DNA of 64,000 nt from Mycobacterium sherrisii. Its GTDB lineage: Bacteria > Actinomycetota > Actinomycetes > Mycobacteriales > Mycobacteriaceae. Within the stretch, counting starts at the first letter, position 1, and each line of letters opens with the position of its first letter. Shown here piece by piece: positions 1 through 64,000 of this stretch. The stretch lies in NCBI RefSeq assembly GCF_002102355.1, contig NZ_LQPT01000023.1, positions 1 through 64,000 on the forward strand, written 5' to 3'. Under the pieces are notes generated by a model. It was not told the DNA's origin, searched no databases, and saw only the letters and a list, made by a program, of their open reading frames with translations. The translations under genes were made by a program, and so were the position numbers.

Positions 1-70
1 CGATGACGTCGACGCCCGCCGCAGCTTCATCACCCGCAACGCCAAAGACGTCCGCTTCCTCGATGTCTAA
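1..70 (+). CDS. gyrB: GyrB-type topoisomerase subunit, C-terminal end only
   Basis: Reading from base 2 gives 22 codons and a TAA at 68-70. The peptide ends in RSFITRNAKDVRFLDV, which is the C-terminus of mycobacterial DNA gyrase subunit B (ATPase subunit of the type II topoisomerase). The rest lies outside the window. In mycobacteria gyrA normally follows gyrB directly, but here a 12-bp tandem repeat and two minus-strand membrane protein genes follow. This may therefore be a gyrB paralogue or a rearranged locus. Family assignment is firm for the visible peptide. Which paralogue it is cannot be decided from 22 residues. Confidence 0.8.
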   Translation, partial: DDVDARRSFITRNAKDVRFLDV

Positions 71-87
71 AAACGTCGAAAAAACGT

Positions 88-123
88 CTCAAAGACGTCT
101 TCAAAGACGTCTTCAAAGACGTC
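88..123 (+). repeat. 12-bp tandem repeat, three units
   Basis: Three head-to-tail units, CTCAAAGACGTC (88-99), TTCAAAGACGTC (100-111) and TTCAAAGACGTC (112-123), start 17 nt after the gyrB-type stop codon. A degenerate unit may precede them at 76-88. Each unit contains the palindrome GACGTC. The core AAAGACGTC also occurs inside the gyrB-type coding end (44-52). Confidence 0.85.
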
Positions 124-130
124 TAACGCC

Positions 131-475
131 TCAGGCGCCCAGCACCAAGTAGACCAGCACCAGCAGGGACAACGCGGCGACCGAGACACCCGCGGGCAGC
201 ACCGCACGCCGCGCGCGGTCCGGCCGGGGCAGCGGCCGCACCGCCAGGGCGCGACGGCGCAGCATACCCACGGTGAACACCGCCAGCGCGACAACGGCTG
301 CGACACCGGCAATTCCGAGCCGTGCGGATCGCCCATCCAGACCGGCGATGTCACGGTCCTTGAGCAGAATCAGCCCACCGGATACCACCACCGACAGCGA
401 TGTCCGCGTCCACGCCAACGCCGTCCGCTCCGCCTGCAGGCCCCGGTCGGGCGGAAAGACTTGCGCGCGGCTCAT
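131..475 (-). CDS. DUF202 family small membrane protein (second of pair)
   Basis: The gene encodes 114 residues with the DUF202 signature [10 protein letters not shown] at about 16-25 and three predicted membrane segments (about 25-39, 53-72 and 91-114). The last segment runs to the C-terminus. Its ATG overlaps the stop of the upstream DUF202 gene by four bases (ATGA), so the two are probably co-translated. Members of this family (YidH/YidG type) are inner-membrane proteins without an established biochemical role. Tandem DUF202 pairs are common, which supports both being real genes. Confidence 0.85.
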
Positions 476-876
476 CGGACCGCGGTGGTCGTTGCCAGCG
501 TCAGGGTCACCGTCAGCAGACCGACTACGATCAGGGCCACCGCCAAATAGATCGGGGTGGCCGGCCGGGGCAGCGGCAAATTACGGCGAATCGCGTGATC
601 GACCTGACTCCAGCGATGCAATCCGGCAACCGAGGTCAGCACCGCGACAACGCCTATTGCCCCACCCAGGATGTGCCGCAGCCCCGGAATCGCCAACTCC
701 GGCAGGAATTGCACGACCCCGACCGCCGCAGCAAGCAAACCAAGCGCGGTGCGTTGCCAGGCCAAAAAGGTGCGCTCGTTGGCCAGGGTGAACCGGTAGT
801 CAGGTTCGGCCGGAGTGGTCGGCGCGGCCTCGTGTTTTCCGAAAGTGGCTGAGGGCCTTGTGATCTCCACAATCAT
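472..876 (-). CDS. DUF202 family small membrane protein (first of pair)
   Basis: The gene encodes 134 residues. A DUF202 core, [16 protein letters not shown], lies near residues 36-51 and is followed by two more hydrophobic segments. The start at 876 is chosen because GGGAG stands six to ten bases upstream on the coding strand. A longer reading to 1020 has no such site. It heads a two-gene operon with the DUF202 gene at 131-475. The function of the family is unknown, and the protein is predicted to be an integral membrane protein. Confidence 0.85.
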
Positions 877-902
877 ACAGTCTCCCGCGAAATACGGCGG
901 CA

Positions 903-921
903 CGCTACCTTCTTGGTAGTG
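903..921. repeat. short inverted repeat in divergent promoter region
   Basis: CGCTACC and GGTAGTG pair across a five-base loop (one G-T pair). It lies between the divergent DUF202 operon and the ABC transporter operon, about 30 bases upstream of the DUF202 start. It could be a regulator site or a 5' UTR hairpin. Nothing else is seen in 877-1096. Confidence 0.3.
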
Positions 922-1096
922 GCGTAACCCAGGATTCACCTGCACCACAGTCGATTCCAGTCCCGCCGTGGCGAACTTCACCAACCCGCACTGCGGTAGG
1001 GCCGCCGACCTCCGGCGCACGTTGAGATCAGATGGCGTAACTGTGGTGCAACGTGCAGTGACCGAGCGGTAATAGACAACCCCGACTCTGGATTGC

Positions 1097-2566
1097 GTGT
1101 ACGACAGAAGACACCTCGCCCGTGCCGGCTACGCCCGACGGTGGCGCGCGCGGGCCGCAGTCGCCGCGACCACGGTACTGGTGCCCGCGGCGCAGCTGCT
1201 CACCGGGTGCGGTCTGCTCACCGAAAGCACCGTCGTGGTCAACGTCGGCTACCAGTCCAAGACCATCAACACCGTCAATGCCGGCACGCTGCTACGCGAC
1301 CGCGGCGACTTCGAGAAGGCACTAAGCCGGCTCGGCGTGTCTACCGGCAAGAAGTACCGCGTCGTCTGGCAGGACTTTGCCTCGGGCGCACCGTTGACCG
1401 CGCAGATGATCGCCACCCACGTCGACATTGGATCGATGGGCGACTACCCGCTGCTCACCAACGGCTCGAAAACCAAAAAGTACAGCGACGCCCAGACCGA
1501 GCTGATCGCCACCACCGGCTACAGCTTGCGGGGCTCGTTGAACCAGGTCGTCATCCCCACCGGTTCCACCGCTCGCACCCTCACCGACCTCGTCGGCAAA
1601 CGAGTCTCCACCAGTCTCGGGTCGGCCGGCGACGGCATGTTCTCAACCGCTTTGCAGCGCAATGGAATCGACGCGGCGGGCGTACGCAAGGTCAACCAGG
1701 ATCCGTCGATCGGCGCGTCGGCCATCCAGGGCGGACAAGTGGACGCGTTCGCCCAGTTCGTGCCGTGGCCGCAGCTGGTGATCTTCCGCAATCAGGGCAG
1801 GCTGCTCTACGACGGCGGGGACAACAACGTGCCCACCTTCCACGGCGTTTTGGTCCGGAAGCAATTTGCCGACGCCAACGGCGACGTGATGACGGCGTTC
1901 ATGCAGGCGATGAAATCGACCACCGACTACATCGTCGCCAATCCGCTGCAGGCGGCGCTGCGGGTGAGCAAGCTGACCGGCATCGAACCCGAGGTCGTCT
2001 ACCTGTATAACGGCCCCGACGGACTGGTGTCCTTCGACATGACCCTCAAGCGTCAGTTCGAGCTGACCCTCGACAAGATCAAGGACTTCCTGGTCGCCCG
2101 GGGCGCGGTGAGCCGGACCTTCAGCATCGCGACTTTCATCAATGACCGCTACCTGCAGCAACTGTTCGGCGCCGACTATCAACGCCGCCGAGCCGACGTC
2201 ACCAATCCGATCACGCTGACCGGCTATGACGACCTGTGCGGCCTGCCCGTCGGCGATCCGGCCCAGGCCTCGGAGTTATGGCAGCAGGGCGCCGACACCA
2301 CCGTCGCCGCGGCGACGCCAACCTGCCTGCTGCGGCGGGTGGCCACCACCTCCTCGGTGCGCGCCGCGTACGTCCCCGACGCCGTCACCGGCATCAAGCT
2401 CTTCGCGAATCATGCTGTCTGGCTTGATGACCCGACCGCTTCCCCCATGCAGCGGTTCAAGCCATTCGCCACCGAGGCCGGCGCCGAGGCGTATCGCGCC
2501 AGCCACCCGGCGGTCATCCCGCTTACCTATCCGGCGGCTGTTGCCCAGCTGCGTCCGTCGGGATAG
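1097..2566 (+). CDS. ABC transporter substrate-binding lipoprotein, nitrate/sulfonate/bicarbonate type, with C-terminal extension
   Basis: The gene encodes 489 residues from a GTG start. A signal sequence ends in the lipobox LLTGC with Cys at residue 38, so the protein is probably anchored outside the membrane by lipid. Residues about 50-340 look like an SsuA/TauA/NrtA-type periplasmic binding fold. At 489 residues it is about 150 longer than typical members. The extra C-terminal part includes [20 protein letters not shown], which resembles NosL-like copper-site proteins; this is inference. It is followed by permease and ATPase genes in the same operon. The substrate is not determined; an anion is likely. 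Confidence 0.8.
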
Positions 2567-2599
2567 CCGACCAGAAACCCATTGACAGGAAGGAACCCA

Positions 2600-3478
2600 G
2601 TGACCACCACACTGACCCGCGGCCAAGCGGGGCTCGGACCCGCCTCCCCGGCCCGCCCGCTCCGGCCTCGCCGACGGATTGGTGACCGCATCCTTTCCGT
2701 TGTGCAGCGCCGCGCCGCCGGACTGCTCCTGCCGCTCGTCCCGATCGTCGCGTTCGTCGCGTTGTGGCAGATGCTGACCGCACACAACGTGGTCGCTTGG
2801 CTGCGCTTCAATCGGATGCCCACCCCGATGAGCGTCGTCGATTCCTTTGCGTCGCGGATCAGCTCCGGCGGGTACTACGACGACCTGCTGGCCAGCGTGC
2901 AGCGGATCCTGCTGGGGTTCGGGTTGGCGGCCGTAGTGGGCATCGCGCTGGGAATTCTGATCGGTCGTTCCCAAACCGCGCGAATGATGCTGCGCCCCTT
3001 CATCGAGATACTGCGGCCCATTCCCGCGATCGCCCTGGTTCCGCTGACCATCCTGCTGTTTCCCACCAGCGAGCAAGGGATCGTCTTCATCACGTTCTTC
3101 GCGGCGTTCTTTCCCGTCGTCGTCAGCACCATCCACGCCATGGATTCGCTACCCAGGGTGTGGGAGGAAGCCGCCAAAACCATGGGGGCGAGCCGTGTTT
3201 CGTTGCTGATGCACGTGATCGTGCCCGGTGCTATGCCCGGAATCTTCGCCGGCCTGTCCGTTGCAATGGGAGTGGCGTGGATCTGCGTGGTCAGCGCGGA
3301 AATGATCTCCGGACAGTTCGGCATCGGCTACTACACCTGGCAGTCCTACGGTCTGCTCGATTACGCCGGTGTCGTCGTCGGCATGATCTCGATTGGGGCG
3401 CTCGGACTGATCACCGCGTGGGCGGTGGAGCGCGTCGGCCGTCGCGTCAACCACTGGTTGCCCAGGGCCGCCCGATGA
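2600..3478 (+). CDS. ABC transporter permease, SsuC/TauC/NrtB type
   Basis: The gene encodes 292 residues. A GTG at 2600 is chosen because AGGAAGGAA lies just upstream. A TTG at 2582 in the same frame has no such site. The protein has about six membrane helices and the binding-protein-dependent permease loop around EEAAKTMGASRVSLLMHVIVPGA (written here only as EEAAKTMGAS). It forms the membrane channel for the lipoprotein encoded upstream. Its stop overlaps the ATPase start by four bases. Confidence 0.9.
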   Translation: MTTTLTRGQAGLGPASPARPLRPRRRIGDRILSVVQRRAAGLLLPLVPIVAFVALWQMLTAHNVVAWLRFNRMPTPMSVVDSFASRISSGGYYDDLLASVQRILLGFGLAAVVGIALGILIGRSQTARMMLRPFIEILRPIPAIALVPLTILLFPTSEQGIVFITFFAAFFPVVVSTIHAMDSLPRVWEEAAKTMGASRVSLLMHVIVPGAMPGIFAGLSVAMGVAWICVVSAEMISGQFGIGYYTWQSYGLLDYAGVVVGMISIGALGLITAWAVERVGRRVNHWLPRAAR

Positions 3479-4248
3479 GCGCCGGCGCCGTCCACCTGGA
3501 CGGCTTGAAACTGGGCTTCAACGGCGCCCTCGCCGCCGACATCACCCTGGACGTCAACCCCGGCGAGGTCGTGGTCTTCCTCGGTCCGTCCGGGTGCGGC
3601 AAGTCGACAATTCTGCGCGCCCTGGCCGGGTTGCTTGCGCCGATGGGCGGACATGCCACCGTCGACGGCGCCGCCGCCGGTAGTACTGCCCAGTGCGCCA
3701 TGGTGTTTCAGGAGGATGCGTTGTTCCCGTGGCGCACCGCGCTGAAAAACGTGATGTACCCCATTCGGCTGCGCGGGGTCGGCAAGAAGGAGGCCAAGGC
3801 CGCCGCGCAGGAGCGCCTCGAACAAGTCGGTCTCGGAAGCTATGGCGGTCATCTGCCCGGCCACCTCTCCGGCGGCATGCGGCAGCGCGTCCAGCTGGCT
3901 CGCACCCTGGCGTGCGAGCCGAAGGTAATGCTGATGGATGAACCGTTCGGCGCGCTGGACGCGCAGACCCGGCTGGAGATGCAGCAACTGCTGCTGGCGG
4001 TGTGGGCGCAACAAAAGATGACCATCCTGTTTGTCACCCACGACGTCGATGAGGCGCTGTTGCTCGCCGACCGGGTGGTCTTGCTGAGCCATCGGCCGGC
4101 AACGGTCGCCGACATCATCACGATCGACGAACCCCGCTCGCCCGAGGCGCAATTCACCGACGCCTATCGGCGCAGCCGCTACGAGATCCTGCAGTTTCTG
4201 GGACATGCTCCGGCAGTGAACTGCGCCGCGGGGGGTGCCCAGCGATGA
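3475..4248 (+). CDS. ABC transporter ATPase, nitrate/sulfonate family
   Basis: The gene encodes 257 residues. The Walker A motif is GPSGCGKST, the signature is LSGGMRQRVQLAR, the Walker B motif is VMLMDEPFGALD and the switch is VTHDVDE. The ATG overlaps the permease stop (ATGA), so the two are translationally coupled. A longer reading of the frame upstream lies inside the permease gene and is discarded. The protein powers the importer formed with the two preceding products. The family moves nitrate, taurine, alkanesulfonates or bicarbonate; the substrate here is unknown. Confidence 0.92.
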   Translation: MSAGAVHLDGLKLGFNGALAADITLDVNPGEVVVFLGPSGCGKSTILRALAGLLAPMGGHATVDGAAAGSTAQCAMVFQEDALFPWRTALKNVMYPIRLRGVGKKEAKAAAQERLEQVGLGSYGGHLPGHLSGGMRQRVQLARTLACEPKVMLMDEPFGALDAQTRLEMQQLLLAVWAQQKMTILFVTHDVDEALLLADRVVLLSHRPATVADIITIDEPRSPEAQFTDAYRRSRYEILQFLGHAPAVNCAAGGAQR

Positions 4249-4631
4249 CGATCGAAAGCGACCTGCGGCCTCCGCGCGGCCGCCCCTATCTGGGGTACGT
4301 CCGCGAACCGAGCGCCGCTGGGAGCAAGGTACTTGACCCAACCGGCGCGGCATGCCGGCACTGCGTCTCGGCACCGGCGAACCACGCCGATGTGGTTCAG
4401 GCAACGCTGTTCGCCGACATGCTCCGCGCCGAACATGCCGAACTTGGCGCCGTCGTGCGGGCTCAGCGGCCCGAGGACCGACCCTCGGCCGAGCAGTTGC
4501 TGCAGTTGCAGGCACGCATGAAAGAAGTCCGCCGACTGCTCGAGGCCCTCGAGAAAAGGTTCGGCCAGTCCGCGACCGTCGAAATAAGCACACCGCCAAC
4601 GGGATTCGTCCGCGACGAGCACCGACGCTGA
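4245..4631 (+). CDS. hypothetical protein of the ABC operon
   Basis: The gene encodes 128 residues and starts in an ATGA overlap with the ATPase stop, so it belongs to the operon. It has no signal peptide or membrane segment. A CRHC motif stands at about residue 37. Residues about 80-107 form a charged, leucine-rich helix that could be a coiled coil (EQLLQLQARMKEVRRLLEAL). The family is not recognised. Position suggests an accessory role for the transporter or the SulP gene that follows 37 bases later. Confidence 0.7.
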   Translation: MTIESDLRPPRGRPYLGYVREPSAAGSKVLDPTGAACRHCVSAPANHADVVQATLFADMLRAEHAELGAVVRAQRPEDRPSAEQLLQLQARMKEVRRLLEALEKRFGQSATVEISTPPTGFVRDEHRR

Positions 4632-4668
4632 GACAGATCTTCGATCACCTAGGACAGACCCGAACACC

Positions 4669-6186
4669 ATGAGCCTTACCATGCCGAGTACCCGCACGCC
4701 TGGGATCAGTCCCGACAACTCCGTGCGCGGCGTGTTCCGCAGTCCCGCCCGGTTGCGCACCGAAGTCCTCGCCGGATTGGTCGTCGCGCTGGCGTTGATC
4801 CCGGAGGCCATCGCCTTCTCGGTCATCGCCGGGGTCGATCCGCGAGTCGGCCTCTTCTCCTCGGTCACCATGGCGCTCACGATCGCGGTGGCTGGTGGCC
4901 GGCCGGCGTTGATTTCCGCGGCAACCGCCGCCGTCGCCCTCGTCGTGGCACCGATCGGCCATGAATACGGGGTCAACTACCTGGTCGCAACGATCGTGCT
5001 GGCCGGCGTCTTTCAGGTACTCCTCGGGCTGGCCGGAGTCGCGAAACTCATGCGCTTCATCCCGCGCAGCGTGATGATCGGGTTCGTCAACGCGCTGGCC
5101 ATCCTGGTGTTCGTCTCACAGTTGCGGCACTTGGTGGACGTCCCGTGGCTGGTGTATCCGCTCGCCGCGGCCGGCATCGGGATCATGGTCGCGCTGCCCA
5201 AGCTCACCACCGCCGTCCCGGCGCCCCTGGTGGTGGTGGTGACCTTGACGGCCGCGGTGGTGGTCTTCGGCTGGCGCATCCCTGACGTGGGAGCCCAGGG
5301 CGCACTGCCGCATTCGCTGCCGTCGCCGTCGATCCCACACGTGCCGCCGACGTGGACGACGCTGCAGATCATCGCTCCGTATGCGATAGGCGTCGCCCTG
5401 GTCGGACTGCTGGAATCGCTGATGACGGCCAAGCTCATCGACGACATCACCGAGACCCCGTCCAACAAGACCCGCGAAGCTTGCGGTCAAGGCCTGGCCA
5501 ACATCATCACCGGCATCTTCGGCGGCATGGGCGGCTGCGCGGTGGTCGGGCAGACCATGATGAACGTCAAGGTCGCCGGCGGACGCACCCGGATGTCGAC
5601 CTTTGCCACCGGAGCATTCCTGCTGCTGTTGATCATGTCGCTCGGCGACCTGGTCGGGCGGATCCCGATGGTGGCGCTGGCCGCCGTCATGATCGTGGTC
5701 TCCGCCGCGACCTTCGACTGGCACAGTGTCGCGCCACGGACACTGAAAGTGTTGCCGCGCAGCGAAACCGCCATCATGATCATCACCGTTGTGGCTACCG
5801 TGGCCACCGGAAACCTGGCCATCGGGGTCACCCTGGGCGTGCTCGCCGCCATGGTGGCGTTCGCCCGGCGCGTCGCCCACCTGACGATCGTGGAATCTGA
5901 CGGACCGCGCGGCGCCGATGCCTCCGGAACCCGCACCTACCGTGTCCGAGGTGAACTCTTCTTCGCGTCCAGCAACGACCTCGTGCATCAATTCGACTAT
6001 GTGAACGACCCGGACGACGTCCTGATCGACATGTCCGGCACCGACGTGTGGGATGCCTCCGCGGTGGCCACCCTCGACGCGATCCGAAACAAATACCGGC
6101 TCCGCGGCAAGACCGTACGCATCAGCGGTCTGGACGGAGCCAGCCTCGAACGTCTCAACCGGCTCTCCGGGCGACTGGGCGTCTAA
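4669..6186 (+). CDS. SulP/SLC26 family anion transporter with STAS domain
   Basis: The gene encodes 505 residues. The N-terminal about 400 residues are membrane helices with SulP features, including the glycine-rich stretch GIFGGMGGCAVVGQTMMNVK. A cytoplasmic STAS domain follows (about 415-505, with VLIDMSGTDVWDASAVATLD). SulP proteins carry sulfate, bicarbonate or other anions with H+ or Na+. The gene follows the ABC operon in the same direction with a short gap. This suggests a common anion substrate, but specificity cannot be read from sequence. Two ATGs (4669 and 4681) are possible starts. Confidence 0.9.
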   Translation: MSLTMPSTRTPGISPDNSVRGVFRSPARLRTEVLAGLVVALALIPEAIAFSVIAGVDPRVGLFSSVTMALTIAVAGGRPALISAATAAVALVVAPIGHEYGVNYLVATIVLAGVFQVLLGLAGVAKLMRFIPRSVMIGFVNALAILVFVSQLRHLVDVPWLVYPLAAAGIGIMVALPKLTTAVPAPLVVVVTLTAAVVVFGWRIPDVGAQGALPHSLPSPSIPHVPPTWTTLQIIAPYAIGVALVGLLESLMTAKLIDDITETPSNKTREACGQGLANIITGIFGGMGGCAVVGQTMMNVKVAGGRTRMSTFATGAFLLLLIMSLGDLVGRIPMVALAAVMIVVSAATFDWHSVAPRTLKVLPRSETAIMIITVVATVATGNLAIGVTLGVLAAMVAFARRVAHLTIVESDGPRGADASGTRTYRVRGELFFASSNDLVHQFDYVNDPDDVLIDMSGTDVWDASAVATLDAIRNKYRLRGKTVRISGLDGASLERLNRLSGRLGV

Positions 6187-6206
6187 CCCGCGCGCCCGCA
6201 CGGGTT
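6185..6206 (+). terminator. hairpin after the SulP stop, possible terminator
   Basis: AACCCG (6185-6190) and CGGGTT (6201-6206) pair across a ten-base loop, beginning inside the TAA stop codon. There is no clear T-tract, as is usual in mycobacteria. Confidence 0.35.
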
Positions 6207-6287
6207 GTGCTGTAGAACAGTGCGTACACGAAAGCCCTGCGAAGCAGCGAGCGGGATTCGATTGGCTGAGACGAGAGGGGCCATCGT

Positions 6288-7142
6288 ATGCCCGGATGGC
6301 GACGCCGCGGTGCGGCCGACGACGGCAGCACGGCCGAGGTCGGCCGCAGTGTTGGTGCCGAAATAGAACTCGAGGTCACCGAACCGACGGTGCTGGACTT
6401 CCAGGTCGCGGTCAGCCGTCAGCCGGGCATCGAGGTGAGCGAAACGCTCACGATCAAGCGAAACGGCAAAGTGGTGCAGCCCCGCGAGGTCGTCGGTCCG
6501 CATCAGACCCGGATCCACGTGGTGCCGTCCGACAAAGGGACCGTGACCTTGTCCTACGCCGCGACGGTCGCCGGTCAGGCGGATCCCACGCCGGTGAGCG
6601 ATATCGACGCGATGACCTATCTGCGCCCGAGCAGGTACGCCGAAGCCGACAAGTTCTTCGGCTTCGCCGCCACGGAGTTTCAGCAGTACGGCACCTCGGT
6701 CACGTTGCTCGAGAAGGTGTCCTCGTGGGTCGGCACCCGGCTCGACTACGTGCCGGGCTCCAGCGATCCGATCGACGGGGCCGCCGATACCTTGCTCGCC
6801 GGTGCCGGCGTGTGCCGAGACTATGCCCACCTCGTCATCGCGCTGCTGCGCGCGCTGAACGTCCCGGCCCGGCTGGCCGCGGTGTATGCGCCCGGCTGCC
6901 AGCCGATGGACTTTCACGCCGTGGCCGAGGCGTTGATCGACGGGGTCTGGCGGGTCGTCGACGCCACCTGTCTGGCTCCCCGGCAGTCGATGGTCCGCAT
7001 CGCCACCGGCCGCGACGCCGCCGACACCGCCTTCCTGGACAACCACGGCGGCGCCATCACCTTGCAGAACATGACGGTGACGGCAGTGGTCGATGGTGAA
7101 CTACCGCGGGACTCGGTCGAACAACTCGTGAGCCTGCAGTAG
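6288..7142 (+). CDS. transglutaminase-like (cysteine peptidase fold) protein
   Basis: The gene encodes 284 residues. A beta-rich N-terminal region of about 120 residues precedes a transglutaminase-like core. The catalytic triad is visible as Cys176 (GVCRDYAHL), His210 (MDFHAVAEA) and Asp225 (RVVDATCLA). Bacterial members of this family usually act as peptidases or amidases rather than crosslinkers; the substrate here is unknown. There is no signal peptide, so it is probably cytosolic. AGGGG lies about 8 bases before the ATG. Confidence 0.88.
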   Translation: MPGWRRRGAADDGSTAEVGRSVGAEIELEVTEPTVLDFQVAVSRQPGIEVSETLTIKRNGKVVQPREVVGPHQTRIHVVPSDKGTVTLSYAATVAGQADPTPVSDIDAMTYLRPSRYAEADKFFGFAATEFQQYGTSVTLLEKVSSWVGTRLDYVPGSSDPIDGAADTLLAGAGVCRDYAHLVIALLRALNVPARLAAVYAPGCQPMDFHAVAEALIDGVWRVVDATCLAPRQSMVRIATGRDAADTAFLDNHGGAITLQNMTVTAVVDGELPRDSVEQLVSLQ

Positions 7143-7187
7143 CGCCCGCTGGTCATGGCCCGCGGCGGGACCGTAACGTCGGCAGGC

Positions 7188-7508
7188 ATGAGCGTGTATG
7201 CCTTGAATCTTTTCGATGTCGCCGATGCCGACGAGTACCGCGCCTATTCCAGACGATCGCCCGCCGAGGTGGCCAGGCACGGTGGCCGCGTGGTGGCGCT
7301 CGGCAGTTTTCAGGATGCGATGCTCGGCGACATCGAGCCGCGTCAAGTGCTCATACTCGTCGAGTGGGAGTCGCGCGAAGCCTTCGACAACTACTGCAAC
7401 GACCCGGGACTCGCCGACCTGCATCCGCACCGCGAGAACGGATCGGCGAAATACATCTGGCACCTGTTCGACCGCCTCGACGATCTGCGGCCGATTCTGA
7501 ACAGGTAA
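7188..7508 (+). CDS. DUF1330-like small protein
   Basis: The gene encodes 106 residues from ATG 7188, starting MSVYALNLFDV, and looks like the dimeric alpha/beta-barrel DUF1330 family (VLILVEWESREAFDNYCND). TAACGT stands eight bases upstream, compatible with a leaderless message. An upstream in-frame ATG at 7155 is less likely. The family has no established reaction. The 269 bases that follow (7509-7777) hold no convincing gene or signal. Confidence 0.75.
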   Translation: MSVYALNLFDVADADEYRAYSRRSPAEVARHGGRVVALGSFQDAMLGDIEPRQVLILVEWESREAFDNYCNDPGLADLHPHRENGSAKYIWHLFDRLDDLRPILNR

Positions 7509-7777
7509 TCGGTTACCGCACAGCACATTGCCGCGACGCGGGGCGCGTGCGGCGACGCATTCGCATTCTCGAGCGGCGTCACGTGAGCGGCGCCCGGTCG
7601 TAGGGCGCACCGGTCCCTGCCAACGTGATTTCGAGGATCCGCCCGCGACCGTGCTCGCCTCGACACGGTACCGGGCCGACGTGTTAGCCGGTGTGCGACC
7701 ATCCGGCGCTTACGTGATGGTTTGACCAGCCCTGCAGCGGGTATTTTCCTCGCACGGTTTGAGTAGGGGGCCTACAG

Positions 7778-7963
7778 ATGACGGCAGTTGGGCAAGGTCG
7801 CGCGCGTTGCCCGCGGTGCGCGGCGTGGGCCGAGTACCGGTTTTTCGAACTGGGCGGGGAACTCGGCGAACGCCTGCTGGAATATCAAGTGCGTTGCGGG
7901 ACATGCGGTCACCTACACTCCGAAGTCACCCCGGTTTCGGCTCCCGACGCCGCGGCTGCCTAG
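7778..7963 (+). CDS. small zinc-ribbon-like protein
   Basis: The gene encodes 61 residues with two CxxC pairs, CPRC near residue 11 and CGTC near residue 40. This arrangement is typical of a structural zinc ribbon. A purine-rich AGGGGG lies upstream of the ATG. It stands alone between a DUF1330-like gene and a formate/nitrite transporter gene. No specific family is recognised. Two properly spaced CxxC motifs and a ribosome site support a real gene, but it is short. Confidence 0.6.
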   Translation: MTAVGQGRARCPRCAAWAEYRFFELGGELGERLLEYQVRCGTCGHLHSEVTPVSAPDAAAA

Positions 7964-8008
7964 GCTGTCGCGTTAACATCTTGCCCGGCAGCAGATTTCA
8001 TCTATCCG

Positions 8009-8827
8009 ATGAGTGAGACGACGCAGCGCGAGCTCGGCGCGTCCGACAGCCCCATCGAAGACAAGCTGGAAGACGCCTTCATCAGCATGCTGAGCGAGGG
8101 CACCCAACGCCTGCACCGCGGCTGGCGAGGCATCTTGGTGACCGGCTTTTTCGGCGGCACCGAGGTCGCGCTGGGCGTGCTGGCCTACCTGGCGGTGCTG
8201 GACGCGACCCACCGACCGCTGCTGGCCGGGGTCGCGTTCTCGATCGGTTTCCTTGCGTTATTGCTGGGCCATAGCGAGCTTTTCACCGAAGGATTCCTGG
8301 TGCCCGTCACCACGGTGGCGGCCAAGCGGGCCAGCCTGCGCCAGCTGTTCAAACTGTGGGGCGGCACGCTGTTCGCCAACCTGGTCGGTGGCTGGATGAT
8401 CATGTGGCTGATCATGACGGGATTCCCCGAGCTACGCGGACAGACGGTCGAATCGGCCGCGCACTTCGTCAGCGCGCCGGTGTCGGCGCAGACCGTCGCG
8501 CTCACCGTGCTCGGCGGCATGGCGATCACGCTGATGACCCGGATGCAGCACGGGACCGATTCGGTGCCGGCCAAGATCGCGGCCGCGGTCGCCGTCGCCT
8601 TCCTGCTCGCGGGGCTGCGGCTGTTCCACTCGATCCTGGATTCGCTGCTGATTTTCGGTGCGCTGGTGGCCGGGCGGGCGCCGTTCGGCTACCTCGACTG
8701 GCTGGGCTGGTTCGGCTACACGGTGGTCGGCAACGTGGTCGGCGGGTTGTTCTTCGTCACGCTGCTGCGGCTGGTGCGCAGCAGCGATCGCCTCCGACAG
8801 GAACGGATGGCCGCCGAAGCGTCCTGA
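8009..8827 (+). CDS. formate/nitrite transporter (FNT) family protein
   Basis: The gene encodes 272 residues with six hydrophobic segments and FNT-type features (FSIGFLALLLGHSELFTEGF and GGTLFANLVGGWMI). FNT proteins are pentameric channels for formate, nitrite, hydrosulfide or lactate. A formate dehydrogenase is encoded 30 kb downstream, but no direct link is visible here. The N-terminal about 35 residues are charged and cytosolic. Confidence 0.88.
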   Translation: MSETTQRELGASDSPIEDKLEDAFISMLSEGTQRLHRGWRGILVTGFFGGTEVALGVLAYLAVLDATHRPLLAGVAFSIGFLALLLGHSELFTEGFLVPVTTVAAKRASLRQLFKLWGGTLFANLVGGWMIMWLIMTGFPELRGQTVESAAHFVSAPVSAQTVALTVLGGMAITLMTRMQHGTDSVPAKIAAAVAVAFLLAGLRLFHSILDSLLIFGALVAGRAPFGYLDWLGWFGYTVVGNVVGGLFFVTLLRLVRSSDRLRQERMAAEAS

Positions 8828-8957
8828 CGCCGTAGCGGAGGCCGCAATAGGCGAAGTTTATCGATCCATCGCAACTTAGTCTTGGACAAAACGCGCAGGC
8901 GGAGCGACTCTATTAGGCGATGGGCAAACACGATCGATGAGCGTCAGGAGCCGGGCG

Positions 8958-9554
8958 ATGACCACCTTGTCACCGACAGTGCAGTACCAGGGTCGCGGCT
9001 TGAGGCGGCGGTGGTCGCTCGCCGTCGCCAGCACCGTCACGGCTGCAATGCTCATGATCGCCGCCGCCCACCACCCGGCAATCGCGCGGGCGTCGGACGA
9101 CTCGATCGACATCGTGCCCGGTGTCGCGATCATCCCGGCGCCGGGCTGGACTGCCGCGGACCGGGGTCCCAACTGGGTGGCGCTATCCAACGCCGATTCC
9201 AGCGCCCAACTGCAGGTCGCGGTCAAACCCACGAGCGCACCGGATGCCGTGGCCACCCTGCAGGCCGACATCGATCAGTTGAGTGCGACGGCGGGGGCCG
9301 ACCTGACCAACGTGCAGCCCCTGACCGCACCCAAGACGAAGGCATTGCAGGGCAACAACTTCCAGCAGGAAGCCTTCGTTGACTACACCGCGACCGCGGG
9401 TGCGCCGCAGGGCCCGGTTCCCGTGCTCGGGACCTTCAGCGAGCTGTGGAACACCACGAGTCGGCAGACGGCCTTTGTCTACTACCGGCAGAACCACAAC
9501 GCGACCTCCCAGGCTGTCAACGACGGTGGGGCGATGATCGCGTCGATGCTCTGA
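8958..9554 (+). CDS. exported protein of unknown function, mycobacterial type
   Basis: The gene encodes 198 residues. ATG 8958 is chosen because AGGAG lies about 8 bases upstream. The ATG at 8937 has no such site. A signal peptide is clear, with a GLRRRW basic region, a hydrophobic core and then AHHPAIARA as a likely cleavage region. The mature part has no membrane segment and no catalytic motif I recognise. It resembles short secreted mycobacterial proteins of the LpqN/LpqT sort only in general form. The gene converges on the P450 gene with a four-base gap. Confidence 0.75.
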   Translation: MTTLSPTVQYQGRGLRRRWSLAVASTVTAAMLMIAAAHHPAIARASDDSIDIVPGVAIIPAPGWTAADRGPNWVALSNADSSAQLQVAVKPTSAPDAVATLQADIDQLSATAGADLTNVQPLTAPKTKALQGNNFQQEAFVDYTATAGAPQGPVPVLGTFSELWNTTSRQTAFVYYRQNHNATSQAVNDGGAMIASML

Positions 9555-9558
9555 AGAA

Positions 9559-10890
9559 TTAGCCGGCGCGACGGTGGGCGATGATGCGTGCGCCGTGGGC
9601 GGGAATGTAGACGACGTGACGCGCGCGGGGCTTCTCCGGCCGGGCCCGGGCGGCGGTGAGGCGGTAGTTTCGCAGCACCTCCCGAAGGATCGCAGTCGCT
9701 TCCATCATGGCGAATCCCCCACCGAGACAACGGCGTACGCCCGCGCCGAAGGGCAGCCAGTTGGCGGCGGTGGCGGAGCCGTCGAGAAACCGCTCCGGAC
9801 GGAACAGGTGCGGCTCCGGATGCTGCCCCGGGTCGGTCTGCACGGGTTGGATGCCGGCGAAAACGGTGTAGCCGGCCGGGACCCGATAGCCGCCCAGTTC
9901 GACGTCGTGGGTCAGTCGCCGTGCCACGGCGTAGAACACGGGGTGTAGCCGCATCGACTCCTTCACGACCGCCTCGAGAAATTTGTCGTCGCCGGTGTCG
10001 ACCGCAGCGATCGTCTTGTCCTGCAACGCCGGATCGTGCGCCAGGTCATGCAGGGTCCACGACAGCGTGATCGCGGTGGTCTCGTGACCGGCCAACAGCA
10101 GGGTGACCATCTGATCGCGCAACTCGGCATCGCTGAGCCGGTCCTCATCGACTTCGGTCGTGATCAGCCGGGACAGCACATCGTTGCGTTCCTCGGTGTC
10201 CGCGGCACCGCGGCGGCGGTGGATCTCCGCATACAGCAAATCGTCGATGCCCGTGAGCAATTGGCGAAAACGCTTCCACGGGCCGAACCGCTGCAGCGGC
10301 GCCACGACCTCGCCGGCGTGCACCGCCATGGGCGCCGAAACGAGTCGGGAGAACGGGACCCGCAGCGCGTCGAGCTGCGGTCCCGCCCGCAGGCCCAAGA
10401 CCACCCGCAACATCATCTCCAGCGTCACTGCGTTCATCCGCGGTTGCGCGGCGAACGGGGTGCCGAGCGGCCAGCGGCCAACCTCTTTGGTGGCGAGCTC
10501 GTTCATCATGTCCCGGTAGCCGCGCAGCGCCGCCCCGTTGAACGGCGGAACCAGGAGTTTGCGCAGCCGCTGGTGGTCGGCTTCGTCGGTGGTCACCACC
10601 GAGCGCTCGCCCATCACATTGCGGATCCCTTGGATTCGTCCCTCGCCCGCGTGGAACGTGGTCGGCTCGCCACCGAGCACCGCACGGTTGAGCTCGGGAC
10701 TGCACACCAGCACCGACGGCCGGCCCAACACCGAGACGGCGATGACGTCGCCGTAGTGCCTGCGCAGCCAGGGGGTGACGCGATCCCGGTGGGAGAACAG
10801 CGCGGTCTGCAAGACACCGGGCAGTCGCGGACCGGGCGGGAGCGGGAGCTGCGCCAGCCGATCGGCCACGGCGGGCATCGCCGGATTCAT
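9559..10890 (-). CDS. cytochrome P450
   Basis: The gene encodes 443 residues. The P450 motifs are in order: the I-helix AGHETT (267-272), the K-helix ExxR as ESMR (311-314), the PERF region near 365 and the heme-binding loop FGAGVRRCLGG with Cys388 as the iron ligand. It is a soluble monooxygenase needing ferredoxin partners encoded elsewhere. It resembles the mycobacterial CYP135/CYP138 group. The substrate is unknown. A short leader ORF ends one base before its ATG, and a TetR gene lies immediately upstream in the same direction, suggesting local control. Confidence 0.93.
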   Translation of the reverse strand: MNPAMPAVADRLAQLPLPPGPRLPGVLQTALFSHRDRVTPWLRRHYGDVIAVSVLGRPSVLVCSPELNRAVLGGEPTTFHAGEGRIQGIRNVMGERSVVTTDEADHQRLRKLLVPPFNGAALRGYRDMMNELATKEVGRWPLGTPFAAQPRMNAVTLEMMLRVVLGLRAGPQLDALRVPFSRLVSAPMAVHAGEVVAPLQRFGPWKRFRQLLTGIDDLLYAEIHRRRGAADTEERNDVLSRLITTEVDEDRLSDAELRDQMVTLLLAGHETTAITLSWTLHDLAHDPALQDKTIAAVDTGDDKFLEAVVKESMRLHPVFYAVARRLTHDVELGGYRVPAGYTVFAGIQPVQTDPGQHPEPHLFRPERFLDGSATAANWLPFGAGVRRCLGGGFAMMEATAILREVLRNYRLTAARARPEKPRARHVVYIPAHGARIIAHRRAG

Positions 10891-10891
10891 G

Positions 10892-10918
10892 TCAGCTCGC
10901 CCAACCGGTGTGGGACAT
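10892..10918 (-). CDS. 8-codon leader ORF upstream of the P450
   Basis: ATG at 10918 reads MSHTGWAS and stops at a TGA that ends one base before the P450 ATG (TGA-C-ATG). GAGGAGG lies about 5 bases upstream of this short ORF, while the P450 start itself has no clear ribosome site. Ribosomes ending here could restart on the P450. This is a sequence-based prediction. Confidence 0.55.
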   Translation of the reverse strand: MSHTGWAS

Positions 10919-11004
10919 CAGCGCCTCCTCGGGACTTCGACGCTCACCCACACTACCGAGCATCGGCCGTTTCCGAATGTCGAGGAGTTGAGGATCGCGC
11001 AGGA

Positions 11005-11580
11005 TCAGTGCGGCTGCGCGAGCCGACCCATCTCGGCAAAAATGGTCTGGCGCAGCTTTTCTCGGGGCAGGTCGGTCAGCCCGGTCGCCGACCGGACGAA
11101 CGGTTCGAACAGCTGCCAACCCAGCAGCAACGCGATCGCATTCGCCGCACCCAACCGGGCACTCTCCTCGTTGTCATGCTGGGGCCGCAGCCCGTCGAGC
11201 AATCTGGCGGCGGCGGGAAAGCTGGACTGCAGCTGCCCGACCGCGTATCCGTCGAGCAGCGCCCGCGCGATCACGCGCAAATGGCGGGCGGTGGCCGCGT
11301 CGATCTCGGCGGGCGACGCCTCCGCTTCGGCCAGCGCGCTCGTGTTGGCGGCCAGATGATCGAGCACCGCGGCCACGAGCTGCTCCTTGGTGCCGAAGTG
11401 GCGAAAGACCAGGCCGTGGTTGACGTGCGCCCGGGCGGCGATGTCGCGAATCGAAGCGGCCGCCGGCCCGCGTTCGGCAAACATGTCCGCGGCGCTGTCC
11501 AGGATTGCGGCGACCACCTCGTCGCGGCCGGTCGGAGTAGCCTCTCGCGCCCCGGTCAGGCTTGCGCTGCGTGTAGTCAT
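11005..11580 (-). CDS. TetR family regulator
   Basis: The gene encodes 191 residues. The N-terminal helix-turn-helix is SIRDIAARAHVNHGLVFRHF (about 43-62), followed by a ligand-binding helical domain. The start is at 11580, six bases after TAGTGT, so the message is probably leaderless. The P450 and its leader follow in the same direction after about 90 bases and are the likely target. A perfect 20-bp palindrome and a second inverted repeat lie over its own promoter, indicating autoregulation. Confidence 0.9.
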   Translation of the reverse strand: MTTRSASLTGAREATPTGRDEVVAAILDSAADMFAERGPAAASIRDIAARAHVNHGLVFRHFGTKEQLVAAVLDHLAANTSALAEAEASPAEIDAATARHLRVIARALLDGYAVGQLQSSFPAAARLLDGLRPQHDNEESARLGAANAIALLLGWQLFEPFVRSATGLTDLPREKLRQTIFAEMGRLAQPH

Positions 11581-11615
11581 GTGTCTACACTAGCACTGTA
11601 GTCGAACGACTACAG
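11571..11615 (-). promoter_or_regulatory. leaderless promoter and TetR operators
   Basis: On the minus strand TAGTGT (11587-11592) stands six bases before the tetR ATG. The perfect palindrome CTGTAGTCGAACGACTACAG (11596-11615) sits just upstream, and GTGTAG/CTACAC arms flank the start (11571-11576 and 11585-11590). These are the likely operators of the TetR protein. Confidence 0.65.
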
Positions 11616-11629
11616 ACCTGACGGAACAG

Positions 11630-11702
11630 GCGGAAGCGGGTCTTCTTCGGGGTTGCTGGTCGCGGGGTACTAGCAGCCCTGGGAAACGAGACCCGCTTCC
11701 GC
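11630..11702. other. long imperfect hairpin element
   Basis: A perfect 14-bp inverted repeat, GCGGAAGCGGGTCT (11630-11643) and its complement (11689-11702), encloses a second stem GGTTGCT/AGCAGCC (11651-11657 and 11672-11678) with a 14-base apical loop. It lies between a tetR promoter and the reductase gene at 11781. It could be a structured 5' UTR, a small RNA or a dispersed repeat. Confidence 0.55.
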
Positions 11703-11780
11703 GTGTGCCCGGGCGGCGTGTACGGATACCGCCCGGCACTGCACTGGCCCCCGCATAGCCGTAATCTCGCGCAGGAGAAG

Positions 11781-12863
11781 ATGCGCAGCGATAGGGGGCG
11801 GGAACACTTGGCTGCACGGGACGAGCGCCGCTACGTGATCGTCGGGGCCGGCGCGATCGGTGGCACCGTAGGCGGAGTGCTGACCCGCGCCGGTGTCCCG
11901 GCGGTGCTGGTGGCCCGCGGCCGCCATGCCGAGGTGCTGGCCAGCGACGGCATCACGTTGCAGACCCCCGACGGCACCTACCAAACCGCGGTTGCCGCCG
12001 CAGCGCGGCCCGAGGATGTCCGGTTGGACGAGCGCGACGTGCTGGTGTTTGCGACCAAGACTCAGCAACTCGATGCGGCGCTGCAGGACTGGGTGGACCG
12101 ACCCGTCCACGGTCCCTCGGGTGTCGTCGGGACCGCGGGCGACCGGTTGCCGGCGATGACGGCCACCAATGGCGTTGCTGCTGAGGACAAAGCGTTGCGG
12201 TATTTCCGGCGCGTGTATGGCGTCTGCGTGTGGCTGCCGGCCGTACATCTCGAGCCGGGTCGGGTGATCGTGCGGTCGTGGCCCGTGGTCGGCCAGTTCC
12301 ACATCGCCCGTTGGCCCGCGGCGCTGCGTACGCCGGAGGATAACGAGCTGCTGGCGGCGCTGGCCCGGACGTGGAGCCCGGCGGGTGTGCTGGTGCGAAC
12401 CCCCGACGACGTCGCCCCGTGGAAGTACAACAAGTTGCTGAGCAACCTCGGCAACGCCGTGGGCGCGCTGACCGCCGATGATGCCGGTGACGTCGTGGCT
12501 GGGGTGCGGCGCGAAGGCGAGGAGATATTGCGGCGAGCGGGAATCGAGTTCACCTCGTTCGAGGTCTCCACGGCGGCGCGGGCCGACGGGCCGACGATAC
12601 GTCCGGTGCCCGGGTCGGATAACGGACCCAGCAACTCCACGTGGCAGTCGTTGAGCCGCCAGACCGGCAACCTCGAGACCGACTTCCTCAACGGCGAGAT
12701 CGTGTGCATCGCCCACCGGCACGGCTTGACCGCACCGGTGAATGCCGCGTTGGCTCGTGCGGCGCGCGCAACGGTGCGAGACGGCCGCGGGCCGGGGCGC
12801 TACACGGCCGCCGAGTTGGCGGATCTGCTGGGCGTCAACGAGGTCAGCGCGTCCCGCAGCTGA
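11781..12863 (+). CDS. ketopantoate reductase family (PanE/ApbA-like) oxidoreductase
   Basis: The gene encodes 360 residues. ATG 11781 is preceded by AGGAG. A Rossmann motif, VIVGAGAIGG (about 19-28), begins the NADP-binding domain. The conserved KYNKLLSNLGNAVGAL lies at the domain junction, where the family keeps its catalytic lysine. The protein probably reduces a 2-oxo acid with NADPH. Whether it serves pantothenate synthesis is uncertain because it is not with panB or panC. It converges on and overlaps the flavin monooxygenase gene by 20 bases. Confidence 0.85.
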   Translation: MRSDRGREHLAARDERRYVIVGAGAIGGTVGGVLTRAGVPAVLVARGRHAEVLASDGITLQTPDGTYQTAVAAAARPEDVRLDERDVLVFATKTQQLDAALQDWVDRPVHGPSGVVGTAGDRLPAMTATNGVAAEDKALRYFRRVYGVCVWLPAVHLEPGRVIVRSWPVVGQFHIARWPAALRTPEDNELLAALARTWSPAGVLVRTPDDVAPWKYNKLLSNLGNAVGALTADDAGDVVAGVRREGEEILRRAGIEFTSFEVSTAARADGPTIRPVPGSDNGPSNSTWQSLSRQTGNLETDFLNGEIVCIAHRHGLTAPVNAALARAARATVRDGRGPGRYTAAELADLLGVNEVSASRS

Positions 12864-14331
12864 GGCGTTCAGCGCCGGACTGCCCCGTCCACCGCGCAAG
12901 CGTCGCGGCCCATGCGCCGCGGTCGGCGGAATCGCCGGCCCACGCGATGTAGCCGTCCGGGCGCACCAGCAGCGCCGGACCGGTGTCGGCCCGTTCGGCC
13001 TGCGGCAGGCGGCCCGCTGCGACGGTGGGTGCGCCGTGTTCGCGGATGAACACAAAGCCAGCGTTTCGTTGCAACGCGGTTAGTTGCCCGTGCCGCAACG
13101 GGATCCGCGACGCGCGAGTCCCCACCACAGCTGCCTCGCCGCTGTGGTGGGGATAACGCAGGGTCGTCCCGGCGAAGCTGCCGGCGATCGCGTCGCGGAC
13201 CTTCGGGATGCGAAGCAGGCGGGGCGCCAGCAGGTTTCGCACGCCACGAGCGATCCGCGGGCGCAACGTGATGCCGCGGGCCATCAGACCGGATTGCAGC
13301 AGCACCCGGCGCGCGATCGGATGACGTTCGTCGTGGTAGCTGTCCAGCACGGCGTCATCGGCACCGCCGAGCACGGCGTCGATCTTCCAGGCGAGGTTCA
13401 CCGCATCCCCAATGCCGGTGTTCATGCCCTGCCCGCCCATCGGTGAGTGCACATGTGCGGCATCGCCGGCCAAAAAGACCTGGCCATGCCGATACTGCGC
13501 GACTTGCCGCTCGTCACAATGGAATCGGGATTTCCAGCCCACCTGCAGCAGGCCGGGGTCGGCGCCCATCGACCGTGCCAGGATGCCGGCGATCTCCTGG
13601 TATCCCGCCGGTGCGCTGTCGGGCAGCTGATTGTTGCGGTCCCATACCATCGCGCGGTACCAGGCACCGGCGGCGTCCCGCCCGCCGTAGGGCGCCAGGA
13701 ACGCGAACTCGTTTCGCGTGCTGCTCACCGTCAGGCCCTGTCCGCTCGGGCCGCGCGCGAGCCGGACGTCGGCCAGCACGATCGACGACAGCATCGTCCG
13801 GCCGGGAAAATCCGCGCCCACCAGTGCACGCACCGTGCTGTGGGCCCCATCGGCACCGATCAGATACTTTGCACGCCAATAGTTTTCGTCGGCGCCGGTA
13901 CCATCGTGGCAGCGCGCGGTCACGGTGACCCCGTCCGCGTCGGCGGCGAGCCCGACGACCTCGACGCCGCGCCGCAGATCGGCGCCCTGCGCGACGGCGT
14001 ACTCGGCCAGCGCCCGATCGACGTTGGTCTGCGGTGTGATCATCACGAATTGATACGGCGAGTCCAGGTGCGTGAGATCGATGCGGGCACCGCCGAAGAT
14101 CGTGACGCCCGACGCCCGGTGCGATCGGGCCAGCAGGTCGTCGGCAAGCCCGCGCGCGTCGAGCACCTCGAGCGTGCGGGCCATGGTCGCGAACGCGCGG
14201 CTGGACGGGTTGATCGTGGGCCGGCGCTCCAGCACGGTGACCGAACGCCCGGCGCGTGCAAGGTCGCCCGCGGCGGTCAGCCCGGTCGGTCCGGCGCCGA
14301 CGATCACGACGTCGACGTGGTGAGTGGTCAT
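12844..14331 (-). CDS. FAD-dependent aromatic-type monooxygenase
   Basis: The gene encodes 495 residues. The GAGPTG dinucleotide motif is at 12-17 (VDVVIVGAGPTGLTA), and the second FAD motif, VFLAGDAAHVHSPMGGQGMN, lies near residue 285. The C-terminal domain resembles those of PheA/TetX-like hydroxylases. It probably hydroxylates a phenolic or polyketide-like substrate with NAD(P)H. The ATG overlaps the upstream gene stop (ATGA), so the two form one operon controlled by the divergent TetR. Readings that extend further upstream are artefacts of the open frame. Confidence 0.9.
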   Translation of the reverse strand: MTTHHVDVVIVGAGPTGLTAAGDLARAGRSVTVLERRPTINPSSRAFATMARTLEVLDARGLADDLLARSHRASGVTIFGGARIDLTHLDSPYQFVMITPQTNVDRALAEYAVAQGADLRRGVEVVGLAADADGVTVTARCHDGTGADENYWRAKYLIGADGAHSTVRALVGADFPGRTMLSSIVLADVRLARGPSGQGLTVSSTRNEFAFLAPYGGRDAAGAWYRAMVWDRNNQLPDSAPAGYQEIAGILARSMGADPGLLQVGWKSRFHCDERQVAQYRHGQVFLAGDAAHVHSPMGGQGMNTGIGDAVNLAWKIDAVLGGADDAVLDSYHDERHPIARRVLLQSGLMARGITLRPRIARGVRNLLAPRLLRIPKVRDAIAGSFAGTTLRYPHHSGEAAVVGTRASRIPLRHGQLTALQRNAGFVFIREHGAPTVAAGRLPQAERADTGPALLVRPDGYIAWAGDSADRGAWAATLARWTGQSGAERLSCGTR

Positions 14332-14735
14332 CGATCCGCCGCCTGGGGGTGCGGGTACCAGCGGCGGATGTCGTCGGGGGTCGCGACGGCCGCGCGGTTG
14401 AAGACGAAGCGGCACCGGGGCTGGGTGAGGTGGGCGGTGTTGACGATCGATTCGAACAACAGTGTGTTGCTGGCAACCAGGCGCACCCCGGCCCCGATGA
14501 GCACCGCGTCGTACCGCTTGGCCTGCAGGCACCGCCGGGCCTTGTCGGCGCCCGCGTCGCCGAAGTCGATCAGGCAGTTGTCGACCTCGTAGCCGGCGGC
14601 GCGCAACGCGGCGACGTTGTCGTTGTTGGCGGTGCGCAGCGTCTCTTTCGACAGTCCGGCAAATTGCGCGAAGTCCGGCGCGGAGTAATCGATCACCTCG
14701 GGGTCGAGTCCGATCTGGATGGCTGTGACGGTCAT
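14328..14735 (-). CDS. hypothetical protein co-transcribed with monooxygenase
   Basis: The gene encodes 135 residues from ATG 14735, preceded by GAGGGGG about 7 bases upstream. It starts MTVTAIQIGLDPEVIDYSAP. It is soluble with a mixed alpha/beta pattern (RYDAVLIGAGVRLV), but no named family is recognised. Its stop overlaps the monooxygenase ATG. The operon promoter appears to be TATCGT on the minus strand (14776-14781), next to a TetR operator, so both genes probably share induction by the TetR ligand. Confidence 0.75.
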   Translation of the reverse strand: MTVTAIQIGLDPEVIDYSAPDFAQFAGLSKETLRTANNDNVAALRAAGYEVDNCLIDFGDAGADKARRCLQAKRYDAVLIGAGVRLVASNTLLFESIVNTAHLTQPRCRFVFNRAAVATPDDIRRWYPHPQAADR

Positions 14736-14751
14736 GGCGCGCCCCCTCGAT

Positions 14752-14773
14752 GAGTTCAACAGTTGTTGAACTC
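14752..14773. promoter_or_regulatory. TetR operator, monooxygenase side
   Basis: A perfect 22-bp palindrome has arms GAGTTCAACA and TGTTGAACTC separated by GT. It lies just downstream of the predicted minus-strand -10 box TATCGT (14776-14781), so a bound repressor would cover the transcription start. Confidence 0.75.
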
Positions 14774-14801
14774 AAACGATAGACCCCCCGGCGGCGGGGT
14801 G

Positions 14802-14822
14802 TCAACAGTTGTTGAATACACT
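14802..14822 (+). promoter_or_regulatory. TetR operator and leaderless promoter, tetR side
   Basis: TCAACAGTTGTTGA (14802-14815) repeats the 14-bp core of the operator at 14752-14773. The -10 box TACACT (14817-14822) follows it and stands six bases before the tetR ATG. Two copies of one palindrome over both divergent promoters strongly suggest one regulator for both. Confidence 0.75.
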
Positions 14823-14828
14823 GCAGGC

Positions 14829-15386
14829 ATGCCGTCCAAGGTCCGCGATGGGGAGGCCACCCGGTCGACGATTCTGCGCACTGCGCGGGCGCAGTTCGGC
14901 AATCACGGCTTCGAGCGCACCACCATTCGTTCGGTGGCCGCGGCCGCGGGCGTCGATCCGGCGCTGGTCATGCACTACTTCGGCAGTAAGGCCGAGCTTT
15001 TCGCGGCGGCGTCTCGCTTCGACGTCACGTTTCCCGATCTGTCCGGCGTGGCCCCCGACCGCGTGGCCGACTTGGTGTTGCCGATGTTCATTGCCGTCTG
15101 GGGACCGCACGGCCCGTTGTTGCCGATGCTGCGGGCGGCGGCGACCAACAAAACCGCCGCTGACGCGTTGCTGGCGGTGTTCGTCGATCAGGTGGCTCCG
15201 GCCCTGGCCGCCGTGGTCCCGGATCGGGCTGCCGAGCGGGCCGCCCTGGTGGGCTCGCAGATCCTGGGCCTGGCGACGGCTCGCTACATCCTTGGCCTCC
15301 CGCCCCTGGTCGACATGACCGACGCCCGCCTCGTCGAGTGGCTGCGACCAGTGTTCGTGCATTACCTCACCGATCCGGCACCATGA
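14829..15386 (+). CDS. TetR family regulator of the divergent monooxygenase operon
   Basis: The gene encodes 185 residues from ATG 14829. The helix-turn-helix is TIRSVAAAAGVDPALVMHYF, followed by a C-terminal ligand domain with a TetR_C-like LPMLRAAATNKTAADALLAV stretch. The predicted message is leaderless (TACACT, six bases upstream). Two copies of TCAACAGTTGTTGA cover its own and the divergent promoter. It most likely represses both until a substrate of the monooxygenase pathway appears. A small NTF2-like gene follows four bases after its stop. Confidence 0.92.
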   Translation: MPSKVRDGEATRSTILRTARAQFGNHGFERTTIRSVAAAAGVDPALVMHYFGSKAELFAAASRFDVTFPDLSGVAPDRVADLVLPMFIAVWGPHGPLLPMLRAAATNKTAADALLAVFVDQVAPALAAVVPDRAAERAALVGSQILGLATARYILGLPPLVDMTDARLVEWLRPVFVHYLTDPAP

Positions 15387-15390
15387 ACTG

Positions 15391-15804
15391 ATGCACCCGT
15401 TCCGCAAGGCGGTCGAGGACCGCGATGAGGCCGCCATGCAGGCATTGCTGGCCGACGATGTCGTGTTCACCAGCCCGGTGGCGTTCAAGCCGTACGTCGG
15501 CAAGCCGATCACCGCGGCCATTCTGCGGGGGGTGCTGCGGATCTTCGAGGACTTTCGCTATGTCCGGGAGATCGCCGGCGCCGACGGCCGCGACCATGCC
15601 CTGGTGTTCGAGACCGTCGTGTCGGGCAAGAAGATCAACGGCTGCGATTTTCTGCACTTCGACGAGGACGGCCTGATCGACGACTTCATGGTCATGGTGC
15701 GCCCGCTGTCGGGGGCGACGGTGCTGTCCGACGCGATGAGCGCGCAATTCGACCGCATCCAGGCCGAGGCGGTGGAGCTGGCCGCAAGGTTCGCGGCGCA
15801 GTAA
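15391..15804 (+). CDS. SnoaL/NTF2-like fold protein
   Basis: The gene encodes 137 residues. The start MHPFRKAVEDRDEAAMQALLADDVVFTSPVA (only its beginning matters here: MHPFRKAVEDRD) and the later DFLHFDEDGLIDDFMVMVRP match the cone-shaped NTF2/SnoaL-like fold. Members are isomerases, cyclases or binding proteins for small hydrophobic molecules. It is co-transcribed with the tetR gene and may process or bind the same compound class. The reaction is not predictable. Confidence 0.8.
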   Translation: MHPFRKAVEDRDEAAMQALLADDVVFTSPVAFKPYVGKPITAAILRGVLRIFEDFRYVREIAGADGRDHALVFETVVSGKKINGCDFLHFDEDGLIDDFMVMVRPLSGATVLSDAMSAQFDRIQAEAVELAARFAAQ

Positions 15805-15879
15805 CGAGCAACGCCGGCACAAACGGGCCCTGCGGTGTGTTGGCGTAAGTATGTCGACCACGAATCAACGGAGACGCCG

Positions 15880-16761
15880 GTGAAAATTCGCTTCGGGGTG
15901 AGCCTAGGTGCGGACAGCGCACCCGACCAACTGGCAGCCGTTGTCGATCATCTGGAGGCCAACGGCGTGGACTCGCTGTGGTTCTCCGAGCTGGTCTATG
16001 CCCCCGCGGTGGACCCCGTCGTCGGGATGGCCTACGCCCTGGCCCGCACGGCTCGCCTGAAGGTGGGCACCTCGGTGGCGGTGCTGCCGGGTCGCCATCC
16101 CGTGTTGGTGGCCAAACAATTGGCGTCGTTGGCGGCCGTCGCGCCCAAACGGGTGCTCCCGGTCTTCGGACTGCGTTCGGCGATACCCGCCGAGCGGGAG
16201 ATCTTCCCGGTTCCCGACGGAGCGCGCGCGGCGGTGTTCGACGAATCGCTGCGGGTGTTACGTGCCGCGCTGGTCGAAGATTCTGCCACCTATCGCGGCC
16301 GCTACTTCACCGTCAACGGCGCGGTGATCACGCCGAAACCCGCACCGCCACTGGATATTTGGTTGGGCGGGTCGGCGCCGGCGGCATTTCGGCGGATCGG
16401 CGCGTTGGCGGATGGCTGGTTGGGCAGCTTCCTCACCCCGGCCGAGGCACGTGCCGGGCGCGCGGCGATCGAGCGGGCCGCCGAGCACGCCGGCCGCCGG
16501 ATCGAGCCGGACCACTTCGGCATCTCGCTGGCCGTCGCCGACGGCGAGCTGTCGGCGGAGCTGGTCGCCGCAGCCCGGCGACGCCGGCCCGACGTCGATC
16601 CCGCCGAGCTGATCGCCGTCGATTGGGACCAGCTGCACCGGCAGCTCGACGGCTACCTGGAGGCCGGATTGACGAAATTCGTGATCCGCCCCGCCGGTGG
16701 GGGACCGGTGGACGGTTTCATCGACCGGTTCGTCACTGAGCTCGCGGGTCGGCAGAACTGA
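15880..16761 (+). CDS. LLM class (luciferase-like) F420-dependent-type oxidoreductase
   Basis: The gene encodes 293 residues. GTG 15880 is chosen because GGAG lies six bases upstream and the product then begins MKIRFGVSLGADS, as is usual in the family. The TIM-barrel features are VDSLWFSELVYAP and VGTSVAVLPGRHPVLVAKQ. Such mycobacterial proteins use coenzyme F420 or FMN. The cofactor cannot be decided from this sequence. It stands alone and converges on the hemerythrin gene. Confidence 0.85.
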   Translation: MKIRFGVSLGADSAPDQLAAVVDHLEANGVDSLWFSELVYAPAVDPVVGMAYALARTARLKVGTSVAVLPGRHPVLVAKQLASLAAVAPKRVLPVFGLRSAIPAEREIFPVPDGARAAVFDESLRVLRAALVEDSATYRGRYFTVNGAVITPKPAPPLDIWLGGSAPAAFRRIGALADGWLGSFLTPAEARAGRAAIERAAEHAGRRIEPDHFGISLAVADGELSAELVAAARRRRPDVDPAELIAVDWDQLHRQLDGYLEAGLTKFVIRPAGGGPVDGFIDRFVTELAGRQN

Positions 16762-16775
16762 TGACACCGCCGCCG

Positions 16776-16794
16776 AGGGCGCCTCACACGCCCT
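16776..16794. terminator. hairpin between convergent genes, possible bidirectional terminator
   Basis: AGGGCG (16776-16781) pairs with CGCCCT (16789-16794) across seven bases. It lies between the LLM gene and the end of the hemerythrin gene. Confidence 0.4.
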
Positions 16795-17356
16795 TGAGGC
16801 TGCCGATCCCTAGCGAGTAGTCCGTGGCCTTGCGGGCCGGCTGCTCCGCCTCTTCGACGTAGGTCTCGGGGTCGCGGTCGACGATCTCGAGTCCCTTGGT
16901 GGTCGGGTGCTGGGCCATGAATTCCCGGTATTGCCGGCCCAGAGCTTCGCGCAGGCCGATCGGCGCGTTGCGGCGGAAGTCGGCCAGGCCCTCGCGTTCT
17001 TCCTCGCCCATGTGGTCGTCGTTGGCCACCCGGGTGCGGCCGACCGCCTCCCACCACGGTTCGGTCCCGATCCCGACGGCGTTCGCGTCGCGCACGCCGT
17101 CGCGGATGTCGTTGTGATCGCCGATGGCATCCAGGGTTTCGCCTTCGGGATCGTCGGAGCCGCGCCGCAGCAGCTGCGGGTAGAAGATCTTCTCCTCGAT
17201 GTAGGCGTGCACATCGAGCTTGTCGGCAAGGGGACGCCACACTCGCTCGAGCGCCCGGATGTTCAGGGGTGTCTGGGCTTGCAGATCGTCCAGCCGGGCG
17301 AACTGTTCGCGAAACCAATCGTGGTCGGCGAGGATCAACGCGGTGATGTCAGGCAT
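16784..17356 (-). CDS. hemerythrin HHE cation-binding domain protein
   Basis: The gene encodes 190 residues from ATG 17356, preceded by GGGGAGGT. Histidine and acidic residues sit in the expected helices: LADHDWF near 10-16, VHAYIEEKIFYP near 49-60, GDHNDIRD near 78-85 and NDDHMGEEER near 110-119. These suggest a di-iron site in a four-helix bundle. Related proteins sense or bind oxygen, NO or peroxide. The first eight bases of its coding sequence overlap the end of the upstream MFS gene, so the two are an operon. Confidence 0.85.
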   Translation of the reverse strand: MPDITALILADHDWFREQFARLDDLQAQTPLNIRALERVWRPLADKLDVHAYIEEKIFYPQLLRRGSDDPEGETLDAIGDHNDIRDGVRDANAVGIGTEPWWEAVGRTRVANDDHMGEEEREGLADFRRNAPIGLREALGRQYREFMAQHPTTKGLEIVDRDPETYVEEAEQPARKATDYSLGIGSLKGV

Positions 17357-18794
17357 TGCACCTCCCCGCCTCCTGCGCCCTGTGGTCATCGTGGCCGACA
17401 CCCGCGGGCACAGTCAACCCGCTGCCCGCGGTCTTCCACCAGACTGCCAGCGCCACGGCGATCAGTGCCGACGCTGCGGCCGCCGCGACGATGAACACCC
17501 AGCCCCACCGGATCGTGGTCAAGTCGATGCCCGGTTGGTAGATCATCGTCAGGATCGCGGTGCCGAACACCGTCCCCAACTGGCGGGCGGTGTTGGTCAG
17601 CGCCGAACCGGCGCCCCACCGGTGTGCCGGCAGCACCAGGCCGCTGACCGCGGACAGGCTGGGCATCACCAACCTCACCCCGGCGCCGGTAAACAGTTGG
17701 CCGGGAAGGAAATCCGTCAGGTAGTGCGGCTCGGGGCCGACCCGACACAGCCAGATCACGATCCCGGCCGCGTACAGCGTCGCCCCGGTCGCGGCGACCG
17801 CGCCGATCCGGAACTTTCCGATCAGCCGGTGGGCGAGCGTCAGCGAGACGATCACGACGACCACCGGACCGGGCGAGAGGCACCAGCCGGCGGCGGCCGG
17901 CGGCTTTCCCCACACCGACGTCAACAGCATGACGCTGCCCAGCAGCATCGCGCCGAACGCCGCAGCGAACAGCAGCAGGGCCAGGCAACTGGACCAGATC
18001 GGCACCACCCGCACCGCAACGAGATCCAATGCCGGCGACGGATGGCGTAGCGAACGCCAGATGGTCAGGGCCAGAGCGCATGCCGCGCCGACGAGGGCGG
18101 CGACAATCCTGCCGACGCTCGCCACGGGCAGTTCGATCAGCACCCACACCAGCGCCCCGACGCCCAGCACCAGGGCAAGCGCACCGAACAGATCCGGAAT
18201 CCCGACACCGCTGCCCACGGTCCGGGCCAGTACGTAGCGGCCGGCCACCAACGCCAGCACCGCGACCGGCAGGTTGACGAAAAAGATCCAGCGCCAAAAC
18301 AATTCGACGAGAAACCAACCGACCGGCGGCCCCAGGGCGGCGGCCATCGCGGCCACCGCGGACCAGGTGCTGACGGCGAGCGCGCGCCGCGCAGCGGGCA
18401 CCGCGGCCAGCAACAGCGCCAGCGAACTCGGCATCAACATGGCCGCGCCGAACGCCTGAACGACGCGGGATGCCAGCAACAGATCAAACGATTCGGCCAA
18501 CCCGCAGGCGGCGGATCCGAGCGTGAAGACGGCCAACCCGCCTTGGAACACCCGGCGATGGCCGTAACGGTCGCCCAGGCTTCCGGCCGGAGTCAGAAAC
18601 GCCGCGAACACCAGCGTGTAACCGTTCAGAATCCACGACATCGCGCCCAGGTCGGCGGTGTGGAACGCGCGCCGGATGTCCGGGAAAGCGATGTTGACGA
18701 TGAACAGGTCCAGGCTGGCCAAAAACGCCGCGGCGGAGACCACGAGGACGGTCGCCGTTGCGCGGGCGGCCGATATCGGCGCCGTCGTTGCCAA
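17349..18794 (-). CDS. MFS drug efflux transporter, EmrB/QacA (14-helix) type
   Basis: The gene encodes 481 residues with about 14 membrane helices. Motif A is GSLGDRYGHRR near residue 72-82, and motif C-like GPPVGWFLV follows later. The predicted start is TTG 18794, with GTGAGG upstream. It probably exports toxic organic compounds using the proton gradient. It overlaps the hemerythrin start and is likely co-expressed with it. Substrate unknown. Confidence 0.88.
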   Translation of the reverse strand: MATTAPISAARATATVLVVSAAAFLASLDLFIVNIAFPDIRRAFHTADLGAMSWILNGYTLVFAAFLTPAGSLGDRYGHRRVFQGGLAVFTLGSAACGLAESFDLLLASRVVQAFGAAMLMPSSLALLLAAVPAARRALAVSTWSAVAAMAAALGPPVGWFLVELFWRWIFFVNLPVAVLALVAGRYVLARTVGSGVGIPDLFGALALVLGVGALVWVLIELPVASVGRIVAALVGAACALALTIWRSLRHPSPALDLVAVRVVPIWSSCLALLLFAAAFGAMLLGSVMLLTSVWGKPPAAAGWCLSPGPVVVVIVSLTLAHRLIGKFRIGAVAATGATLYAAGIVIWLCRVGPEPHYLTDFLPGQLFTGAGVRLVMPSLSAVSGLVLPAHRWGAGSALTNTARQLGTVFGTAILTMIYQPGIDLTTIRWGWVFIVAAAAASALIAVALAVWWKTAGSGLTVPAGVGHDDHRAQEAGRCNA

Positions 18795-18911
18795 GGTTGC
18801 CTCACCAGGATGGTTGCTGATCGGTCGGCGAGCGCATCCGCCGCCGAACGCTGAGTATTGCTAACTATACCTGGAGGTACCCGGGCCGACGTTGTGAGAA
18901 GTGTCTCGGCC

Positions 18912-18917
18912 TAGGCT
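18912..18917 (+). promoter_or_regulatory. -10 box TAGGCT of leaderless Nudix gene
   Basis: TAGGCT ends six bases before the GTG start at 18924, and no ribosome site lies between them. Confidence 0.55.
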
Positions 18918-18923
18918 CGAGCC

Positions 18924-19643
18924 GTGCCCATCCCCTATGACGACGCGCTGCGAAAACGGATCCGCGAGCACCTGGCCCGCCACCAACGCCGCGTCGTGAC
19001 CGACCCGACCAAGCGGCACGCCGCCGTCGCGGTGGTGCTGGTCGACTCGGAGGTGGGTGAGGACCGGGTCGATCCGGTGGCGGTGGACGAGTGGAACGCG
19101 GGCCGGCCCATGCCGGCGACCCACTTGGACGGCCGCATGGTCGACGTCTCCGGCGGTGCGGCGTTTCTGCTGTGCCGCAGGGCTTCCCGCCTCACTTCAC
19201 ACGCCGCCCAGTGGGCGCTTCCGGGTGGCGGCGTCGATCCGGGTGAGACGGCGGCCGAAGCGGCGCTGCGTGAACTACGCGAAGAGGTCGGCGTGGATCT
19301 GCCCGCCTCGCCCGTGCTCGGTCTGCTCGACGATTACCCGACCCGCTCGGGCTACGTGATCACCCCGGTGGTGGTCTGGGGCGGCGGGCGGCTCGACCTT
19401 CATCCGGCCCCCGACGAGGTGGTGGCGGTGTACCGAGTCGGAGTGCACCAGCTGCAGCGCGCCGACTCGCCGCGATTCATCACCATCGCCGAGAGTCCGC
19501 GACCGGTCGTGCAGATTCCGTTGGGAAACGACCTCATCCACGCCCCGACCGGCGCGGTGCTGCTGCAACTGCGCTGGCTGGGTCTGGAAGGCCGATCCGA
19601 CCCCGTGGACCAACTCGAGCAGCCCGTCTTCGCCTGGAAATAG
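18924..19643 (+). CDS. Nudix hydrolase
   Basis: The gene encodes 239 residues from a GTG start. The Nudix box is complete: it begins GGGVDPGETAAEAALRELRE and ends EEVGVDL, with the metal-binding glutamates. The domain spans about residues 70-200. It probably cleaves a nucleoside diphosphate linked to another group, and the CoA-pyrophosphatase branch is possible. It ends one base before the end of the convergent LLM gene. The gene appears leaderless. Confidence 0.88.
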   Translation: MPIPYDDALRKRIREHLARHQRRVVTDPTKRHAAVAVVLVDSEVGEDRVDPVAVDEWNAGRPMPATHLDGRMVDVSGGAAFLLCRRASRLTSHAAQWALPGGGVDPGETAAEAALRELREEVGVDLPASPVLGLLDDYPTRSGYVITPVVVWGGGRLDLHPAPDEVVAVYRVGVHQLQRADSPRFITIAESPRPVVQIPLGNDLIHAPTGAVLLQLRWLGLEGRSDPVDQLEQPVFAWK

Positions 19644-20723
19644 TTATCCGACAGGCACTTCCGGCACTTCCGGGATTTGCTGCGCGACGAGCGGGCGACT
19701 GGGAATGCGCTGACGGAGCACGGGGGCCACGTCGGACTGAAAGAGTTCGAAGCTGCGACGCTGCTGGCCGGGGGACACCCCGTCCGCGTCGGCGGACAGG
19801 TGCATCACTTCGTGCCCGAGCTGCTCATGGTGCCGGCCCACCTTGTCGATCACCTGCTCGGGACTGCCGACCAGCGCCGAACTGCGCTCGACGAAATCTT
19901 CCATCGACTCGAACACGACCGGCAGTCCGGCGCGGCGCGCAAACTGCAGGCGCGCCTCGAACATCGGCCGGTAGGTGTCGATCGCTTCCTGGGACTTACG
20001 CGTGATGTAGAAGCCCGCAGTGCCGGCGCCGACCAGGGCGTCCTCGGGTCGACGACCGTAGAACTCCCAGCGCTGGCGGTAGTGGCGCACCAGCTCGGCG
20101 TACGGCTCGACGGGCTGGATGACGTTGGCGGAGAAGAGCGGATCACCGTGCCCCGCCGCCAGATCGACGGAGTCCTTACTCGTCGCGCTGCCGTGCCAGA
20201 TGCGAATCCGCTGCTGCAGCGGCCGGGGCAGCGCTTTGACATGATCCAGCGGCGGGCGGAACCGCCCCGACCACGTCACATCCTCACTCTCCCACAGCAA
20301 CCGAAACAGCTCGTAGCCCTCACGGTTGCGGTCCCATTGGTCCTCGGTTGTCACGTTGAACAGCTGGGCCTGCGCCGCGCCGTTACCCTTTCCGATGATC
20401 AACTCGAGACGGCCGCCCGAGAGGTTGTCGAGGGTTGAATAATCCTCGAACGCACGGACCGGATCGAGCAGGCTGAGCGTCGTAACACCGGTGAAAAGAC
20501 TGATTTTCGAGGTGCGCGCGGCGATGTTGCTCAGCACCACCGGCGGCGACGACGAGATGAACGGATCCTCATGGCGCTCGCCGACGGCGAATCCGTCGAA
20601 CCCCAGCTCCTCGGCGAGCACCGCCTTGTCCAGCACATCGCGCAGTCGTTGCGCCGGGCTCATCTTCTGTCCCGAAATGGGATCCGGGACATGGGTGATC
20701 AACGTGATCAACAAGAACTTCAT
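19644..20723 (-). CDS. LLM class flavin-dependent oxidoreductase
   Basis: The gene encodes 359 residues. It begins MKFLLITLITHVPDP, and the bacterial luciferase barrel is clear (ELGFDGFAVGERHEDPF, LSGGRLELIIGKGNG and a C-terminal SPEQVIDKV). It belongs to the FMN-using two-domain LLM monooxygenase group. The substrate is unknown. The start has GTGAGG about 8 bases upstream. A 39-codon ORF just upstream overlaps its ATG and may couple translation. Confidence 0.87.
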   Translation of the reverse strand: MKFLLITLITHVPDPISGQKMSPAQRLRDVLDKAVLAEELGFDGFAVGERHEDPFISSSPPVVLSNIAARTSKISLFTGVTTLSLLDPVRAFEDYSTLDNLSGGRLELIIGKGNGAAQAQLFNVTTEDQWDRNREGYELFRLLWESEDVTWSGRFRPPLDHVKALPRPLQQRIRIWHGSATSKDSVDLAAGHGDPLFSANVIQPVEPYAELVRHYRQRWEFYGRRPEDALVGAGTAGFYITRKSQEAIDTYRPMFEARLQFARRAGLPVVFESMEDFVERSSALVGSPEQVIDKVGRHHEQLGHEVMHLSADADGVSPGQQRRSFELFQSDVAPVLRQRIPSRPLVAQQIPEVPEVPVG

Positions 20724-20839
20724 CCGAAATCCTCACCGGTGGGCGGCTGTTCGACCGGGCACCAGCCGCTGCTCCCGCTGCTCCGTGGCGCTGGTAGCCG
20801 CGACTGTACCCGCACTGGGCAGCTGTAGCGCTCGGCCAT
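20720..20839 (-). CDS. possible leader ORF overlapping the LLM start
   Basis: ATG 20839 opens 39 codons with two cysteines and stops in an ATGA overlap with the LLM ATG. No family is recognised, and a long non-coding stretch (20724-20994) surrounds it. The overlap may be chance. It is listed because the arrangement recurs at the P450. Confidence 0.3.
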   Translation of the reverse strand: MAERYSCPVRVQSRLPAPRSSGSSGWCPVEQPPTGEDFG

Positions 20840-20994
20840 CCGCACGCCCGCCTCCACTCCACCGTGACGTCTTACCGAAGCCAACCGAGCCGCCGGGCGC
20901 CGCATTCCCGCGACCGAGGCGGGCCCTAGCCAGACGGCTAGGCCGGCGGCAAGATACTGGGCAACGTTGCCGCCGAGCGATTCAGGAGTGCCGC

Positions 20995-21936
20995 ATGACG
21001 ACTTACGCATTCGACCCGGAAATCGGTGCGGTGGTCCCGTACCTGCCCGGCCTGCCGGGCGGCGACCCGGTAGCCATGCGAGCGTCGTTGTCGGAGATGA
21101 TCGCCCAGTTTCCGCCGCCGGACACCACCGGACTGCAGATCGAGAACCGGCAAATACCGGGTCGCCCCGGCGATCCCGAAATACCCATTCGCATCTACCG
21201 GCCCGAGCGGCGCGGCGCCCCCGCGGCGGCCTACCACGTGCACGGGGGCGGATTCATCGCCGGCGACCTGGAGACCGAACATGCCTTCAACGTGGAATTG
21301 AGCCGACAACTGGGCATCGTCGTGGTCTCCGTCGATTATCGGCTGGCGCCCGAAACTCCGTACCCCGGCGGGCTGGAAGACGTCTATGCCGGCCTGGTGT
21401 GGACCGCGACCCACGCGGACGAATTGGGCATCGACCCGCAACGCATCGCCATCCAGGGCACCAGCGCCGGCGGGGGACTGTGCGCGGCGTTGGCGCTGCT
21501 GGCGCGCGATCGGGGTGGACCGCACATCGCGTTTCAATTCCTCTCGGTCCCCGAACTCGATGATCGGCTCGGCACGGCCAGCATGACCGCCTTCGTCGAT
21601 ACGCCGCTGTGGAGCCGACCCCGGGCCGTCGTGAGCTGGGACTGTTATCTGGGACCGGGGCGGGCCGGCACCGCGGACGTGCCGATCTATGCCGCACCCG
21701 CCCGAGCCACCGATCTGGCCGGCTTGCCACCGGCGTACGTGTCAGTCATGCATTTCGACCCACTTCGGGACGAAGGCGTCGCCTATGCGCTCGCCATGCT
21801 CGCCGCCGGTGTCAGCGTCGAATTGCATTTATTTCCAGGCACTTTCCACGGCTCTGCGATGATCCAGGACGCCGCGATCTCGAAGCGCGAGCAGGCCGAG
21901 AAGCTGGCGGTGCTGCGTCAAGCGCTTGCCGTGTAG
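20995..21936 (+). CDS. alpha/beta hydrolase, hormone-sensitive lipase (Lip) family
   Basis: The gene encodes 313 residues from ATG 20995 with AGGAG upstream. The oxyanion motif is HGGGF (83-87), the nucleophile elbow is GTSAGG with Ser157, and a likely acid and base lie near Asp255 and His285 (GTFHG). This is the HSL-type esterase fold common among mycobacterial Lip proteins that hydrolyse short acyl esters. There is no signal peptide. The preceding 271 bases hold only the divergent starts. Confidence 0.9.
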   Translation: MTTYAFDPEIGAVVPYLPGLPGGDPVAMRASLSEMIAQFPPPDTTGLQIENRQIPGRPGDPEIPIRIYRPERRGAPAAAYHVHGGGFIAGDLETEHAFNVELSRQLGIVVVSVDYRLAPETPYPGGLEDVYAGLVWTATHADELGIDPQRIAIQGTSAGGGLCAALALLARDRGGPHIAFQFLSVPELDDRLGTASMTAFVDTPLWSRPRAVVSWDCYLGPGRAGTADVPIYAAPARATDLAGLPPAYVSVMHFDPLRDEGVAYALAMLAAGVSVELHLFPGTFHGSAMIQDAAISKREQAEKLAVLRQALAV

Positions 21937-21955
21937 CGTCTGCGACGCGGCGAGA

Positions 21956-23188
21956 TCAGCTGCGCCGGTGGCTGTCTCGTTGCAGGCGGGTGGCCCGGCC
22001 GGCGGCCGCCGCCAATGCCAGCACCGCCAGCACAGCGAGAATGGTGGCGTCGGGTCGTGCGGACCCGACGGTGCTCAACAGCATCGGCAGGCCGAAACCG
22101 AGATAGCTCACCGTGTAGAAGGCTCCGGTGAGGGCGCCGCGCAGGCGTTGCGGCGCAGCGGCTTCCAGGTCGATCAGGCCCTCGCGCAACAGCAGACCCG
22201 AGGCGCACCCCAGGATCACCAGCAACGGCACCGCGACCGCCAGGGACATCGTCGGCAACGCCACCGCGGTAGCCCCGTAGCCGATCGCGGCCAATACGGC
22301 GCCGACGACGCCGGTGTGCGGTCCCCACCGGCGCGCGCGGGCGACCAGCTGAGTCGCGCCGCTGACACCGTTGGCAATCAGCGCTGCGGTGCCCGCGGCC
22401 AGCGGCGCGGCCAGCCCGGTGTGCACGTGTGCGGGGATGGTGACGAAGGCCAGCGTCACCGAGGAAAAGACCCAAGGCGCCAGCGGCAGTGCCCAACTCA
22501 GCGCCTGGCCGATCCCGCGCCGCTGGGCGGCCGGCTCGACGCGGGACCGGGTAGCTACCGTCAACGCGGGTGCGCGGTGGGCCGCAACCACCGCGGCGAT
22601 GGTTGCCAGGACGATCAGTGCGGCGGCGATCACAAACGACTGCCACAGTCCCGACCGTCCTGCCGAGGCGAACACGCCGGCAACGAAGGGGCCGACGGCG
22701 AAGCCCGTCGTCAAGACCGCCCCCGCGACACCCGCCCCGGCCGGGCCTCTCATGTCCGAAGCCCATGCGGTGCACGAGCTAATCACCAGTCCCACACCGG
22801 TTCCCACCACGAGCCGGCCGGCGAGCAGAACGTCGGCATGCTGGGAGACCAACATGGCGACCGTGCCGGCCAGTGACGTGATCGACCCCGCCCATGCCAC
22901 CGACGGGCGGCCCAGCAGATCCGAGGCGCGGCCGCCGATGATCAGCCCGGGAAGCAGTCCGACGGCGTAGATCGCGAAGATGGCATCCAGAGTGGAGCGA
23001 CCGAGATGCTCGCGGGCACTGAGGACGGGAATCAACCCGACGAAGTGATTGGCCACCCACCCGGTCGCCAGGAGGACCGCCAACACCGAGCCGAACAGCA
23101 GCCCCGACCCCTCATGTCCGTCACCTTGGTGCGGGGTGACCGGTTGCGGGTCCACCCCATGCACCACCGCCACGTTGGCCCTGCACAC
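21956..23188 (-). CDS. MFS transporter, 12-helix type
   Basis: The gene encodes 410 residues. GTG 23188 is chosen because GGGGAGGAAGCA lies directly upstream; readings from 23251 lack a ribosome site. Motif A-like GGRASDLLGRPS appears near residue 75. It is a proton-linked exporter or importer with unknown substrate. The gene is divergent from the ssu-type operon across 264 bases. Sulfur-compound transport is possible but unproven. Confidence 0.85.
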   Translation of the reverse strand: MCRANVAVVHGVDPQPVTPHQGDGHEGSGLLFGSVLAVLLATGWVANHFVGLIPVLSAREHLGRSTLDAIFAIYAVGLLPGLIIGGRASDLLGRPSVAWAGSITSLAGTVAMLVSQHADVLLAGRLVVGTGVGLVISSCTAWASDMRGPAGAGVAGAVLTTGFAVGPFVAGVFASAGRSGLWQSFVIAAALIVLATIAAVVAAHRAPALTVATRSRVEPAAQRRGIGQALSWALPLAPWVFSSVTLAFVTIPAHVHTGLAAPLAAGTAALIANGVSGATQLVARARRWGPHTGVVGAVLAAIGYGATAVALPTMSLAVAVPLLVILGCASGLLLREGLIDLEAAAPQRLRGALTGAFYTVSYLGFGLPMLLSTVGSARPDATILAVLAVLALAAAAGRATRLQRDSHRRS

Positions 23189-23439
23189 TGCTTCCTCCCC
23201 TATTCGCACGCCAGAACGGTCGAAACTGCAAGTTGCGGTGATGTCGGCCACAGCGCCGGTTCCTCGAAGTCCATCGCCACAGGGACTTTCGCGGGCATCC
23301 GTCCTGCGTGCAGAGCGGCGCGGCTCAAATGCTTATTCCCGTGTGGGATGCAACACCGATTGTCAGATCGAAGTCTGCCCAGCCGGAGCGGGTTTGAATC
23401 ACGACCGAGACAAACCTAGTGGGTTGCCGACACCGTTCC

Positions 23440-23445
23440 TAGGCT
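23440..23445 (+). promoter_or_regulatory. -10 box TAGGCT of leaderless ssuB-type operon
   Basis: TAGGCT ends seven bases before the GTG at 23453, and no ribosome site lies between. Nothing else recognisable was found in 23189-23439. Confidence 0.6.
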
Positions 23446-23452
23446 GCCCCGG

Positions 23453-24265
23453 GTGATGTCGACCAACCCGGCGCCGGCCCGGGTGTCTGTGCATGGTGTC
23501 GACCGCACCTTCGGAACGCACACCGTGCTTCACGACGTCGACCTGGAAATCGAGCCCGGTCAGCTCGTGGTCTTGCTTGGTTCCTCGGGCAGCGGCAAGT
23601 CCACACTGCTGCGGCTCATCGCCGGCCTTGACCGCCCCACCGGGGGGCGAATCGACATCGACGGCGAAGCGGTTGTCGGTGTCGATCCGCGGTGCGCCAT
23701 GGTCTTTCAGGAGCCTCGCCTGCTGCCCTGGCGGTCGCTGTCGGCAAACGTCGCATACGGCTTGCCGCCCGGGACGGCGCGGACCAACGGTGCCGCCACC
23801 GTGCGGCACTGGCTCGAGGTCGTCGGATTGGCAGAGTTCGCCGACCATTACCCCCGGCAGGTCTCCGGCGGCATGGCCCAGCGGGCCGGCCTGGCGCGGG
23901 CCTTGGCGCGACAACCCCGCGTTCTTTTGCTGGATGAGCCGCTGGCCGCGCTGGACGCCCTGACCCGGCTACGAATGCAGGACCTGCTCGATGCGGTCCA
24001 GCAAGAGGCAGGCACCACAACGGTATTGGTGACTCACGACGTCGATGAGGCGGTGATCCTCGGTGACCGGGTGTTGATCCTGCGCACCGACGCCGGTGGC
24101 GGCGCCCGCATCGCCGCGGCGCACGACATCGCGCTCCCCAAACCACGCGATCGAGGTGATCCGCGCATCACCGCGCTCCGTGACGAATTACTCGGCGAAC
24201 TCGGCGTCGCCCGACGCGGTTCCGGCTCGCGGGCCGCAAACACAGAGGAGACGAAAGGTCTATGA
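23453..24265 (+). CDS. ssuB: ABC transporter ATPase, sulfonate type
   Basis: The gene encodes 270 residues. Walker A is GSSGSGKST (43-51), the signature is VSGGMAQRAGLARAL, and Walker B is VLLLDEPLAALD. GTG 23453 fits a leaderless start; an ATG follows immediately as second codon. First gene of an ATPase, binding protein and permease operon of the SsuABC/TauABC type. The stop overlaps the ssuA ATG by four bases. Substrates in this family are alkanesulfonates, taurine or nitrate. The neighbouring flavin monooxygenases favour organosulfur compounds. Confidence 0.88.
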   Translation: MMSTNPAPARVSVHGVDRTFGTHTVLHDVDLEIEPGQLVVLLGSSGSGKSTLLRLIAGLDRPTGGRIDIDGEAVVGVDPRCAMVFQEPRLLPWRSLSANVAYGLPPGTARTNGAATVRHWLEVVGLAEFADHYPRQVSGGMAQRAGLARALARQPRVLLLDEPLAALDALTRLRMQDLLDAVQQEAGTTTVLVTHDVDEAVILGDRVLILRTDAGGGARIAAAHDIALPKPRDRGDPRITALRDELLGELGVARRGSGSRAANTEETKGL

Positions 24266-25224
24266 AATCCCGTTATCTGACAATTCTTTTGGCGGTCGCC
24301 GGAACCGTCATCGCGTCCGGTTGCGGTTCGACCGGCGGCGCGGCGTCGAAGGATCTTCGCGTGGATTACGCGTACTACAGTCCGCTGAGCCTGGTGGTGC
24401 GCGATCAGCACCTACTGGAGAACCGCGGCTACCACGTCACCTGGGTGCTTTCGGCCGGCTCTAACAAGGCCAACGAGGGGTTGCGGTCCAAGGCCCTAGA
24501 TGTCGGGTCGACCGCGGGTTCCGCCGCCCTGGTGGCGCGGGCCAACGGCGCGCCGATCAAGGCCATCGACCTGTACGCCGGCGGCGAGTGGACGGCGCTG
24601 CTGGTCGCCAAGAATTCGCCGATCAACTCGGTCGCCGATCTGAAGGGGAAAAAGGTCGCCGTCACCAAGGGGACGGATCCGTACTTCTTTCTGTTGCAAT
24701 CACTTTCGACCGCCGGCCTGTCGCCCAGCGACATCGAAATCGTCAATCTGCAGCATGCCGACGGCAAGACCGCCCTGGAGCGCGGCGACGTCGATGCCTG
24801 GTCCGGGCTGGACCCGTTCATTGCGCAAACCATCCAGCAATCCGGTTCCCGGTTCATCTACCGCAATCCCAGCTTCAACACGTATGGCTTCTTGAACGCT
24901 CGCGAGGATTTCATCGCCAACAACCCCGAAGCCGTCCAGGCGGTGGTCGACAGCTATGAGGAGGCCCGCAAATGGGCGAAGACACATCCCGACGCGCTGG
25001 CGGCGTTGCTGGCCTCGCAAGCGAACATCGCGTTGAGCGTGGCCCAGGAGGAGCTGACCCGCACCTTGGTGGACATCGACCCGGTACCGGGCGCGCCGCA
25101 GTGGGAGGTGCTCACCCGGGTGGAACCGCTGGCGGTCGCCGACTCCGATATCAAGTCCGACGCCGCCGGCCGCAGCGCGCTGAGCACCTTGATCGAGCCG
25201 AAGTACATCCAGCAAGCCCACTGA
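24262..25224 (+). CDS. ssuA: ABC transporter substrate-binding lipoprotein, sulfonate type
   Basis: The gene encodes 320 residues with a signal peptide and the lipobox IASGC (Cys21), so it is lipid-anchored outside the cell membrane. The SsuA-like core includes VDYAYYSPLSLVVRDQ, VADLKGKKVAVTKGTDPYFF and DAWSGLDPF. GAGGAGACGAAAGG precedes the ATG, which overlaps the ssuB stop (ATGA). It delivers a sulfonate-like ligand to the permease and ATPase encoded in the same operon. Confidence 0.88.
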   Translation: MKSRYLTILLAVAGTVIASGCGSTGGAASKDLRVDYAYYSPLSLVVRDQHLLENRGYHVTWVLSAGSNKANEGLRSKALDVGSTAGSAALVARANGAPIKAIDLYAGGEWTALLVAKNSPINSVADLKGKKVAVTKGTDPYFFLLQSLSTAGLSPSDIEIVNLQHADGKTALERGDVDAWSGLDPFIAQTIQQSGSRFIYRNPSFNTYGFLNAREDFIANNPEAVQAVVDSYEEARKWAKTHPDALAALLASQANIALSVAQEELTRTLVDIDPVPGAPQWEVLTRVEPLAVADSDIKSDAAGRSALSTLIEPKYIQQAH

Positions 25225-25988
25225 CGCCGCGGTGGCGGGCGAAGCTGCCGGCCACGTTGACGGGCTTGGTCGTTCCGGTCCTGCTGTTGGTGATCTGGCA
25301 GCTCACCACGGCGGTGACGGGATTTTTCGCACCCAGCCAATTGCCGCCGCCCGGGGACGTGGTGGCCGCGCTGGCCGGCTTGTTGCGGCGGGGCGAGCTG
25401 TGGACGCATCTGCGGGCCAGTGGCGCACGGGTGCTGACCGGCTACCTGATCGGTGCGGCCGCGGCGCTGGGCCTCGGCTCGCTCGTCGGGTTATCGGTGA
25501 TCGCGCGCAGATTGCTGGCGCCGACGGTGGCGGCGTTTCGCACGGTGCCGTCTTTGGCGTGGGTCCCGTTGCTGCTCTTGTGGTTTGGTATCGACGAGAC
25601 ACCCAAGATCCTGATGGTGGCCATCGGCGCGTTCTTTCCCGTCTACACGACGACGGCCTCGGCGCTCGCCCATGTCGAACCGCACCTGCTGGAGGTGGGC
25701 CGGGCCTACGGGCGGCACGGTGCCTCGTTGCTGGCGACGGTGATGTTGCCGGCCGCCGCCCCGGAGTTGATCAACGGCCTGCGGCTGGGCCTGGCCAATG
25801 CCTGGTTGTTCGTGGTCGCCGCCGAGCTGATCGCGTCGTCGAAAGGCCTCGGGTTCTTGCTGATCGACAGCCAGAACACCGGCCGCACCGACATCATGCT
25901 GCTGGCCATCACGCTATTGGCCGGCCTGGGCAAGCTCAGCGACGTGATACTGGGCGCGGTTGAGCGGCGGCTGCTGCGTCGGCGGTAG
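25221..25988 (+). CDS. ssuC: ABC transporter permease, sulfonate type
   Basis: The product is about 255 residues with six helices and the permease loop EVGRAYGRHGASLLATVMLP. The frame has no ATG, GTG or TTG near the expected N-terminus. A CTG at 25221 overlaps the ssuA stop (CTGA) and would give the normal length. The first conventional start is TTG 25257, which would trim the first helix; the ATG at 24972 lies deep inside ssuA. Completes the importer with ssuB and ssuA. The start is uncertain; the identity is not. Confidence 0.8.
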   Translation: MTPRWRAKLPATLTGLVVPVLLLVIWQLTTAVTGFFAPSQLPPPGDVVAALAGLLRRGELWTHLRASGARVLTGYLIGAAAALGLGSLVGLSVIARRLLAPTVAAFRTVPSLAWVPLLLLWFGIDETPKILMVAIGAFFPVYTTTASALAHVEPHLLEVGRAYGRHGASLLATVMLPAAAPELINGLRLGLANAWLFVVAAELIASSKGLGFLLIDSQNTGRTDIMLLAITLLAGLGKLSDVILGAVERRLLRRR

Positions 25989-25996
25989 CGGAGGCG

Positions 25997-26962
25997 CTAT
26001 TTGCCGGGACGCAGTACGGGTGTCACCAATTCGCCTGTGCTCAGGTAATTCTCGAGGTTGCGGATGGTCAGCAGCGCCATCGCCCGGCGGGTGCGGGCCG
26101 TCGCGCTGCCGATGTGCGGGAACAGCACGACATTGTCCAACTCGAACAGCGCCTCCGGCACCCGAGGTTCATCGGCGAACACGTCCAGTCCGGCCCCGCC
26201 CAGGCCGCCGCCGGCAACCAGCTCGACCAGTGCGTCCTGATCCACCACGCTGCCGCGCGCGATGTTGATCAGATAACCCTCGGGGCCCAATGCCTCCAGT
26301 ACCCGACGATCGACCAGATGGCGAGTCGCGGCATCACCCGAGGTGGCAACCACCAGCACGTCGACCGACTCGGCCAACTCGAGCGGTGACGGGGCGTAAC
26401 GATAGGGCACGCCGTCCTTCGGGTGCCGGTTGTGATAGGCGACGGCGCAGTCGAATCCGAGCAACCGAGTTGCGATCGCCGAACCGATCCGGCCCAGTCC
26501 GAGGATGCCGACCTGAAGGCCACTGACATCTCTGGCATACCCGAATGGCCCCTCGCGCGCCCAGCGGCCCGCGCGCACGTAGCGATCGGCGGCCCCGAAA
26601 CGGCGCAACGTCATCAGGATCAGCCCCAGCGCGGTGTCGGCGACGGTGTCCGACAACACATCCGGAGTGTTGCTCACGCCGATACCCCGGTGCCGCGCGG
26701 CCTGCAGATCGATCGAATCCACGCCGGCCCCGTTGTTGACAATGGCCCGCAGATTCGGCAGCGCGGCCATCGTGTGGGCGTCGACACCGCCCAGGCCCGA
26801 GGTCACCACCACGCGAAATCGTGCGCCGTGCTCGGCGAGAAACCGCGCCCGTTCCGGACCCGCAGGGAGCGAGTCGATTTCGTAGCGCGCCGACAGTTCT
26901 CGCTCCAGGGTGGGTTCGAAGATGCCGATCCGCAACACGTCGTCTGCCTTCTTGACCGTCAT
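25997..26962 (-). CDS. D-isomer-specific 2-hydroxyacid dehydrogenase
   Basis: The gene encodes 321 residues from ATG 26962. The NAD-binding motif GLGRIG is at 155-160. The catalytic residues are Arg236 (NIARGS), Glu265 (ADEPRVPE) and His283 (FPHIGSAT), all present. It reduces a 2-oxo acid such as glyoxylate, hydroxypyruvate or pyruvate, and the exact substrate is unknown. The gene lies between the ssu-type operon and a lipoprotein hydrolase, on the opposite strand. GATAAT stands six bases upstream of the ATG, so it may be leaderless. Confidence 0.9.
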   Translation of the reverse strand: MTVKKADDVLRIGIFEPTLERELSARYEIDSLPAGPERARFLAEHGARFRVVVTSGLGGVDAHTMAALPNLRAIVNNGAGVDSIDLQAARHRGIGVSNTPDVLSDTVADTALGLILMTLRRFGAADRYVRAGRWAREGPFGYARDVSGLQVGILGLGRIGSAIATRLLGFDCAVAYHNRHPKDGVPYRYAPSPLELAESVDVLVVATSGDAATRHLVDRRVLEALGPEGYLINIARGSVVDQDALVELVAGGGLGGAGLDVFADEPRVPEALFELDNVVLFPHIGSATARTRRAMALLTIRNLENYLSTGELVTPVLRPGK

Positions 26963-27081
26963 CCGTGCATTATCTCCCGCCGTCGCCGGCCCGCGGAAAA
27001 CGTGCGCTCGGCGGCGACTCGCCGTCGTCGCAATAGCGTCCCTATGCCGCCACAGACGCCGGCTGCCCGCACAATAGCGCG

Positions 27082-28014
27082 ATGCGGCCAGTGTGGGAGC
27101 TTTGGAAGACCGGCATGTATGTCGTGCTGCTGGCGGTGCTGGTGGGCTGCTCCGCGGCATACCAGCGCGGCGGATCGGCCTCCGGTGGTGGTGACTTCGC
27201 CGGCCCGATCGAGATCGGCAACGGACGCCACCTCTACCTCGAATGCCACGGGCGAGGTTCGCCGACAGTCATTTTGGACTCGGGTTATCACAATTCGTCG
27301 GATCCCTGGGGCCAGTCCGACGCCGCCGCGCCGGCGGTTGGGCCGGCCGTGCTGCCGGCGCTGGCCGACAAGCATCGCGTCTGCGCCTACGACCGGCCCG
27401 GCACGCTGCGCTACCCCGACCCGAGCATCACCGACCGCAGTTCCCCGGTCCCGATGCCACGTACCGCACACGACGTGGTCGAAGACCTGCATGCGTTGCT
27501 GACCGCGGCCCATATCCCCGGGCCGTATGTCCTGGCCGGGCATTCGTTGGGCGGGCTGTTCGTCCGGCTCTACGCGCAGACCTACCCCGAGCAGGTGAGA
27601 GGTGTGGTGTTCGTGGACGCCTTCGGCGCCGAGATACCCGGGCTGCTGGGATCGGCCTGGCCGGTCTACCGCCAGCAGTTGGATGAACCGTTGCCGCAGT
27701 TCGCAACTGCGCCCACGTTCGAAGTGATCGACATCGACAAGAGCGTCGCGCAGGTTGCCGCGGCACCGCCGTTCCCGCCCGTCCCGACCGTGGTGTTGAC
27801 CCGGACTGAGCCGTTCGCGGTTCCCGGCACCGTCTCGGCCGAACAGAGCGCGCAATTGGAAGACGCGTGGCGGGGCGGCACGTCGGCGCTGATCGGACTG
27901 CGACCGCAGACACCGCATTTGATCGCGACGGGCAGCGACCACTTCATCCAAATTCACCAGCCCGACCTGGTCGTCGCCGGGGTGCGTCTGGTGATGCAGC
28001 GTGCTGCGCCCTGA
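27082..28014 (+). CDS. alpha/beta hydrolase lipoprotein
   Basis: The gene encodes 310 residues with a hydrophobic N-terminus and the lipobox LVGC (Cys23). The nucleophile elbow GHSLGG lies near 154-159. A C-terminal GSDHFIQIHQPDLV supplies the likely histidine. It is an exported, lipid-anchored hydrolase, probably an esterase or lipase of the cell envelope. It stands as a single gene converging on the Eis-like gene. The substrate is not predictable. Confidence 0.85.
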   Translation: MRPVWELWKTGMYVVLLAVLVGCSAAYQRGGSASGGGDFAGPIEIGNGRHLYLECHGRGSPTVILDSGYHNSSDPWGQSDAAAPAVGPAVLPALADKHRVCAYDRPGTLRYPDPSITDRSSPVPMPRTAHDVVEDLHALLTAAHIPGPYVLAGHSLGGLFVRLYAQTYPEQVRGVVFVDAFGAEIPGLLGSAWPVYRQQLDEPLPQFATAPTFEVIDIDKSVAQVAAAPPFPPVPTVVLTRTEPFAVPGTVSAEQSAQLEDAWRGGTSALIGLRPQTPHLIATGSDHFIQIHQPDLVVAGVRLVMQRAAP

Positions 28015-28035
28015 GGCATCCGAGCAAGATCGAGT

Positions 28036-29253
28036 TCAGAAGAACGTCCCGGCGTGGGGGGCGCCGGGCACCGCGAACAGTCGATCGGCTACGGCCAACG
28101 CGTGCTCGTCGTCGGCCCGCGCCAGCCCGGCCAAGGCGAGACTGCGCCAGGTCGCGCCGCCGAGCAGCACGGCGCCCAGGCCCTCGATGCCGACGCGTAC
28201 ATCGGCCCGCCGGGCGGTCGGCTCGGCACCCTCGCCGCTGATCGCGAAGGCCGCCGAATTCCGGGGCAGCAACGGATCGTTGACGGCAATCGTGACGGTC
28301 CCGTCTCCGGCGTAGGTGCGTGCCGCCAGTGCCCGCTCGGCGTCGACGATACGCAGCCACGTTTCGTCAAGCATCGCGGTTACCGCGACCGCGCGGCGAT
28401 CGACCAGCAACGAAGGCAGCGGATCGTCGACTGGCAGCATCCAAAACTTGACCCGATCAATGAGATCCAGCCCGAGCAGGAAGCGCAGCAGACCGAGATA
28501 CGCGTCGGCGGTGGGGGCGAAGAAGTCCTCGACGACGATGGTGCGCTGGTCGCTGACGAACCATCTCTCGGTGTCGACCGGGCGGTAACGGACGAATCCC
28601 GACTCGGCGCCGGGGGCGCCGTGCACCGCGACGTACCAAGCGCCCGAGGATGATTCGGTGCGCAGCCGAACCCCCTCCCACCAGGCGGCGGGGCGGGCGA
28701 TGGTGCCCGGCCGCGACGGACGATGCGTGTCGTAGATGCGCGGCAGGTGGTCCCAGGCTTGGGCACCCGACAACAACCGGACCGGACCGCCGGAACCGAC
28801 ACCGGGGCGAAAAACCGCCCGCGCCGTCTGAATCTCAACGCTTTGCGCCGAACTGGCCACGCCGTAGCCGTATCGCTCGTAGATCGTGGCCTCCGACGCC
28901 CGCAACGAGGCCACCACCTCACCGCGTGCCGCGATGTCGTGAAGCTGATGGCGAATCAGGCCGGTGGCGATGCCTCTGCGGGTGAACATCGGCAGCACCC
29001 CGATGTGGGTCACGGCGGCGTGCTCCACCACGGCGCCGCCGGGCAGGGTCATCGTGCTCGTCACGGCGTCGGCGGTGCCGGCCAGTTGTCCGTCGACGAA
29101 TGCGCCGATGGTCCGGCCCGGGTCCAGCAGCTTGGTGATCTGGCCGGGCGGCAGATCAGAGATGGGCGGGAAGCCCACCATCGCCGCGCGAAACACGTTG
29201 GCTGCGGCCACCAGGTCTGCTTCGCTGTCGAGAACGCGGATCTCGATCGTCAT
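28036..29253 (-). CDS. Eis-like GNAT N-acetyltransferase
   Basis: The gene encodes 405 residues. The layout matches the Eis family: an N-terminal GNAT domain with the acetyl-CoA loop LPMFTRRGIATGLI near 88-101, a second degenerate GNAT part, and a C-terminal sterol-carrier-like region ending in Phe. In Eis the free C-terminus takes part in catalysis, and the F-F end here keeps that feature. M. tuberculosis Eis acetylates aminoglycosides and protein lysines at multiple sites. This protein is clearly diverged from it, so it is a paralogue of unknown substrate. Confidence 0.85.
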   Translation of the reverse strand: MTIEIRVLDSEADLVAAANVFRAAMVGFPPISDLPPGQITKLLDPGRTIGAFVDGQLAGTADAVTSTMTLPGGAVVEHAAVTHIGVLPMFTRRGIATGLIRHQLHDIAARGEVVASLRASEATIYERYGYGVASSAQSVEIQTARAVFRPGVGSGGPVRLLSGAQAWDHLPRIYDTHRPSRPGTIARPAAWWEGVRLRTESSSGAWYVAVHGAPGAESGFVRYRPVDTERWFVSDQRTIVVEDFFAPTADAYLGLLRFLLGLDLIDRVKFWMLPVDDPLPSLLVDRRAVAVTAMLDETWLRIVDAERALAARTYAGDGTVTIAVNDPLLPRNSAAFAISGEGAEPTARRADVRVGIEGLGAVLLGGATWRSLALAGLARADDEHALAVADRLFAVPGAPHAGTFF

Positions 29254-29329
29254 TGGGCAATCATGTCGCGCGGGTTACGGCGGGCAAAGATCTCCCCGCA
29301 AGCCGCCGCGGACCGGCCGCGGAGCCAAT

Positions 29330-29358
29330 TTGTTCTCCGCCCGTCCGACCCCTAGCTT
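29330..29358 (+). promoter_or_regulatory. promoter of the SsuD-like gene
   Basis: TTGTTC (29330-29335) and TAGCTT (29353-29358) are separated by 17 bases. The ATG follows eight bases after the -10 box, so the transcript is short-leadered or leaderless. Confidence 0.5.
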
Positions 29359-29366
29359 GGCGATTG

Positions 29367-30470
29367 ATGGCTCCGAAATTTTTCTGGTTTCTGCCGACCA
29401 CCGGCGACAGCCGTTCGATCGTCGGCGGGTCGCATGCTTCGTCGAACCGCGATCTCCCCACCGGGTATCGCGCACCGAGCCGGCGTTACCTGGCCGAGGT
29501 CGCTCGCGCGGCCGACCGGCTCGGGTACGAGGGCGTGTTGACGCCGACGGGAACCTGGTGCGAGGACGCGTGGCTGACCTCGGCCGCGTTGCTGGCCGAG
29601 ACCGAGAAGCTGAAGTTTCTGGTTGCGTTTCGACCCGGGTTGGTGCCGCCGACCCTGGCCGCGCAGCAGACCGCGACGCTGCAACGGTTTTCCGGGGGCA
29701 GGGTGTTGCTCAACGTCGTCAGCGGTAGCGACGATGCCGAGCAACGCCGCTTCGGCGACTACCTCGGTCACGACGAGCGCTATGCCCGCACCGCCGAGTT
29801 CCTCGAAATCGTCACCTCGGTGTGGACGCAAGAATCGGTCGACTTCACCGGCAAGTACTACACCGTCGAGGATGCGCGGGTGTCGGCCCCGCCGGATCCC
29901 CTGCCCGGGATCTACTTTGGCGGCTCGTCGCCCGCCGCCCTGCCGATCGCGGGCCAATTCGCGGATGTCTATCTGACCTGGGGTGAGCCGCCGCAGGCCG
30001 CCGCGGCCAAGATCGACAAGGTCAGGGCGGAGGCCGCCGCGCGGGGCCGCAAGATCCGGTTCGGGATTCGACTGCACACCATCAGCCGCGACACCTCCGC
30101 GGCGGCCTGGGCCGTCGCCGACCAGTTGCTCGCCGACCTGACCGCGGAGCAAATTCGCAAAGCCACGGCGCTGCACGCCAAATCCGAATCCGAGGGCCAG
30201 CGGCGAATGACGGCACTGCACGGCGGGCGCCTCGACAAGCTGGAGATCTATCCGAATCTGTGGGCCGGAGTCGGCCTGGTCCGTGGCGGTGCCGGGACCG
30301 CGCTGGTGGGTAGCCATCAAGAAGTCGCCAACCTGATCCGCGAATACCACTCGCTGGGTTTCGACGAATTCATCCTCTCCGGCTACCCGCATTTGGAGGA
30401 GGCGTACTGGTTCGCCGAGGGTGTCCGCCCGCTGCTGGCCGAAGAGGATCGCCGGCGCGCCTCGGCGTAG
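29367..30470 (+). CDS. alkanesulfonate monooxygenase-like LLM flavoprotein (SsuD type)
   Basis: The gene encodes 367 residues from ATG 29367. The SsuD-like features are FFWFLPTTGDSR at the N-terminus, LNVVSGSDDAEQRRFGDYL and GQFADVYLTWGEPP. These proteins use FMNH2 and oxygen to release sulfite from alkanesulfonates. The SsuABC-type importer genes 6 kb upstream and three more LLM genes downstream fit sulfur scavenging. No ssuE-type flavin reductase is seen nearby. Confidence 0.87.
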   Translation: MAPKFFWFLPTTGDSRSIVGGSHASSNRDLPTGYRAPSRRYLAEVARAADRLGYEGVLTPTGTWCEDAWLTSAALLAETEKLKFLVAFRPGLVPPTLAAQQTATLQRFSGGRVLLNVVSGSDDAEQRRFGDYLGHDERYARTAEFLEIVTSVWTQESVDFTGKYYTVEDARVSAPPDPLPGIYFGGSSPAALPIAGQFADVYLTWGEPPQAAAAKIDKVRAEAAARGRKIRFGIRLHTISRDTSAAAWAVADQLLADLTAEQIRKATALHAKSESEGQRRMTALHGGRLDKLEIYPNLWAGVGLVRGGAGTALVGSHQEVANLIREYHSLGFDEFILSGYPHLEEAYWFAEGVRPLLAEEDRRRASA

Positions 30471-30589
30471 CGGGAACACGCCCGGGGGCCCGCCGGGCAC
30501 CAGTTGCGATCCGCATGATTTCAACGCCGCCGCTGCGTAGCGGGCGGGTGCGGCGCTCGCGGCCCCCGGCGCGATCCCGTCGTCCTGAC

Positions 30590-30595
30590 TACAGT
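30590..30595 (+). promoter_or_regulatory. -10 box TACAGT before the Cys leader ORF
   Basis: TACAGT fits the mycobacterial TANNNT pattern and would start a transcript near 30602, about 37 bases before the leader ORF. The remaining intergenic stretch 30471-30589 shows nothing recognisable. Confidence 0.4.
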
Positions 30596-30638
30596 TGGGC
30601 GCAGCGGCAGCGACAAGCCGAAACGGCGGGAGGCACCG

Positions 30639-30698
30639 ATGCGGATTGCGCAGTGTTGTCGGCCGCCGGCACGCCCCGCGTGCGCGGCGGCTAGCTAG
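30639..30698 (+). CDS. 19-codon cysteine-containing leader ORF
   Basis: ATG 30639 reads MRIAQCCRPPARPACAAAS and stops at TAG. GGGAGG lies about 6 bases upstream, a better ribosome site than that of the following LLM gene. Two adjacent TGT codons (rarer than TGC in such GC-rich genomes) are followed by a third Cys codon. Mycobacteria are known to use polycysteine leader ORFs as cysteine-responsive attenuators of sulfur genes. Position before organosulfur-type monooxygenase genes fits that model. Confidence 0.6.
   Translation: MRIAQCCRPPARPACAAAS
30663..30690 (+). promoter_or_regulatory. strong hairpin inside the leader ORF
   Basis: CCGCCGGCACGC (30663-30674) pairs with GCGTGC and CGGCGG (30678-30690) across a CCC loop, giving 12 base pairs with one bulged G at 30684. 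It starts just after the tandem cysteine codons, where a ribosome stalled for lack of Cys-tRNA would alter folding. No T-tract follows. Confidence 0.5.
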
Positions 30699-30758
30699 CA
30701 CCAACGGACGACCCCGCCGGGGGATCCGGTCGCATCGATCACGAAAGCGGTTCCGCCG

Positions 30759-31958
30759 ATGCCCGATTCGTCGAATTTCATCCACCTTGCCGTAGCGCTG
30801 AACGGTGCCGGCTGGCACCCGGCGGCGTGGCGAGAGGACGACGCCCGTCCCCAGGACCTGTTCAGCGCGGGCTACTGGGCGGACCTGATCACGACGGCCG
30901 AACGCGCGACCCTGGACTTCGTGACGATCGAGGATGCACTGGCACTGCAGTCCGACGACCCCTCGGAGCCCGACAACCGCACCGACCGGGTCCGCGGCCT
31001 CCTCGACGCGGTACTCATCGCCTCCCGAATCGCGCCGCACACCAAGGGAATCGGGCTCATACCGACGGCCATCGTGACCCACACCGAGCCGTTCCACCTG
31101 TCGAAGTCGATCGCGACCCTGGACTATGTCAGCACCGGACGGGCCGGGGTCAGTATCGCGGTGTCCGGCCGCCAGGACGTGGCCGCGCATTTCGGGCGCC
31201 GCACGCTGCGTCACGTGTCCGCCGGTGCCGTCGACGATCCCGCGGCAGCCCGGCAAATCAACGAATTGTTGGCCGAGGCCGCCGATTACGTCGAAGTGCT
31301 GCGCCGGCTGTGGGACAGCTGGGAGGACGACGCCGAAATCCGCGACGTCGCCACCGGACGGTTCATCGACCGGAACAAGTTGCACTACATCGACTTTGCG
31401 GGGCGATGGTTCTCGGTCAAGGGCCCCTCGATCACGCCGCGCCCACCCCAGGGCCAGCCGATCGTCGCCGCGCTGGGACACGGCACCGCGTCCTATCAAC
31501 TGATCGCCGAGGGCGCCGACGTCGGCTTCGTCACCCCGCGCACCGCGACGCAGGCGGCCGACATCACCGGCGAGATCGGTGCGCTCGGCCGCGGCTCCCG
31601 GACGGACCCCGTACATGTCTTCGCGGATCTGCTGGTATTCCTCGACGACTCTGCCGCAACGGCGCAGGCCCGGCGCGGCCGACTCGACGCCCGCGCCGGC
31701 AGCGAATACCACAGCGACGCCGAAACTTTCGTCGGGACGCCGGAGCAACTGGCGGACCTGCTGACCGACTGGCACGCGGCCGGACTCTCGGGGTTCCGGC
31801 TACGGCCCGCCGCACTGCCCCATGACCTTATCCAGATTACCGAAGCGTTGGTACCGCACTTGCGCCGGCGGCGGCGGTTCCGGGACAGCTACGGCGCGAG
31901 CACACTTCGCGGGCTGCTCGGATTGCCCCGGCCCGATAACCGGTACGCGACCGCCTGA
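30759..31958 (+). CDS. LLM flavin-dependent monooxygenase, NtaA/DmoA-like
   Basis: The gene encodes 399 residues. It starts MPDSSNFIHLAVALNGAGWHP, has FVTIEDALALQ and YVSTGRAGVSIAVSG in the barrel, and GTPEQLADLLTDWHAAGLSG near the C-terminus. It resembles the nitrilotriacetate/dimethyl-sulfide/dibenzothiophene monooxygenase branch, which needs a separate flavin reductase. It is the first full gene after the cysteine leader ORF, and a second LLM gene follows 20 bases later. The substrate is inferred only from context. Confidence 0.85.
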   Translation: MPDSSNFIHLAVALNGAGWHPAAWREDDARPQDLFSAGYWADLITTAERATLDFVTIEDALALQSDDPSEPDNRTDRVRGLLDAVLIASRIAPHTKGIGLIPTAIVTHTEPFHLSKSIATLDYVSTGRAGVSIAVSGRQDVAAHFGRRTLRHVSAGAVDDPAAARQINELLAEAADYVEVLRRLWDSWEDDAEIRDVATGRFIDRNKLHYIDFAGRWFSVKGPSITPRPPQGQPIVAALGHGTASYQLIAEGADVGFVTPRTATQAADITGEIGALGRGSRTDPVHVFADLLVFLDDSAATAQARRGRLDARAGSEYHSDAETFVGTPEQLADLLTDWHAAGLSGFRLRPAALPHDLIQITEALVPHLRRRRRFRDSYGASTLRGLLGLPRPDNRYATA

Positions 31959-31978
31959 GATAGCCGAAGGACCTTCGA

Positions 31979-33373
31979 ATGCCCAAGCCCATCAAGCAAA
32001 TTCACCTCGCCGCGCATTTCCCCGGCGTCAACAACACGACGGTGTGGAGCGACCCGGCGGCCGGAAGTCACATCGAGTTCAGTTCGTTCGCGCAGTTCGC
32101 CCGAACCGCGGAGCGCGGCAAGTTCGATTTCCTGTTCCTCGCCGAGGGGCTGCGACTGCGTGAGCAGAACGGCCAGATCTACGACCTCGATGTGGTGGGC
32201 CGTCCCGACACGTTCACCATCCTTGCCGCGCTCGCCGCGGTGACCGACCGGCTCGGGCTGACCGGCACCATCAACTCGACCTTCAACGAGCCCTACGAGG
32301 TGGCTCGGCAATTCGCCTCCCTGGACCATCTGTCCAACGGCCGGGCCGCCTGGAACGTCGTCACCTCGTGGGATGCCTTCACCGGGGAGAACTTTCGGCG
32401 CGGCGGCTTCCTGGCCGAAGACCAACGATACGAGCGGGCCAAGACGTTCTTGCAGACCGCCCACGAACTGTTCGACTCCTGGCGCGGCGACGAGATCGAC
32501 GCGAACAAACAGACCGGGGTGTTCCTATCCGACCCGCAGGCCGGCGCGTTCGACCACCGCGACGCGCACTTCGACATCCGGGGCCGGTTCAACGTTCCGC
32601 GCAGTCCCCAGGGCCGGCCGGTGATCTTCCAAGCCGGCGACTCCGAGCAGGGCCGCGAATTCGCCGCGGCCGCCGCGGATGCAATCTTTTCCAGGCACAG
32701 CACTCTCGGTGCCGGACAGGCGTTTTACGAAGACGTCAAGGACCGTCTCGCCCGGTACGGTCGCCGACGCGACGACCTCCTGATCCTGCCCGCCGCGACC
32801 TTCGTGATCGGCGACACCGATGCCGAAGCCGCCGACATCGCCTACGAGGTCCGGCTTGCCCAGGTGTCGCCCCAAACGGCGATCAAGTTCCTCGAGCAAC
32901 TTTGGAACCGGGACCTGTCCGACCATGACCCGGACGGGCCGTTGCCCACCGTCGATCCGGTGGTCGGCGAGCACGCCATCTCACGCGGCCGGGCCAGCGT
33001 CCGCATGTTCCGCGATCCGATCGCCATCGCCAACGAGTGGCGGGCCAAGGCCGAGGCGGAGAACCTGACCACACGCGACCTCATCGTGGAGGTGACGGGG
33101 CGCCAGTCGTTTATCGGCTCACCCCAGACCGTCGCCGCGACGATCAACGATTTCGTGCAGGCCGATGCCAGCGACGGATTCATCCTCGTCCCGCACATCA
33201 CGCCGGGCGGACTCGATCCATTCGTCGACCGGGTGGTGCCGCTGCTTCAGGAGCGGGGAGTGTTTCGCGCCGACTACACCGGCGCCACGCTGCGCGAGCA
33301 CCTGGGCCTGGCCCCGCTGCCGGCCCCGCGGCGGTCTGGGAGTTCGAATGCCTCGACCGGGGTGGCCTCATGA
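31979..33373 (+). CDS. LLM flavin-dependent monooxygenase, NtaA/SnaA/DszA type
   Basis: The gene encodes 464 residues, the length typical of the NtaA/SnaA/DszA family. Conserved stretches are NTTVWSDPAAGSHIEFSSF, HLSNGRAAWNVVTSWD and RPVIFQAGDSEQGREFAA. DszA acts on dibenzothiophene sulfone, SnaA on pristinamycin precursors and NtaA on nitrilotriacetate. It is co-directional with the genes before and after, with GAAGGACC as a ribosome site. It is likely part of a sulfur-related operon, though amine substrates remain possible. Confidence 0.87.
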   Translation: MPKPIKQIHLAAHFPGVNNTTVWSDPAAGSHIEFSSFAQFARTAERGKFDFLFLAEGLRLREQNGQIYDLDVVGRPDTFTILAALAAVTDRLGLTGTINSTFNEPYEVARQFASLDHLSNGRAAWNVVTSWDAFTGENFRRGGFLAEDQRYERAKTFLQTAHELFDSWRGDEIDANKQTGVFLSDPQAGAFDHRDAHFDIRGRFNVPRSPQGRPVIFQAGDSEQGREFAAAAADAIFSRHSTLGAGQAFYEDVKDRLARYGRRRDDLLILPAATFVIGDTDAEAADIAYEVRLAQVSPQTAIKFLEQLWNRDLSDHDPDGPLPTVDPVVGEHAISRGRASVRMFRDPIAIANEWRAKAEAENLTTRDLIVEVTGRQSFIGSPQTVAATINDFVQADASDGFILVPHITPGGLDPFVDRVVPLLQERGVFRADYTGATLREHLGLAPLPAPRRSGSSNASTGVAS

Positions 33374-33386
33374 CGGGCCGCGCGCG

Positions 33387-34508
33387 GTGACCACGCAACT
33401 GGGGGTTCTCGACCTGGTGCCTATCTCGTCGGGATCGACCGCGGCTCAGGCACTGCGCAACAGCATCGACCTGGCTCAGCACGCCGAAAGCCTTGGCTAC
33501 GTTCGGTATTGGTTCGCCGAACACCATCTCAATCCCGGTGTCGCCGGTACCTCCCCCGCCGTGCTGCTGGCGCTGACCGCGGCCGAAACCACGTCGATCC
33601 GGCTCGGTTCGGGCGCGGTGCAGATGGGACATCGCACCGCGCTGGCCACGGTGGAGGAATTCGGACTGCTCGACGCGTTGTACCCCGGGCGGTTCGACCT
33701 CGGCCTCGGGCGCTCCAACGGTAAGCCGCGCGAGCCGAGATCCGCCGGGCCGATCGCACCGCGACCGGCGAGCAACCGACGCACCTCCACCGGATTGCAG
33801 ATACCCGCGCCGTTCGACCCGGGGCCGCTGCTGGCCTCACCGCGCTTCGCACTGCAGCAAGCTTTGCTGCAACTGCCCGGCGCACAGTCGCAGGGCTACG
33901 CCGAGCAGGTCGACGACATTTTGGCGCTGATCGCGGACACCTACTCCGCCGATGGTGAGGAGGCGCATGTGGTGCCCGGCGGCGGTGCCGACCTGCAGGT
34001 GTGGGTTCTGGGCAGCAGCGGCGGCGAGAGCGCCGCCGTCGCCGGCCGCCGCGGGCTGCGGTTCGCCGCGAACTACCACGTCGCCCCCTCGTCGATCCTG
34101 GACGCGGTCGACGCCTACCGGGCCGCGTTCCGGCCCTCCGCCGAGCTCGGCCGGCCCTACGTCGCGGTGTCGGCCGATGTCGTCGTCGCCGACGACGACG
34201 CCGCCGCTCGCGAGCTGGCCGCCGGGTACGGGCTGTGGGTGCATAGCATCCGCACCGGCGCGGGGGCGATCCCGTTCCCGACGCCACGCGCGGCGCGGGC
34301 ACACCGCTGGACCGACGCCGAGCGCGCGCTGGTCGCGGATCGGGTCGAGACCCAATTCGTCGGATCCCCGGCGCACGTGGCCGACCAGCTGGAGCGGCTG
34401 CGCGACGCGACCGAGGCCGACGAACTGATCGTGACCACGATTACCCACGACCACCGGGACAGGGTGCGGTCCTACCGGCTGCTGGCCGAGGAGTGGGCCC
34501 GCCGGTAG
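33387..34508 (+). CDS. LLM class flavin-dependent oxidoreductase, MsnO8-like
   Basis: The gene encodes 373 residues from GTG 33387, 13 bases after the previous stop. The start TTQLGVLDLVPISSGSTAAQ and the motifs YWFAEHHLNPGVAGTSPAVL and LGSGAVQMGHRTALATVEEF are typical of the bacterial-luciferase-like MsnO8 group. It is the third LLM gene of the run. Its last 68 bases overlap the 3' end of the convergent MFS gene. The substrate is unknown. Confidence 0.83.
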   Translation: MTTQLGVLDLVPISSGSTAAQALRNSIDLAQHAESLGYVRYWFAEHHLNPGVAGTSPAVLLALTAAETTSIRLGSGAVQMGHRTALATVEEFGLLDALYPGRFDLGLGRSNGKPREPRSAGPIAPRPASNRRTSTGLQIPAPFDPGPLLASPRFALQQALLQLPGAQSQGYAEQVDDILALIADTYSADGEEAHVVPGGGADLQVWVLGSSGGESAAVAGRRGLRFAANYHVAPSSILDAVDAYRAAFRPSAELGRPYVAVSADVVVADDDAAARELAAGYGLWVHSIRTGAGAIPFPTPRAARAHRWTDAERALVADRVETQFVGSPAHVADQLERLRDATEADELIVTTITHDHRDRVRSYRLLAEEWARR

Positions 34509-35685
34509 GGGCGCGGCGTGGTCCGGCGGACAGCACCGGCAGGAGCAGCAGCGCTGCCGTCAGCCATGCCACCGCCGGGAGCCAGGGCAACGCGGAGGCC
34601 ACCGCGGGCAGCCGATCACCGTGCGCGGTGACCAGCGCGATGCGCGTCATCGTCGCCAGTGCGACCGCCGCGAACAGGCCCCCGGCTGCGGTGCCCGCCC
34701 TGCCGCGGCGGCCGATCGCCAACGCCGCAACCACCGCGCCTACCATCACGGCGCCCCAGGCCGCGCCGCAGATGAATTGGGCCGTCGCGAGCAAGACCAC
34801 GTTGCTGGCCAGTGCGGCGGTAGCGGCGGCGACGGCGGCCACCACGGACCCCGCCAGTGTCGCGCGAGCACCGCCGAACCGGGCGACCAGCAACGAGGCC
34901 GGCGGCGTGAACAACGCGAAGCCGATCCAGAACACCAACAACAGGCCGCGATGTTGGCCCGGACCGGCGAACTTGGCGAACAACAGTGGCGAGTTGACCG
35001 AGTTATGCAACTGAAAGCCGGTCTGCGCCAACCACACCGCCGCCAAGAACGTGACCAGCAGGCCCGGGGAGAACTCGGTGCGCTCGGGTGCACGTGGCGC
35101 CGAATGGGCGAGGCGCCTTTCGGCCCAGACGATCGACAGCGTCACGACCAACACGGCGATGGCCGACGCGGCGAACAGAATCCGCGGGTCGTATCCCGCG
35201 ATGCGTTCGGTGAGCAACGGCGTCGAGGCGGTGGCCAGGCCCCCGCCGGCGACGAACAGCGCGGACACCCAGGGTTGCCGGCCGGGCGGCGTGTAGCGCC
35301 CGAGCAGTGTCAGCGACGGCGCGCGCAACGCGGCGGACGTGATGGCCCACACCACGATCAGGGCGACGAATAACGGTGCGCTGGAACGGGATACGAAGGG
35401 AAGCAGCAAAAACGCCAGCGCCGAGATCGCCGTCAGCGCCGCGACGAGCCGGCCGACCCGCCCGATCACCCGGGCCACCCGGTCGGTCGCCGCACCGGCG
35501 GCCCAATCGCACACCGCGAAGATGAGTTGATCGACCACCAACAGCCAGCCGACCAGGCCGGGCTTGATGCCGGCCTGCGCCGCCAGGCGCGGGAGGTAGA
35601 TGACGTATTCCACCCAGGCGAGCCCCAAGACGAGCTGGAGCAACCCGAAATAGAGCCCGACTCTGGTCGATACGGCGCGGGGCAT
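34441..35685 (-). CDS. MFS transporter
   Basis: The gene encodes 414 residues with 12 helices. ATG 35685 is chosen because AGAAAGG lies upstream. An in-frame ATG at 35715 has no such site. The N-terminus is MPRAVSTRVGLYFGLLQLVL, and helices continue to about residue 395, then a proline-rich tail. The tail is encoded across the overlap with the LLM gene. Substrate unknown. It may import or export the compounds handled by the LLM enzymes. The stretch 35686-35852 shows no gene. Confidence 0.8.
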   Translation of the reverse strand: MPRAVSTRVGLYFGLLQLVLGLAWVEYVIYLPRLAAQAGIKPGLVGWLLVVDQLIFAVCDWAAGAATDRVARVIGRVGRLVAALTAISALAFLLLPFVSRSSAPLFVALIVVWAITSAALRAPSLTLLGRYTPPGRQPWVSALFVAGGGLATASTPLLTERIAGYDPRILFAASAIAVLVVTLSIVWAERRLAHSAPRAPERTEFSPGLLVTFLAAVWLAQTGFQLHNSVNSPLLFAKFAGPGQHRGLLLVFWIGFALFTPPASLLVARFGGARATLAGSVVAAVAAATAALASNVVLLATAQFICGAAWGAVMVGAVVAALAIGRRGRAGTAAGGLFAAVALATMTRIALVTAHGDRLPAVASALPWLPAVAWLTAALLLLPVLSAGPRRAPTGGPTPRPAAGRTAPCPGGRG

Positions 35686-35852
35686 GATCGGCCTTTCTAA
35701 CGCGGATACCTGCATGAAGGGATACGGAGCGGGCGCGCGGGACTATTGGGGCCGGGACGGTTTACGTCGTCAGAAAAGACAAAAAGCGAAGTGCCGGTGC
35801 GCTACCGCGTTTCACATTTGCGGCGGGGGATGGATCCGGTTGGCGCGCAACC

Positions 35853-36284
35853 CTATCCGAGGGTCTTGATACCCGCCGCTGCGATTGTGAAGCCGTGGCC
35901 CGAGGACACGGTGCAGGTGACTCCGTCGGGCTTCGACGTGCAACTGAACGGGCCGAGACCGGCGGTTTGGTCATAGGCCAGGGTGGGTGTGCCTTCGCCC
36001 GCGTTGCCCAGGCAGGACACCCCCGTGCAGCTGGTGACGACGCCGGCCGCGGACAGCCGCGCCGACTGCGGCGGATCACTCGTCTGGCAGTAGGCCTCGT
36101 CGCCCACCGCGGGCTCACGCTGGTAGTCGATCTCGCAGCTGATGGTGCGTGACGGGGACAGGAACGCACACGTCGAGGCCGTGCAGGCCGGATTGTCCGC
36201 CGCGGCCGTGGGCTCGGTGGTCAAGCTGGCGATCCAGCAGCCCGCCACGATGATCCCGGTTGCCGCGACGAGCGCACCCTTCAT
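35853..36284 (-). CDS. cysteine-rich exported lipoprotein-like protein
   Basis: The gene encodes 143 residues from ATG 36284. A signal sequence ends IIVAGC, a lipobox with Cys16. The mature part has eight or more further cysteines (NPACTASTCAF, TISCEID, EAYCQTSD, TSCTGVSCLG, PFSCTSK, VTCTVSSG), so disulfides are likely. The family is not recognised; similar short Cys-rich secreted proteins are frequent in mycobacteria. Its leaderless promoter overlaps the stop codon of the upstream acyl-CoA dehydrogenase gene. Confidence 0.75.
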   Translation of the reverse strand: MKGALVAATGIIVAGCWIASLTTEPTAAADNPACTASTCAFLSPSRTISCEIDYQREPAVGDEAYCQTSDPPQSARLSAAGVVTSCTGVSCLGNAGEGTPTLAYDQTAGLGPFSCTSKPDGVTCTVSSGHGFTIAAAGIKTLG

Positions 36285-36291
36285 GATGCTC

Positions 36292-36297
36292 AAACTA
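36292..36297 (-). promoter_or_regulatory. -10 box TAGTTT using the upstream gene's stop codon
   Basis: On the minus strand TAGTTT ends seven bases before the lipoprotein ATG. Its first three bases are the TAG stop of the acyl-CoA dehydrogenase. Confidence 0.5.
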
Positions 36298-37506
36298 GCG
36301 GATGGGCAGCCCGGTCAGGGCCCGCGAGATCACCAGGCGCTGAATCTCGCTGGTGCCCTCGAAGATCGTGAAGATCTTCGCGTCGCGGTGCATCCGCTCC
36401 ACCGGATAGTCCCGGGTGTAGCCGTTGCCACCGAGGATCTGAATGGCCTCGTCGGTCACGTAGACCGCGGCCTCGCTGGCCACGAGCTTGGCCATCGAGC
36501 CCTCGGCGGAGTCGAAGTTCTGGTTGTTGCGGGCCATCCATCCGGCCCGCCACACCAGCAGCCGCGCGGCGTCGACCCGGCTCTTCATGTCCGCCAGCTT
36601 GAACGCCACCGCCTGAAACTCGCCGATCTTGCGGCCGAATTGCTCACGCTGGCAGGCGTAGTCGAGCGCGTACTCGTAGGCCGCTCGGGCCACCCCGACG
36701 GCCATGGCGCCGACGGTAGGCCGGGTCCGTTCGAACGTCTTCATCGCGGCTTGCCCACCCGTCGACGCGCCAGACTTGACCCGCGCGATGTGGGCCTCGA
36801 ACTTCTCCCGCCCGCCGAGGATGCAATCTTCGGGCAACCGGACATTGTCGAGGACCACCTCGGCGGTGTGCGAAGCCCGGATCCCGTGCTTTTTGAATTT
36901 CTGGCCCTGGCTCAAACCCTTGGTGCCCGGCGGAATGACGAAGGACGCCTGACCACGCGCGCCGAGTTCGGGATACACCGACGCGACCACGATGTGCACG
37001 TTGGCGATACCGCCGTTGGTCGCCCAGGTTTTGGTGCCGTTGAGCACCCACTCCCGGCTGGCCTCGTCGTAGCGGGCTCGGGTGCGGATGGCGCCGACGT
37101 CCGACCCCGCGTCGGGTTCCGATGAACAGAATGCGCCGAGCTTGGGGTCGCCGGTGGTGCCGAACATCTCGGGCAGCCAACCACCCAGCTGTTCGGGAGT
37201 TCCGTTGCCCGCCAACGCCGCCGCGGCCAGCCCGGTGCCCATGATGGAAAGCGCGATCCCGGCGTCACCCCAGAACATCTCCTCGAAGGCGGTGAGAAAG
37301 CCCAGCCCGGTGGGCTCGGCCGCCTGCTGCGCGAAGAAATCGGGGGAGTAGAGGCCAACCTTCGCGGCCTCCTGGATCACCGGCCAGGGGGTCTCCTCGC
37401 GTTCGTCCCATTCGGCCGCGGCGGGCCGGATCGTCTCGGCGGCGAATTGGTGCACCCAGTCCCGCACCGCGATCACGTCGTCGCTCAATTGCAGGGAGAA
37501 AGTCAC
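36295..37506 (-). CDS. acyl-CoA dehydrogenase
   Basis: The gene encodes 403 residues from a GTG start with AGGAG upstream. The acyl-CoA dehydrogenase fold is clear: [20 protein letters not shown] and [14 protein letters not shown] for FAD binding, [20 protein letters not shown], and the C-terminal [20 protein letters not shown]. The usual catalytic glutamate region is [10 protein letters not shown]. It oxidises an acyl-CoA, passing electrons to ETF. The TetR gene ends nine bases upstream, so the two are an operon with likely feedback by acyl-CoA. Confidence 0.92.
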
Positions 37507-37515
37507 GGTTGGCTC

Positions 37516-38142
37516 CTAAAGGCGGTTGCGGTCGGTGGTTTCGGTATTGGTGTGCTGGGCGAGGACGCTGACCGTCTGGTCGACCCACGCCTCGAAGTAG
37601 CGGTCCTCGTCGACGTTGCCCGGCAGGCGGCCCGACAGTGCCCGCAGCGTGGCCGCATACGACAGGGACGCGATCGCCACGGCCGCCGCGGCCTCGGGAT
37701 CGGGAATGCTGGTGCGGCCGGCGCGATTGGTCGCCGTCAGTTCGTCCGCGAACCGTTGATAGGCGTTGTCGGTGATGACCTGCCAGGTTTTCTCGTCGAG
37801 GTCGCCGAGCTCTTCGGGTTCGCGCAGCATGACCTTGAGCAAATCCTCGCTGTGCATCAAATTGCTCCAGATCAGTTGGCCCGCCGTGCGCACTGCCTGC
37901 TCGACGCTGCCCGGCTGACCGGCGTCGTACTGCTCGCGGGCCGCGACGATGCTGTCGATCCGGTGCGTCACCGCGGCCTCGAGCAGCTTCCGCTTGGAGG
38001 AAAAGTGCTTGTACAACGCGCCCGATCCCGGAGCCAGCCCCGACGCCCGCTGGATGTCGGCGACCGAGGTGGCCGCGTAACCCTTGGCGGCGAACAGCTT
38101 CAGCGCCTCGGCCAGCAGGCGATCGCGTCCCGAATCAGCCAT
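37516..38142 (-). CDS. TetR family regulator
   Basis: The gene encodes 208 residues from ATG 38142. The helix-turn-helix is SVADIQRASGLAPGSGALYKHF. An alternative in-frame ATG at 38166 would add eight residues; both starts lie in a 30-bp palindrome that is the probable operator. The downstream acyl-CoA dehydrogenase is in the same operon. The regulator probably senses a fatty-acid-type or acyl-CoA ligand, by analogy with other mycobacterial TetR/acyl-CoA dehydrogenase pairs. Confidence 0.9.
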   Translation of the reverse strand: MADSGRDRLLAEALKLFAAKGYAATSVADIQRASGLAPGSGALYKHFSSKRKLLEAAVTHRIDSIVAAREQYDAGQPGSVEQAVRTAGQLIWSNLMHSEDLLKVMLREPEELGDLDEKTWQVITDNAYQRFADELTATNRAGRTSIPDPEAAAAVAIASLSYAATLRALSGRLPGNVDEDRYFEAWVDQTVSVLAQHTNTETTDRNRL

Positions 38143-38168
38143 GGTGAGAGAGTACTCACTCACCATGG
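38139..38168. promoter_or_regulatory. 30-bp operator palindrome over the tetR start
   Basis: Arms CCATGGTGAG (38139-38148) and CTCACCATGG (38159-38168) match perfectly, and the centre contains GAGTACTC. Only one mirrored position pair fails over 30 bases. It covers both possible tetR start codons and probably also the promoter. Confidence 0.7.
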
Positions 38169-38300
38169 GGTTGGCAAACCCGTCCCCGGCGGCGGCCGTA
38201 CCGACCGGCGGTAGCCGGAACGGCCGGCGGTGCGCAATGCTGGGGCGTGGGCGCACGGTCCGGCACCCGGCCCGCGCCGAGCGACGACGGAGGGATCGCA

Positions 38301-39209
38301 ATGAACATCGCAATGAACGAAGAGCAGCGCAACGCGATGGCGTCGGGACGGGGCTTCATCGCCGCTCTGGATCAAAGCGGCGGGAGCACACCGAAAGCGC
38401 TCAAGCTGTACGGGATTGGCGAGGACGCCTACGACGGCGACGAGCAGATGTTCGACTTGATCCATCAGATGCGCAGCCGGCTGATCGCCAGCCCGAGCTT
38501 CTCCGGCGACAAGGTGATCGCGACGATCCTGTTCGAGCAGACCATGGACCGCACCATCAACGGTGAGGACTCCGCCGCGTACCTGTGGAAGCAAAAGCAC
38601 ATCGTGCCGTTCGTGAAGGTGGACCAGGGGCTCAGCGAGGCCGACAACGTCATCGACGGCGTCCAGCTGATGAAGCCGATGACGAAGCTCGACTCGCTGC
38701 TCGAGCGCGCCGTCGGCAAGGGCATTTTCGGCACCAAGATGCGCTCGTTCATTCACGAACCCAACGAGAAGGGCATCGACGCCGTCGTCGAACAGCAATT
38801 CGAGTACGCCGACAAGATCGCCGCCCGCGGCCTGATGCCCATCATCGAACCCGAGGTCAGCATCCACAGTCCCGACAAGCCCAAAGCGGACGATCTGCTG
38901 GTCGCCGCGCTGCACACCCGGCTCGACACGCTGCCCGACGACAGGCAGGTCATGCTCAAGCTGACCCTGCCCGACGAGGACAATCTGTACGCGCCGCTGA
39001 TCGCTCATCCGCGGGTGCTGCGGGTGGTCGCGCTGTCCGGCGGCTACAGTCTGGCCGAGAGCTGCCAGGTGCTCAGCCGTAACCACGACCTGATCGCCAG
39101 CTTCTCGCGGGCCCTGACGGAGGGGCTGACCGCCCAGCAGAGCGACGCCGAATTCGACGCCAAACTCGCATCCAATATCGAGGACATCTACGTGGCGTCC
39201 ATCACTTAG
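38301..39209 (+). CDS. fda: fructose-bisphosphate aldolase, class I (Schiff-base type)
   Basis: The gene encodes 302 residues from ATG 38301, preceded by GGAGGG. The conserved stretches are GFIAALDQSGGSTPKAL, FEQTMDRTINGEDSAAYLW, GLMPIIEPEVSIHSPDK, QVMLKLTLPDED and VVALSGGYSLAES. These match the short bacterial class I aldolase found in Staphylococcus and actinobacteria. It splits fructose 1,6-bisphosphate into two triose phosphates without metal. Mycobacteria usually also have a class II enzyme. The formate dehydrogenase gene begins 23 bases after it but has its own predicted promoter. Confidence 0.9.
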   Translation: MNIAMNEEQRNAMASGRGFIAALDQSGGSTPKALKLYGIGEDAYDGDEQMFDLIHQMRSRLIASPSFSGDKVIATILFEQTMDRTINGEDSAAYLWKQKHIVPFVKVDQGLSEADNVIDGVQLMKPMTKLDSLLERAVGKGIFGTKMRSFIHEPNEKGIDAVVEQQFEYADKIAARGLMPIIEPEVSIHSPDKPKADDLLVAALHTRLDTLPDDRQVMLKLTLPDEDNLYAPLIAHPRVLRVVALSGGYSLAESCQVLSRNHDLIASFSRALTEGLTAQQSDAEFDAKLASNIEDIYVASIT

Positions 39210-39219
39210 GTTCGACCGT

Positions 39220-39225
39220 TAGGCT
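39220..39225 (+). promoter_or_regulatory. -10 box TAGGCT of leaderless fdnG
   Basis: TAGGCT ends seven bases before the ATG at 39233. No ribosome site lies between them. The same hexamer with similar spacing stands before selD. Confidence 0.6.
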
Positions 39226-39232
39226 GCTGGTC

Positions 39233-42200
39233 ATGCCTAGAAAGCTGCCCTCGCCGAAGATCGTTTTGGAATGGCCCGCGCTGCGTCAGTTCCGGTCGGG
39301 CGACGTGTTCGGTCGCGGCCCGGCGGTCACCTCCAAGCACACCCGCGCGCTGACGCCGCGCACCACGACGGCCGACCGGGTCGTGCAGAGCGTGTGCCCC
39401 TACTGCGCGGTGGGGTGCGGCCAGAAGGTGTTCGTCAAGGACGAAAAGGTCGTGCAGATCGAGGGCGACCCCGACTCGCCGATCTCGCGCGGCCGGCTCT
39501 GCCCCAAGGGGTCGGCCAGTGAGCAGCTGGTCAACTCGCCGGGGCGCCAGCTGGAGGTGCTCTACCGGGCGCCGCGGGCGACCGAATGGCAGCGCATGGA
39601 CCTCGACACCGCGATCGACATGGTCGCCGATCGCTTCCTCGAGTCCCGCCGCCACACCTGGCAGGACATCGACAAGAAGGGCAACCTGCTGCGGCGCACC
39701 ATGGGGATCGCCGCCCTCGGCGGAGCGACGCTGGACAACGAAGAGAACTACCTGATCAAGAAACTCTTCACCGCGGCCGGCGCGATTCAGATCGAGAACC
39801 AAGCTCGTATTTGACACAGCTCCACGGTTCCCGGTCTGGGAGCCTCGTTCGGGCGCGGTGGCGCCACCCAACCACTGCAAGACATGGCCAACGCCGATTG
39901 CATCATCATCCAGGGTTCCAACATGGCCGAGTGCCATCCGGTGGGATTCCAATGGGTTGAGGAAGCCAAGGCGCGCGGCGCGAAGCTGATTCATGTCGAC
40001 CCGCGCTTCACTCGCACCTCGGCGGTGTCGGACAAGCACATACCGATCCGGGCGGGCTCCGACGTGGTGCTGCTTGGGGCGCTGATCAACCATGTCCTGC
40101 GCAACGACCTGTGGTTCAAGGAGTACGTGGTCGCCTACACCAACGCGGCCACCCTGATCAACGAGGACTTCCGGGACGCCGAGGACCTCGGCGGCTTGTT
40201 CTCCGGCTTCGATCCCGCGACCGGGCAGTACGACCCGTCGACGTGGGCGTATGCCACCGCCGACGGTGACGGCGCCGAACACGGCATCGCCGGCCCGGAC
40301 GACCGGCACGAGCACGGCTCGTCGGCCTCGGCGCGCGCGGCGGGCGACCAGCACGGCATGGGCGGCCCCGCGCTGGCGCACGCCCGGGTGCTGCGCGACG
40401 AGACCCTGCAGCATCCGCGGACGGTGTTCCAGATCCTCAAGCGGCACTACGCCCGCTACACCCCGGAGATGGTCACCAGCCTGTGCGGCATCAGCCGCGA
40501 GGATTTCGACTACCTCGCCCGCAGCATCGTCGAGAACTCCGGCCGCGAGCGCACCACCTGCTTCGCCTATGCCGTCGGGTGGACTCAACACACCCTCGGC
40601 GCCCAATTCATCCGCACCGCAACGATCTTGCAGCTGCTCATGGGGAACGTCGGCCGCCCCGGCAGCGGCATCATGGCGTTGCGCGGCCACGCCAGCATCC
40701 AGGGTTCCACGGATATCCCGACGCTGTTCAACTTGCTGCCCGGGTATCTGCCGATGCCGTCGGCGGGCGCGCACAACACCCTCGCCGACTACCTGGACGG
40801 GGTGGGCTCCAAGGACCAGAAAGGCTTCTGGGCCAACGCCGACGCCTACCTGGTCAGCCTGCTCAAGGCGTGGTGGGGGGACGCGGCGACCGCGGACAAC
40901 GACTGGGCCTACGACTACCTGCCGCGGCTGTCCGGACCGCACGGTACCTACCAGACCGTGGTGGGGATGCTTGACGACGAGGTCGAGGGCTACTTCCTGT
41001 TGGGCCAGAACCCGGCCGTCGGATCGGCCCACGGCCGGATGCAGCGGCTGGGCATGGCGCACCTGAAATGGCTTGTGGTGCGCGACCTTAACCTCATCGA
41101 GTCGGCCACCTGGTGGAAGGACGGCCCCGAGATCGCGTCCGGCGAGTTGAAGACCGAGGACATCGAGACCGAAGTGTTCTTCTTTCCGGCGGCCACCCAC
41201 GTCGAGAAGGCCGGGTCGTTCACCCAGACGCAACGGCTGTTGCAATGGCGGCACAAGGCCGTCAATCCGCCCGGCCAATGCCAAAGCGAGCTCGAGTTCT
41301 TCTACGAGCTCGGCAGGAGGATCAAGGAGCGGTTGGCGGGTTCGACCGACGAACGCGACCGGCCGCTGCTGGACCTGACGTGGGACTACCCGACCGATGA
41401 GCACGGCGAGATCGACAGCGAGGCGGTGCTGGCCGAATACAACGGCCATCACCTCACCGGGCCGGACGCCGGCCGGCCGGTCTCCTCGTTCAACGAGTTG
41501 CGCGCGGACGGGACGACGGCGTGCGGTTGCTGGATCTACGCGGGGGTATACGCCGGCGGCGCCAACCAGTCGGCCCGCCGGGTGCCGCACGGCGGCACCA
41601 GCCCGAACCAGGCGGAGTGGGGTTGGGCCTGGCCGGAGGACCGGCGAATCCTGTACAACCGCGCCTCCGCCGACCCCGACGGCCGCCCGTGGAGTGAGCG
41701 CAAGAAGTACGTCTGGTGGGATCCCGAGGCCGCCGGCGGCAGCGGCCGCTGGGTCGGCTACGACCAGCCCGACTTCGTCGTGGACCGCGCACCGGGCAGT
41801 CGCCCCGACCCCGACGTCGGCGGACCGGACGCGCTGGCCGGCGACGACGCGTTCGTGATGCAGGCCGACGGCAAGGCGTGGCTGTTCGCCCCGAAGGGCG
41901 TCGTCGACGGTCCGCTGCCCACACACTACGAGCCGCAGGAGTCGCCGGTCGCCAACGCGCTCTACCCGCAACAGCAAAGTCCCTCGCGAATCATGTTCCC
42001 GCGCAAGGACAATCTGAGTGCGCCGAGCGCGGGGGACCCCGGCGTCGACGTGTACCCGTACGTGTTCACCACCTACCGGCTCACCGAGCACCACACCGCG
42101 GGAGGGATGAGCCGATGGTTGCCCTACTTGTCCGAATTGCAGCCGGAGATGTTCTGTGAGGTCTCACCGGAGCTGGCCGACGAACGCGGTCTGCAGCCCT

Positions 42201-42619
42201 ACGGGTGGGCCACCATCGTCTCGCCGCGTGCGGCGATCGAGGCGCGAGTGTTGATCACCGAGCGGATGACCCCGCTGCGCATCGGGGGCCACACCGTGCA
42301 CCAGATCGGGCTGCCCTACCACTGGGGCGTGGGCAACGACGCGGTGGTCAGCGGGGACGCGGCGAACGACTTGCTGGGCATCACCCTCGACCCGAATGTG
42401 CAAATCCAGGAGTCCAAGGCGGGGTCCTGCGACATCCGGCCCGGCCGGCGGCCGCAGGGCGAGGCGCTGCTGCGGCTGGTGGCCGAATACCAGTCCCGCG
42501 CCGGCGCCACGGTCGAGACGGACAATGTACGAGTCACGCCGCAGGTTTGGGACGCCCTCGAATCCGCGGGTGGCCAGCACAGGAAGGACGCCGATGGGCC
42601 AGCTGACCGGACCGAGTGA
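39233..42619 (+). CDS. fdnG: formate dehydrogenase alpha subunit, selenoprotein with in-frame UGA
   Basis: The gene encodes 1128 residues if the TGA at 39812-39814 is read as selenocysteine (residue 194; Sec196 in E. coli FdnG). Both sides keep the same frame, and the context ENQARI-Sec-HSSTVPGLGASF is the family active site. CPYCAVGC (about 55-62) and CPKG bind a 4Fe-4S cluster; molybdopterin domains follow, ending with TVSPRAAIEARV-type C-terminal domain sequence. Formate is oxidised at a Mo- or W-bis-MGD site. No twin-arginine signal is visible, so the subunit is probably cytosolic. Residues about 336-379 form a low-complexity Asp/His/Gly-rich insertion. A SECIS hairpin follows the UGA. 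Confidence 0.95.
39812..39844 (+). promoter_or_regulatory. UGA selenocysteine codon and SECIS element
   Basis: The UGA (39812-39814) is followed after 11 bases by the stem GGTTCCC (39826-39832), loop GGTCT (39833-39837) and GGGAGCC (39838-39844). It has seven pairs including one G-U. The GGUCU apical loop matches the SelB-binding loop of the E. coli fdhF/fdnG SECIS. It is the signal that recodes the UGA. Confidence 0.9.
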
Positions 42620-43577
42620 CCCGGCCGTGGCTGCTGGTTGGTCAGATGCCAAGCCGCGCAAGGGTTTTTTCACCGACACCTCGATCTGTATCGGTTGCAA
42701 AGCCTGCGAAGTGGCGTGCAAGGAGTGGAACCGCAACCCGCGCGACGGCGAGCTGGAACTGCTGGGCTCGTCCTACGACAACACCGGCGCGCTCGGTGCG
42801 AGCACCTGGCGGCACGTGGCCTTCATCGAACAGGGACGAGACCGCATCAAGGAGGCGCGCGAATCCGGCCGTGCGCTCATCGGTTTGGGGATGCCGGCAA
42901 TGCCCGGTTCGGCCGGACAGGTCGACAGCGAGCCCGATCTCAGGCCGCCGGACACCCCGGAGTTTCGCTGGCTGATGTCCTCGGACGTGTGCAAGCACTG
43001 CACGCACGCCGGTTGCCTCGACGTGTGCCCCACCGGGGCACTGTTCCGCACCGAGTTCGGCACGGTCGTGGTGCAGCACGACGTCTGCAACGGCTGCGGC
43101 ACCTGCGTGGCGGGCTGCCCGTTCGGCGTGGTGGAGCGGCGCAGCGACGGCACCTACGCGACGCCCGTGGAACGCCCCGGCCGGCCCAAGGAGGAATTCG
43201 TCACCGGGGTCGCCCAAAAATGCACGCTGTGCTACGACCGGCTGGTCGAAGACCAGACGCCCGCTTGCGCGCAGACCTGCCCGACCACGTCGATCAAATT
43301 CGGCAATCACGACGAGTTGGTGGTCCAAGCGCGGCAGCGGGTCGCCCAACTGCACGCCGAGGGACGCACGGAGGCAAGGCTTTACGGCGCCAACGAGGAC
43401 GACGGCGTCGGTGGCACCGGGTCGGTGTTCTTGTTGCTCGACGAGCCCGAGATTTACGGCCTGCCCCCCGACCCCCGGGTGTGCACGGCCGACCTGCCAA
43501 CCATGTTCAGGCGGGCCGGCATCGCGGCGGCCGGCATGATCGGTGCGGCCGCGTTGGCCTTCTGGAGGAATCGGTGA
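42594..43577 (+). CDS. fdnH: formate dehydrogenase iron-sulfur (beta) subunit
   Basis: The gene encodes 327 residues. Four cysteine clusters of the ferredoxin type are visible: CIGCKACEVACKEW (about 32-45), CKHCTHAGCLDVCP, CNGCGTCVAGCPFG, and CTLCYDRLVE with CAQTCPTTS. They bind four 4Fe-4S clusters that carry electrons from the alpha subunit. A C-terminal hydrophobic stretch (AGIAAAGMIGAAALAFW) anchors it to the membrane. AGGAAGGA precedes the ATG, which overlaps the end of fdnG by 26 bases. Confidence 0.93.
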   Translation: MGQLTGPSDPAVAAGWSDAKPRKGFFTDTSICIGCKACEVACKEWNRNPRDGELELLGSSYDNTGALGASTWRHVAFIEQGRDRIKEARESGRALIGLGMPAMPGSAGQVDSEPDLRPPDTPEFRWLMSSDVCKHCTHAGCLDVCPTGALFRTEFGTVVVQHDVCNGCGTCVAGCPFGVVERRSDGTYATPVERPGRPKEEFVTGVAQKCTLCYDRLVEDQTPACAQTCPTTSIKFGNHDELVVQARQRVAQLHAEGRTEARLYGANEDDGVGGTGSVFLLLDEPEIYGLPPDPRVCTADLPTMFRRAGIAAAGMIGAAALAFWRNR

Positions 43578-44659
43578 GCACCTCCGAATTCGACAGCTTC
43601 CGGCCGCCGCAGCCCACGGGCGGCAAGCGCCGAAAAGGGAAGCGCGGCAACAGACGCGGCGTTAATGACGGCTCCCGCGAGATGCCGATGGTGCCCGACG
43701 CCGAGTTCACCTCCTACTACGGGCGTCCGGTGGTCAAGCCCGCGCCCTGGGGCCACGAGGTGGCGGCCTACCTGTTCCTGGGCGGCGTGGCCGGCGGATC
43801 CGGCCTGCTGGCAGCCGGTGCGCAGTTCACCGGCCGAAACACGTTGCGCCGCAACACCAGACTGTCCGCGCTGATCGCGGTGGCCCTCGGCGCGGTCGCC
43901 CTGGTGCTGGATCTGGGTCGGCCCGAGCGGTTCGTCAACATGCTGCGCACCATCAAGCTCACGTCGCCGATGAGCATCGGCTCGTGGATCCTCAGCCTGT
44001 TCAGCGGCGGCATCGGGGTGGCGGCCGTCGCGGAAATCGACAAGATGACCGGCGAGCGAATCCCATTGGGCCCGTTGCGTCCGGTGCTGCGTACCGTCGA
44101 GGCGCCGGCCGGGGTCGCGGCGGGTGCCTTCGCCGCCCCGCTGGCGGTCTACACCGCGGTGCTGTTGGGCGACACCGCGACTCCGACCTGGAATGCCATG
44201 CATAAGGACCTGCCGTTCGTATTCGTCAGCTCGGCGAGCCTGGCCGCCTCGGGGTTGGCGATGATCACCACCCCGGTCGCCGAGGCCGGGCCGGCGCGCA
44301 CGCTGGCGGTGCTCGGTGTCGCCGGTGACCTCGTCGCCACCAAACTGATGGAACGCCGGATGGACCCGGTCGCCGCGGAGCCGCTGCATCACGGCGAGCC
44401 CGGGCGGATGCTGCGCTGGAGCGAACGCCTCGCCGTCGCGGGGGGACTGGGCACACTGCTGGCCGGCCGGCACCGCGGCGTGGCGGCGGCGTCGGGTCTG
44501 GCGTTGCTGACCGCGTCGGCCCTGACCCGCTTCGGCGTGTTCGAGGCCGGCAAGGAATCGGCCCGGGACCCGCGCTACACGATCGAACCGCAGAAGCGGC
44601 GGCTGGCCGCTCGGCGCGCGGCCGGCATCACCGACGACTCGATCACCACCGCCCGCTGA
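43574..44659 (+). CDS. NrfD-type membrane subunit of formate dehydrogenase
   Basis: The gene encodes 361 residues. GTG overlaps the beta subunit stop (GTGA) with GGAGGAA upstream. A basic, proline-rich N-terminus of about 55 residues precedes eight or so hydrophobic segments of the NrfD/PsrC family (PWGHEVAAYLFLGGVAGGSG, LVLDLGRPERFVNMLRTIK). This family passes electrons to menaquinone and replaces the cytochrome b FdnI of E. coli. It ends two bases before the end of the convergent selD. Confidence 0.9.
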   Translation: MSTSEFDSFRPPQPTGGKRRKGKRGNRRGVNDGSREMPMVPDAEFTSYYGRPVVKPAPWGHEVAAYLFLGGVAGGSGLLAAGAQFTGRNTLRRNTRLSALIAVALGAVALVLDLGRPERFVNMLRTIKLTSPMSIGSWILSLFSGGIGVAAVAEIDKMTGERIPLGPLRPVLRTVEAPAGVAAGAFAAPLAVYTAVLLGDTATPTWNAMHKDLPFVFVSSASLAASGLAMITTPVAEAGPARTLAVLGVAGDLVATKLMERRMDPVAAEPLHHGEPGRMLRWSERLAVAGGLGTLLAGRHRGVAAASGLALLTASALTRFGVFEAGKESARDPRYTIEPQKRRLAARRAAGITDDSITTAR

Positions 44660-44661
44660 GC

Positions 44662-45651
44662 TCAGCGGATCTCGACGCCCGCCGCCGCGGTGGTGTGCCC
44701 GATCACCGGGTGACCGGGAAGCTCACCCACCACCAGCAAGCCGCCCGAGGTCTGCGCGTCGGCGAGCAGCAGCAGATCGTTTTCGGTCACCCCCGAACCG
44801 GGCCGCAGGTGCGGGCGGACCCAATCGAGATTTCGCTTCGTCCCGCCGGAGACGAACCCGTCGCGCAGCGCCACCCGAGCCGCGTCGATCACCGGCACCG
44901 CCGCGCGGTCGATCACGGCGCCCACCTTCGACGCCCGGCACATCTTGTACAGGTGGCCGAGCAACCCGAAGCCGGTGACATCCGTCGCGGCACGCACACC
45001 GTGGGCCAGCGCGGCCTCGGCGGCCGCCCGGTTGAGCCGAGTCATCGTGGCGATCGCCTCGGCGAACACCTCACCGGTCTGCTTGTGGCGATTGTTGAGC
45101 AGCCCGACCCCGAGGGGTTTGGTCAACGTCAGCGGCAGGCCCGGCTCGGCGGCGTCGTTGCGCAGCAAGCGAGTCGGGTCCGCCACGCCGGTCACCGCCA
45201 TGCCGTACTTCGGCTCCGGGTCGTCGATGGAGTGGCCGCCGATCACCGGGCAGTTCGCCTCCGCCGCCACCGCCAGGCCGCCGCGCAGCACCTCGGTCAT
45301 CAATTCCAGCGGCAACACGTCCCGCGGCCAGCCGACCAGGTTGATCGCGACCACCGGGCGGCCGCCCATGGCGTACACATCCGAAAGGGCGTTGGCCGCC
45401 GCGATCCGTCCCCAGTCGTAGGCGTCGTCGACAACGGGGGTGAAGAAGTCCGCGGTGGACAGCACCGCCAGATCGCCGACCAACACCGCGGCGGCGTCGT
45501 CGCCGTCGTCCAGCCCGACCAGCACGTGCTCCCCGGCTTGGCCGGTCAGGCCGCGAACGGCCTCCTCCAGATCGCCCGGCGGGATCTTGCAGGCACAGCC
45601 ACCGCCGTGCGCGTAGCCGGTCAACCGGGTCGGGGTATCGATCTGAGCCAT
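44662..45651 (-). CDS. selD: selenophosphate synthetase
   Basis: The gene encodes 329 residues. The catalytic motif GGGCACK near the N-terminus gives Cys19 and Lys22, equivalent to Cys17 and Lys20 of the E. coli enzyme; it is a Cys, not a Sec, form. The ATP and metal-binding GLDDGDDAAA and TADFFTPVVDDAYDWGRIAA follow. It makes selenophosphate from selenide and ATP for tRNA-Sec. A leaderless promoter (TAGGCT) stands six bases upstream. It is divergent from selC-selA-selB. Confidence 0.95.
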   Translation of the reverse strand: MAQIDTPTRLTGYAHGGGCACKIPPGDLEEAVRGLTGQAGEHVLVGLDDGDDAAAVLVGDLAVLSTADFFTPVVDDAYDWGRIAAANALSDVYAMGGRPVVAINLVGWPRDVLPLELMTEVLRGGLAVAAEANCPVIGGHSIDDPEPKYGMAVTGVADPTRLLRNDAAEPGLPLTLTKPLGVGLLNNRHKQTGEVFAEAIATMTRLNRAAAEAALAHGVRAATDVTGFGLLGHLYKMCRASKVGAVIDRAAVPVIDAARVALRDGFVSGGTKRNLDWVRPHLRPGSGVTENDLLLLADAQTSGGLLVVGELPGHPVIGHTTAAAGVEIR

Positions 45652-45657
45652 GGCTCG

Positions 45658-45663
45658 AGCCTA
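45658..45663 (-). promoter_or_regulatory. -10 box TAGGCT of leaderless selD
   Basis: On the minus strand TAGGCT ends six bases before the selD ATG, the same hexamer as before fdnG. A possible plus-strand -10 for selC, TATTAC, lies near 45730; that call is weak. Confidence 0.55.
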
Positions 45664-45758
45664 CGAGTGCGGGATCACCCCACCCCGCGGATGTGGCGGA
45701 TCTGACAAGACCGCTACGGGACGGCTCGGTATTACTACTGACCAGCTACGTTGTCCAT

Positions 45759-45854
45759 GGAGGCGTTTGGGTTCCTGGTGGTCCCCCCGGTCTTCAAAAC
45801 CGGTGAGGTCGAGTATCTCGGTCTGGCGGGTTCGATTCCCGTCCGCCTCCGCCA
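45759..45854 (+). tRNA. selC: tRNA-Sec (anticodon TCA)
   Basis: The RNA is 96 bases with an encoded CCA (45852-45854) and discriminator G45851. The acceptor GGAGGCG pairs with CGCCTCC. The anticodon stem CCGGT/ACCGG (45787-45791, 45799-45803) holds the loop CTTCAAA with anticodon TCA at 45794-45796. A long variable arm (45807-45823, loop TAT) and a T loop TTCGATT complete the shape. The long variable arm and UCA anticodon identify selenocysteine tRNA. It reads the UGA in fdnG and lies just upstream of selA. Confidence 0.97.
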
Positions 45855-45882
45855 CACGCAGACCGAGGAGGTCGGGAGGTAA

Positions 45883-47223
45883 GTGACACAGGTCGACCCG
45901 CGCCGTCTGATCCCGCGCACCGATCGATTGCTGGCGCTCCCGCCGGTGCGGGAGGCGCGAGTCCGGCTGGGCGAGGACGCCGTCCGGGCCGTGGTGCGCG
46001 AAATTCAGGACCGGGCTCGCGGTGGGGCCCTGCCACCGGACCAGGTGCCTGACGCGGTGGTGGCGGCGCTGGCGGCCCGGCGCAGCACGAGGTTGCGGCC
46101 CGTGCTCAACGCCACCGGCGTCGTCGTGCACACCAATTTGGGGCGGGCGCCGTTGGCCGCCGCCGCGGTCGAGGCGCTGGTTTCGGCGAGTGGCTACGTC
46201 GACGTCGAACTGGACCTGGCCAGCGGCACCCGGTCGAAGCGGGGGGTCGCCCTGCGTGAGGCGCTGCTGCAGGCCTGCCCGGCGGCCGAGGATACGCTGG
46301 TGGTCAACAACGGCGCCGCGGCGCTGGTGCTGGCGACCACCGCGCTGGCCGGTGCTGGCCAGGCCGAGTTCGACGTCCGCGAGGTCGTCGTGAGTCGCGG
46401 CGAACTGATCGAGATCGGCGCCGGGTTTCGGCTGCCCGACCTGATCGCATCCACCGGCGCCCGGCTGCGCGAAGTCGGCACCACCAACCGCACCCACCTG
46501 AAGGACTATGCCGAGGCGATCGGCCCGCAGACCGGATGCGTGCTCAAGGTGCATCAAAGCAACTTCCGGGTGGAAGGATTCACCTGCGCCGTTTCGGTGT
46601 CCGAGCTGCGGGCGCTGACCGCCGCGAAACAGCTGCCGCTGGTTGTCGACCTGGGCAGCGGGCTGCTCGCACCCGAGCCGCTGCTGCCCGGCGAGCCGGA
46701 CGCCGCCACCGCGCTGGCCGACGGCGCCGACATCGTCACCGCCAGCGGGGACAAGCTGCTGGGCGGGCCGCAGGCGGGCATCGTGCTGGGCCGCGCCGAG
46801 GTGCTGCAGCGGCTGGCCCGGCATCCGCTGGCGCGGGCCGTCCGCGCCGACAAACTCACCCTGGCCGCGCTGGAGGCCACGGTCCGGGCCGGCGCGTCGC
46901 CGGTCACGCGGGCGCTGCACGCCGATCCCGGACAGCTTCGCGCCCGGGCGCAGCGACTGGCCGCGGCGGTCGGGGCCTCCGTCGTCGCACATGACGGACG
47001 GGTCGGGGGCGGCGGCGCTCCCGGCGTCCCGCTGCCCGGCTGGGCGGTCCGCCTCCCCGCGGCCGCGGCGGCCGCTCTGCGCGCCGGCGAGCCCGCGGTG
47101 CTGCCGCGCGTGCACGACGGCGCATGCCTGGTCGATCTGCGCTGCATCCCCGAGTCCGACGACGACCGCCTGCTGGCCGCGGTGTCCGCCGCGCTGGCCG
47201 GGATAGCCGAGGCGGACCGCTGA
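45883..47223 (+). CDS. selA: L-seryl-tRNA(Sec) selenium transferase
   Basis: The gene encodes 446 residues from GTG 45883, preceded by GGGAGG. It begins 28 bases after selC, so both are probably on one transcript. The PLP-binding lysine is Lys291 in ASGDKLLGGPQAG (Lys295 in E. coli). Other conserved parts are NATGVVVHTNLGRAPL and EVGTTNRTHLKDY. It converts Ser-tRNA(Sec) to Sec-tRNA(Sec) with selenophosphate. No serine kinase is needed in bacteria. Confidence 0.95.
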   Translation: MTQVDPRRLIPRTDRLLALPPVREARVRLGEDAVRAVVREIQDRARGGALPPDQVPDAVVAALAARRSTRLRPVLNATGVVVHTNLGRAPLAAAAVEALVSASGYVDVELDLASGTRSKRGVALREALLQACPAAEDTLVVNNGAAALVLATTALAGAGQAEFDVREVVVSRGELIEIGAGFRLPDLIASTGARLREVGTTNRTHLKDYAEAIGPQTGCVLKVHQSNFRVEGFTCAVSVSELRALTAAKQLPLVVDLGSGLLAPEPLLPGEPDAATALADGADIVTASGDKLLGGPQAGIVLGRAEVLQRLARHPLARAVRADKLTLAALEATVRAGASPVTRALHADPGQLRARAQRLAAAVGASVVAHDGRVGGGGAPGVPLPGWAVRLPAAAAAALRAGEPAVLPRVHDGACLVDLRCIPESDDDRLLAAVSAALAGIAEADR

Positions 47224-47261
47224 GCACGACGGCTTCTCCTCTCCCGCCCGTCTCCCGTGTC

Positions 47262-49043
47262 GTGGCCACCGCCGGGCACGTCGATCACGGCAAGAGCACC
47301 CTGCTGCGCGCGCTGACCGGCATGGAGCCGGATCGGTGGGAAGAGGAGCAGCGCCGCGGCCTGACCATCGACCTGGGCTTCGCGTGGACCACCTTGCCGT
47401 CCGGCCGACAGGTGGCCTTTGTCGATGTGCCAGGCCACCAACGCTTCCTGGCCAACACCCTGGCCGGCCTCGGGGCGACACCGGTGGTCTGCTTCGTCGT
47501 CGCCGCGGACGAGGGTTGGCAGGCACAGTCCAGCGACCACCGCGACGCGCTCGCCGCCCTGGGCATCCAGCACGGCCTGATCGCGGTCACCCGCGCGGAC
47601 CGGGCCCCCGACCGCGCCGCCCCGGTGCTGGCCCAGGCCCGCGACGAGCTGGCCGGCACCGGACTGCGCGACGCGCCCGGCGTCGTGGTGTCGGCCGTCA
47701 CCGGGACCGGGCTGACCGAATTGCGTGAGGCCCTCGACGGGGTGCTCGCGCGGCTGCCCGCGCCGGAGGCCACCGCGCGGGTGCGGTTGTGGGTGGACCG
47801 ATCCTTCACCATCACCGGCGCGGGCACCGTCGTGACCGGAACGCTCACGGCCGGCACCGTCGCCCGCGGCGACCGGCTCGATCTGCTCGGCGCCGAGCAG
47901 GGCCAGTCGGTGGTGATTCGGGGCCTGCAATGCCTCGGCGAGCCTCGTCCCGCGCTGGGCCCGGTGGCGCGGGTCGCGCTGAACCTGCGGGGCGTACCGC
48001 GCGAGGTCGTCCAGCGGGGGCACGCGCTGGTCACCCCGGACGCCTGGCCGAGCACCGGCACGCTCGACGTCCGCCGCACCACCGGCGGCCCGCTTACCGA
48101 GGCGCCGGCGCAGCTCGTCATGCACGTCGGGACCGCGGCCGTGCCCGCACGGCTGCGGCCGTTCGACGCGGACCACGGCCGGCTCACGTTCGGCCGGCAA
48201 TTGCCGCTGGTGCTTGGCGACCGGTTGGTGCTGCGCGACCCGGGCGGCCATCGGATCCTCGGCGGTGCCCAAGTGCTCGACGCCGACCCCCCGGCGTTGC
48301 GCCGACGCGGTGACGGCACCCGCCGGGCGGTGGCCCTGAGCGGGATGGACGCCGCCGGCGACCTCGCGGCCGAAGTGGCCCGCCGCGGTGCGGTGCGGGC
48401 GAGCCATCTGCGCCGGTTGGGGTTGCTGGCGTCGCGGGGCACGACGCCCGCGGGGGTACGGATTCTGGACGGCTGGTGGGTGCACGGCGCGACGTACGAA
48501 GCCTGGCAGCAGCGCTTGCGCGGCGCAGTCGAGGAGCTGCACGCTCGAGACCCGTTGGCGGAAGGGGTTTCTCGCGGCGCGGCCCGCGATCTGCTGGCCC
48601 TGCCGGACGCGTCGCTGCTCGATGCCGTCATCCGCGACGCCGGGCTCGAACAGCAAGGCGGCCACATCCGGGCGGCCGGTGCGCCCGGCGATCTCGGCGC
48701 CGCCGAAGCAGCGGTGCGGAAGTTGGAGCAGCGGCTGGGTGTCAATCCCTTCCACGCACCGGAGGCCGACGACCTGGCGGCCTGGCGGCTGTCCGCCCGC
48801 GAATTGGCGGCGGCCGAGCGGGCGGGACGGGTGCTGCGCCTGCGCGACGGAGTGGTATTGCTGCCCACCGCGCCCGCGCTGGCGATGCGGGAGCTGGCCC
48901 GCCTCGAGCAACCGTTCACCACCAGCCAGGCCCGGCAGGCGCTGGGCACCACTCGGCGGGTGGCGATTCCGCTGCTGGAACACCTCGACGCGCGGGGCTG
49001 GACCCGGCGGTTGGACGCCGGCCACCGCGAGGTGGTGCGATGA
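47262..49043 (+). CDS. selB: selenocysteine-specific elongation factor
   Basis: The product is about 593 residues from GTG 47262 (MATAGHVDHGKST); E. coli SelB begins at nearly the same point. A CTG at 47220 that overlaps the selA stop and has GAGGCGG upstream would add 14 residues. The GTPase motifs are GHVDHGKST, DVPGHQRF and a divergent TRADR in place of NKxD. EF-Tu-like domains follow, then the C-terminal winged helices (after about residue 370) that bind the SECIS loop. It delivers Sec-tRNA to the ribosome at the fdnG UGA. Confidence 0.93.
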   Translation: MATAGHVDHGKSTLLRALTGMEPDRWEEEQRRGLTIDLGFAWTTLPSGRQVAFVDVPGHQRFLANTLAGLGATPVVCFVVAADEGWQAQSSDHRDALAALGIQHGLIAVTRADRAPDRAAPVLAQARDELAGTGLRDAPGVVVSAVTGTGLTELREALDGVLARLPAPEATARVRLWVDRSFTITGAGTVVTGTLTAGTVARGDRLDLLGAEQGQSVVIRGLQCLGEPRPALGPVARVALNLRGVPREVVQRGHALVTPDAWPSTGTLDVRRTTGGPLTEAPAQLVMHVGTAAVPARLRPFDADHGRLTFGRQLPLVLGDRLVLRDPGGHRILGGAQVLDADPPALRRRGDGTRRAVALSGMDAAGDLAAEVARRGAVRASHLRRLGLLASRGTTPAGVRILDGWWVHGATYEAWQQRLRGAVEELHARDPLAEGVSRGAARDLLALPDASLLDAVIRDAGLEQQGGHIRAAGAPGDLGAAEAAVRKLEQRLGVNPFHAPEADDLAAWRLSARELAAAERAGRVLRLRDGVVLLPTAPALAMRELARLEQPFTTSQARQALGTTRRVAIPLLEHLDARGWTRRLDAGHREVVR

Positions 49044-49089
49044 GTTTGAGTTTGCTTGTCGCCCTGCGGATTAGCAGCGAGGCCGCCGG

Positions 49090-50037
49090 ATGATCGTCAT
49101 CGTCGGGGCGGGGATATGCGGGCTGTCCACCGCCTACGAACTGTCCCGGCGCGGGGAAAACGTCGTCGTCTTCGAGCGGGGCGAGCCCTTCGCCGAGCAG
49201 TCCGCGGGACTGGCGCGCATCTTTCGGATCGCCCACCGCCGTGCCGCGCTGTGCAGGCTCGCGCTGCGGGCGCGCGACGGTTGGCGGCGCTGGGAAAGCG
49301 AGCTGGACACCGGGCGGCTACTTGGCTCCGAAGGTTTCATCGCGGCCGCCCCGCCCGCGGCGACGGTGACCGCGATGACGGAGGCGGGCGCCGAATTCTC
49401 CTGGCTCGACGGCCGTGGCATCCAGGCCCGCATCCCGTTCGTGGCGCCCGCCTGGCAGACCGGGATTTTCGATCCGCTGGGTGGCAGCCTGCGCATCCGC
49501 CGCGCCCTGACGGCGCTGGCCGCCCGGGTCGAGATCCGGCGCGGCCGCGTCGTCTCGCTCGGCGATGACGGCTCGGTGCGCCTGGCCGATGGCACGGTCA
49601 CCCGCGGCGATGGGGTTGTGGTCTGCGCGGGCGCCCACACCACGGAACTGCTCGGGCCGCTCGACGTCGAGTTCGCACCGCACACGCGATTCACCTACCA
49701 GGGCGGCGACGCTGTGGGCGCGGCCTGCCTGTCGGCGCCCGAGGGATACGGGCTGCCGTTGGGCAGCACCGGCCGTTGGGCGTTCGGACAAGAGTCGCCG
49801 GACCCGGCCGGGGTGCGCGCGCTGTTCCCGTCGCTGTCCCCGGTGGGGCAGGTGGACTGCGTCACGGTCCGCGCCCCGTGGCTCGACGCGGGAGGGGACG
49901 GATGGCTGACGGTTCGCCGCGGCCGAGTGGTCGGCTTCGTCGGTAGCAACCTGATGAAGTTCGGGCCAGTGCTGGGCGAACTGCTCGCGCAAGCTGCTCT
50001 GGGCGACGGGCTGCCCAGCGAGTTGACGCTGGAATGA
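49090..50037 (+). CDS. FAD-dependent oxidoreductase, DAO family
   Basis: The gene encodes 315 residues. The FAD motif VIVGAGICGLSTAYEL is at the N-terminus (about 3-18). The C-terminus ends VGFVGSNLMKFGPVLGELLA, typical of D-amino-acid-oxidase/glycine-oxidase-like flavoproteins. The likely reaction is amine or imino acid oxidation, with unknown substrate. Its stop overlaps the ATG of the sensor kinase gene (ATGA). It starts 46 bases after selB in the same direction and may be read through from the sel operon. Confidence 0.85.
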   Translation: MIVIVGAGICGLSTAYELSRRGENVVVFERGEPFAEQSAGLARIFRIAHRRAALCRLALRARDGWRRWESELDTGRLLGSEGFIAAAPPAATVTAMTEAGAEFSWLDGRGIQARIPFVAPAWQTGIFDPLGGSLRIRRALTALAARVEIRRGRVVSLGDDGSVRLADGTVTRGDGVVVCAGAHTTELLGPLDVEFAPHTRFTYQGGDAVGAACLSAPEGYGLPLGSTGRWAFGQESPDPAGVRALFPSLSPVGQVDCVTVRAPWLDAGGDGWLTVRRGRVVGFVGSNLMKFGPVLGELLAQAALGDGLPSELTLE

Positions 50038-51473
50038 AACGAGAGTCGCTGGGACGCAACAACGATAATGGCCGTGATGGCCGTCGATCAGCAAGGGAGC
50101 CCAACATCCGCGCGTTGAAGAAGATCCGGCTGCCGATGCGTGTGCTGTCGTTGCGCACGATTGTCATCGTCGCGCAGTTGGGTGTGATCGCCCTGGTCGT
50201 CACGCTGGGCGTCTGGGTCTGGGTCGGGGTCACCAATGACCAATACAGCCAGCTCGATCGCCGGCTGGACTCCGTCAGCAGCCTCGGCGATATCGACTCG
50301 CTGCTCAACAGTCCGCAGCCATCCAGCCCCGATCGGCCCACGCCGGACGGCAACCTGGTGCGCACGGCGCGTGTCGGGCCCATGACGGTGTCGTTGCCCA
50401 GCAACATCGTCCTGCCCAAACTCGCCAACGGGTACGCCAACACCACCATCAACGGCGTGCAGTACCGCGTCCGGACGTTCGAGGCCGGGCCGGCCTCGAT
50501 CGCGCTGGCCGCACCCCTGGCCGAAGCCCAGCATCGCATCAACGAATTGCATTTACGTGTCCTGTTGATCTGTGCCGGCGTCATCGGTGGGACGTTCTTG
50601 GTCGGCTGGGTCATCTCGTTGATCATGGTGAATCCTTTTGTGCTGCTCGCCCGGCAAGCCCGCGCGATCAACGCCCAATCGAGTCCGGACGAGGTCCAGG
50701 TGCGTGGCGTGCGGGAGGCCGTCGAGATCGCCGAGGCGGTCGAACAGATGCTGGCCCGCATCGGCAACGAGCAACAGCGCACCCGGGCGGCGCTGGAGTC
50801 GGCGCGCGACTTCGCCGCCGTCGCCTCGCACGAATTGCGCACCCCCCTGACGGCGATGCGCACCAACTTGGAGGTGCTTTCCACGCTCGAGCTGGGAGCC
50901 GAGCAGCGCCAGGAGGTCATCGGCGACGTCATTCGTACCCAGAGCCGTATCGAGGCCACGTTGACGGCACTGGAACGCCTGGCGCAGGGCGAGCTGACGA
51001 CCGTCGACGACTTCGTCCCGTTCGACATCACCGAGCTGTTGGATCGCGCCGCGCACGACGCCCTGCGCATCTACCCCGACGTGGAGGTGTCGCTGGTGCC
51101 GTCGCCCACCGTGTTGATGGTGGGCCTGCCCACGGGTCTGCGGCTGGTGATCGACAACGCGATTGCCAACGCCGTCAAGCACGGGGGTGCGTCCAAAATC
51201 CAACTCGCCGTGAGCAGCTCCAGCCGGGGCGTGGAAATCGCGATCGACGACGACGGCACCGGCGTTCCGGAGGACGAACGCACCGCGGTGTTCGCGCGGT
51301 TCTCTCGAGGCTCCACGGCGTCGCGTTCGGGTTCAGGGTTGGGGTTGGCGCTGGTAGCCCAACAAGCCGAATTGCACGGCGGGACGGCATCTTTGCATGC
51401 CAGCCCGCTGGGCGGGACGCGGCTGCTGTTGCAGCTGGCAGGTGACGGTCGTGGTCCCGCCGACTGGGCATGA
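50034..51473 (+). CDS. PrrB-like sensor histidine kinase without adjacent response regulator
   Basis: The gene encodes 479 residues. Two membrane helices (about 44-65 and 176-198) flank an extracytoplasmic domain. HAMP and kinase domains follow, with phospho-acceptor His266 in ASHELRTPLTAMR, an N-box NAIANAVKHGG and GSGLGLALV. The kinase half is close to M. tuberculosis PrrB as I recall it, but prrA is absent. Instead it overlaps a flavoprotein gene upstream and a methyltransferase gene follows. It is an orphan paralogue that may signal to PrrA or another regulator elsewhere. The N-terminal 35 residues are extra compared with PrrB. Confidence 0.88.
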   Translation: MKRESLGRNNDNGRDGRRSAREPNIRALKKIRLPMRVLSLRTIVIVAQLGVIALVVTLGVWVWVGVTNDQYSQLDRRLDSVSSLGDIDSLLNSPQPSSPDRPTPDGNLVRTARVGPMTVSLPSNIVLPKLANGYANTTINGVQYRVRTFEAGPASIALAAPLAEAQHRINELHLRVLLICAGVIGGTFLVGWVISLIMVNPFVLLARQARAINAQSSPDEVQVRGVREAVEIAEAVEQMLARIGNEQQRTRAALESARDFAAVASHELRTPLTAMRTNLEVLSTLELGAEQRQEVIGDVIRTQSRIEATLTALERLAQGELTTVDDFVPFDITELLDRAAHDALRIYPDVEVSLVPSPTVLMVGLPTGLRLVIDNAIANAVKHGGASKIQLAVSSSSRGVEIAIDDDGTGVPEDERTAVFARFSRGSTASRSGSGLGLALVAQQAELHGGTASLHASPLGGTRLLLQLAGDGRGPADWA

Positions 51474-51502
51474 TCGAAATGAGCAGCGCTGCAGGAGATC
51501 CG

Positions 51503-52105
51503 ATGTCCACAACCTGGGTGGATGCCTTGCTGCACAAGCATCGTCAGAAGGCACCTGCCGCTTTCCCTCACCAAGCGGCCTTCCTGCTGAACAATCCGAT
51601 CCGCCGGGCGTGGGCCAATCCGGCGCGCAGGGTCGACGCCATCGGCCTCATCGGGACCGAACACGTGCTGGAGGTGGGCCCCGGCCCGGGCTTCTACAGC
51701 GTGCAGATCGCCAAGAGGCTCACCTACGGCCGCCTCGACCTGTTCGACCTGCAACCCGAGATGCTGGACAAGGCCCGGCGGCGACTGGAGCGGGCCGGCT
51801 TCCACGACGTCGGTTTCACGACGGGCGAGGCGAGCCACGGATTCCCTTACCCAGACCACACTTTCGATGTCGCCTTCCTGGCCGCGGTGATCGGCGAGGT
51901 GCCCGACAGGTCGGCCTGCATCCGCTCGCTGCGCCGAGTGCTGAAGCCGGGCAAGGCGCTGGTCTTCGCCGAGACACTGTCGGATCCGGACCGGATGAGT
52001 GTTCCAAATCTGCGCAAGCTGGCCGAGCCCGAGGGGTTCGAGTTCGTTGGGGCGAGCGGCAGTCGTTGGCACACCGTGGTGCGTTTTCAAAGCAGCACAG
52101 CATGA
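51503..52105 (+). CDS. class I SAM-dependent methyltransferase
   Basis: The gene encodes 200 residues from ATG 51503, chosen for AGGAGA upstream. An ATG at 51470 overlapping the kinase stop would add 11 residues. The SAM-binding motif VLEVGPGPGFYS and the later DLFDLQPEMLDKAR and FPYPDHTFDVAFLAAV define a Rossmann methyltransferase of the UbiE type. The substrate is unknown. It is probably co-transcribed with the kinase, although no functional link is clear. Confidence 0.85.
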   Translation: MSTTWVDALLHKHRQKAPAAFPHQAAFLLNNPIRRAWANPARRVDAIGLIGTEHVLEVGPGPGFYSVQIAKRLTYGRLDLFDLQPEMLDKARRRLERAGFHDVGFTTGEASHGFPYPDHTFDVAFLAAVIGEVPDRSACIRSLRRVLKPGKALVFAETLSDPDRMSVPNLRKLAEPEGFEFVGASGSRWHTVVRFQSSTA

Positions 52106-52137
52106 CCGGTGAAACGCCCGATCATTTCGCTGGTGCG

Positions 52138-52515
52138 TTACAGCGGCGCCTGATCGGTGAGGTTGAGTATCACGTAGGCGAGGCAGAACAGAAAGTTCAG
52201 CACCAGCAGGATCATCCCGGCGAACATCAGGGAGCGGGTGCCTTGGCGTTGCAGTTGCCGCAGCTTCGCGTTGCGCTCGTCGCGCTTAATCCGGGTCGCG
52301 ATCAGGGCGAAATTGACATCCGTGACTTCCTCGTCGCTCACCGGCATGCCCGCGAGCATCTGCTGCAGGCGAACGGGTCCGGTGTCCACACCGACGTCCG
52401 CGAAAGACCGGCACATGCGCCGCGCCCGGCGCTCGCCAACAATCTGATATCGCATATGCAACCGATGCGGCAGCTGTCCTCGTCCGTTACCACAGGGATT
52501 CGACGCGGTCGTCAC
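52138..52515 (-). CDS. small membrane protein, paralogue of the one at 62733
   Basis: The gene encodes 125 residues. A soluble, arginine-rich N-terminal part (about 1-95) precedes one C-terminal hydrophobic segment (about 97-117, FAGMILLVLNFLFCLAYVIL). About half of it can be matched with the protein at 62733-63113: RRARRMCRSFADVGVDT with RRARKLCARFARVGVQT, FALIATRIKRDERNAK with FALIAAQIDRDARSAK. The family is not recognised. A tail-anchored topology is likely. It converges on the methyltransferase gene and is otherwise isolated. Confidence 0.7.
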   Translation of the reverse strand: MTTASNPCGNGRGQLPHRLHMRYQIVGERRARRMCRSFADVGVDTGPVRLQQMLAGMPVSDEEVTDVNFALIATRIKRDERNAKLRQLQRQGTRSLMFAGMILLVLNFLFCLAYVILNLTDQAPL

Positions 52516-52591
52516 AAGCCGGAAGTCTAGACCCGATCGTGACTTTTCGCGGCCCGCTCGCCGATTAATTCAGCCGGGTGAATTCGCCGGG

Positions 52592-53960
52592 TTATGGTAT
52601 GCCGCCACGCATCCGGTCGGCCTCCGGCAGGTCCAGATAGCGCTCCAGATTGCGGTGCATGTTGATCACCCGACGCTCCTCGCTGGAGAGCACGAGGTGG
52701 GTGAATCCGGGCTGATGCATGCCACGCTGCACGCCGGCGAGGACGCGGATGTCCTGGGTCAGCACCACCCCGGGCTCGGACTGTTCGGCGGGCACCCGGA
52801 CGTCCGTCGGCTTAATGCGCGCCGCACCGGGCGGCATGCGGGTCATCAAGAACACGACCAACTCCCCTCTGTCGGGATTGAGGTCGTCGGGATTGAGGTT
52901 GTCGGGGCGCGAGCACATGACCGTCAGGTGATCGGCGTTGGCCAGCAGGGTCATTTTGGGGAACACGTTGTACTGGTGCAGTCTGGTGATGCGGTCGGTG
53001 TCGGCCCAGTCGAGGTTCACCCCGCGGCTGGCGGCAAATGCCCGGGTGTGCTCGGCAATCAGATCCGGGACCGTTTGACCGGTCCGGCGCTGGTGGGCCG
53101 GGAAGGGTGTCCCTTCGGTCGCGCCCATCAGCGCCCCTTGCGTGTAAACGTATGCTTCCCATACCTCTTCGTCGGACAACGCACCGTTGAAGCGCGGGCT
53201 TGGCACACCGTAGGGCTGATCGGACTTACCCGTATGGCCCCAGATCTGTTGCGGTGCATGGATGTCGTCGACGCAGCGCAGCAACTCCGGGTGCAAGGTC
53301 TGAATGTGGTAGGTCTCGCTGTAGCCGTCGGCGATCGTCTTCCAATTCGCCTCGACCTCGACGGTAAGCGTCGCGTAGCAGCGGAAGTCCTCCAGCCGAC
53401 ACCAGGCGATGTCGTCGGGCACCGCTTCCAGATAGTCAAGCAACGGCATCGCGTCGGCATCGAGGTTGACGAAGACCAGGCCCCGCCCAGGCCTCGACCC
53501 GCACCGGCACCAGTGGGAAGTCGGACAAGCGCAACGCGCCGAAACCCTTGCGGTTGGGCACCCGCTTGAGCGTGCCGCCCAGGTCCCAGGTCCACCCGTG
53601 ATAGCCGCATTTGATTTCGCGCAGTCCCGACCCCGACCCCACCCACAGCGAGTTGCCGCGATGGCGGCAGACATTCTGAAATGCGCGCAGCCCGGCGCCC
53701 GGGGCCTCCGGATCGCACACGATCAGCACCGCGTACGGGCCGCAGCGGTACTCGAAGTAGTCACCCGGCTTTGCGACGTGGTCGACCATGCAGGCGAGCT
53801 GCCACACCTTGGGCCACATGCGTTCGGTCTCGAGTTTGGCGAAGGCGGGTGAGTAGTAGCGCTCGGCCGGGACCAGGGTCGGACTCGCGGGCGGGGTGCC
53901 GATCGCATCCTCCCCGGCGGGAAAGCGGGTGCGTGCCGAATTGCCGGCCGCCGCGGTCAC
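52592..53960 (-). pseudogene. Rieske [2Fe-2S] ring-hydroxylating oxygenase alpha subunit, frameshifted
   Basis: The N-terminal half reads from GTG 53960 and carries the Rieske ligands CRHRG and CGYHGWTW. The C-terminal half reads in another frame from about 53484 and carries the mononuclear-iron motif SETYHIQTLHPELL. The two halves join if one G is removed from the run of four C (plus strand) at 53481-53484, giving WAG-LVFVNLDAD. This restores a protein of about 455 residues, the normal length. It is either a real frameshift or a homopolymer sequencing error. It would hydroxylate an unknown aromatic or acyl substrate. It starts 11 bases after the hydrolase gene, so the two were an operon. Confidence 0.85.
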
Positions 53961-53971
53961 CGGCCCGACCC

Positions 53972-55741
53972 TCAGCGTGCTCCGCGCACCAACCGGCCGG
54001 GCCGGGCCCCGGTGTCGACGTCGTTGCGCCGGGTCACGATGCCGCTGACGACGGTCGCCGCGTAACCGGTTGCGCCCTGCAGGATCCGGTGACCGCCCGC
54101 CGGCAGGTCGAAGGCCATCGCCGCGGGGTGCAGCGTCAGCGCGTCCAAATCTATGACGTTGATGTCGGCCTTCTTGCCGGGTTCGATGGTGCCGCGGTCG
54201 GTCAGCCCGAACAGGTGGGCCGTATCCCGGCACTGCTTGCGGATCACGTATTCCAGCGCCAGCTTGTCGCCACGGCGCCGGTCGCGCGCCCAATGGGTGA
54301 GCAGGAAGGTCGGATAGGAGGCGTCGCAGATCATGCCGCAGTGGGCGCCGCCATCGGAAAGACCCAGCACCCCGGCGGGGTGCAGCAGCATCTCCCGGAT
54401 CGCGTCGTGGTTGCCGTCCGCGTAGTTGAACAGCGGCAGCATCAGCATCGCGGTCGCGTCGCGCTCCAGCATCAGGTCATACAGCGTCGACAGCGGATCC
54501 TCCCCGCGCGCCTTGGCGATGGCCGCGACGGTGCGGTCGGGTGTGGGCTCGTAGTCGGGCGGATCGCCGAGGGCGAAGAGCCGCCCCAGGGAGTGCTGCA
54601 CCAGCGCGAACATGCCGTCGAACAGCAGGGTCGGGTCGGCGGGCAGGTCGTCCTCGGCCAGAATGGCGGATTTCACCGCGGGGTCGGCGAGGCGCTGCGC
54701 CAGCTCCTCGCGCCCGCATTCGGCCTGCAGCCGGCGATAGGTGGGCCGGTGGCTGAACCCGTGGTGGCCTTGGAAGCCGATCATCATGCCGAACGGGCGC
54801 GCGGCGACTTGTGGGTACAGCCGGCTGCCGGCGGCGTGCGCGTCCGCGGAAATGTCCAGCATCTCGCGCCACAGATTGGGGTCGGCGTCGACCTGGATCA
54901 GCGCGAACGACACCGGCCGGTCGATCTCGCCGCTGAGCCGCCGCATCCAGTCCAGTTCTTTTTTGGGCGCGACGATGTCCTCGCCGGCAGACCCCTGCGG
55001 GGCGAGCTCGAAGACCGCCTGTCCGCCCGCGGCCATGGCCCGGCCCAGCCCGAACAATTCGTCCTCGGCGGCAAACGTGCCCGGAACCGGCTCGCCGTCC
55101 ATCGCGCGGTGCCCCATCGTCCGTGACGTCGAGAAGCCGAGCGCGCCGGCCTCGATCGCCTCCCGAACCAACCGGCCCATCGCCTCGATGTCCTCCGGTG
55201 TCGCCGGCTCGTTGCGCGCGCCCCGTTCGCCCATCGCGTAGGCGCGAATGGCGCCGTGCGCGACCTGGCTGCCCACGTCGATCGAGAACTGCTGCTTGCC
55301 GACCGCGTCCAGGTACTCCGGGTAGGTCTCCCATCCCCAGGTGATGCCCTCGGTCAACGCGGTGCCGGGGATGTCTTCGACGCCCTCCATCAACTCGATC
55401 AGCCACTGCTCGCTGCCGGGCCGCACCGGCGCAAAGCCGACGCCGCAGTTGCCGGTCACGATCGTCGTGACGCCGTGGCCGCTGGACGGTTCGAGCAAGC
55501 TGTCCCAGCTCACCTGCCCGTCGTAATGAGTGTGGATGTCGACGAACCCCGGGGCGACCAGATGCCCTGTCGCGTCGATGGTTTCGGCGGCCTGCGCACC
55601 GTCCAGTCCGCCCGTCTCGGGGCCGGGCCCGCGGCGGACGACGTCGACGATTCGGCCGTCCTTGATGGCGATGTCGGCGCGGTAGCGCTCGGCACCGGTT
55701 CCGTCCACGACGGTCCCACCGGTGATCTTGAGGTCGAACAC
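53972..55741 (-). CDS. N-acyl-D-amino-acid deacylase-like amidohydrolase
   Basis: The gene encodes 589 residues from GTG 55741, preceded by GGAGGAG. The metal-dependent amidohydrolase features are clear: [15 protein letters not shown] near 67-81, [24 protein letters not shown], and [15 protein letters not shown] at the C-terminus. The family hydrolyses N-acyl-D-amino acids or related amides with zinc. The Rieske gene lies just downstream in the same operon and may act on the released product. Substrate unknown. Confidence 0.88.
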
Positions 55742-55800
55742 GAGTCTCCTCCGAGTCTGTTCGGGGTCGCCACGGGCTGGCAGGCCGGAGTTGGTGGACG

Positions 55801-55857
55801 CGAGACCGGGGTGCGCCCGGTCTCGGTCAGCTCATTACGCTACGCCTCGTTGCGTAA
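55801..55857. promoter_or_regulatory. hairpin and operator-like repeat in divergent intergenic region
   Basis: CGAGACCGGG and CCCGGTCTCG (55801-55825) form a perfect 10-bp hairpin with a five-base loop. Downstream, TTACGC (55835-55840) and GCGTAA (55852-55857) form a second inverted repeat spaced by 11 bases. They lie between the divergent amidohydrolase and catalase-like genes, a plausible regulator region. The remaining stretch to 56023 shows no convincing gene. Confidence 0.4.
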
Positions 55858-56023
55858 ATAGTGAAGATCTGCGCACGAGTTGAACCAATCCGGCCACCGC
55901 ATCGTGGTCGCCGATGGATGCGCCGACAGCCCTGTACCGGTTGCGCCCTCACCAAGTGCATGGATGAATTGCCCACAGCCACTGAGTTCCACGCTGTGCG
56001 GCGCAATGGAAAGGACGGTGGGC

Positions 56024-57142
56024 ATGGGGCCCGCTGATCGCGATCACGAGCCGGCCGAGGGGCCCGGCGAAGCAGCACCCGAGCAGCGCCGCTTCTGGCT
56101 GACCCGCCGTGGCGCACTGTTGGGCATGGGGGCGGTCGCCGGTGTGGCCGCCGTCGACGTCGGCGGATTCGCCTACGCGGGCGGATGGCTGCGGCCCGAC
56201 GACCTGACACCGCCGCGCTTCGCCGACCGTTTCGAACAGGTCTTCGGCCGGCATGAGGGGTTTCGTCGCAACCACGCGAAGGGCCTCAGCGCGACCGGTT
56301 CGTTTGCTAGTACCGGTGCGGGCGCAGCCATCTGCCGGGCCGCGGTCTTTCGGCCGGGCACCGTCCCGGTGGTCGGGCGGTTCTCGCTGGGCGGCGGTTT
56401 GCCCAATCAGGCCGACAAGCCGGACACGGTCCGCGGTCTGGGGCTGATGTTTCAGACCTCCGACGGTCAGCAGTGGCGCACCGCGATGGTCAACTTCCCG
56501 GTGTTCACCGACCGCACCCCGCACGGCTTCTATGAGCGGCTGCTTGCATCGAAACCCGTTGCGGGCACGGGCAAACCGGATCCGCAGAAGATGGCCGCAT
56601 TCCTGCAACAGCACCCGGAGACAGCCGCGGCGTTGAAGATCATCAAGCAGACACCGCCCAGCATCGGGTTCGCGGACAGCACGTTTCACGGCCTGAACGC
56701 GTTCCACTTCACCAATAGTGCCGGTGAGACGGTTCCGGTGCGCTGGACGGCCGTGCCGCAGCAGACCAGCCAGCCGGCGTCGAAGGGCAACGATTACTTG
56801 TTCGACGACCTCATCCGCGCCGTCGCGCAGCGGCCACTGGCGTGGAAGCTCGTTCTCACCATCGGTGAACCGGGTGACCCGACCAACGACGCCACCAAGC
56901 CTTGGCCGCAATCACGGCGGACGATCGAAGCCGGCACCATCAACATCAGCGCGGTGCAGACGGAGGCGGCCGGCAACGCGCGCGACGTCAACTTCGACCC
57001 GACGGTGCTTCCCGACGGCATCACCGTCTCCGACGACCCGTTGCTGGCTGCGCGCTCGGCGGTGTACGCGCGGTCGTACACCCGCCGTGCCGAAGAGTCC
57101 AAGTCGCCCAGCGAAGTCAACGTCGGCCAGGTGCTGTCATGA
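56024..57142 (+). CDS. catalase-related peroxidase (SrpA-like), exported or membrane-anchored
   Basis: The gene encodes 372 residues from ATG 56024. An N-terminal region with RRFWLTRRGALLGMGAVAGV (twin-arginine-like) and a hydrophobic stretch suggests export by Tat or a membrane anchor. The catalase core follows: RRNHAKGLSATGSF with the distal histidine region, VVGRFSLGGGLPNQ, and SAVYARSYTRRAEE near the C-terminus with the candidate heme-ligand tyrosine. It decomposes peroxide or peroxidises substrates. Its stop overlaps the cytochrome b561 ATG, indicating a shared redox role. Confidence 0.88.
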   Translation: MGPADRDHEPAEGPGEAAPEQRRFWLTRRGALLGMGAVAGVAAVDVGGFAYAGGWLRPDDLTPPRFADRFEQVFGRHEGFRRNHAKGLSATGSFASTGAGAAICRAAVFRPGTVPVVGRFSLGGGLPNQADKPDTVRGLGLMFQTSDGQQWRTAMVNFPVFTDRTPHGFYERLLASKPVAGTGKPDPQKMAAFLQQHPETAAALKIIKQTPPSIGFADSTFHGLNAFHFTNSAGETVPVRWTAVPQQTSQPASKGNDYLFDDLIRAVAQRPLAWKLVLTIGEPGDPTNDATKPWPQSRRTIEAGTINISAVQTEAAGNARDVNFDPTVLPDGITVSDDPLLAARSAVYARSYTRRAEESKSPSEVNVGQVLS

Positions 57143-57738
57143 CCGAAGAAAAGCTTGAGACCGCCTCCACCGCAACACGATTCACGATCCCTTCCCGTAT
57201 CCTGCACTGGACGATGGCACCCATGGTCATTGCGCAGCTGCTGATCGGTGTGATCATGATCGCGTCGCTGGCCTACTACCCGTTGCTGTTGGCGATTCAC
57301 CGTCCACTGGGCGTCGCGATTCTGCTCTTCGCCGTGGTGCGGCTGGCGAATCGGCTCACCCACCGCCCGCCCGCGTTCCTGGCGACCATGAGCCGAGCCG
57401 AGCGCAAGATCGCGACGCTGTCGGAATATTCGTTGTACGCGCTGCTGCTGACCCAGCCCGTAATCGGTTGGGCCACACTGTCAGCCGCCGGGCTGCCGGT
57501 CACCCTGGTCGGTCCGATTCGCCTGCCCGCCATCGCGCCGCGCAATGTCGACCTCTACGCGGTGTTGCGGGAATGCCACGGTGTCTTCGCCTTCCTGTTG
57601 TTCGCGGCGTTCACCGCGCACATGTTGGCCGTCCTGTTCCACACCCTCGTGTTGCGGGACCGATTGCTCGATCGAATGGCACTGTGGCCCAGTCGATTCA
57701 GTGGCCCGCGAGATGACGAAAACTTGAACGGTGCGTGA
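57139..57738 (+). CDS. cytochrome b561 family protein
   Basis: The gene encodes 199 residues with four hydrophobic helices and histidines in b561 positions (RILHWTMAP, LLAIHRPLGV, LRECHGVFAF, AFTAHMLAVL) for two hemes. It is a membrane electron carrier. The ATGA overlap with the catalase-like gene shows coupled translation. It probably supplies electrons from the quinone pool to the catalase-like enzyme. This arrangement is common for SrpA-type catalases with b561 partners in proteobacteria and some actinobacteria. Confidence 0.88.
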   Translation: MTEEKLETASTATRFTIPSRILHWTMAPMVIAQLLIGVIMIASLAYYPLLLAIHRPLGVAILLFAVVRLANRLTHRPPAFLATMSRAERKIATLSEYSLYALLLTQPVIGWATLSAAGLPVTLVGPIRLPAIAPRNVDLYAVLRECHGVFAFLLFAAFTAHMLAVLFHTLVLRDRLLDRMALWPSRFSGPRDDENLNGA

Positions 57739-57773
57739 ACGACGGTCGGCGAGACTTGGGCAGCGTCCTTCCT

Positions 57774-57817
57774 GGTAGCGTCGCGGCTACCCAGTGCAAC
57801 AAGGCTCGCGCTATCGT
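57774..57817 (+). promoter_or_regulatory. leaderless promoter and operator-like repeat of XRE gene
   Basis: GGTAGC (57774-57779) and GCTACC (57786-57791) form an inverted repeat with six bases between. The -10 box TATCGT (57812-57817) ends six bases before the ATG. The repeat falls near the -35 position and could be an autoregulatory site. Confidence 0.45.
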
Positions 57818-57823
57818 CGCTGT

Positions 57824-58660
57824 ATGCCCGAGGGTCAGTCGCTGGCAACGTTTTTGCGGGCCCGCCGCGATTTGCTGAAGCCGGCCGATGTCGGTCTGGC
57901 CGAAGGAGAACGCCGCCGGGTGGCGGGGCTGCGCCGCGAGGAGGTGGCGATGCTGGCCGGCATCAGCGCCGAGTATTACCTGAGGCTTGAGCAAGGCCGG
58001 GAACGTCAACCATCCGATCAGGTACTGGAGAGCTTGGCCAGTGCCCTACAGCTCAATGACGATGCCACCCAATACATGCGCAACTTGGCCCGGCCCGCGC
58101 CCCGGCGGCGGCGCCGGGCCGCGCCGTCGGCCGAGAAGGTCGATCCCGGTCTGCAGACGTTGATCGACAACTGGCATTTGACCCCGGCGTATGTGCACAA
58201 CCGGAATCTGACCATCGTGGCGTCCAACGCGATGGCGTGCGCGCTGACGCCGTTTTTCGCCCGGGGCGTCAACCATCTGCGGGCGGTTTTCTTGGAGCCC
58301 TCGTTGCGCAACTGGATCGTCAATTGGGAAGAGGTCACCGCGATCCTGGTGTCGTCGTTACGGTTCAACATTGCCGAAGACAATTCCAACGATCCCGAGC
58401 TTCAGGCGTTGATCGGTGAGCTCAGCATCGCCAGCCAACGGTTCCGCACCTTGTGGGCCCGTCAGGATGTACGGCAGAAGACCAGCGGCCCGGCCATCGG
58501 CGACCACCCGCAAGTGGGGCTGCTCGAAATGCGATACCGCACATTCGTATTGCCCGAGAACGGGCAGGTGCTGGTGACCTACTATGCCGAACCCGGCAGT
58601 ACCACCGAGGACAGGCTCCGATTGCTGTCCACCCTTGTCGAGCCGCGGCCGTCGCTCTGA
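57824..58660 (+). CDS. XRE family regulator with MmyB-like ligand domain
   Basis: The gene encodes 278 residues from ATG 57824. The helix-turn-helix domain is GLRREEVAMLAGISAEYYLR near residues 36-55, typical of the actinobacterial XRE/MmyB family. The C-terminal about 170 residues form the MmyB-like ligand-binding domain (HLTPAYVHNRNLTIVASNAM). Such regulators often sit beside oxidoreductase genes. The nearest are the catalase/b561 pair upstream and the cysteine hydrolase downstream. The message appears leaderless. Confidence 0.9.
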   Translation: MPEGQSLATFLRARRDLLKPADVGLAEGERRRVAGLRREEVAMLAGISAEYYLRLEQGRERQPSDQVLESLASALQLNDDATQYMRNLARPAPRRRRRAAPSAEKVDPGLQTLIDNWHLTPAYVHNRNLTIVASNAMACALTPFFARGVNHLRAVFLEPSLRNWIVNWEEVTAILVSSLRFNIAEDNSNDPELQALIGELSIASQRFRTLWARQDVRQKTSGPAIGDHPQVGLLEMRYRTFVLPENGQVLVTYYAEPGSTTEDRLRLLSTLVEPRPSL

Positions 58661-58740
58661 CGCACCGGCGCGCCGCGGAAATGCTGATCACCGTGCATTC
58701 GGGCTAGGCGGCGCCCGGGCCGGCATGTCAGCATGTGAGC

Positions 58741-59364
58741 ATGTCGCAGGACAAGGGCCGCACCGGCCTTCTGGTCATCGATCCCTACAACGACTTCATC
58801 AGCGAAGGCGGCAAGGTCTGGGATCGGTTGCGGGCCGTCGCGGAGGCAAACGGGTGTGTGCCGCATATGCGTCAAACCCTGGCCGCCGCACGCAGCGCAG
58901 GGATCCGGGTCTGCTACGCCCTGCATCGCCGATACCGGCCGGGCCACTACGAGACCTGGACTTATGTGGCGCCGATTCAGCGGGCGCCATGGTCCCGCAA
59001 GACTTTCGAGTACGGAACGTGGGGCGGTGAGCTTCATCCGGACTTCGAGCCGGAACCGGGAGACATTGTCGCCCAAGAGCATTGGTGTTCCAGCGGATTC
59101 GCGAACACCGACCTCGACCTACTTCTCAAGAGACACGGCATCCAGCGGCTGATCGTCGTCGGCCTGATCGCCCACACCTGCGTCGAGGCGACCGTGCGAT
59201 TCGGCGCCGAGCTCGGCTACGACATCACAATGGTCAAGGACGCGACGGCAAGTTATTCCGAGGTCGAGATGCGTGCCGCGCTGGAAGTCAACATCCCGAA
59301 CTACGCCAGCTCCATTCTCACCACTGAGGCAGTGGTTCAGCAGCTCTCGGCACTGGCCGATTGA
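58741..59364 (+). CDS. isochorismatase-like cysteine hydrolase
   Basis: The gene encodes 207 residues from ATG 58741 (a GTG two codons upstream is possible). The nucleophile Cys147 in LIAHTCVEAT and the catalytic Asp14 in LLVIDPYNDF are present. The family's usual lysine aligns with Gln or Glu in VAQEHWCSSGF, so the triad is atypical. Members hydrolyse N-carbamoyl amides, nicotinamide or isochorismate. Substrate unknown. The gene stands alone; the following 153 bases hold the promoter of the next operon. Confidence 0.85.
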   Translation: MSQDKGRTGLLVIDPYNDFISEGGKVWDRLRAVAEANGCVPHMRQTLAAARSAGIRVCYALHRRYRPGHYETWTYVAPIQRAPWSRKTFEYGTWGGELHPDFEPEPGDIVAQEHWCSSGFANTDLDLLLKRHGIQRLIVVGLIAHTCVEATVRFGAELGYDITMVKDATASYSEVEMRAALEVNIPNYASSILTTEAVVQQLSALAD

Positions 59365-59517
59365 TCGACGACGGGCCCCATCGCCAGGCCCGCCAAGTTG
59401 TTCGGACAACTGCGATGAGATCGGCTGTCAATATTCACCTTTGATCCACCTGCACGAAGCCAACGCGCTAGCACCTGGCCAGACGGTTGAGCAGCGTACG
59501 GACGACAGGGGACAGAC

Positions 59518-60210
59518 ATGATCAAATTGGCCTGCCTGGACATGGCGGGGACCACGGTGCTCGACGACGGGGCCGTTGCAGATGCGTTCGACGCTTCGCT
59601 CTCTGCGGCGGGTCTGCGCGCCGGGACCCCCGCCCACCAGGCCGCCGTCCGCTATGTCCACGAGACGATGGGGCAGTCGAAGATCGAGGTCTTCCGGAAG
59701 ATCTTCCCCGGCGACGTGGGTCGCGCCGACACGGCCAACGCCGCGTTCGAGGCGGCCTATCTCGAGGCCATCCGAAACGACCGCGTGGCAGCTATCCCGC
59801 AGGCCGCCGAAACCGTCGAGAAGCTGCGCGCCTCGGGCTGCGCCGTCGTACTCTCGACGGGGTTCTCGCCGACCACTCGCGACTACATCATCGAGGCGCT
59901 CGGGTGGGGCGAGCTGATCACGCTGGCGCTGTGCCCGGTGGACGCCGGACGGGGCCGCCCGTTTCCCGACATGGTGCTCACCGCATTGCTGCGCACCGGC
60001 ATTGAGGCCGTCGACCAGATCGCGGTCGCCGGCGACACCACGAGCGACCTGTTGGCCGGCAGCCGGGCGGGCGCGGCGATCGTGGCCGGGGTTCGCACGG
60101 GCGCGCACTCCGACACCGACTTCGCCACCGTGCCGCACACCCACGTGCTGGACTCCGTCGCCGACCTGGTCGCCTGTATCGACGCGCACAATCAGGGGGC
60201 GTCGCGATGA
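59518..60210 (+). CDS. phosphonatase-like HAD hydrolase
   Basis: The gene encodes 230 residues with AGGGGA upstream. The HAD motif I is CLDMAGTTV with nucleophile Asp8, as in phosphonoacetaldehyde hydrolase (PhnX) relatives. Motif II is VVLSTGF and motif IV is VAGDTTSDLLAG. It is shorter than PhnX and belongs to the phosphonatase-like subgroup. It is the first gene of a three-gene operon with MFS and alcohol dehydrogenase genes. The likely role is cleavage of a phosphonate or phosphate ester, not proven. Confidence 0.85.
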   Translation: MIKLACLDMAGTTVLDDGAVADAFDASLSAAGLRAGTPAHQAAVRYVHETMGQSKIEVFRKIFPGDVGRADTANAAFEAAYLEAIRNDRVAAIPQAAETVEKLRASGCAVVLSTGFSPTTRDYIIEALGWGELITLALCPVDAGRGRPFPDMVLTALLRTGIEAVDQIAVAGDTTSDLLAGSRAGAAIVAGVRTGAHSDTDFATVPHTHVLDSVADLVACIDAHNQGASR

Positions 60211-61628
60211 CGACGCACACTACCCGCGGGGTCCGGGCTCGGCTCGACGATGCGCCGGTGAGCCGGTTTCACCTCAAGGCCGCGGTGACCGCGGGCATGG
60301 GATTTTTCACCGACTCCTACGATCTCAACGTCATCGGCACGGTGACCCTGCTCGTCAAACCCGAATTCCATTTGTCGGCAGGCCAAGTCGGCGCGCTGAC
60401 CAGCTCGACCCTGCTGGCGGTCGCGGTGGGGGCGTTCCTGTTCGGCCGCCTGGGTGACCTGCTGGGGCGCCGGCGGGTCTACGGGTTGGAAGCGGTGCTG
60501 ATGATCTTTGGTGCACTCGCCTCGGCGTTCGCCCCGACGTTCACCGGCCTGCTCCTTGCCCGCGTCGTCCTGGGGATCGGCATCGGCGGCGACTACCCCG
60601 CCTCCGGGGTCATCATGACCGAGTACGCCAACCGGCGTAACCGCGGTCGCCTGGTCGGATTGACCTTCCTGTTCTACGTTCTCGGCCAGGTTGCGGCGTA
60701 CCTGGTCGCGCTGGCCGTGGTGGCCGCGGGCACCTCGCCCGGACTGGCCTGGCGTCTGATCCTCGGGTTCGGGGCGATCCCGTCGCTGCTGGTGTTGTGG
60801 AATCGCCGGCATATGCCAGAATCGCCGCGCTGGACGCTGGTGGTCGCCGGCGACGTCGGCAAGGCTGCCCAGGATCTCAGCGCCTTTTCCGGCCAAGCCG
60901 TCCAGGCCGGCGATGCCGACCACGCCCCGCCGGCGGTCACGTTGCGGAACGCGGTGCGCTCGAGCTCTTTTCGACTCACGCTGCTGGGCACCGCCGGCGG
61001 TTGGTTCTTCTTCAACGTCGCCGTGTACGGGAACTCGGTGAGCCAGCCGCTGCTGATCAAGAGCATCGCGCCGGCCACCGGCATCGTGGCGAACATGGCG
61101 ATCAATGCCGCGCTGGTCGTATGCTTCAGTCTGGTCGCCGCGCTGGTCGGTTTGGCGTTGTTGGACCGGGTCGGCCGTAAGCCCTTGCAAATGTTTGGCT
61201 TTGGTCTCTCGGCGCTGTCGATGGGGTTGATCGCGGCGATACCGGGGCTGACGTCGACGGTCGCCCCGTTTGCGGTGATCTTCGGCTTGTCGCTGTTCGG
61301 TATCGCCGTGGGACCGAACTACACGACCATGCTGCTGGCCGCGGAGTCCTTTCCGACCGCGATCCGCAGCACGGCACACGGGATTTCGGCCGGCACTGCC
61401 AAACTCGGCGCGTTCCTCGGCGCCCTGATCACCCCGGTCGCCCTCGCCCACCTCGGGTTACGGCCCACTCTTCTGATCGCCGGCACAAGCTTTGTGCTGG
61501 GCATCGTCGCCACGATGTTGCTTCCCGAACCGAGGGGTGTCGCGCTGGACAGCGCCGGGACCGAGGACCCGACGCGGCGCGCCGGCAACGAGATCACGTC
61601 GTCGAGCTCGCAGCCGGTGTCGGCATGA
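60207..61628 (+). CDS. MFS transporter, sugar/phosphate or aromatic-acid porter type
   Basis: The gene encodes 473 residues with 12 helices. MFS motifs are GRLGDLLGRRRVYG near 88-101 and PESPRWTLVV in the central region, with LDRVGRKPLQMFG in the second half. The branch includes phosphate:H+ symporters and aromatic acid transporters (GFFTDSYDLNVIGT). It overlaps the HAD gene by four bases (ATGA) and the dehydrogenase gene in the same way. It probably imports the operon substrate. Confidence 0.9.
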   Translation: MTTHTTRGVRARLDDAPVSRFHLKAAVTAGMGFFTDSYDLNVIGTVTLLVKPEFHLSAGQVGALTSSTLLAVAVGAFLFGRLGDLLGRRRVYGLEAVLMIFGALASAFAPTFTGLLLARVVLGIGIGGDYPASGVIMTEYANRRNRGRLVGLTFLFYVLGQVAAYLVALAVVAAGTSPGLAWRLILGFGAIPSLLVLWNRRHMPESPRWTLVVAGDVGKAAQDLSAFSGQAVQAGDADHAPPAVTLRNAVRSSSFRLTLLGTAGGWFFFNVAVYGNSVSQPLLIKSIAPATGIVANMAINAALVVCFSLVAALVGLALLDRVGRKPLQMFGFGLSALSMGLIAAIPGLTSTVAPFAVIFGLSLFGIAVGPNYTTMLLAAESFPTAIRSTAHGISAGTAKLGAFLGALITPVALAHLGLRPTLLIAGTSFVLGIVATMLLPEPRGVALDSAGTEDPTRRAGNEITSSSSQPVSA

Positions 61629-62707
61629 CAGCGGTCAGCGGCGCGGTGCAAGCCCGGTACGCGCGGTGGGACGGGGTGGGCGAGCCGATCACCGTGGTAT
61701 CGACCAGCGCGGCGACCGATCCCGGCCCCGGCCGCGTCCTCGTCGCCATCGACCTGGCCACCGTCTGCGGCAGTGACCTGCACACGGTGCATGGACGCCG
61801 GAATTCACCGCACCCGGGCATCCTGGGCCACGAACAAGTCGGCCATGTGGTGGCGATCGGATCCGGGCCGCGGCCCCATTATCCGAACGGTGTGGACGTG
61901 GCAGTCGGCGACCGGGTGGTGTGGTCGATCACTGCGTCCTGCGGGCAATGCCGCAACTGCGCGTGGGGCTTGGAACAGAAGTGCCTGCACCTGAAGAAAT
62001 ACGGGCACGAGGCGCTGGACAGCAGCTGGCCGCTCAATGGCGGCTTCGCCAGCCACTGCGTGCTGTTGCCCGGCACCACCATCGTTGCGGTGCCCGACCG
62101 CGTCCCCGACCCGGTGGCGGCTCCGGCCTCGTGCGCGACCGCGACGGTCACGGCCGTGCTCGACGCCGCCGAACTCGATCGGCACCGCGATCCCGCCCGC
62201 GTCCTGATCACCGGCGCCGGGATGTTGGGGGTGACCGCGGCCGCGATGGCCGATGCGCTCGGCGCCTGGGTTGCGGTCTGTGATCCGGACCCGGCGCGTC
62301 AGGAAACGGCAACCCGGTTCGGCGCCGACCTTGTGGTCGGCAACCACACGGAGGTGCCGCTGGTGGACGTGGCCCTGGAACTGTCGGGCCACCCCGCCGC
62401 CGTGCAGGCCTGCATCACGCACCTGGACGTCGGGGGTCGGGCCGTGCTCGCCGGATCGGTGGCCACCGGCCCGCCCATCACGATCGATCCCGAGCGCGTC
62501 GTGCGCAACCTGACGACGATCACCGGGGTGCACAACTACCGTCCCGGGCATCTGCGCGCGGCCGTCGACTTTTTGGCCGCACACCATGACCGCTACCCCT
62601 TCGCCGAGCTGGTGGCGACGGCCACCGACCTCGACCATCTCGACGACGTGTTACGCAACGCGGGGCAGCGCCGATCGCTGCGCCAATCCATCTGTCCCAC
62701 GCCATGA
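61625..62707 (+). CDS. zinc-dependent alcohol dehydrogenase, phosphonate-catabolism-associated type
   Basis: The gene encodes 360 residues. The catalytic zinc ligands begin at ATVCGSDLHTVHG (Cys48) and GHEQVGH. A structural-zinc cluster reads CGQCRNCAWGLEQKC. The NAD(P)-binding motif GAGMLGV is at about 199. The sequence resembles the alcohol dehydrogenases often linked with phosphonate catabolism genes. Coupled to the MFS gene by an ATGA overlap. It likely oxidises a hydroxyalkyl intermediate. Confidence 0.88.
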   Translation: MTAVSGAVQARYARWDGVGEPITVVSTSAATDPGPGRVLVAIDLATVCGSDLHTVHGRRNSPHPGILGHEQVGHVVAIGSGPRPHYPNGVDVAVGDRVVWSITASCGQCRNCAWGLEQKCLHLKKYGHEALDSSWPLNGGFASHCVLLPGTTIVAVPDRVPDPVAAPASCATATVTAVLDAAELDRHRDPARVLITGAGMLGVTAAAMADALGAWVAVCDPDPARQETATRFGADLVVGNHTEVPLVDVALELSGHPAAVQACITHLDVGGRAVLAGSVATGPPITIDPERVVRNLTTITGVHNYRPGHLRAAVDFLAAHHDRYPFAELVATATDLDHLDDVLRNAGQRRSLRQSICPTP

Positions 62708-62732
62708 TTTGCGGCGCCGTGCGCGATCGCGA

Positions 62733-63113
62733 CTAGTACGGTGAGGTCTGCTGGGCCAGGTTCAGCAGCGCGTAGGCCGCACACAGCAGAAAGTTCAACG
62801 CGAGCAGCGTCATCCCGGCGATCAACAACGAGCGCACACCCTCCCGCCTCATCTCGCGGTACTTCGCGCTGCGGGCGTCCCGGTCGATTTGGGCCGCGAT
62901 CAACGCAAATCTGACGTCCGCTTCTTCACTCGCCGCGACCGGGGCGCCGGCCAACATCGCGCGGAGCCGATCCGGGGAGGTTTGGACGCCGACGCGCGCG
63001 AAGCGGGCACACAATTTTCGCGCCCGCCGGCGGCCGAGGACTTCGCCGCGCATGTCCAGTTGATGCGCGAGTCTCCCTCGCTCACTTCCCCACGAGGCCG
63101 GCCGATTCATCAT
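62733..63113 (-). CDS. small membrane protein, paralogue of the one at 52138
   Basis: The gene encodes 126 residues from ATG 63113 (a second ATG follows at once). Its length and layout equal those of the protein at 52138-52515, with a basic N-terminal part and one C-terminal membrane segment (about 96-116, IAGMTLLALNFLLCAAYALL). Matching blocks are listed with that gene. The reading frame is open further upstream, but the paralogue ends near this start. Function unknown. It converges on the alcohol dehydrogenase gene. Confidence 0.72.
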   Translation of the reverse strand: MMNRPASWGSERGRLAHQLDMRGEVLGRRRARKLCARFARVGVQTSPDRLRAMLAGAPVAASEEADVRFALIAAQIDRDARSAKYREMRREGVRSLLIAGMTLLALNFLLCAAYALLNLAQQTSPY

Positions 63114-63497
63114 ATGCCGGAGCCTATTTCGGTTGCCGACGCGCGTGGGAGGTCGTGGCACTACCACCTTCGGCGCGAAGGTAATTGCCGACGCGCATTG
63201 GGGTCCAATCCCGCGTGGTGGCGTGTGAATTCCACGCTTGACCAATAGATAGATCCATTGCTGGACTCCTGGATTGCCGTCCGGTTGACGCATTGATCGG
63301 ATCTTTACATTCGTCCTCGACGAGGTCCAATCCGAATTTGTGATGGCGGCAATCGGGATTGATGATGCTGTAGCTCAGTAATTTTCGCGCGCGTCAAAGA
63401 CGTCGACAGGCGTGATGCCTTGCGGGGCCGTCAATTTACGCCCGGAGTACGAGAATGACTCACCCATCGTGCATTTGATCGCGCAGTACGGAGCAGT
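63114..63497. other. intergenic region with inverted and direct repeats
   Basis: No convincing gene is seen in these 384 bases, which are richer in A and T than their surroundings. They contain the hairpin ACCTTCG/CGAAGGT (63166-63172, 63176-63182), a 12-bp direct repeat TTGCCGACGCGC (63133 and 63185), and a possible plus-strand promoter TTGACG...TACATT (63285, 63306). TCAAAGACGTC at 63394-63404 equals the tandem repeat core at 89-99. Confidence 0.5.
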
Positions 63498-64000
63498 TCA
63501 GAGTTTGCGCGCCAAAGACTCAACGATGAGTCGCGTGGTTAGCTCGGCCCGCCGGCGCGAGTATTGCTTCGCGTCCGAAAGAATCGGATATACCACCGCG
63601 CCCACAATGGCGTCCGCGGCCGACGTGGCCGTGTGCGCGTCGATACCGTCGGCCAGCAACCGGGTGCGCACGCTCTCGTGCAGCGGCACGCTGAAGCCGG
63701 CGCGCAACTTGACGGCGGTCTCCTCGTGTTCCATGCCGGCCACCGTCAACGTGCGCAGCATGGCCGAACCGCGTTCCGTCGTCAGGGTGGTGGCCAACCT
63801 CCGGACCCAGCCGATCAGGTCGGACACCAGATCGTCGGTGTGCTCCACCGACGACAAAATCTTGTCGGCGTCTTGCAGCATCACGTCGGCCACCAATGCC
63901 GGACGGCTGGGCCACCAGCGGTAGATCGTCTGCTTTCCCACCCCGGCGCGTGCGGCGACCGCCTCGATCGTCAGTCCATCGAAGCCGCGCTCGAGGAGCA
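63498..64000 (-). CDS. TetR family regulator, N-terminus cut by the window edge
   Basis: The frame continues to base 64000 without a start. The helix-turn-helix [20 protein letters not shown] is complete, followed by [13 protein letters not shown] and the TetR ligand-binding domain to the stop at 63498. Reading from a GTG at 63941 alone would lose part of the DNA-binding domain, so that shorter start is wrong. At least 167 residues are visible. Its target is not evident. Confidence 0.88.

Follow-up and report, generated by a model that had tools for sequence, protein, structure and literature searches.

A putative selenocysteine island in Mycobacterium sherrisii and the apparent re-pairing of two selenocysteine machineries with formate dehydrogenases across the genus

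A mycobacterial formate dehydrogenase gene that contains an in-frame UGA and lies beside genes for selenocysteine (Sec) synthesis and decoding raises the question of whether the UGA is read as Sec, and whether the trait moves as one block. We examined a stretch of 64,000 nucleotides of M. sherrisii (the window), in which positions 39233-49043 hold an intact Sec island comprising fdnG, fdnH, an NrfD-type anchor, convergent selD, tRNA-Sec, selA and selB (Table 1). The reading we favour, with a probability of close to nine in ten, is of a self-sufficient Sec island gained or lost as one segment, with cassettes of types A and B and clients of two types re-paired across the genus. It draws on the parts themselves, their conservation and co-occurrence, an empty site and conflicting trees, all of them read from DNA and its translations.

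An earlier note on this DNA had placed the in-frame TGA, a hairpin, tRNA-Sec and SelA, SelB and SelD within 10 kb, with the client operon converging on selD. Indeed, every named part was recovered at its position, and a gap of 2 bp separates the minus-strand selD from the operon end. The NCBIfam models for SelD, SelA and SelB all scored above cut-off, and tRNA-Sec reached 73.3 bits in Rfam (RF01852; gathering score 47). SelA, SelB, SelD and tRNA-Sec(UCA), the machinery of a bacterial Sec-decoding trait, are thus all present, as is a client in the form of an in-frame UGA gene with a SECIS directly downstream. Judged from the sequence, selB starts between about 47220 and 47262; the listed ORF start at 47124 was rejected, as it falls within selA. 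In-frame TGAs within some SelB matches were not counted as recoding because the query began 5' of the real selB start. Scanning 44500-45950 for consensus promoters and terminators gave no match.

Table 1 Features of the Sec island and its borders in the window.
Feature	Position	Strand	Evidence
Segment absent from relatives (empty site)	38170..50125	.	blastn of 15 relatives
Class I fructose-bisphosphate aldolase, left end of segment	38301..39209	+	NF003784 466 bits
fdnG, formate dehydrogenase alpha subunit, 1128 aa, predicted Sec at residue 194	39233..42619	+	translation with TGA as U
In-frame UGA, predicted to be read as Sec	39812..39814	+	sole internal UGA, codon 194 of fdnG
SECIS hairpin GGUUCCC-GGUCU-GGGAGCC	39826..39844	+	codon constraint, stem pairing; starts 11 nt after UGA
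fdnH, iron-sulfur electron-transfer subunit	42594..43577	+	Fer4 domains; 1kqf_B E 3.3e-43
NrfD/PsrC-type membrane anchor, gamma subunit	43574..44659	+	PF03916 69.5 bits; nrfD annotation in both plasmid copies
selD, Cys-type selenophosphate synthetase	44662..45651	-	TIGR00476 383 bits (cut-off 125); GGCACK motif
selC, tRNA-Sec (UCA), CCA encoded	45759..45854	+	ARAGORN 45759-45854; Rfam RF01852 45759-45850
selA, synthase converting Ser-tRNA-Sec to Sec-tRNA-Sec	45883..47223	+	TIGR00474 419 bits (cut-off 268); SGDKLLG motif
selB, Sec elongation factor	47262..49043, start uncertain	+	TIGR00475 268 bits (cut-off 242); C-terminal SelB-wing_3
FAD-dependent oxidoreductase, right end of segment	49090..50037	+	PF01266

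In that note, the trait had also appeared portable as one block. In blastn comparisons with 15 relatives, homology stopped at 38164-38194 and restarted at 50089-50129, leaving a gap of 82-212 bp in 13 relatives and of about 2.1 kb in the other two; the segment that they lack holds the aldolase, fdnGHI, selD, selC, selA, selB and the FAD oxidoreductase. The same block was found on an Arthrobacter plasmid typed as conjugative, and a second copy with the same gene order on a Tsukamurella plasmid typed as non-mobilizable. The empty site and the two plasmid copies support portability, whereas inheritance as a single unit was not supported, as client and machinery also separate and recombine (see below). 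The difference of about 12 kb at this site may reflect a gain but could equally be a loss. The two block edges had no word of at least 10 bases in common, and no integrase or transposase was found among the 11 proteins scanned in the block and its near flanks. Of the 60 genomes searched, 38 have, by our own reading, the two flank genes neither side by side nor bordering the block.

Across the genus, SelB was found in 165 of 396 genomes, and fdnG accompanied it in all 165, compared with 13 of the 231 other genomes. These counts speak against the possibility, raised in the earlier note itself, that selB is unrelated to the distribution of fdnG. Six of the 13 have a SelB piece running to a contig end, five carry Cys and two (G097 and G118) have a UGA client together with tRNA-Sec, SelB not being found. 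A published survey of 244 mycobacteria gave a tRNA-Sec prediction for 103 of them (PMC9569102). Of the 121 genomes listed with client and SelB sharing a contig, 117 have the two at most 15 kb apart, and the other four have them more than 15 kb apart. G097 has kept the UGA client, selD and selC, with no selB found in the genome and no selA nearby. The four distant pairs and G097 therefore indicate that linkage is not essential and that the trait can decay. Seven loci carry ORFs between the client and the Sec genes, and such ORFs are also present in one empty-site locus. L097 gave a partial client match.

Comparison of these loci revealed two deeply diverged Sec machineries in the genus, A and B, paired with two types of client enzyme. 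Identity between A and B SelB proteins, about 50% overall, is 20% at residues 401-450 and 58-61% in the last 100 residues (10 A and 10 B rows). The tRNA-Sec tracks the cassette, with a mean identity to that of the window of 97% in 10 type-A rows and 74% in 12 type-B rows, and gene orientation differs by machinery type. Gene orders, too, point to reassortment. An enzyme about 85% identical to that of the window is served by either machinery, with the hairpin the same. In quick single-gene or two-gene trees of genomes picked by us, which carried long-branch warnings, SelA plus SelB separated A from B, whereas B-served type-1 clients nested among A-served ones in the client tree. A tree uniting the 23 'B1' clients, two of which (G097 and G118) were typed by selD rather than SelB, was rejected (AU p 4.8e-5), and machinery type switched nine times on the rpoB tree. 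In G275, a type-2 client occurs without a nearby B cassette, and an A cassette lies far away; the client neighbourhood is common to G204, but re-ordered rather than collinear.

Could the block instead be ancestral and vertically inherited in mycobacteria, with independent losses behind its absences and with the two machineries derived from ancient paralogues that loss has sorted? Loss would also yield a scattered trait, and real losses do occur (G097 here, and M. ulcerans according to the cited part of PMC3434033). This explanation is nevertheless unlikely: both SelB types were not seen together in any of the 165 genomes, with the best three candidates scored per genome and among the matches listed (163 genomes with one match, G216 with one gene across two contigs and G165 with two matches). 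Moreover, client and machinery trees conflict, the block keeps its gene order on the conjugative-type plasmid, and SelB of the window's type is present in Arthrobacter, Kocuria, Sinomonas and some Alphaproteobacteria. It is less probable still, indeed very unlikely, that client and machinery were co-inherited and that tree errors or unequal rates gave a false appearance of reassortment. The use of quick trees with few genes and flagged long branches would allow for such an artefact, but when the same genomes are compared, SelB identity is about 50% and client identity about 85%, the machinery types also differ in their tRNA-Sec and gene orientation, and concordant groupings were rejected in AU tests.

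The fdnG product scored 1934 bits with NCBIfam NF041513 ('formate_DH_Act'; curated cut-off 1400) and 892 bits with TIGR01553 (cut-off 814), which assigns it to the FDH-N alpha subunits, and has relatives in PDB entries 1h0h, 1kqf and 8cm4. As the earlier note had proposed, the TGA sits at the Sec position of FdnG-type enzymes: it aligns with an X of the solved chain 1h0h_A, which we take to be Sec. Among 135 client rows (some genomes being represented twice), nine were without a recognised site and were omitted from the stem-pairing analysis; 119 of the remaining 126 have TGA, and the other seven, from five genomes without the trait, have Cys. In all five of these genomes, which have the enzyme but not the Sec trait, Cys occupies the UGA site and 3-4 of the 7 stem pairs are broken. 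Comparison across relatives thus supports the UGA of fdnG as a Sec codon.

The hairpin behind the UGA points the same way. Codons +5 to +8 (GTT CCC GGT CTG) are the same in every type-1 (46 of 46) and type-2 (21 of 21) client. Nowhere else in the gene is constraint as strong as in the seven-codon window +4 to +10, since no other window reaches its level (0 of 673 and 0 of 736). Among 64 distinct 48-mers holding 17 distinct hairpins, 447 of 448 stem cells are paired, with a few two-sided changes (for example, C-G to T-A). Folding energy was rejected as proof of a SECIS (z 0.35; 119 of 200 shuffles equally or more stable), and because it matches that of shuffled sequence, the hairpin call stands on comparison. 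Allowing up to two mismatches, the hairpin pattern matched its own genome at this site only, and no second client with the same SECIS was found there. Termination at the UGA, as a genuine stop or a disabling mutation with a pseudogene or separate protein downstream, is hardly credible. In its favour, UGA is a stop in the standard code, an ATG follows 70 bases downstream and UGA persists in G097 and G118, where SelB was not found. Against it, 119 client rows share the codon position of the UGA, the hairpin is under synonymous constraint and Cys falls exactly at the site in the five genomes without the trait.

The alpha and beta subunits are homologous to those of FDH-N (1kqf) and of 1h0h, the Escherichia coli FdnGHI and the D. 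gigas enzymes, respectively. FdnH scored 157 bits with TIGR01582, the best among the listed models yet below its cut-off of 334.7, and is thus not assigned to the FDH-N beta subunits. In FDH-N, the gamma subunit FdnI is a cytochrome b. A gamma subunit of this kind was not found among the proteins scanned; the only gamma-subunit family detected was NrfD (PF03916), and the anchor had no match among solved structures. Unlike E. coli FDH-N, the block thus has an NrfD-type anchor. FdnG also differs from its E. coli counterpart in carrying no recognisable Tat signal, the feature that goes with a periplasmic active site in FDH-N, as neither a twin-Arg motif nor a hydrophobic core was found by motif and hydropathy scan. 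Among 93 clients, 15 have RR near the start, and in one of these a hydrophobic stretch precedes the RR.

From these comparisons, we infer how Sec insertion and catalysis would proceed, the probable electron acceptor and direction of transfer, and that the two SelB proteins would be interchangeable. The client would be a membrane-bound molybdopterin formate dehydrogenase oxidising formate, its electrons passing via FdnH and the NrfD-type anchor, probably to menaquinone. SelD would provide selenophosphate, SelA would convert Ser-tRNA-Sec to Sec-tRNA-Sec, and SelB would deliver the latter to the ribosome once the hairpin, 11 nt past the UGA, is bound by the last winged helix of SelB. The island would have been gained, or lost by relatives, as a single segment of roughly 12 kb. 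Genus-wide, a Sec cassette (selD-selC-selA-selB) of type A or B would join a client operon of either type, and pairings could change because the hairpin is alike from client to client and the C-terminal reader remains similar in the two SelB types. In mycobacteria, Sec cassettes probably behave as plug-ins: two deeply diverged types, apparently never together in one genome, that do the same job, replace each other and swap clients, with the hairpin and the part of SelB that reads it, its tip, kept nearly constant as a common socket.

The compact arrangement, which the earlier note took as its point of interest, proved not to be new, having been published for Corynebacterium aurimucosum in 2010 and M. 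marinum in 2012, and the locus is in itself typical of its kind. In C. aurimucosum, fdnG (with its UGA), fdxH, selD, selA, selB and selC lie in one region, as in the window, in a gene order that the authors call highly conserved; this is another genus, and the cited part of the account contains neither a SECIS comparison nor reassortment (PMC2830990). M. marinum likewise has a Sec synthase gene (selA, MMAR_5190) linked to a Sec formate dehydrogenase (MMAR_5194/5195) that was lost in M. ulcerans, reported, in the part cited, as a table entry and a remark (PMC3434033). FDH1 of A. chiangmaiensis DSM 45062 is, like the enzyme predicted for the window, a membrane-bound Sec formate dehydrogenase of an actinobacterium in which selA-selB is linked to it; its proteins were detected and formate removal was selenite-dependent. 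The cited section does not list selD in the FDH1 cluster and gives three Sec enzymes in the one strain (PMC7176365). In Proteobacteria, clusters of selA-selB-selC plus fdhA spread by horizontal transfer, in keeping with the same principle, namely that clustering with a client lets Sec decoding spread; as far as the cited portion goes, that machinery travels with its client (PMC1794560), whereas in mycobacteria two machineries appear to exchange clients. Our literature searches gave no published account of two deeply diverged Sec machineries pairing with two enzyme types in the genus, or of one enzyme type served by either machinery through an identical hairpin.

The comparison offers natural swap experiments, in which the same selenoprotein is served by two SelB lineages. 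Further natural cases are a genome with seemingly replaced machinery, one without selB that yet keeps the UGA, and Cys versions with a decayed hairpin. SelB-SECIS matching and the spread of a code expansion are therefore directly testable.

A single UGA interrupts the frame of fdnG at 39812-39814 (residue 194, context NQARI-U-HSS in the translation) and aligns opposite an X in chain 1h0h_A, which we take to be selenocysteine (Sec). The alpha subunit scored 1934 bits against NF041513 (cut-off 1400), SelD, SelA and SelB passed their NCBIfam cut-offs, and tRNA-Sec (selC) was detected by two methods. The client operon, encoding the formate dehydrogenase, runs to 44659 and selD, on the opposite strand, runs to 44662, so that the two converge as the earlier note had described. 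The genome itself holds one Sec-type formate dehydrogenase, one match to the pattern for the fdnG hairpin and two matches to the FdhD family, which is required to activate formate dehydrogenases of this kind. The gamma subunit belongs to the NrfD family, and a simple motif and hydropathy scan of the window's alpha subunit found no Tat signal. The enzyme is likely a formate dehydrogenase that is linked to quinone and faces the cytoplasm, the membrane side being assigned with low confidence.

Features of the Sec locus and their positions in the window
Feature	Position	Description
Sec locus	39233-49043	fdnG (+), fdnH (+), NrfD-type anchor gene (+), selD (-), tRNA-Sec (+), selA (+), selB (+), in that order
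Hairpin (SECIS candidate)	39826-39844	GGUUCCC-GGUCU-GGGAGCC; begins 11 nt downstream of the UGA

The hairpin is predicted to be no more stable than is usual in DNA of this kind (z 0.35), and it was therefore tested by comparison. Codons +5 to +8 (GTT CCC GGT CTG) are invariant in 46 mycobacterial clients of the window's type (type 1), with synonymous codons varying elsewhere, and none of 673 other seven-codon windows of the gene is as constrained as that of the hairpin. The hairpin codons gave the same result in 21 type-2 clients, which are about 64% identical to the window's (0 of 736 other windows). In a set of 64 distinct 48-mers (17 distinct hairpins) drawn from several actinobacterial genera, standard pairs occupy 447 of the 448 stem cells, and a few show changes on both sides. 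Of 119 rows, 87 have the loop GGUCU, 23 have AGUUU and 9 have AGUCU.

Among 396 sampled genomes of the genus, including the window's own, SelB was found in 165 (E at most 1e-40) and the alpha subunit in 178 (E at most 1e-150). All 165 SelB genomes carry the alpha subunit, and the distributions of selB and fdnG, whose comparison the earlier note had proposed, are thus linked; because the genomes are related, the Fisher p for this co-occurrence should not be read literally. tRNA-Sec exceeded the family cut-off in 172 of the 396. By a looser E-value criterion 331 genomes match, but that level lacks specificity: 13 of 14 control genomes reach it too (five above the cut-off). Thirteen genomes have the enzyme without a SelB match. 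Six of these hold a SelB piece running to a contig end, and five have SelB matches at elongation-factor level only, without a strong tRNA-Sec match. These five genomes, which lack the Sec trait, all have a Cys codon in place of the UGA (TGC four times, TGT once), and 3-4 of 7 stem pairs are broken. Their Cys-containing homologues (L208, L209, L218, L219 and L221-L223) make up a single clade in the client tree; it groups with the type-2 clients, a placement flagged for long branches. The other two genomes, G097 and G118, combine UGA and a strong tRNA-Sec match, with no SelB found by genome search. G097 retains a UGA client together with selD and selC well within a contig (L344, 8320-14817), but its genome yielded no selB and the region next to selC no selA; this looks like a Sec trait in decay. 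In G118, both loss of SelB and an assembly break are possible, since the contig ends beside selC.

Two flanking genes (acyl-CoA dehydrogenase and sensor kinase) were searched in 60 chosen genomes. By our reading, 15 of these have the two side by side, about 3 kb apart at most, 7 (the window's genome among them) have the block between them, and 38 show neither arrangement. In the 15, homology to the window stops at 38164-38194 on the left and resumes at 50089-50129 on the right. The flanks are separated by 82-212 bp in 13 genomes and by about 2.1 kb of unrelated sequence in the other two, which argues that a 12-kb segment comes or goes as one there. This segment comprises the aldolase, client, Sec genes and FAD oxidoreductase. 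At 38186-38231, the left edge of the segment absent from these relatives, there are 2.4 copies of a 19-bp unit. No repeat common to both block edges was found in the window, and no mobile gene among 11 of its proteins scanned. In a plasmid collection, 138 records match SelB, two of them at 60-80% identity, and both show the window's block order, selC included. One, pYA7-1a (Arthrobacter), is typed conjugative and its block adjoins a Tn3-family transposase; the second, of 239 kb, from Tsukamurella tyrosinosolvens, is typed non-mobilizable. The segment missing at the relatives' site and the shared order on two plasmids support the earlier suggestion that the trait is portable as one block. Among the 128 of 165 SelB genomes with both positions listed, client and SelB share a contig in 121 (within 15 kb in 117 of these) and lie on different contigs in 7. 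In genome G073 (L351, L352), 635 kb of a single contig separate the machinery from the client, so the block can be split.

Published work describes the same cluster in Corynebacterium aurimucosum, its order called highly conserved (PMC2830990), selA linked with Sec formate dehydrogenase in M. marinum and lost in M. ulcerans (PMC3434033), a formate dehydrogenase for M. avium paratuberculosis in a 2005 table of predictions (PMC1242214), tRNA-Sec predicted in 103 of 244 mycobacteria studied (PMC9569102), Se-dependent formate removal demonstrated in another actinobacterium (PMC7176365), and transfer that is conditional on clustering with fdhA (PMC1794560, partly PMC5029168). Four alphaproteobacterial contigs (L090, L095, L103 and L110; Afipia, Xanthobacteraceae, Hyphomicrobiales) have tRNA-Sec 50-210 bp upstream of a SelB gene whose product shares 62-65% identity with the window's, and L103 and L110 also encode more distant SelA and SelD about 5 kb downstream. 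Two Brevibacterium loci (L111, L112) have tRNA-Sec, selA and selB, with no formate dehydrogenase or selD match in the stretch examined.

By our reading, the machinery falls into two types: among the matches listed, which omit 16 of the 165 genomes, SelB is 62-100% identical to the window's in at least 61 (type A) and 49-54% in at least 88 (type B). In the loci examined, SelA (56-63%), SelD (68-74%) and tRNA-Sec (74%) parallel this split. The window's gene order recurs in every one of the 42 type-A loci from mycobacteria whose stretch includes both client and SelB (some genomes counted twice) and in 38 of 39 type-A loci from other taxa. Type-B machinery occurs in two forms, for each of which we chose 20 loci: in B1, a client 82-87% identical to the window's lies inverted upstream of selD, and in B2, a client 63-66% identical lies downstream of selB. 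A comparison of two tables places machinery B with a type-1 client in at least 29 genomes, 20 of which were examined gene by gene.

In the SelA+SelB tree, A and B are separated by a long, fully supported branch, and B1 rows fall within a clade also holding B2. The client tree does not follow this tree, because B-served type-1 clients sit among A-served ones in at least two places. On a client tree of 53 rows of our choice, with four changes of machinery type, a constraint grouping the 23 B1 clients was rejected (AU p 4.8e-5; for two of the 23 the type was assigned only from selD). In an rpoB tree of 78 chosen genomes, the machinery type changes nine times and neither type is a clade. The most telling case of reassortment is G275, sister to G204 in the rpoB tree. 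G204 has a B cassette at most 9 kb from its type-2 client. G275 has re-ordered genes that match the two sides of this region no more than about 25 kb from its own type-2 client; no Sec gene was found in the 48 kb read, and a type-A cassette lies 4.6 Mb away along the contig, or about 1 Mb on a circular chromosome. The type-2 client may have been gained separately; the simplest reading is that G275 kept it and had its decoding genes replaced. We found no account of two Sec machineries exchanging clients in searches of an open-access library, which leaves out most subscription papers.

Identity between SelB A and B averages 51% but drops to 20% over residues 401-450 and is 58-61% over the C-terminal 100 residues (10 rows each). 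These include the SelB-wing_3 domain (549-592), which is established as the part of SelB that reads the hairpin. The introduction of PMC8124441 assigns SECIS recognition to the winged helices of SelB. With the C-terminal domain of SelB and the hairpin both conserved, both sides of the contact have thus been kept while the rest drifts. Such a conserved contact would let pairings of client and machinery work across types, and we infer from the sequences that either SelB would be able to read either client.
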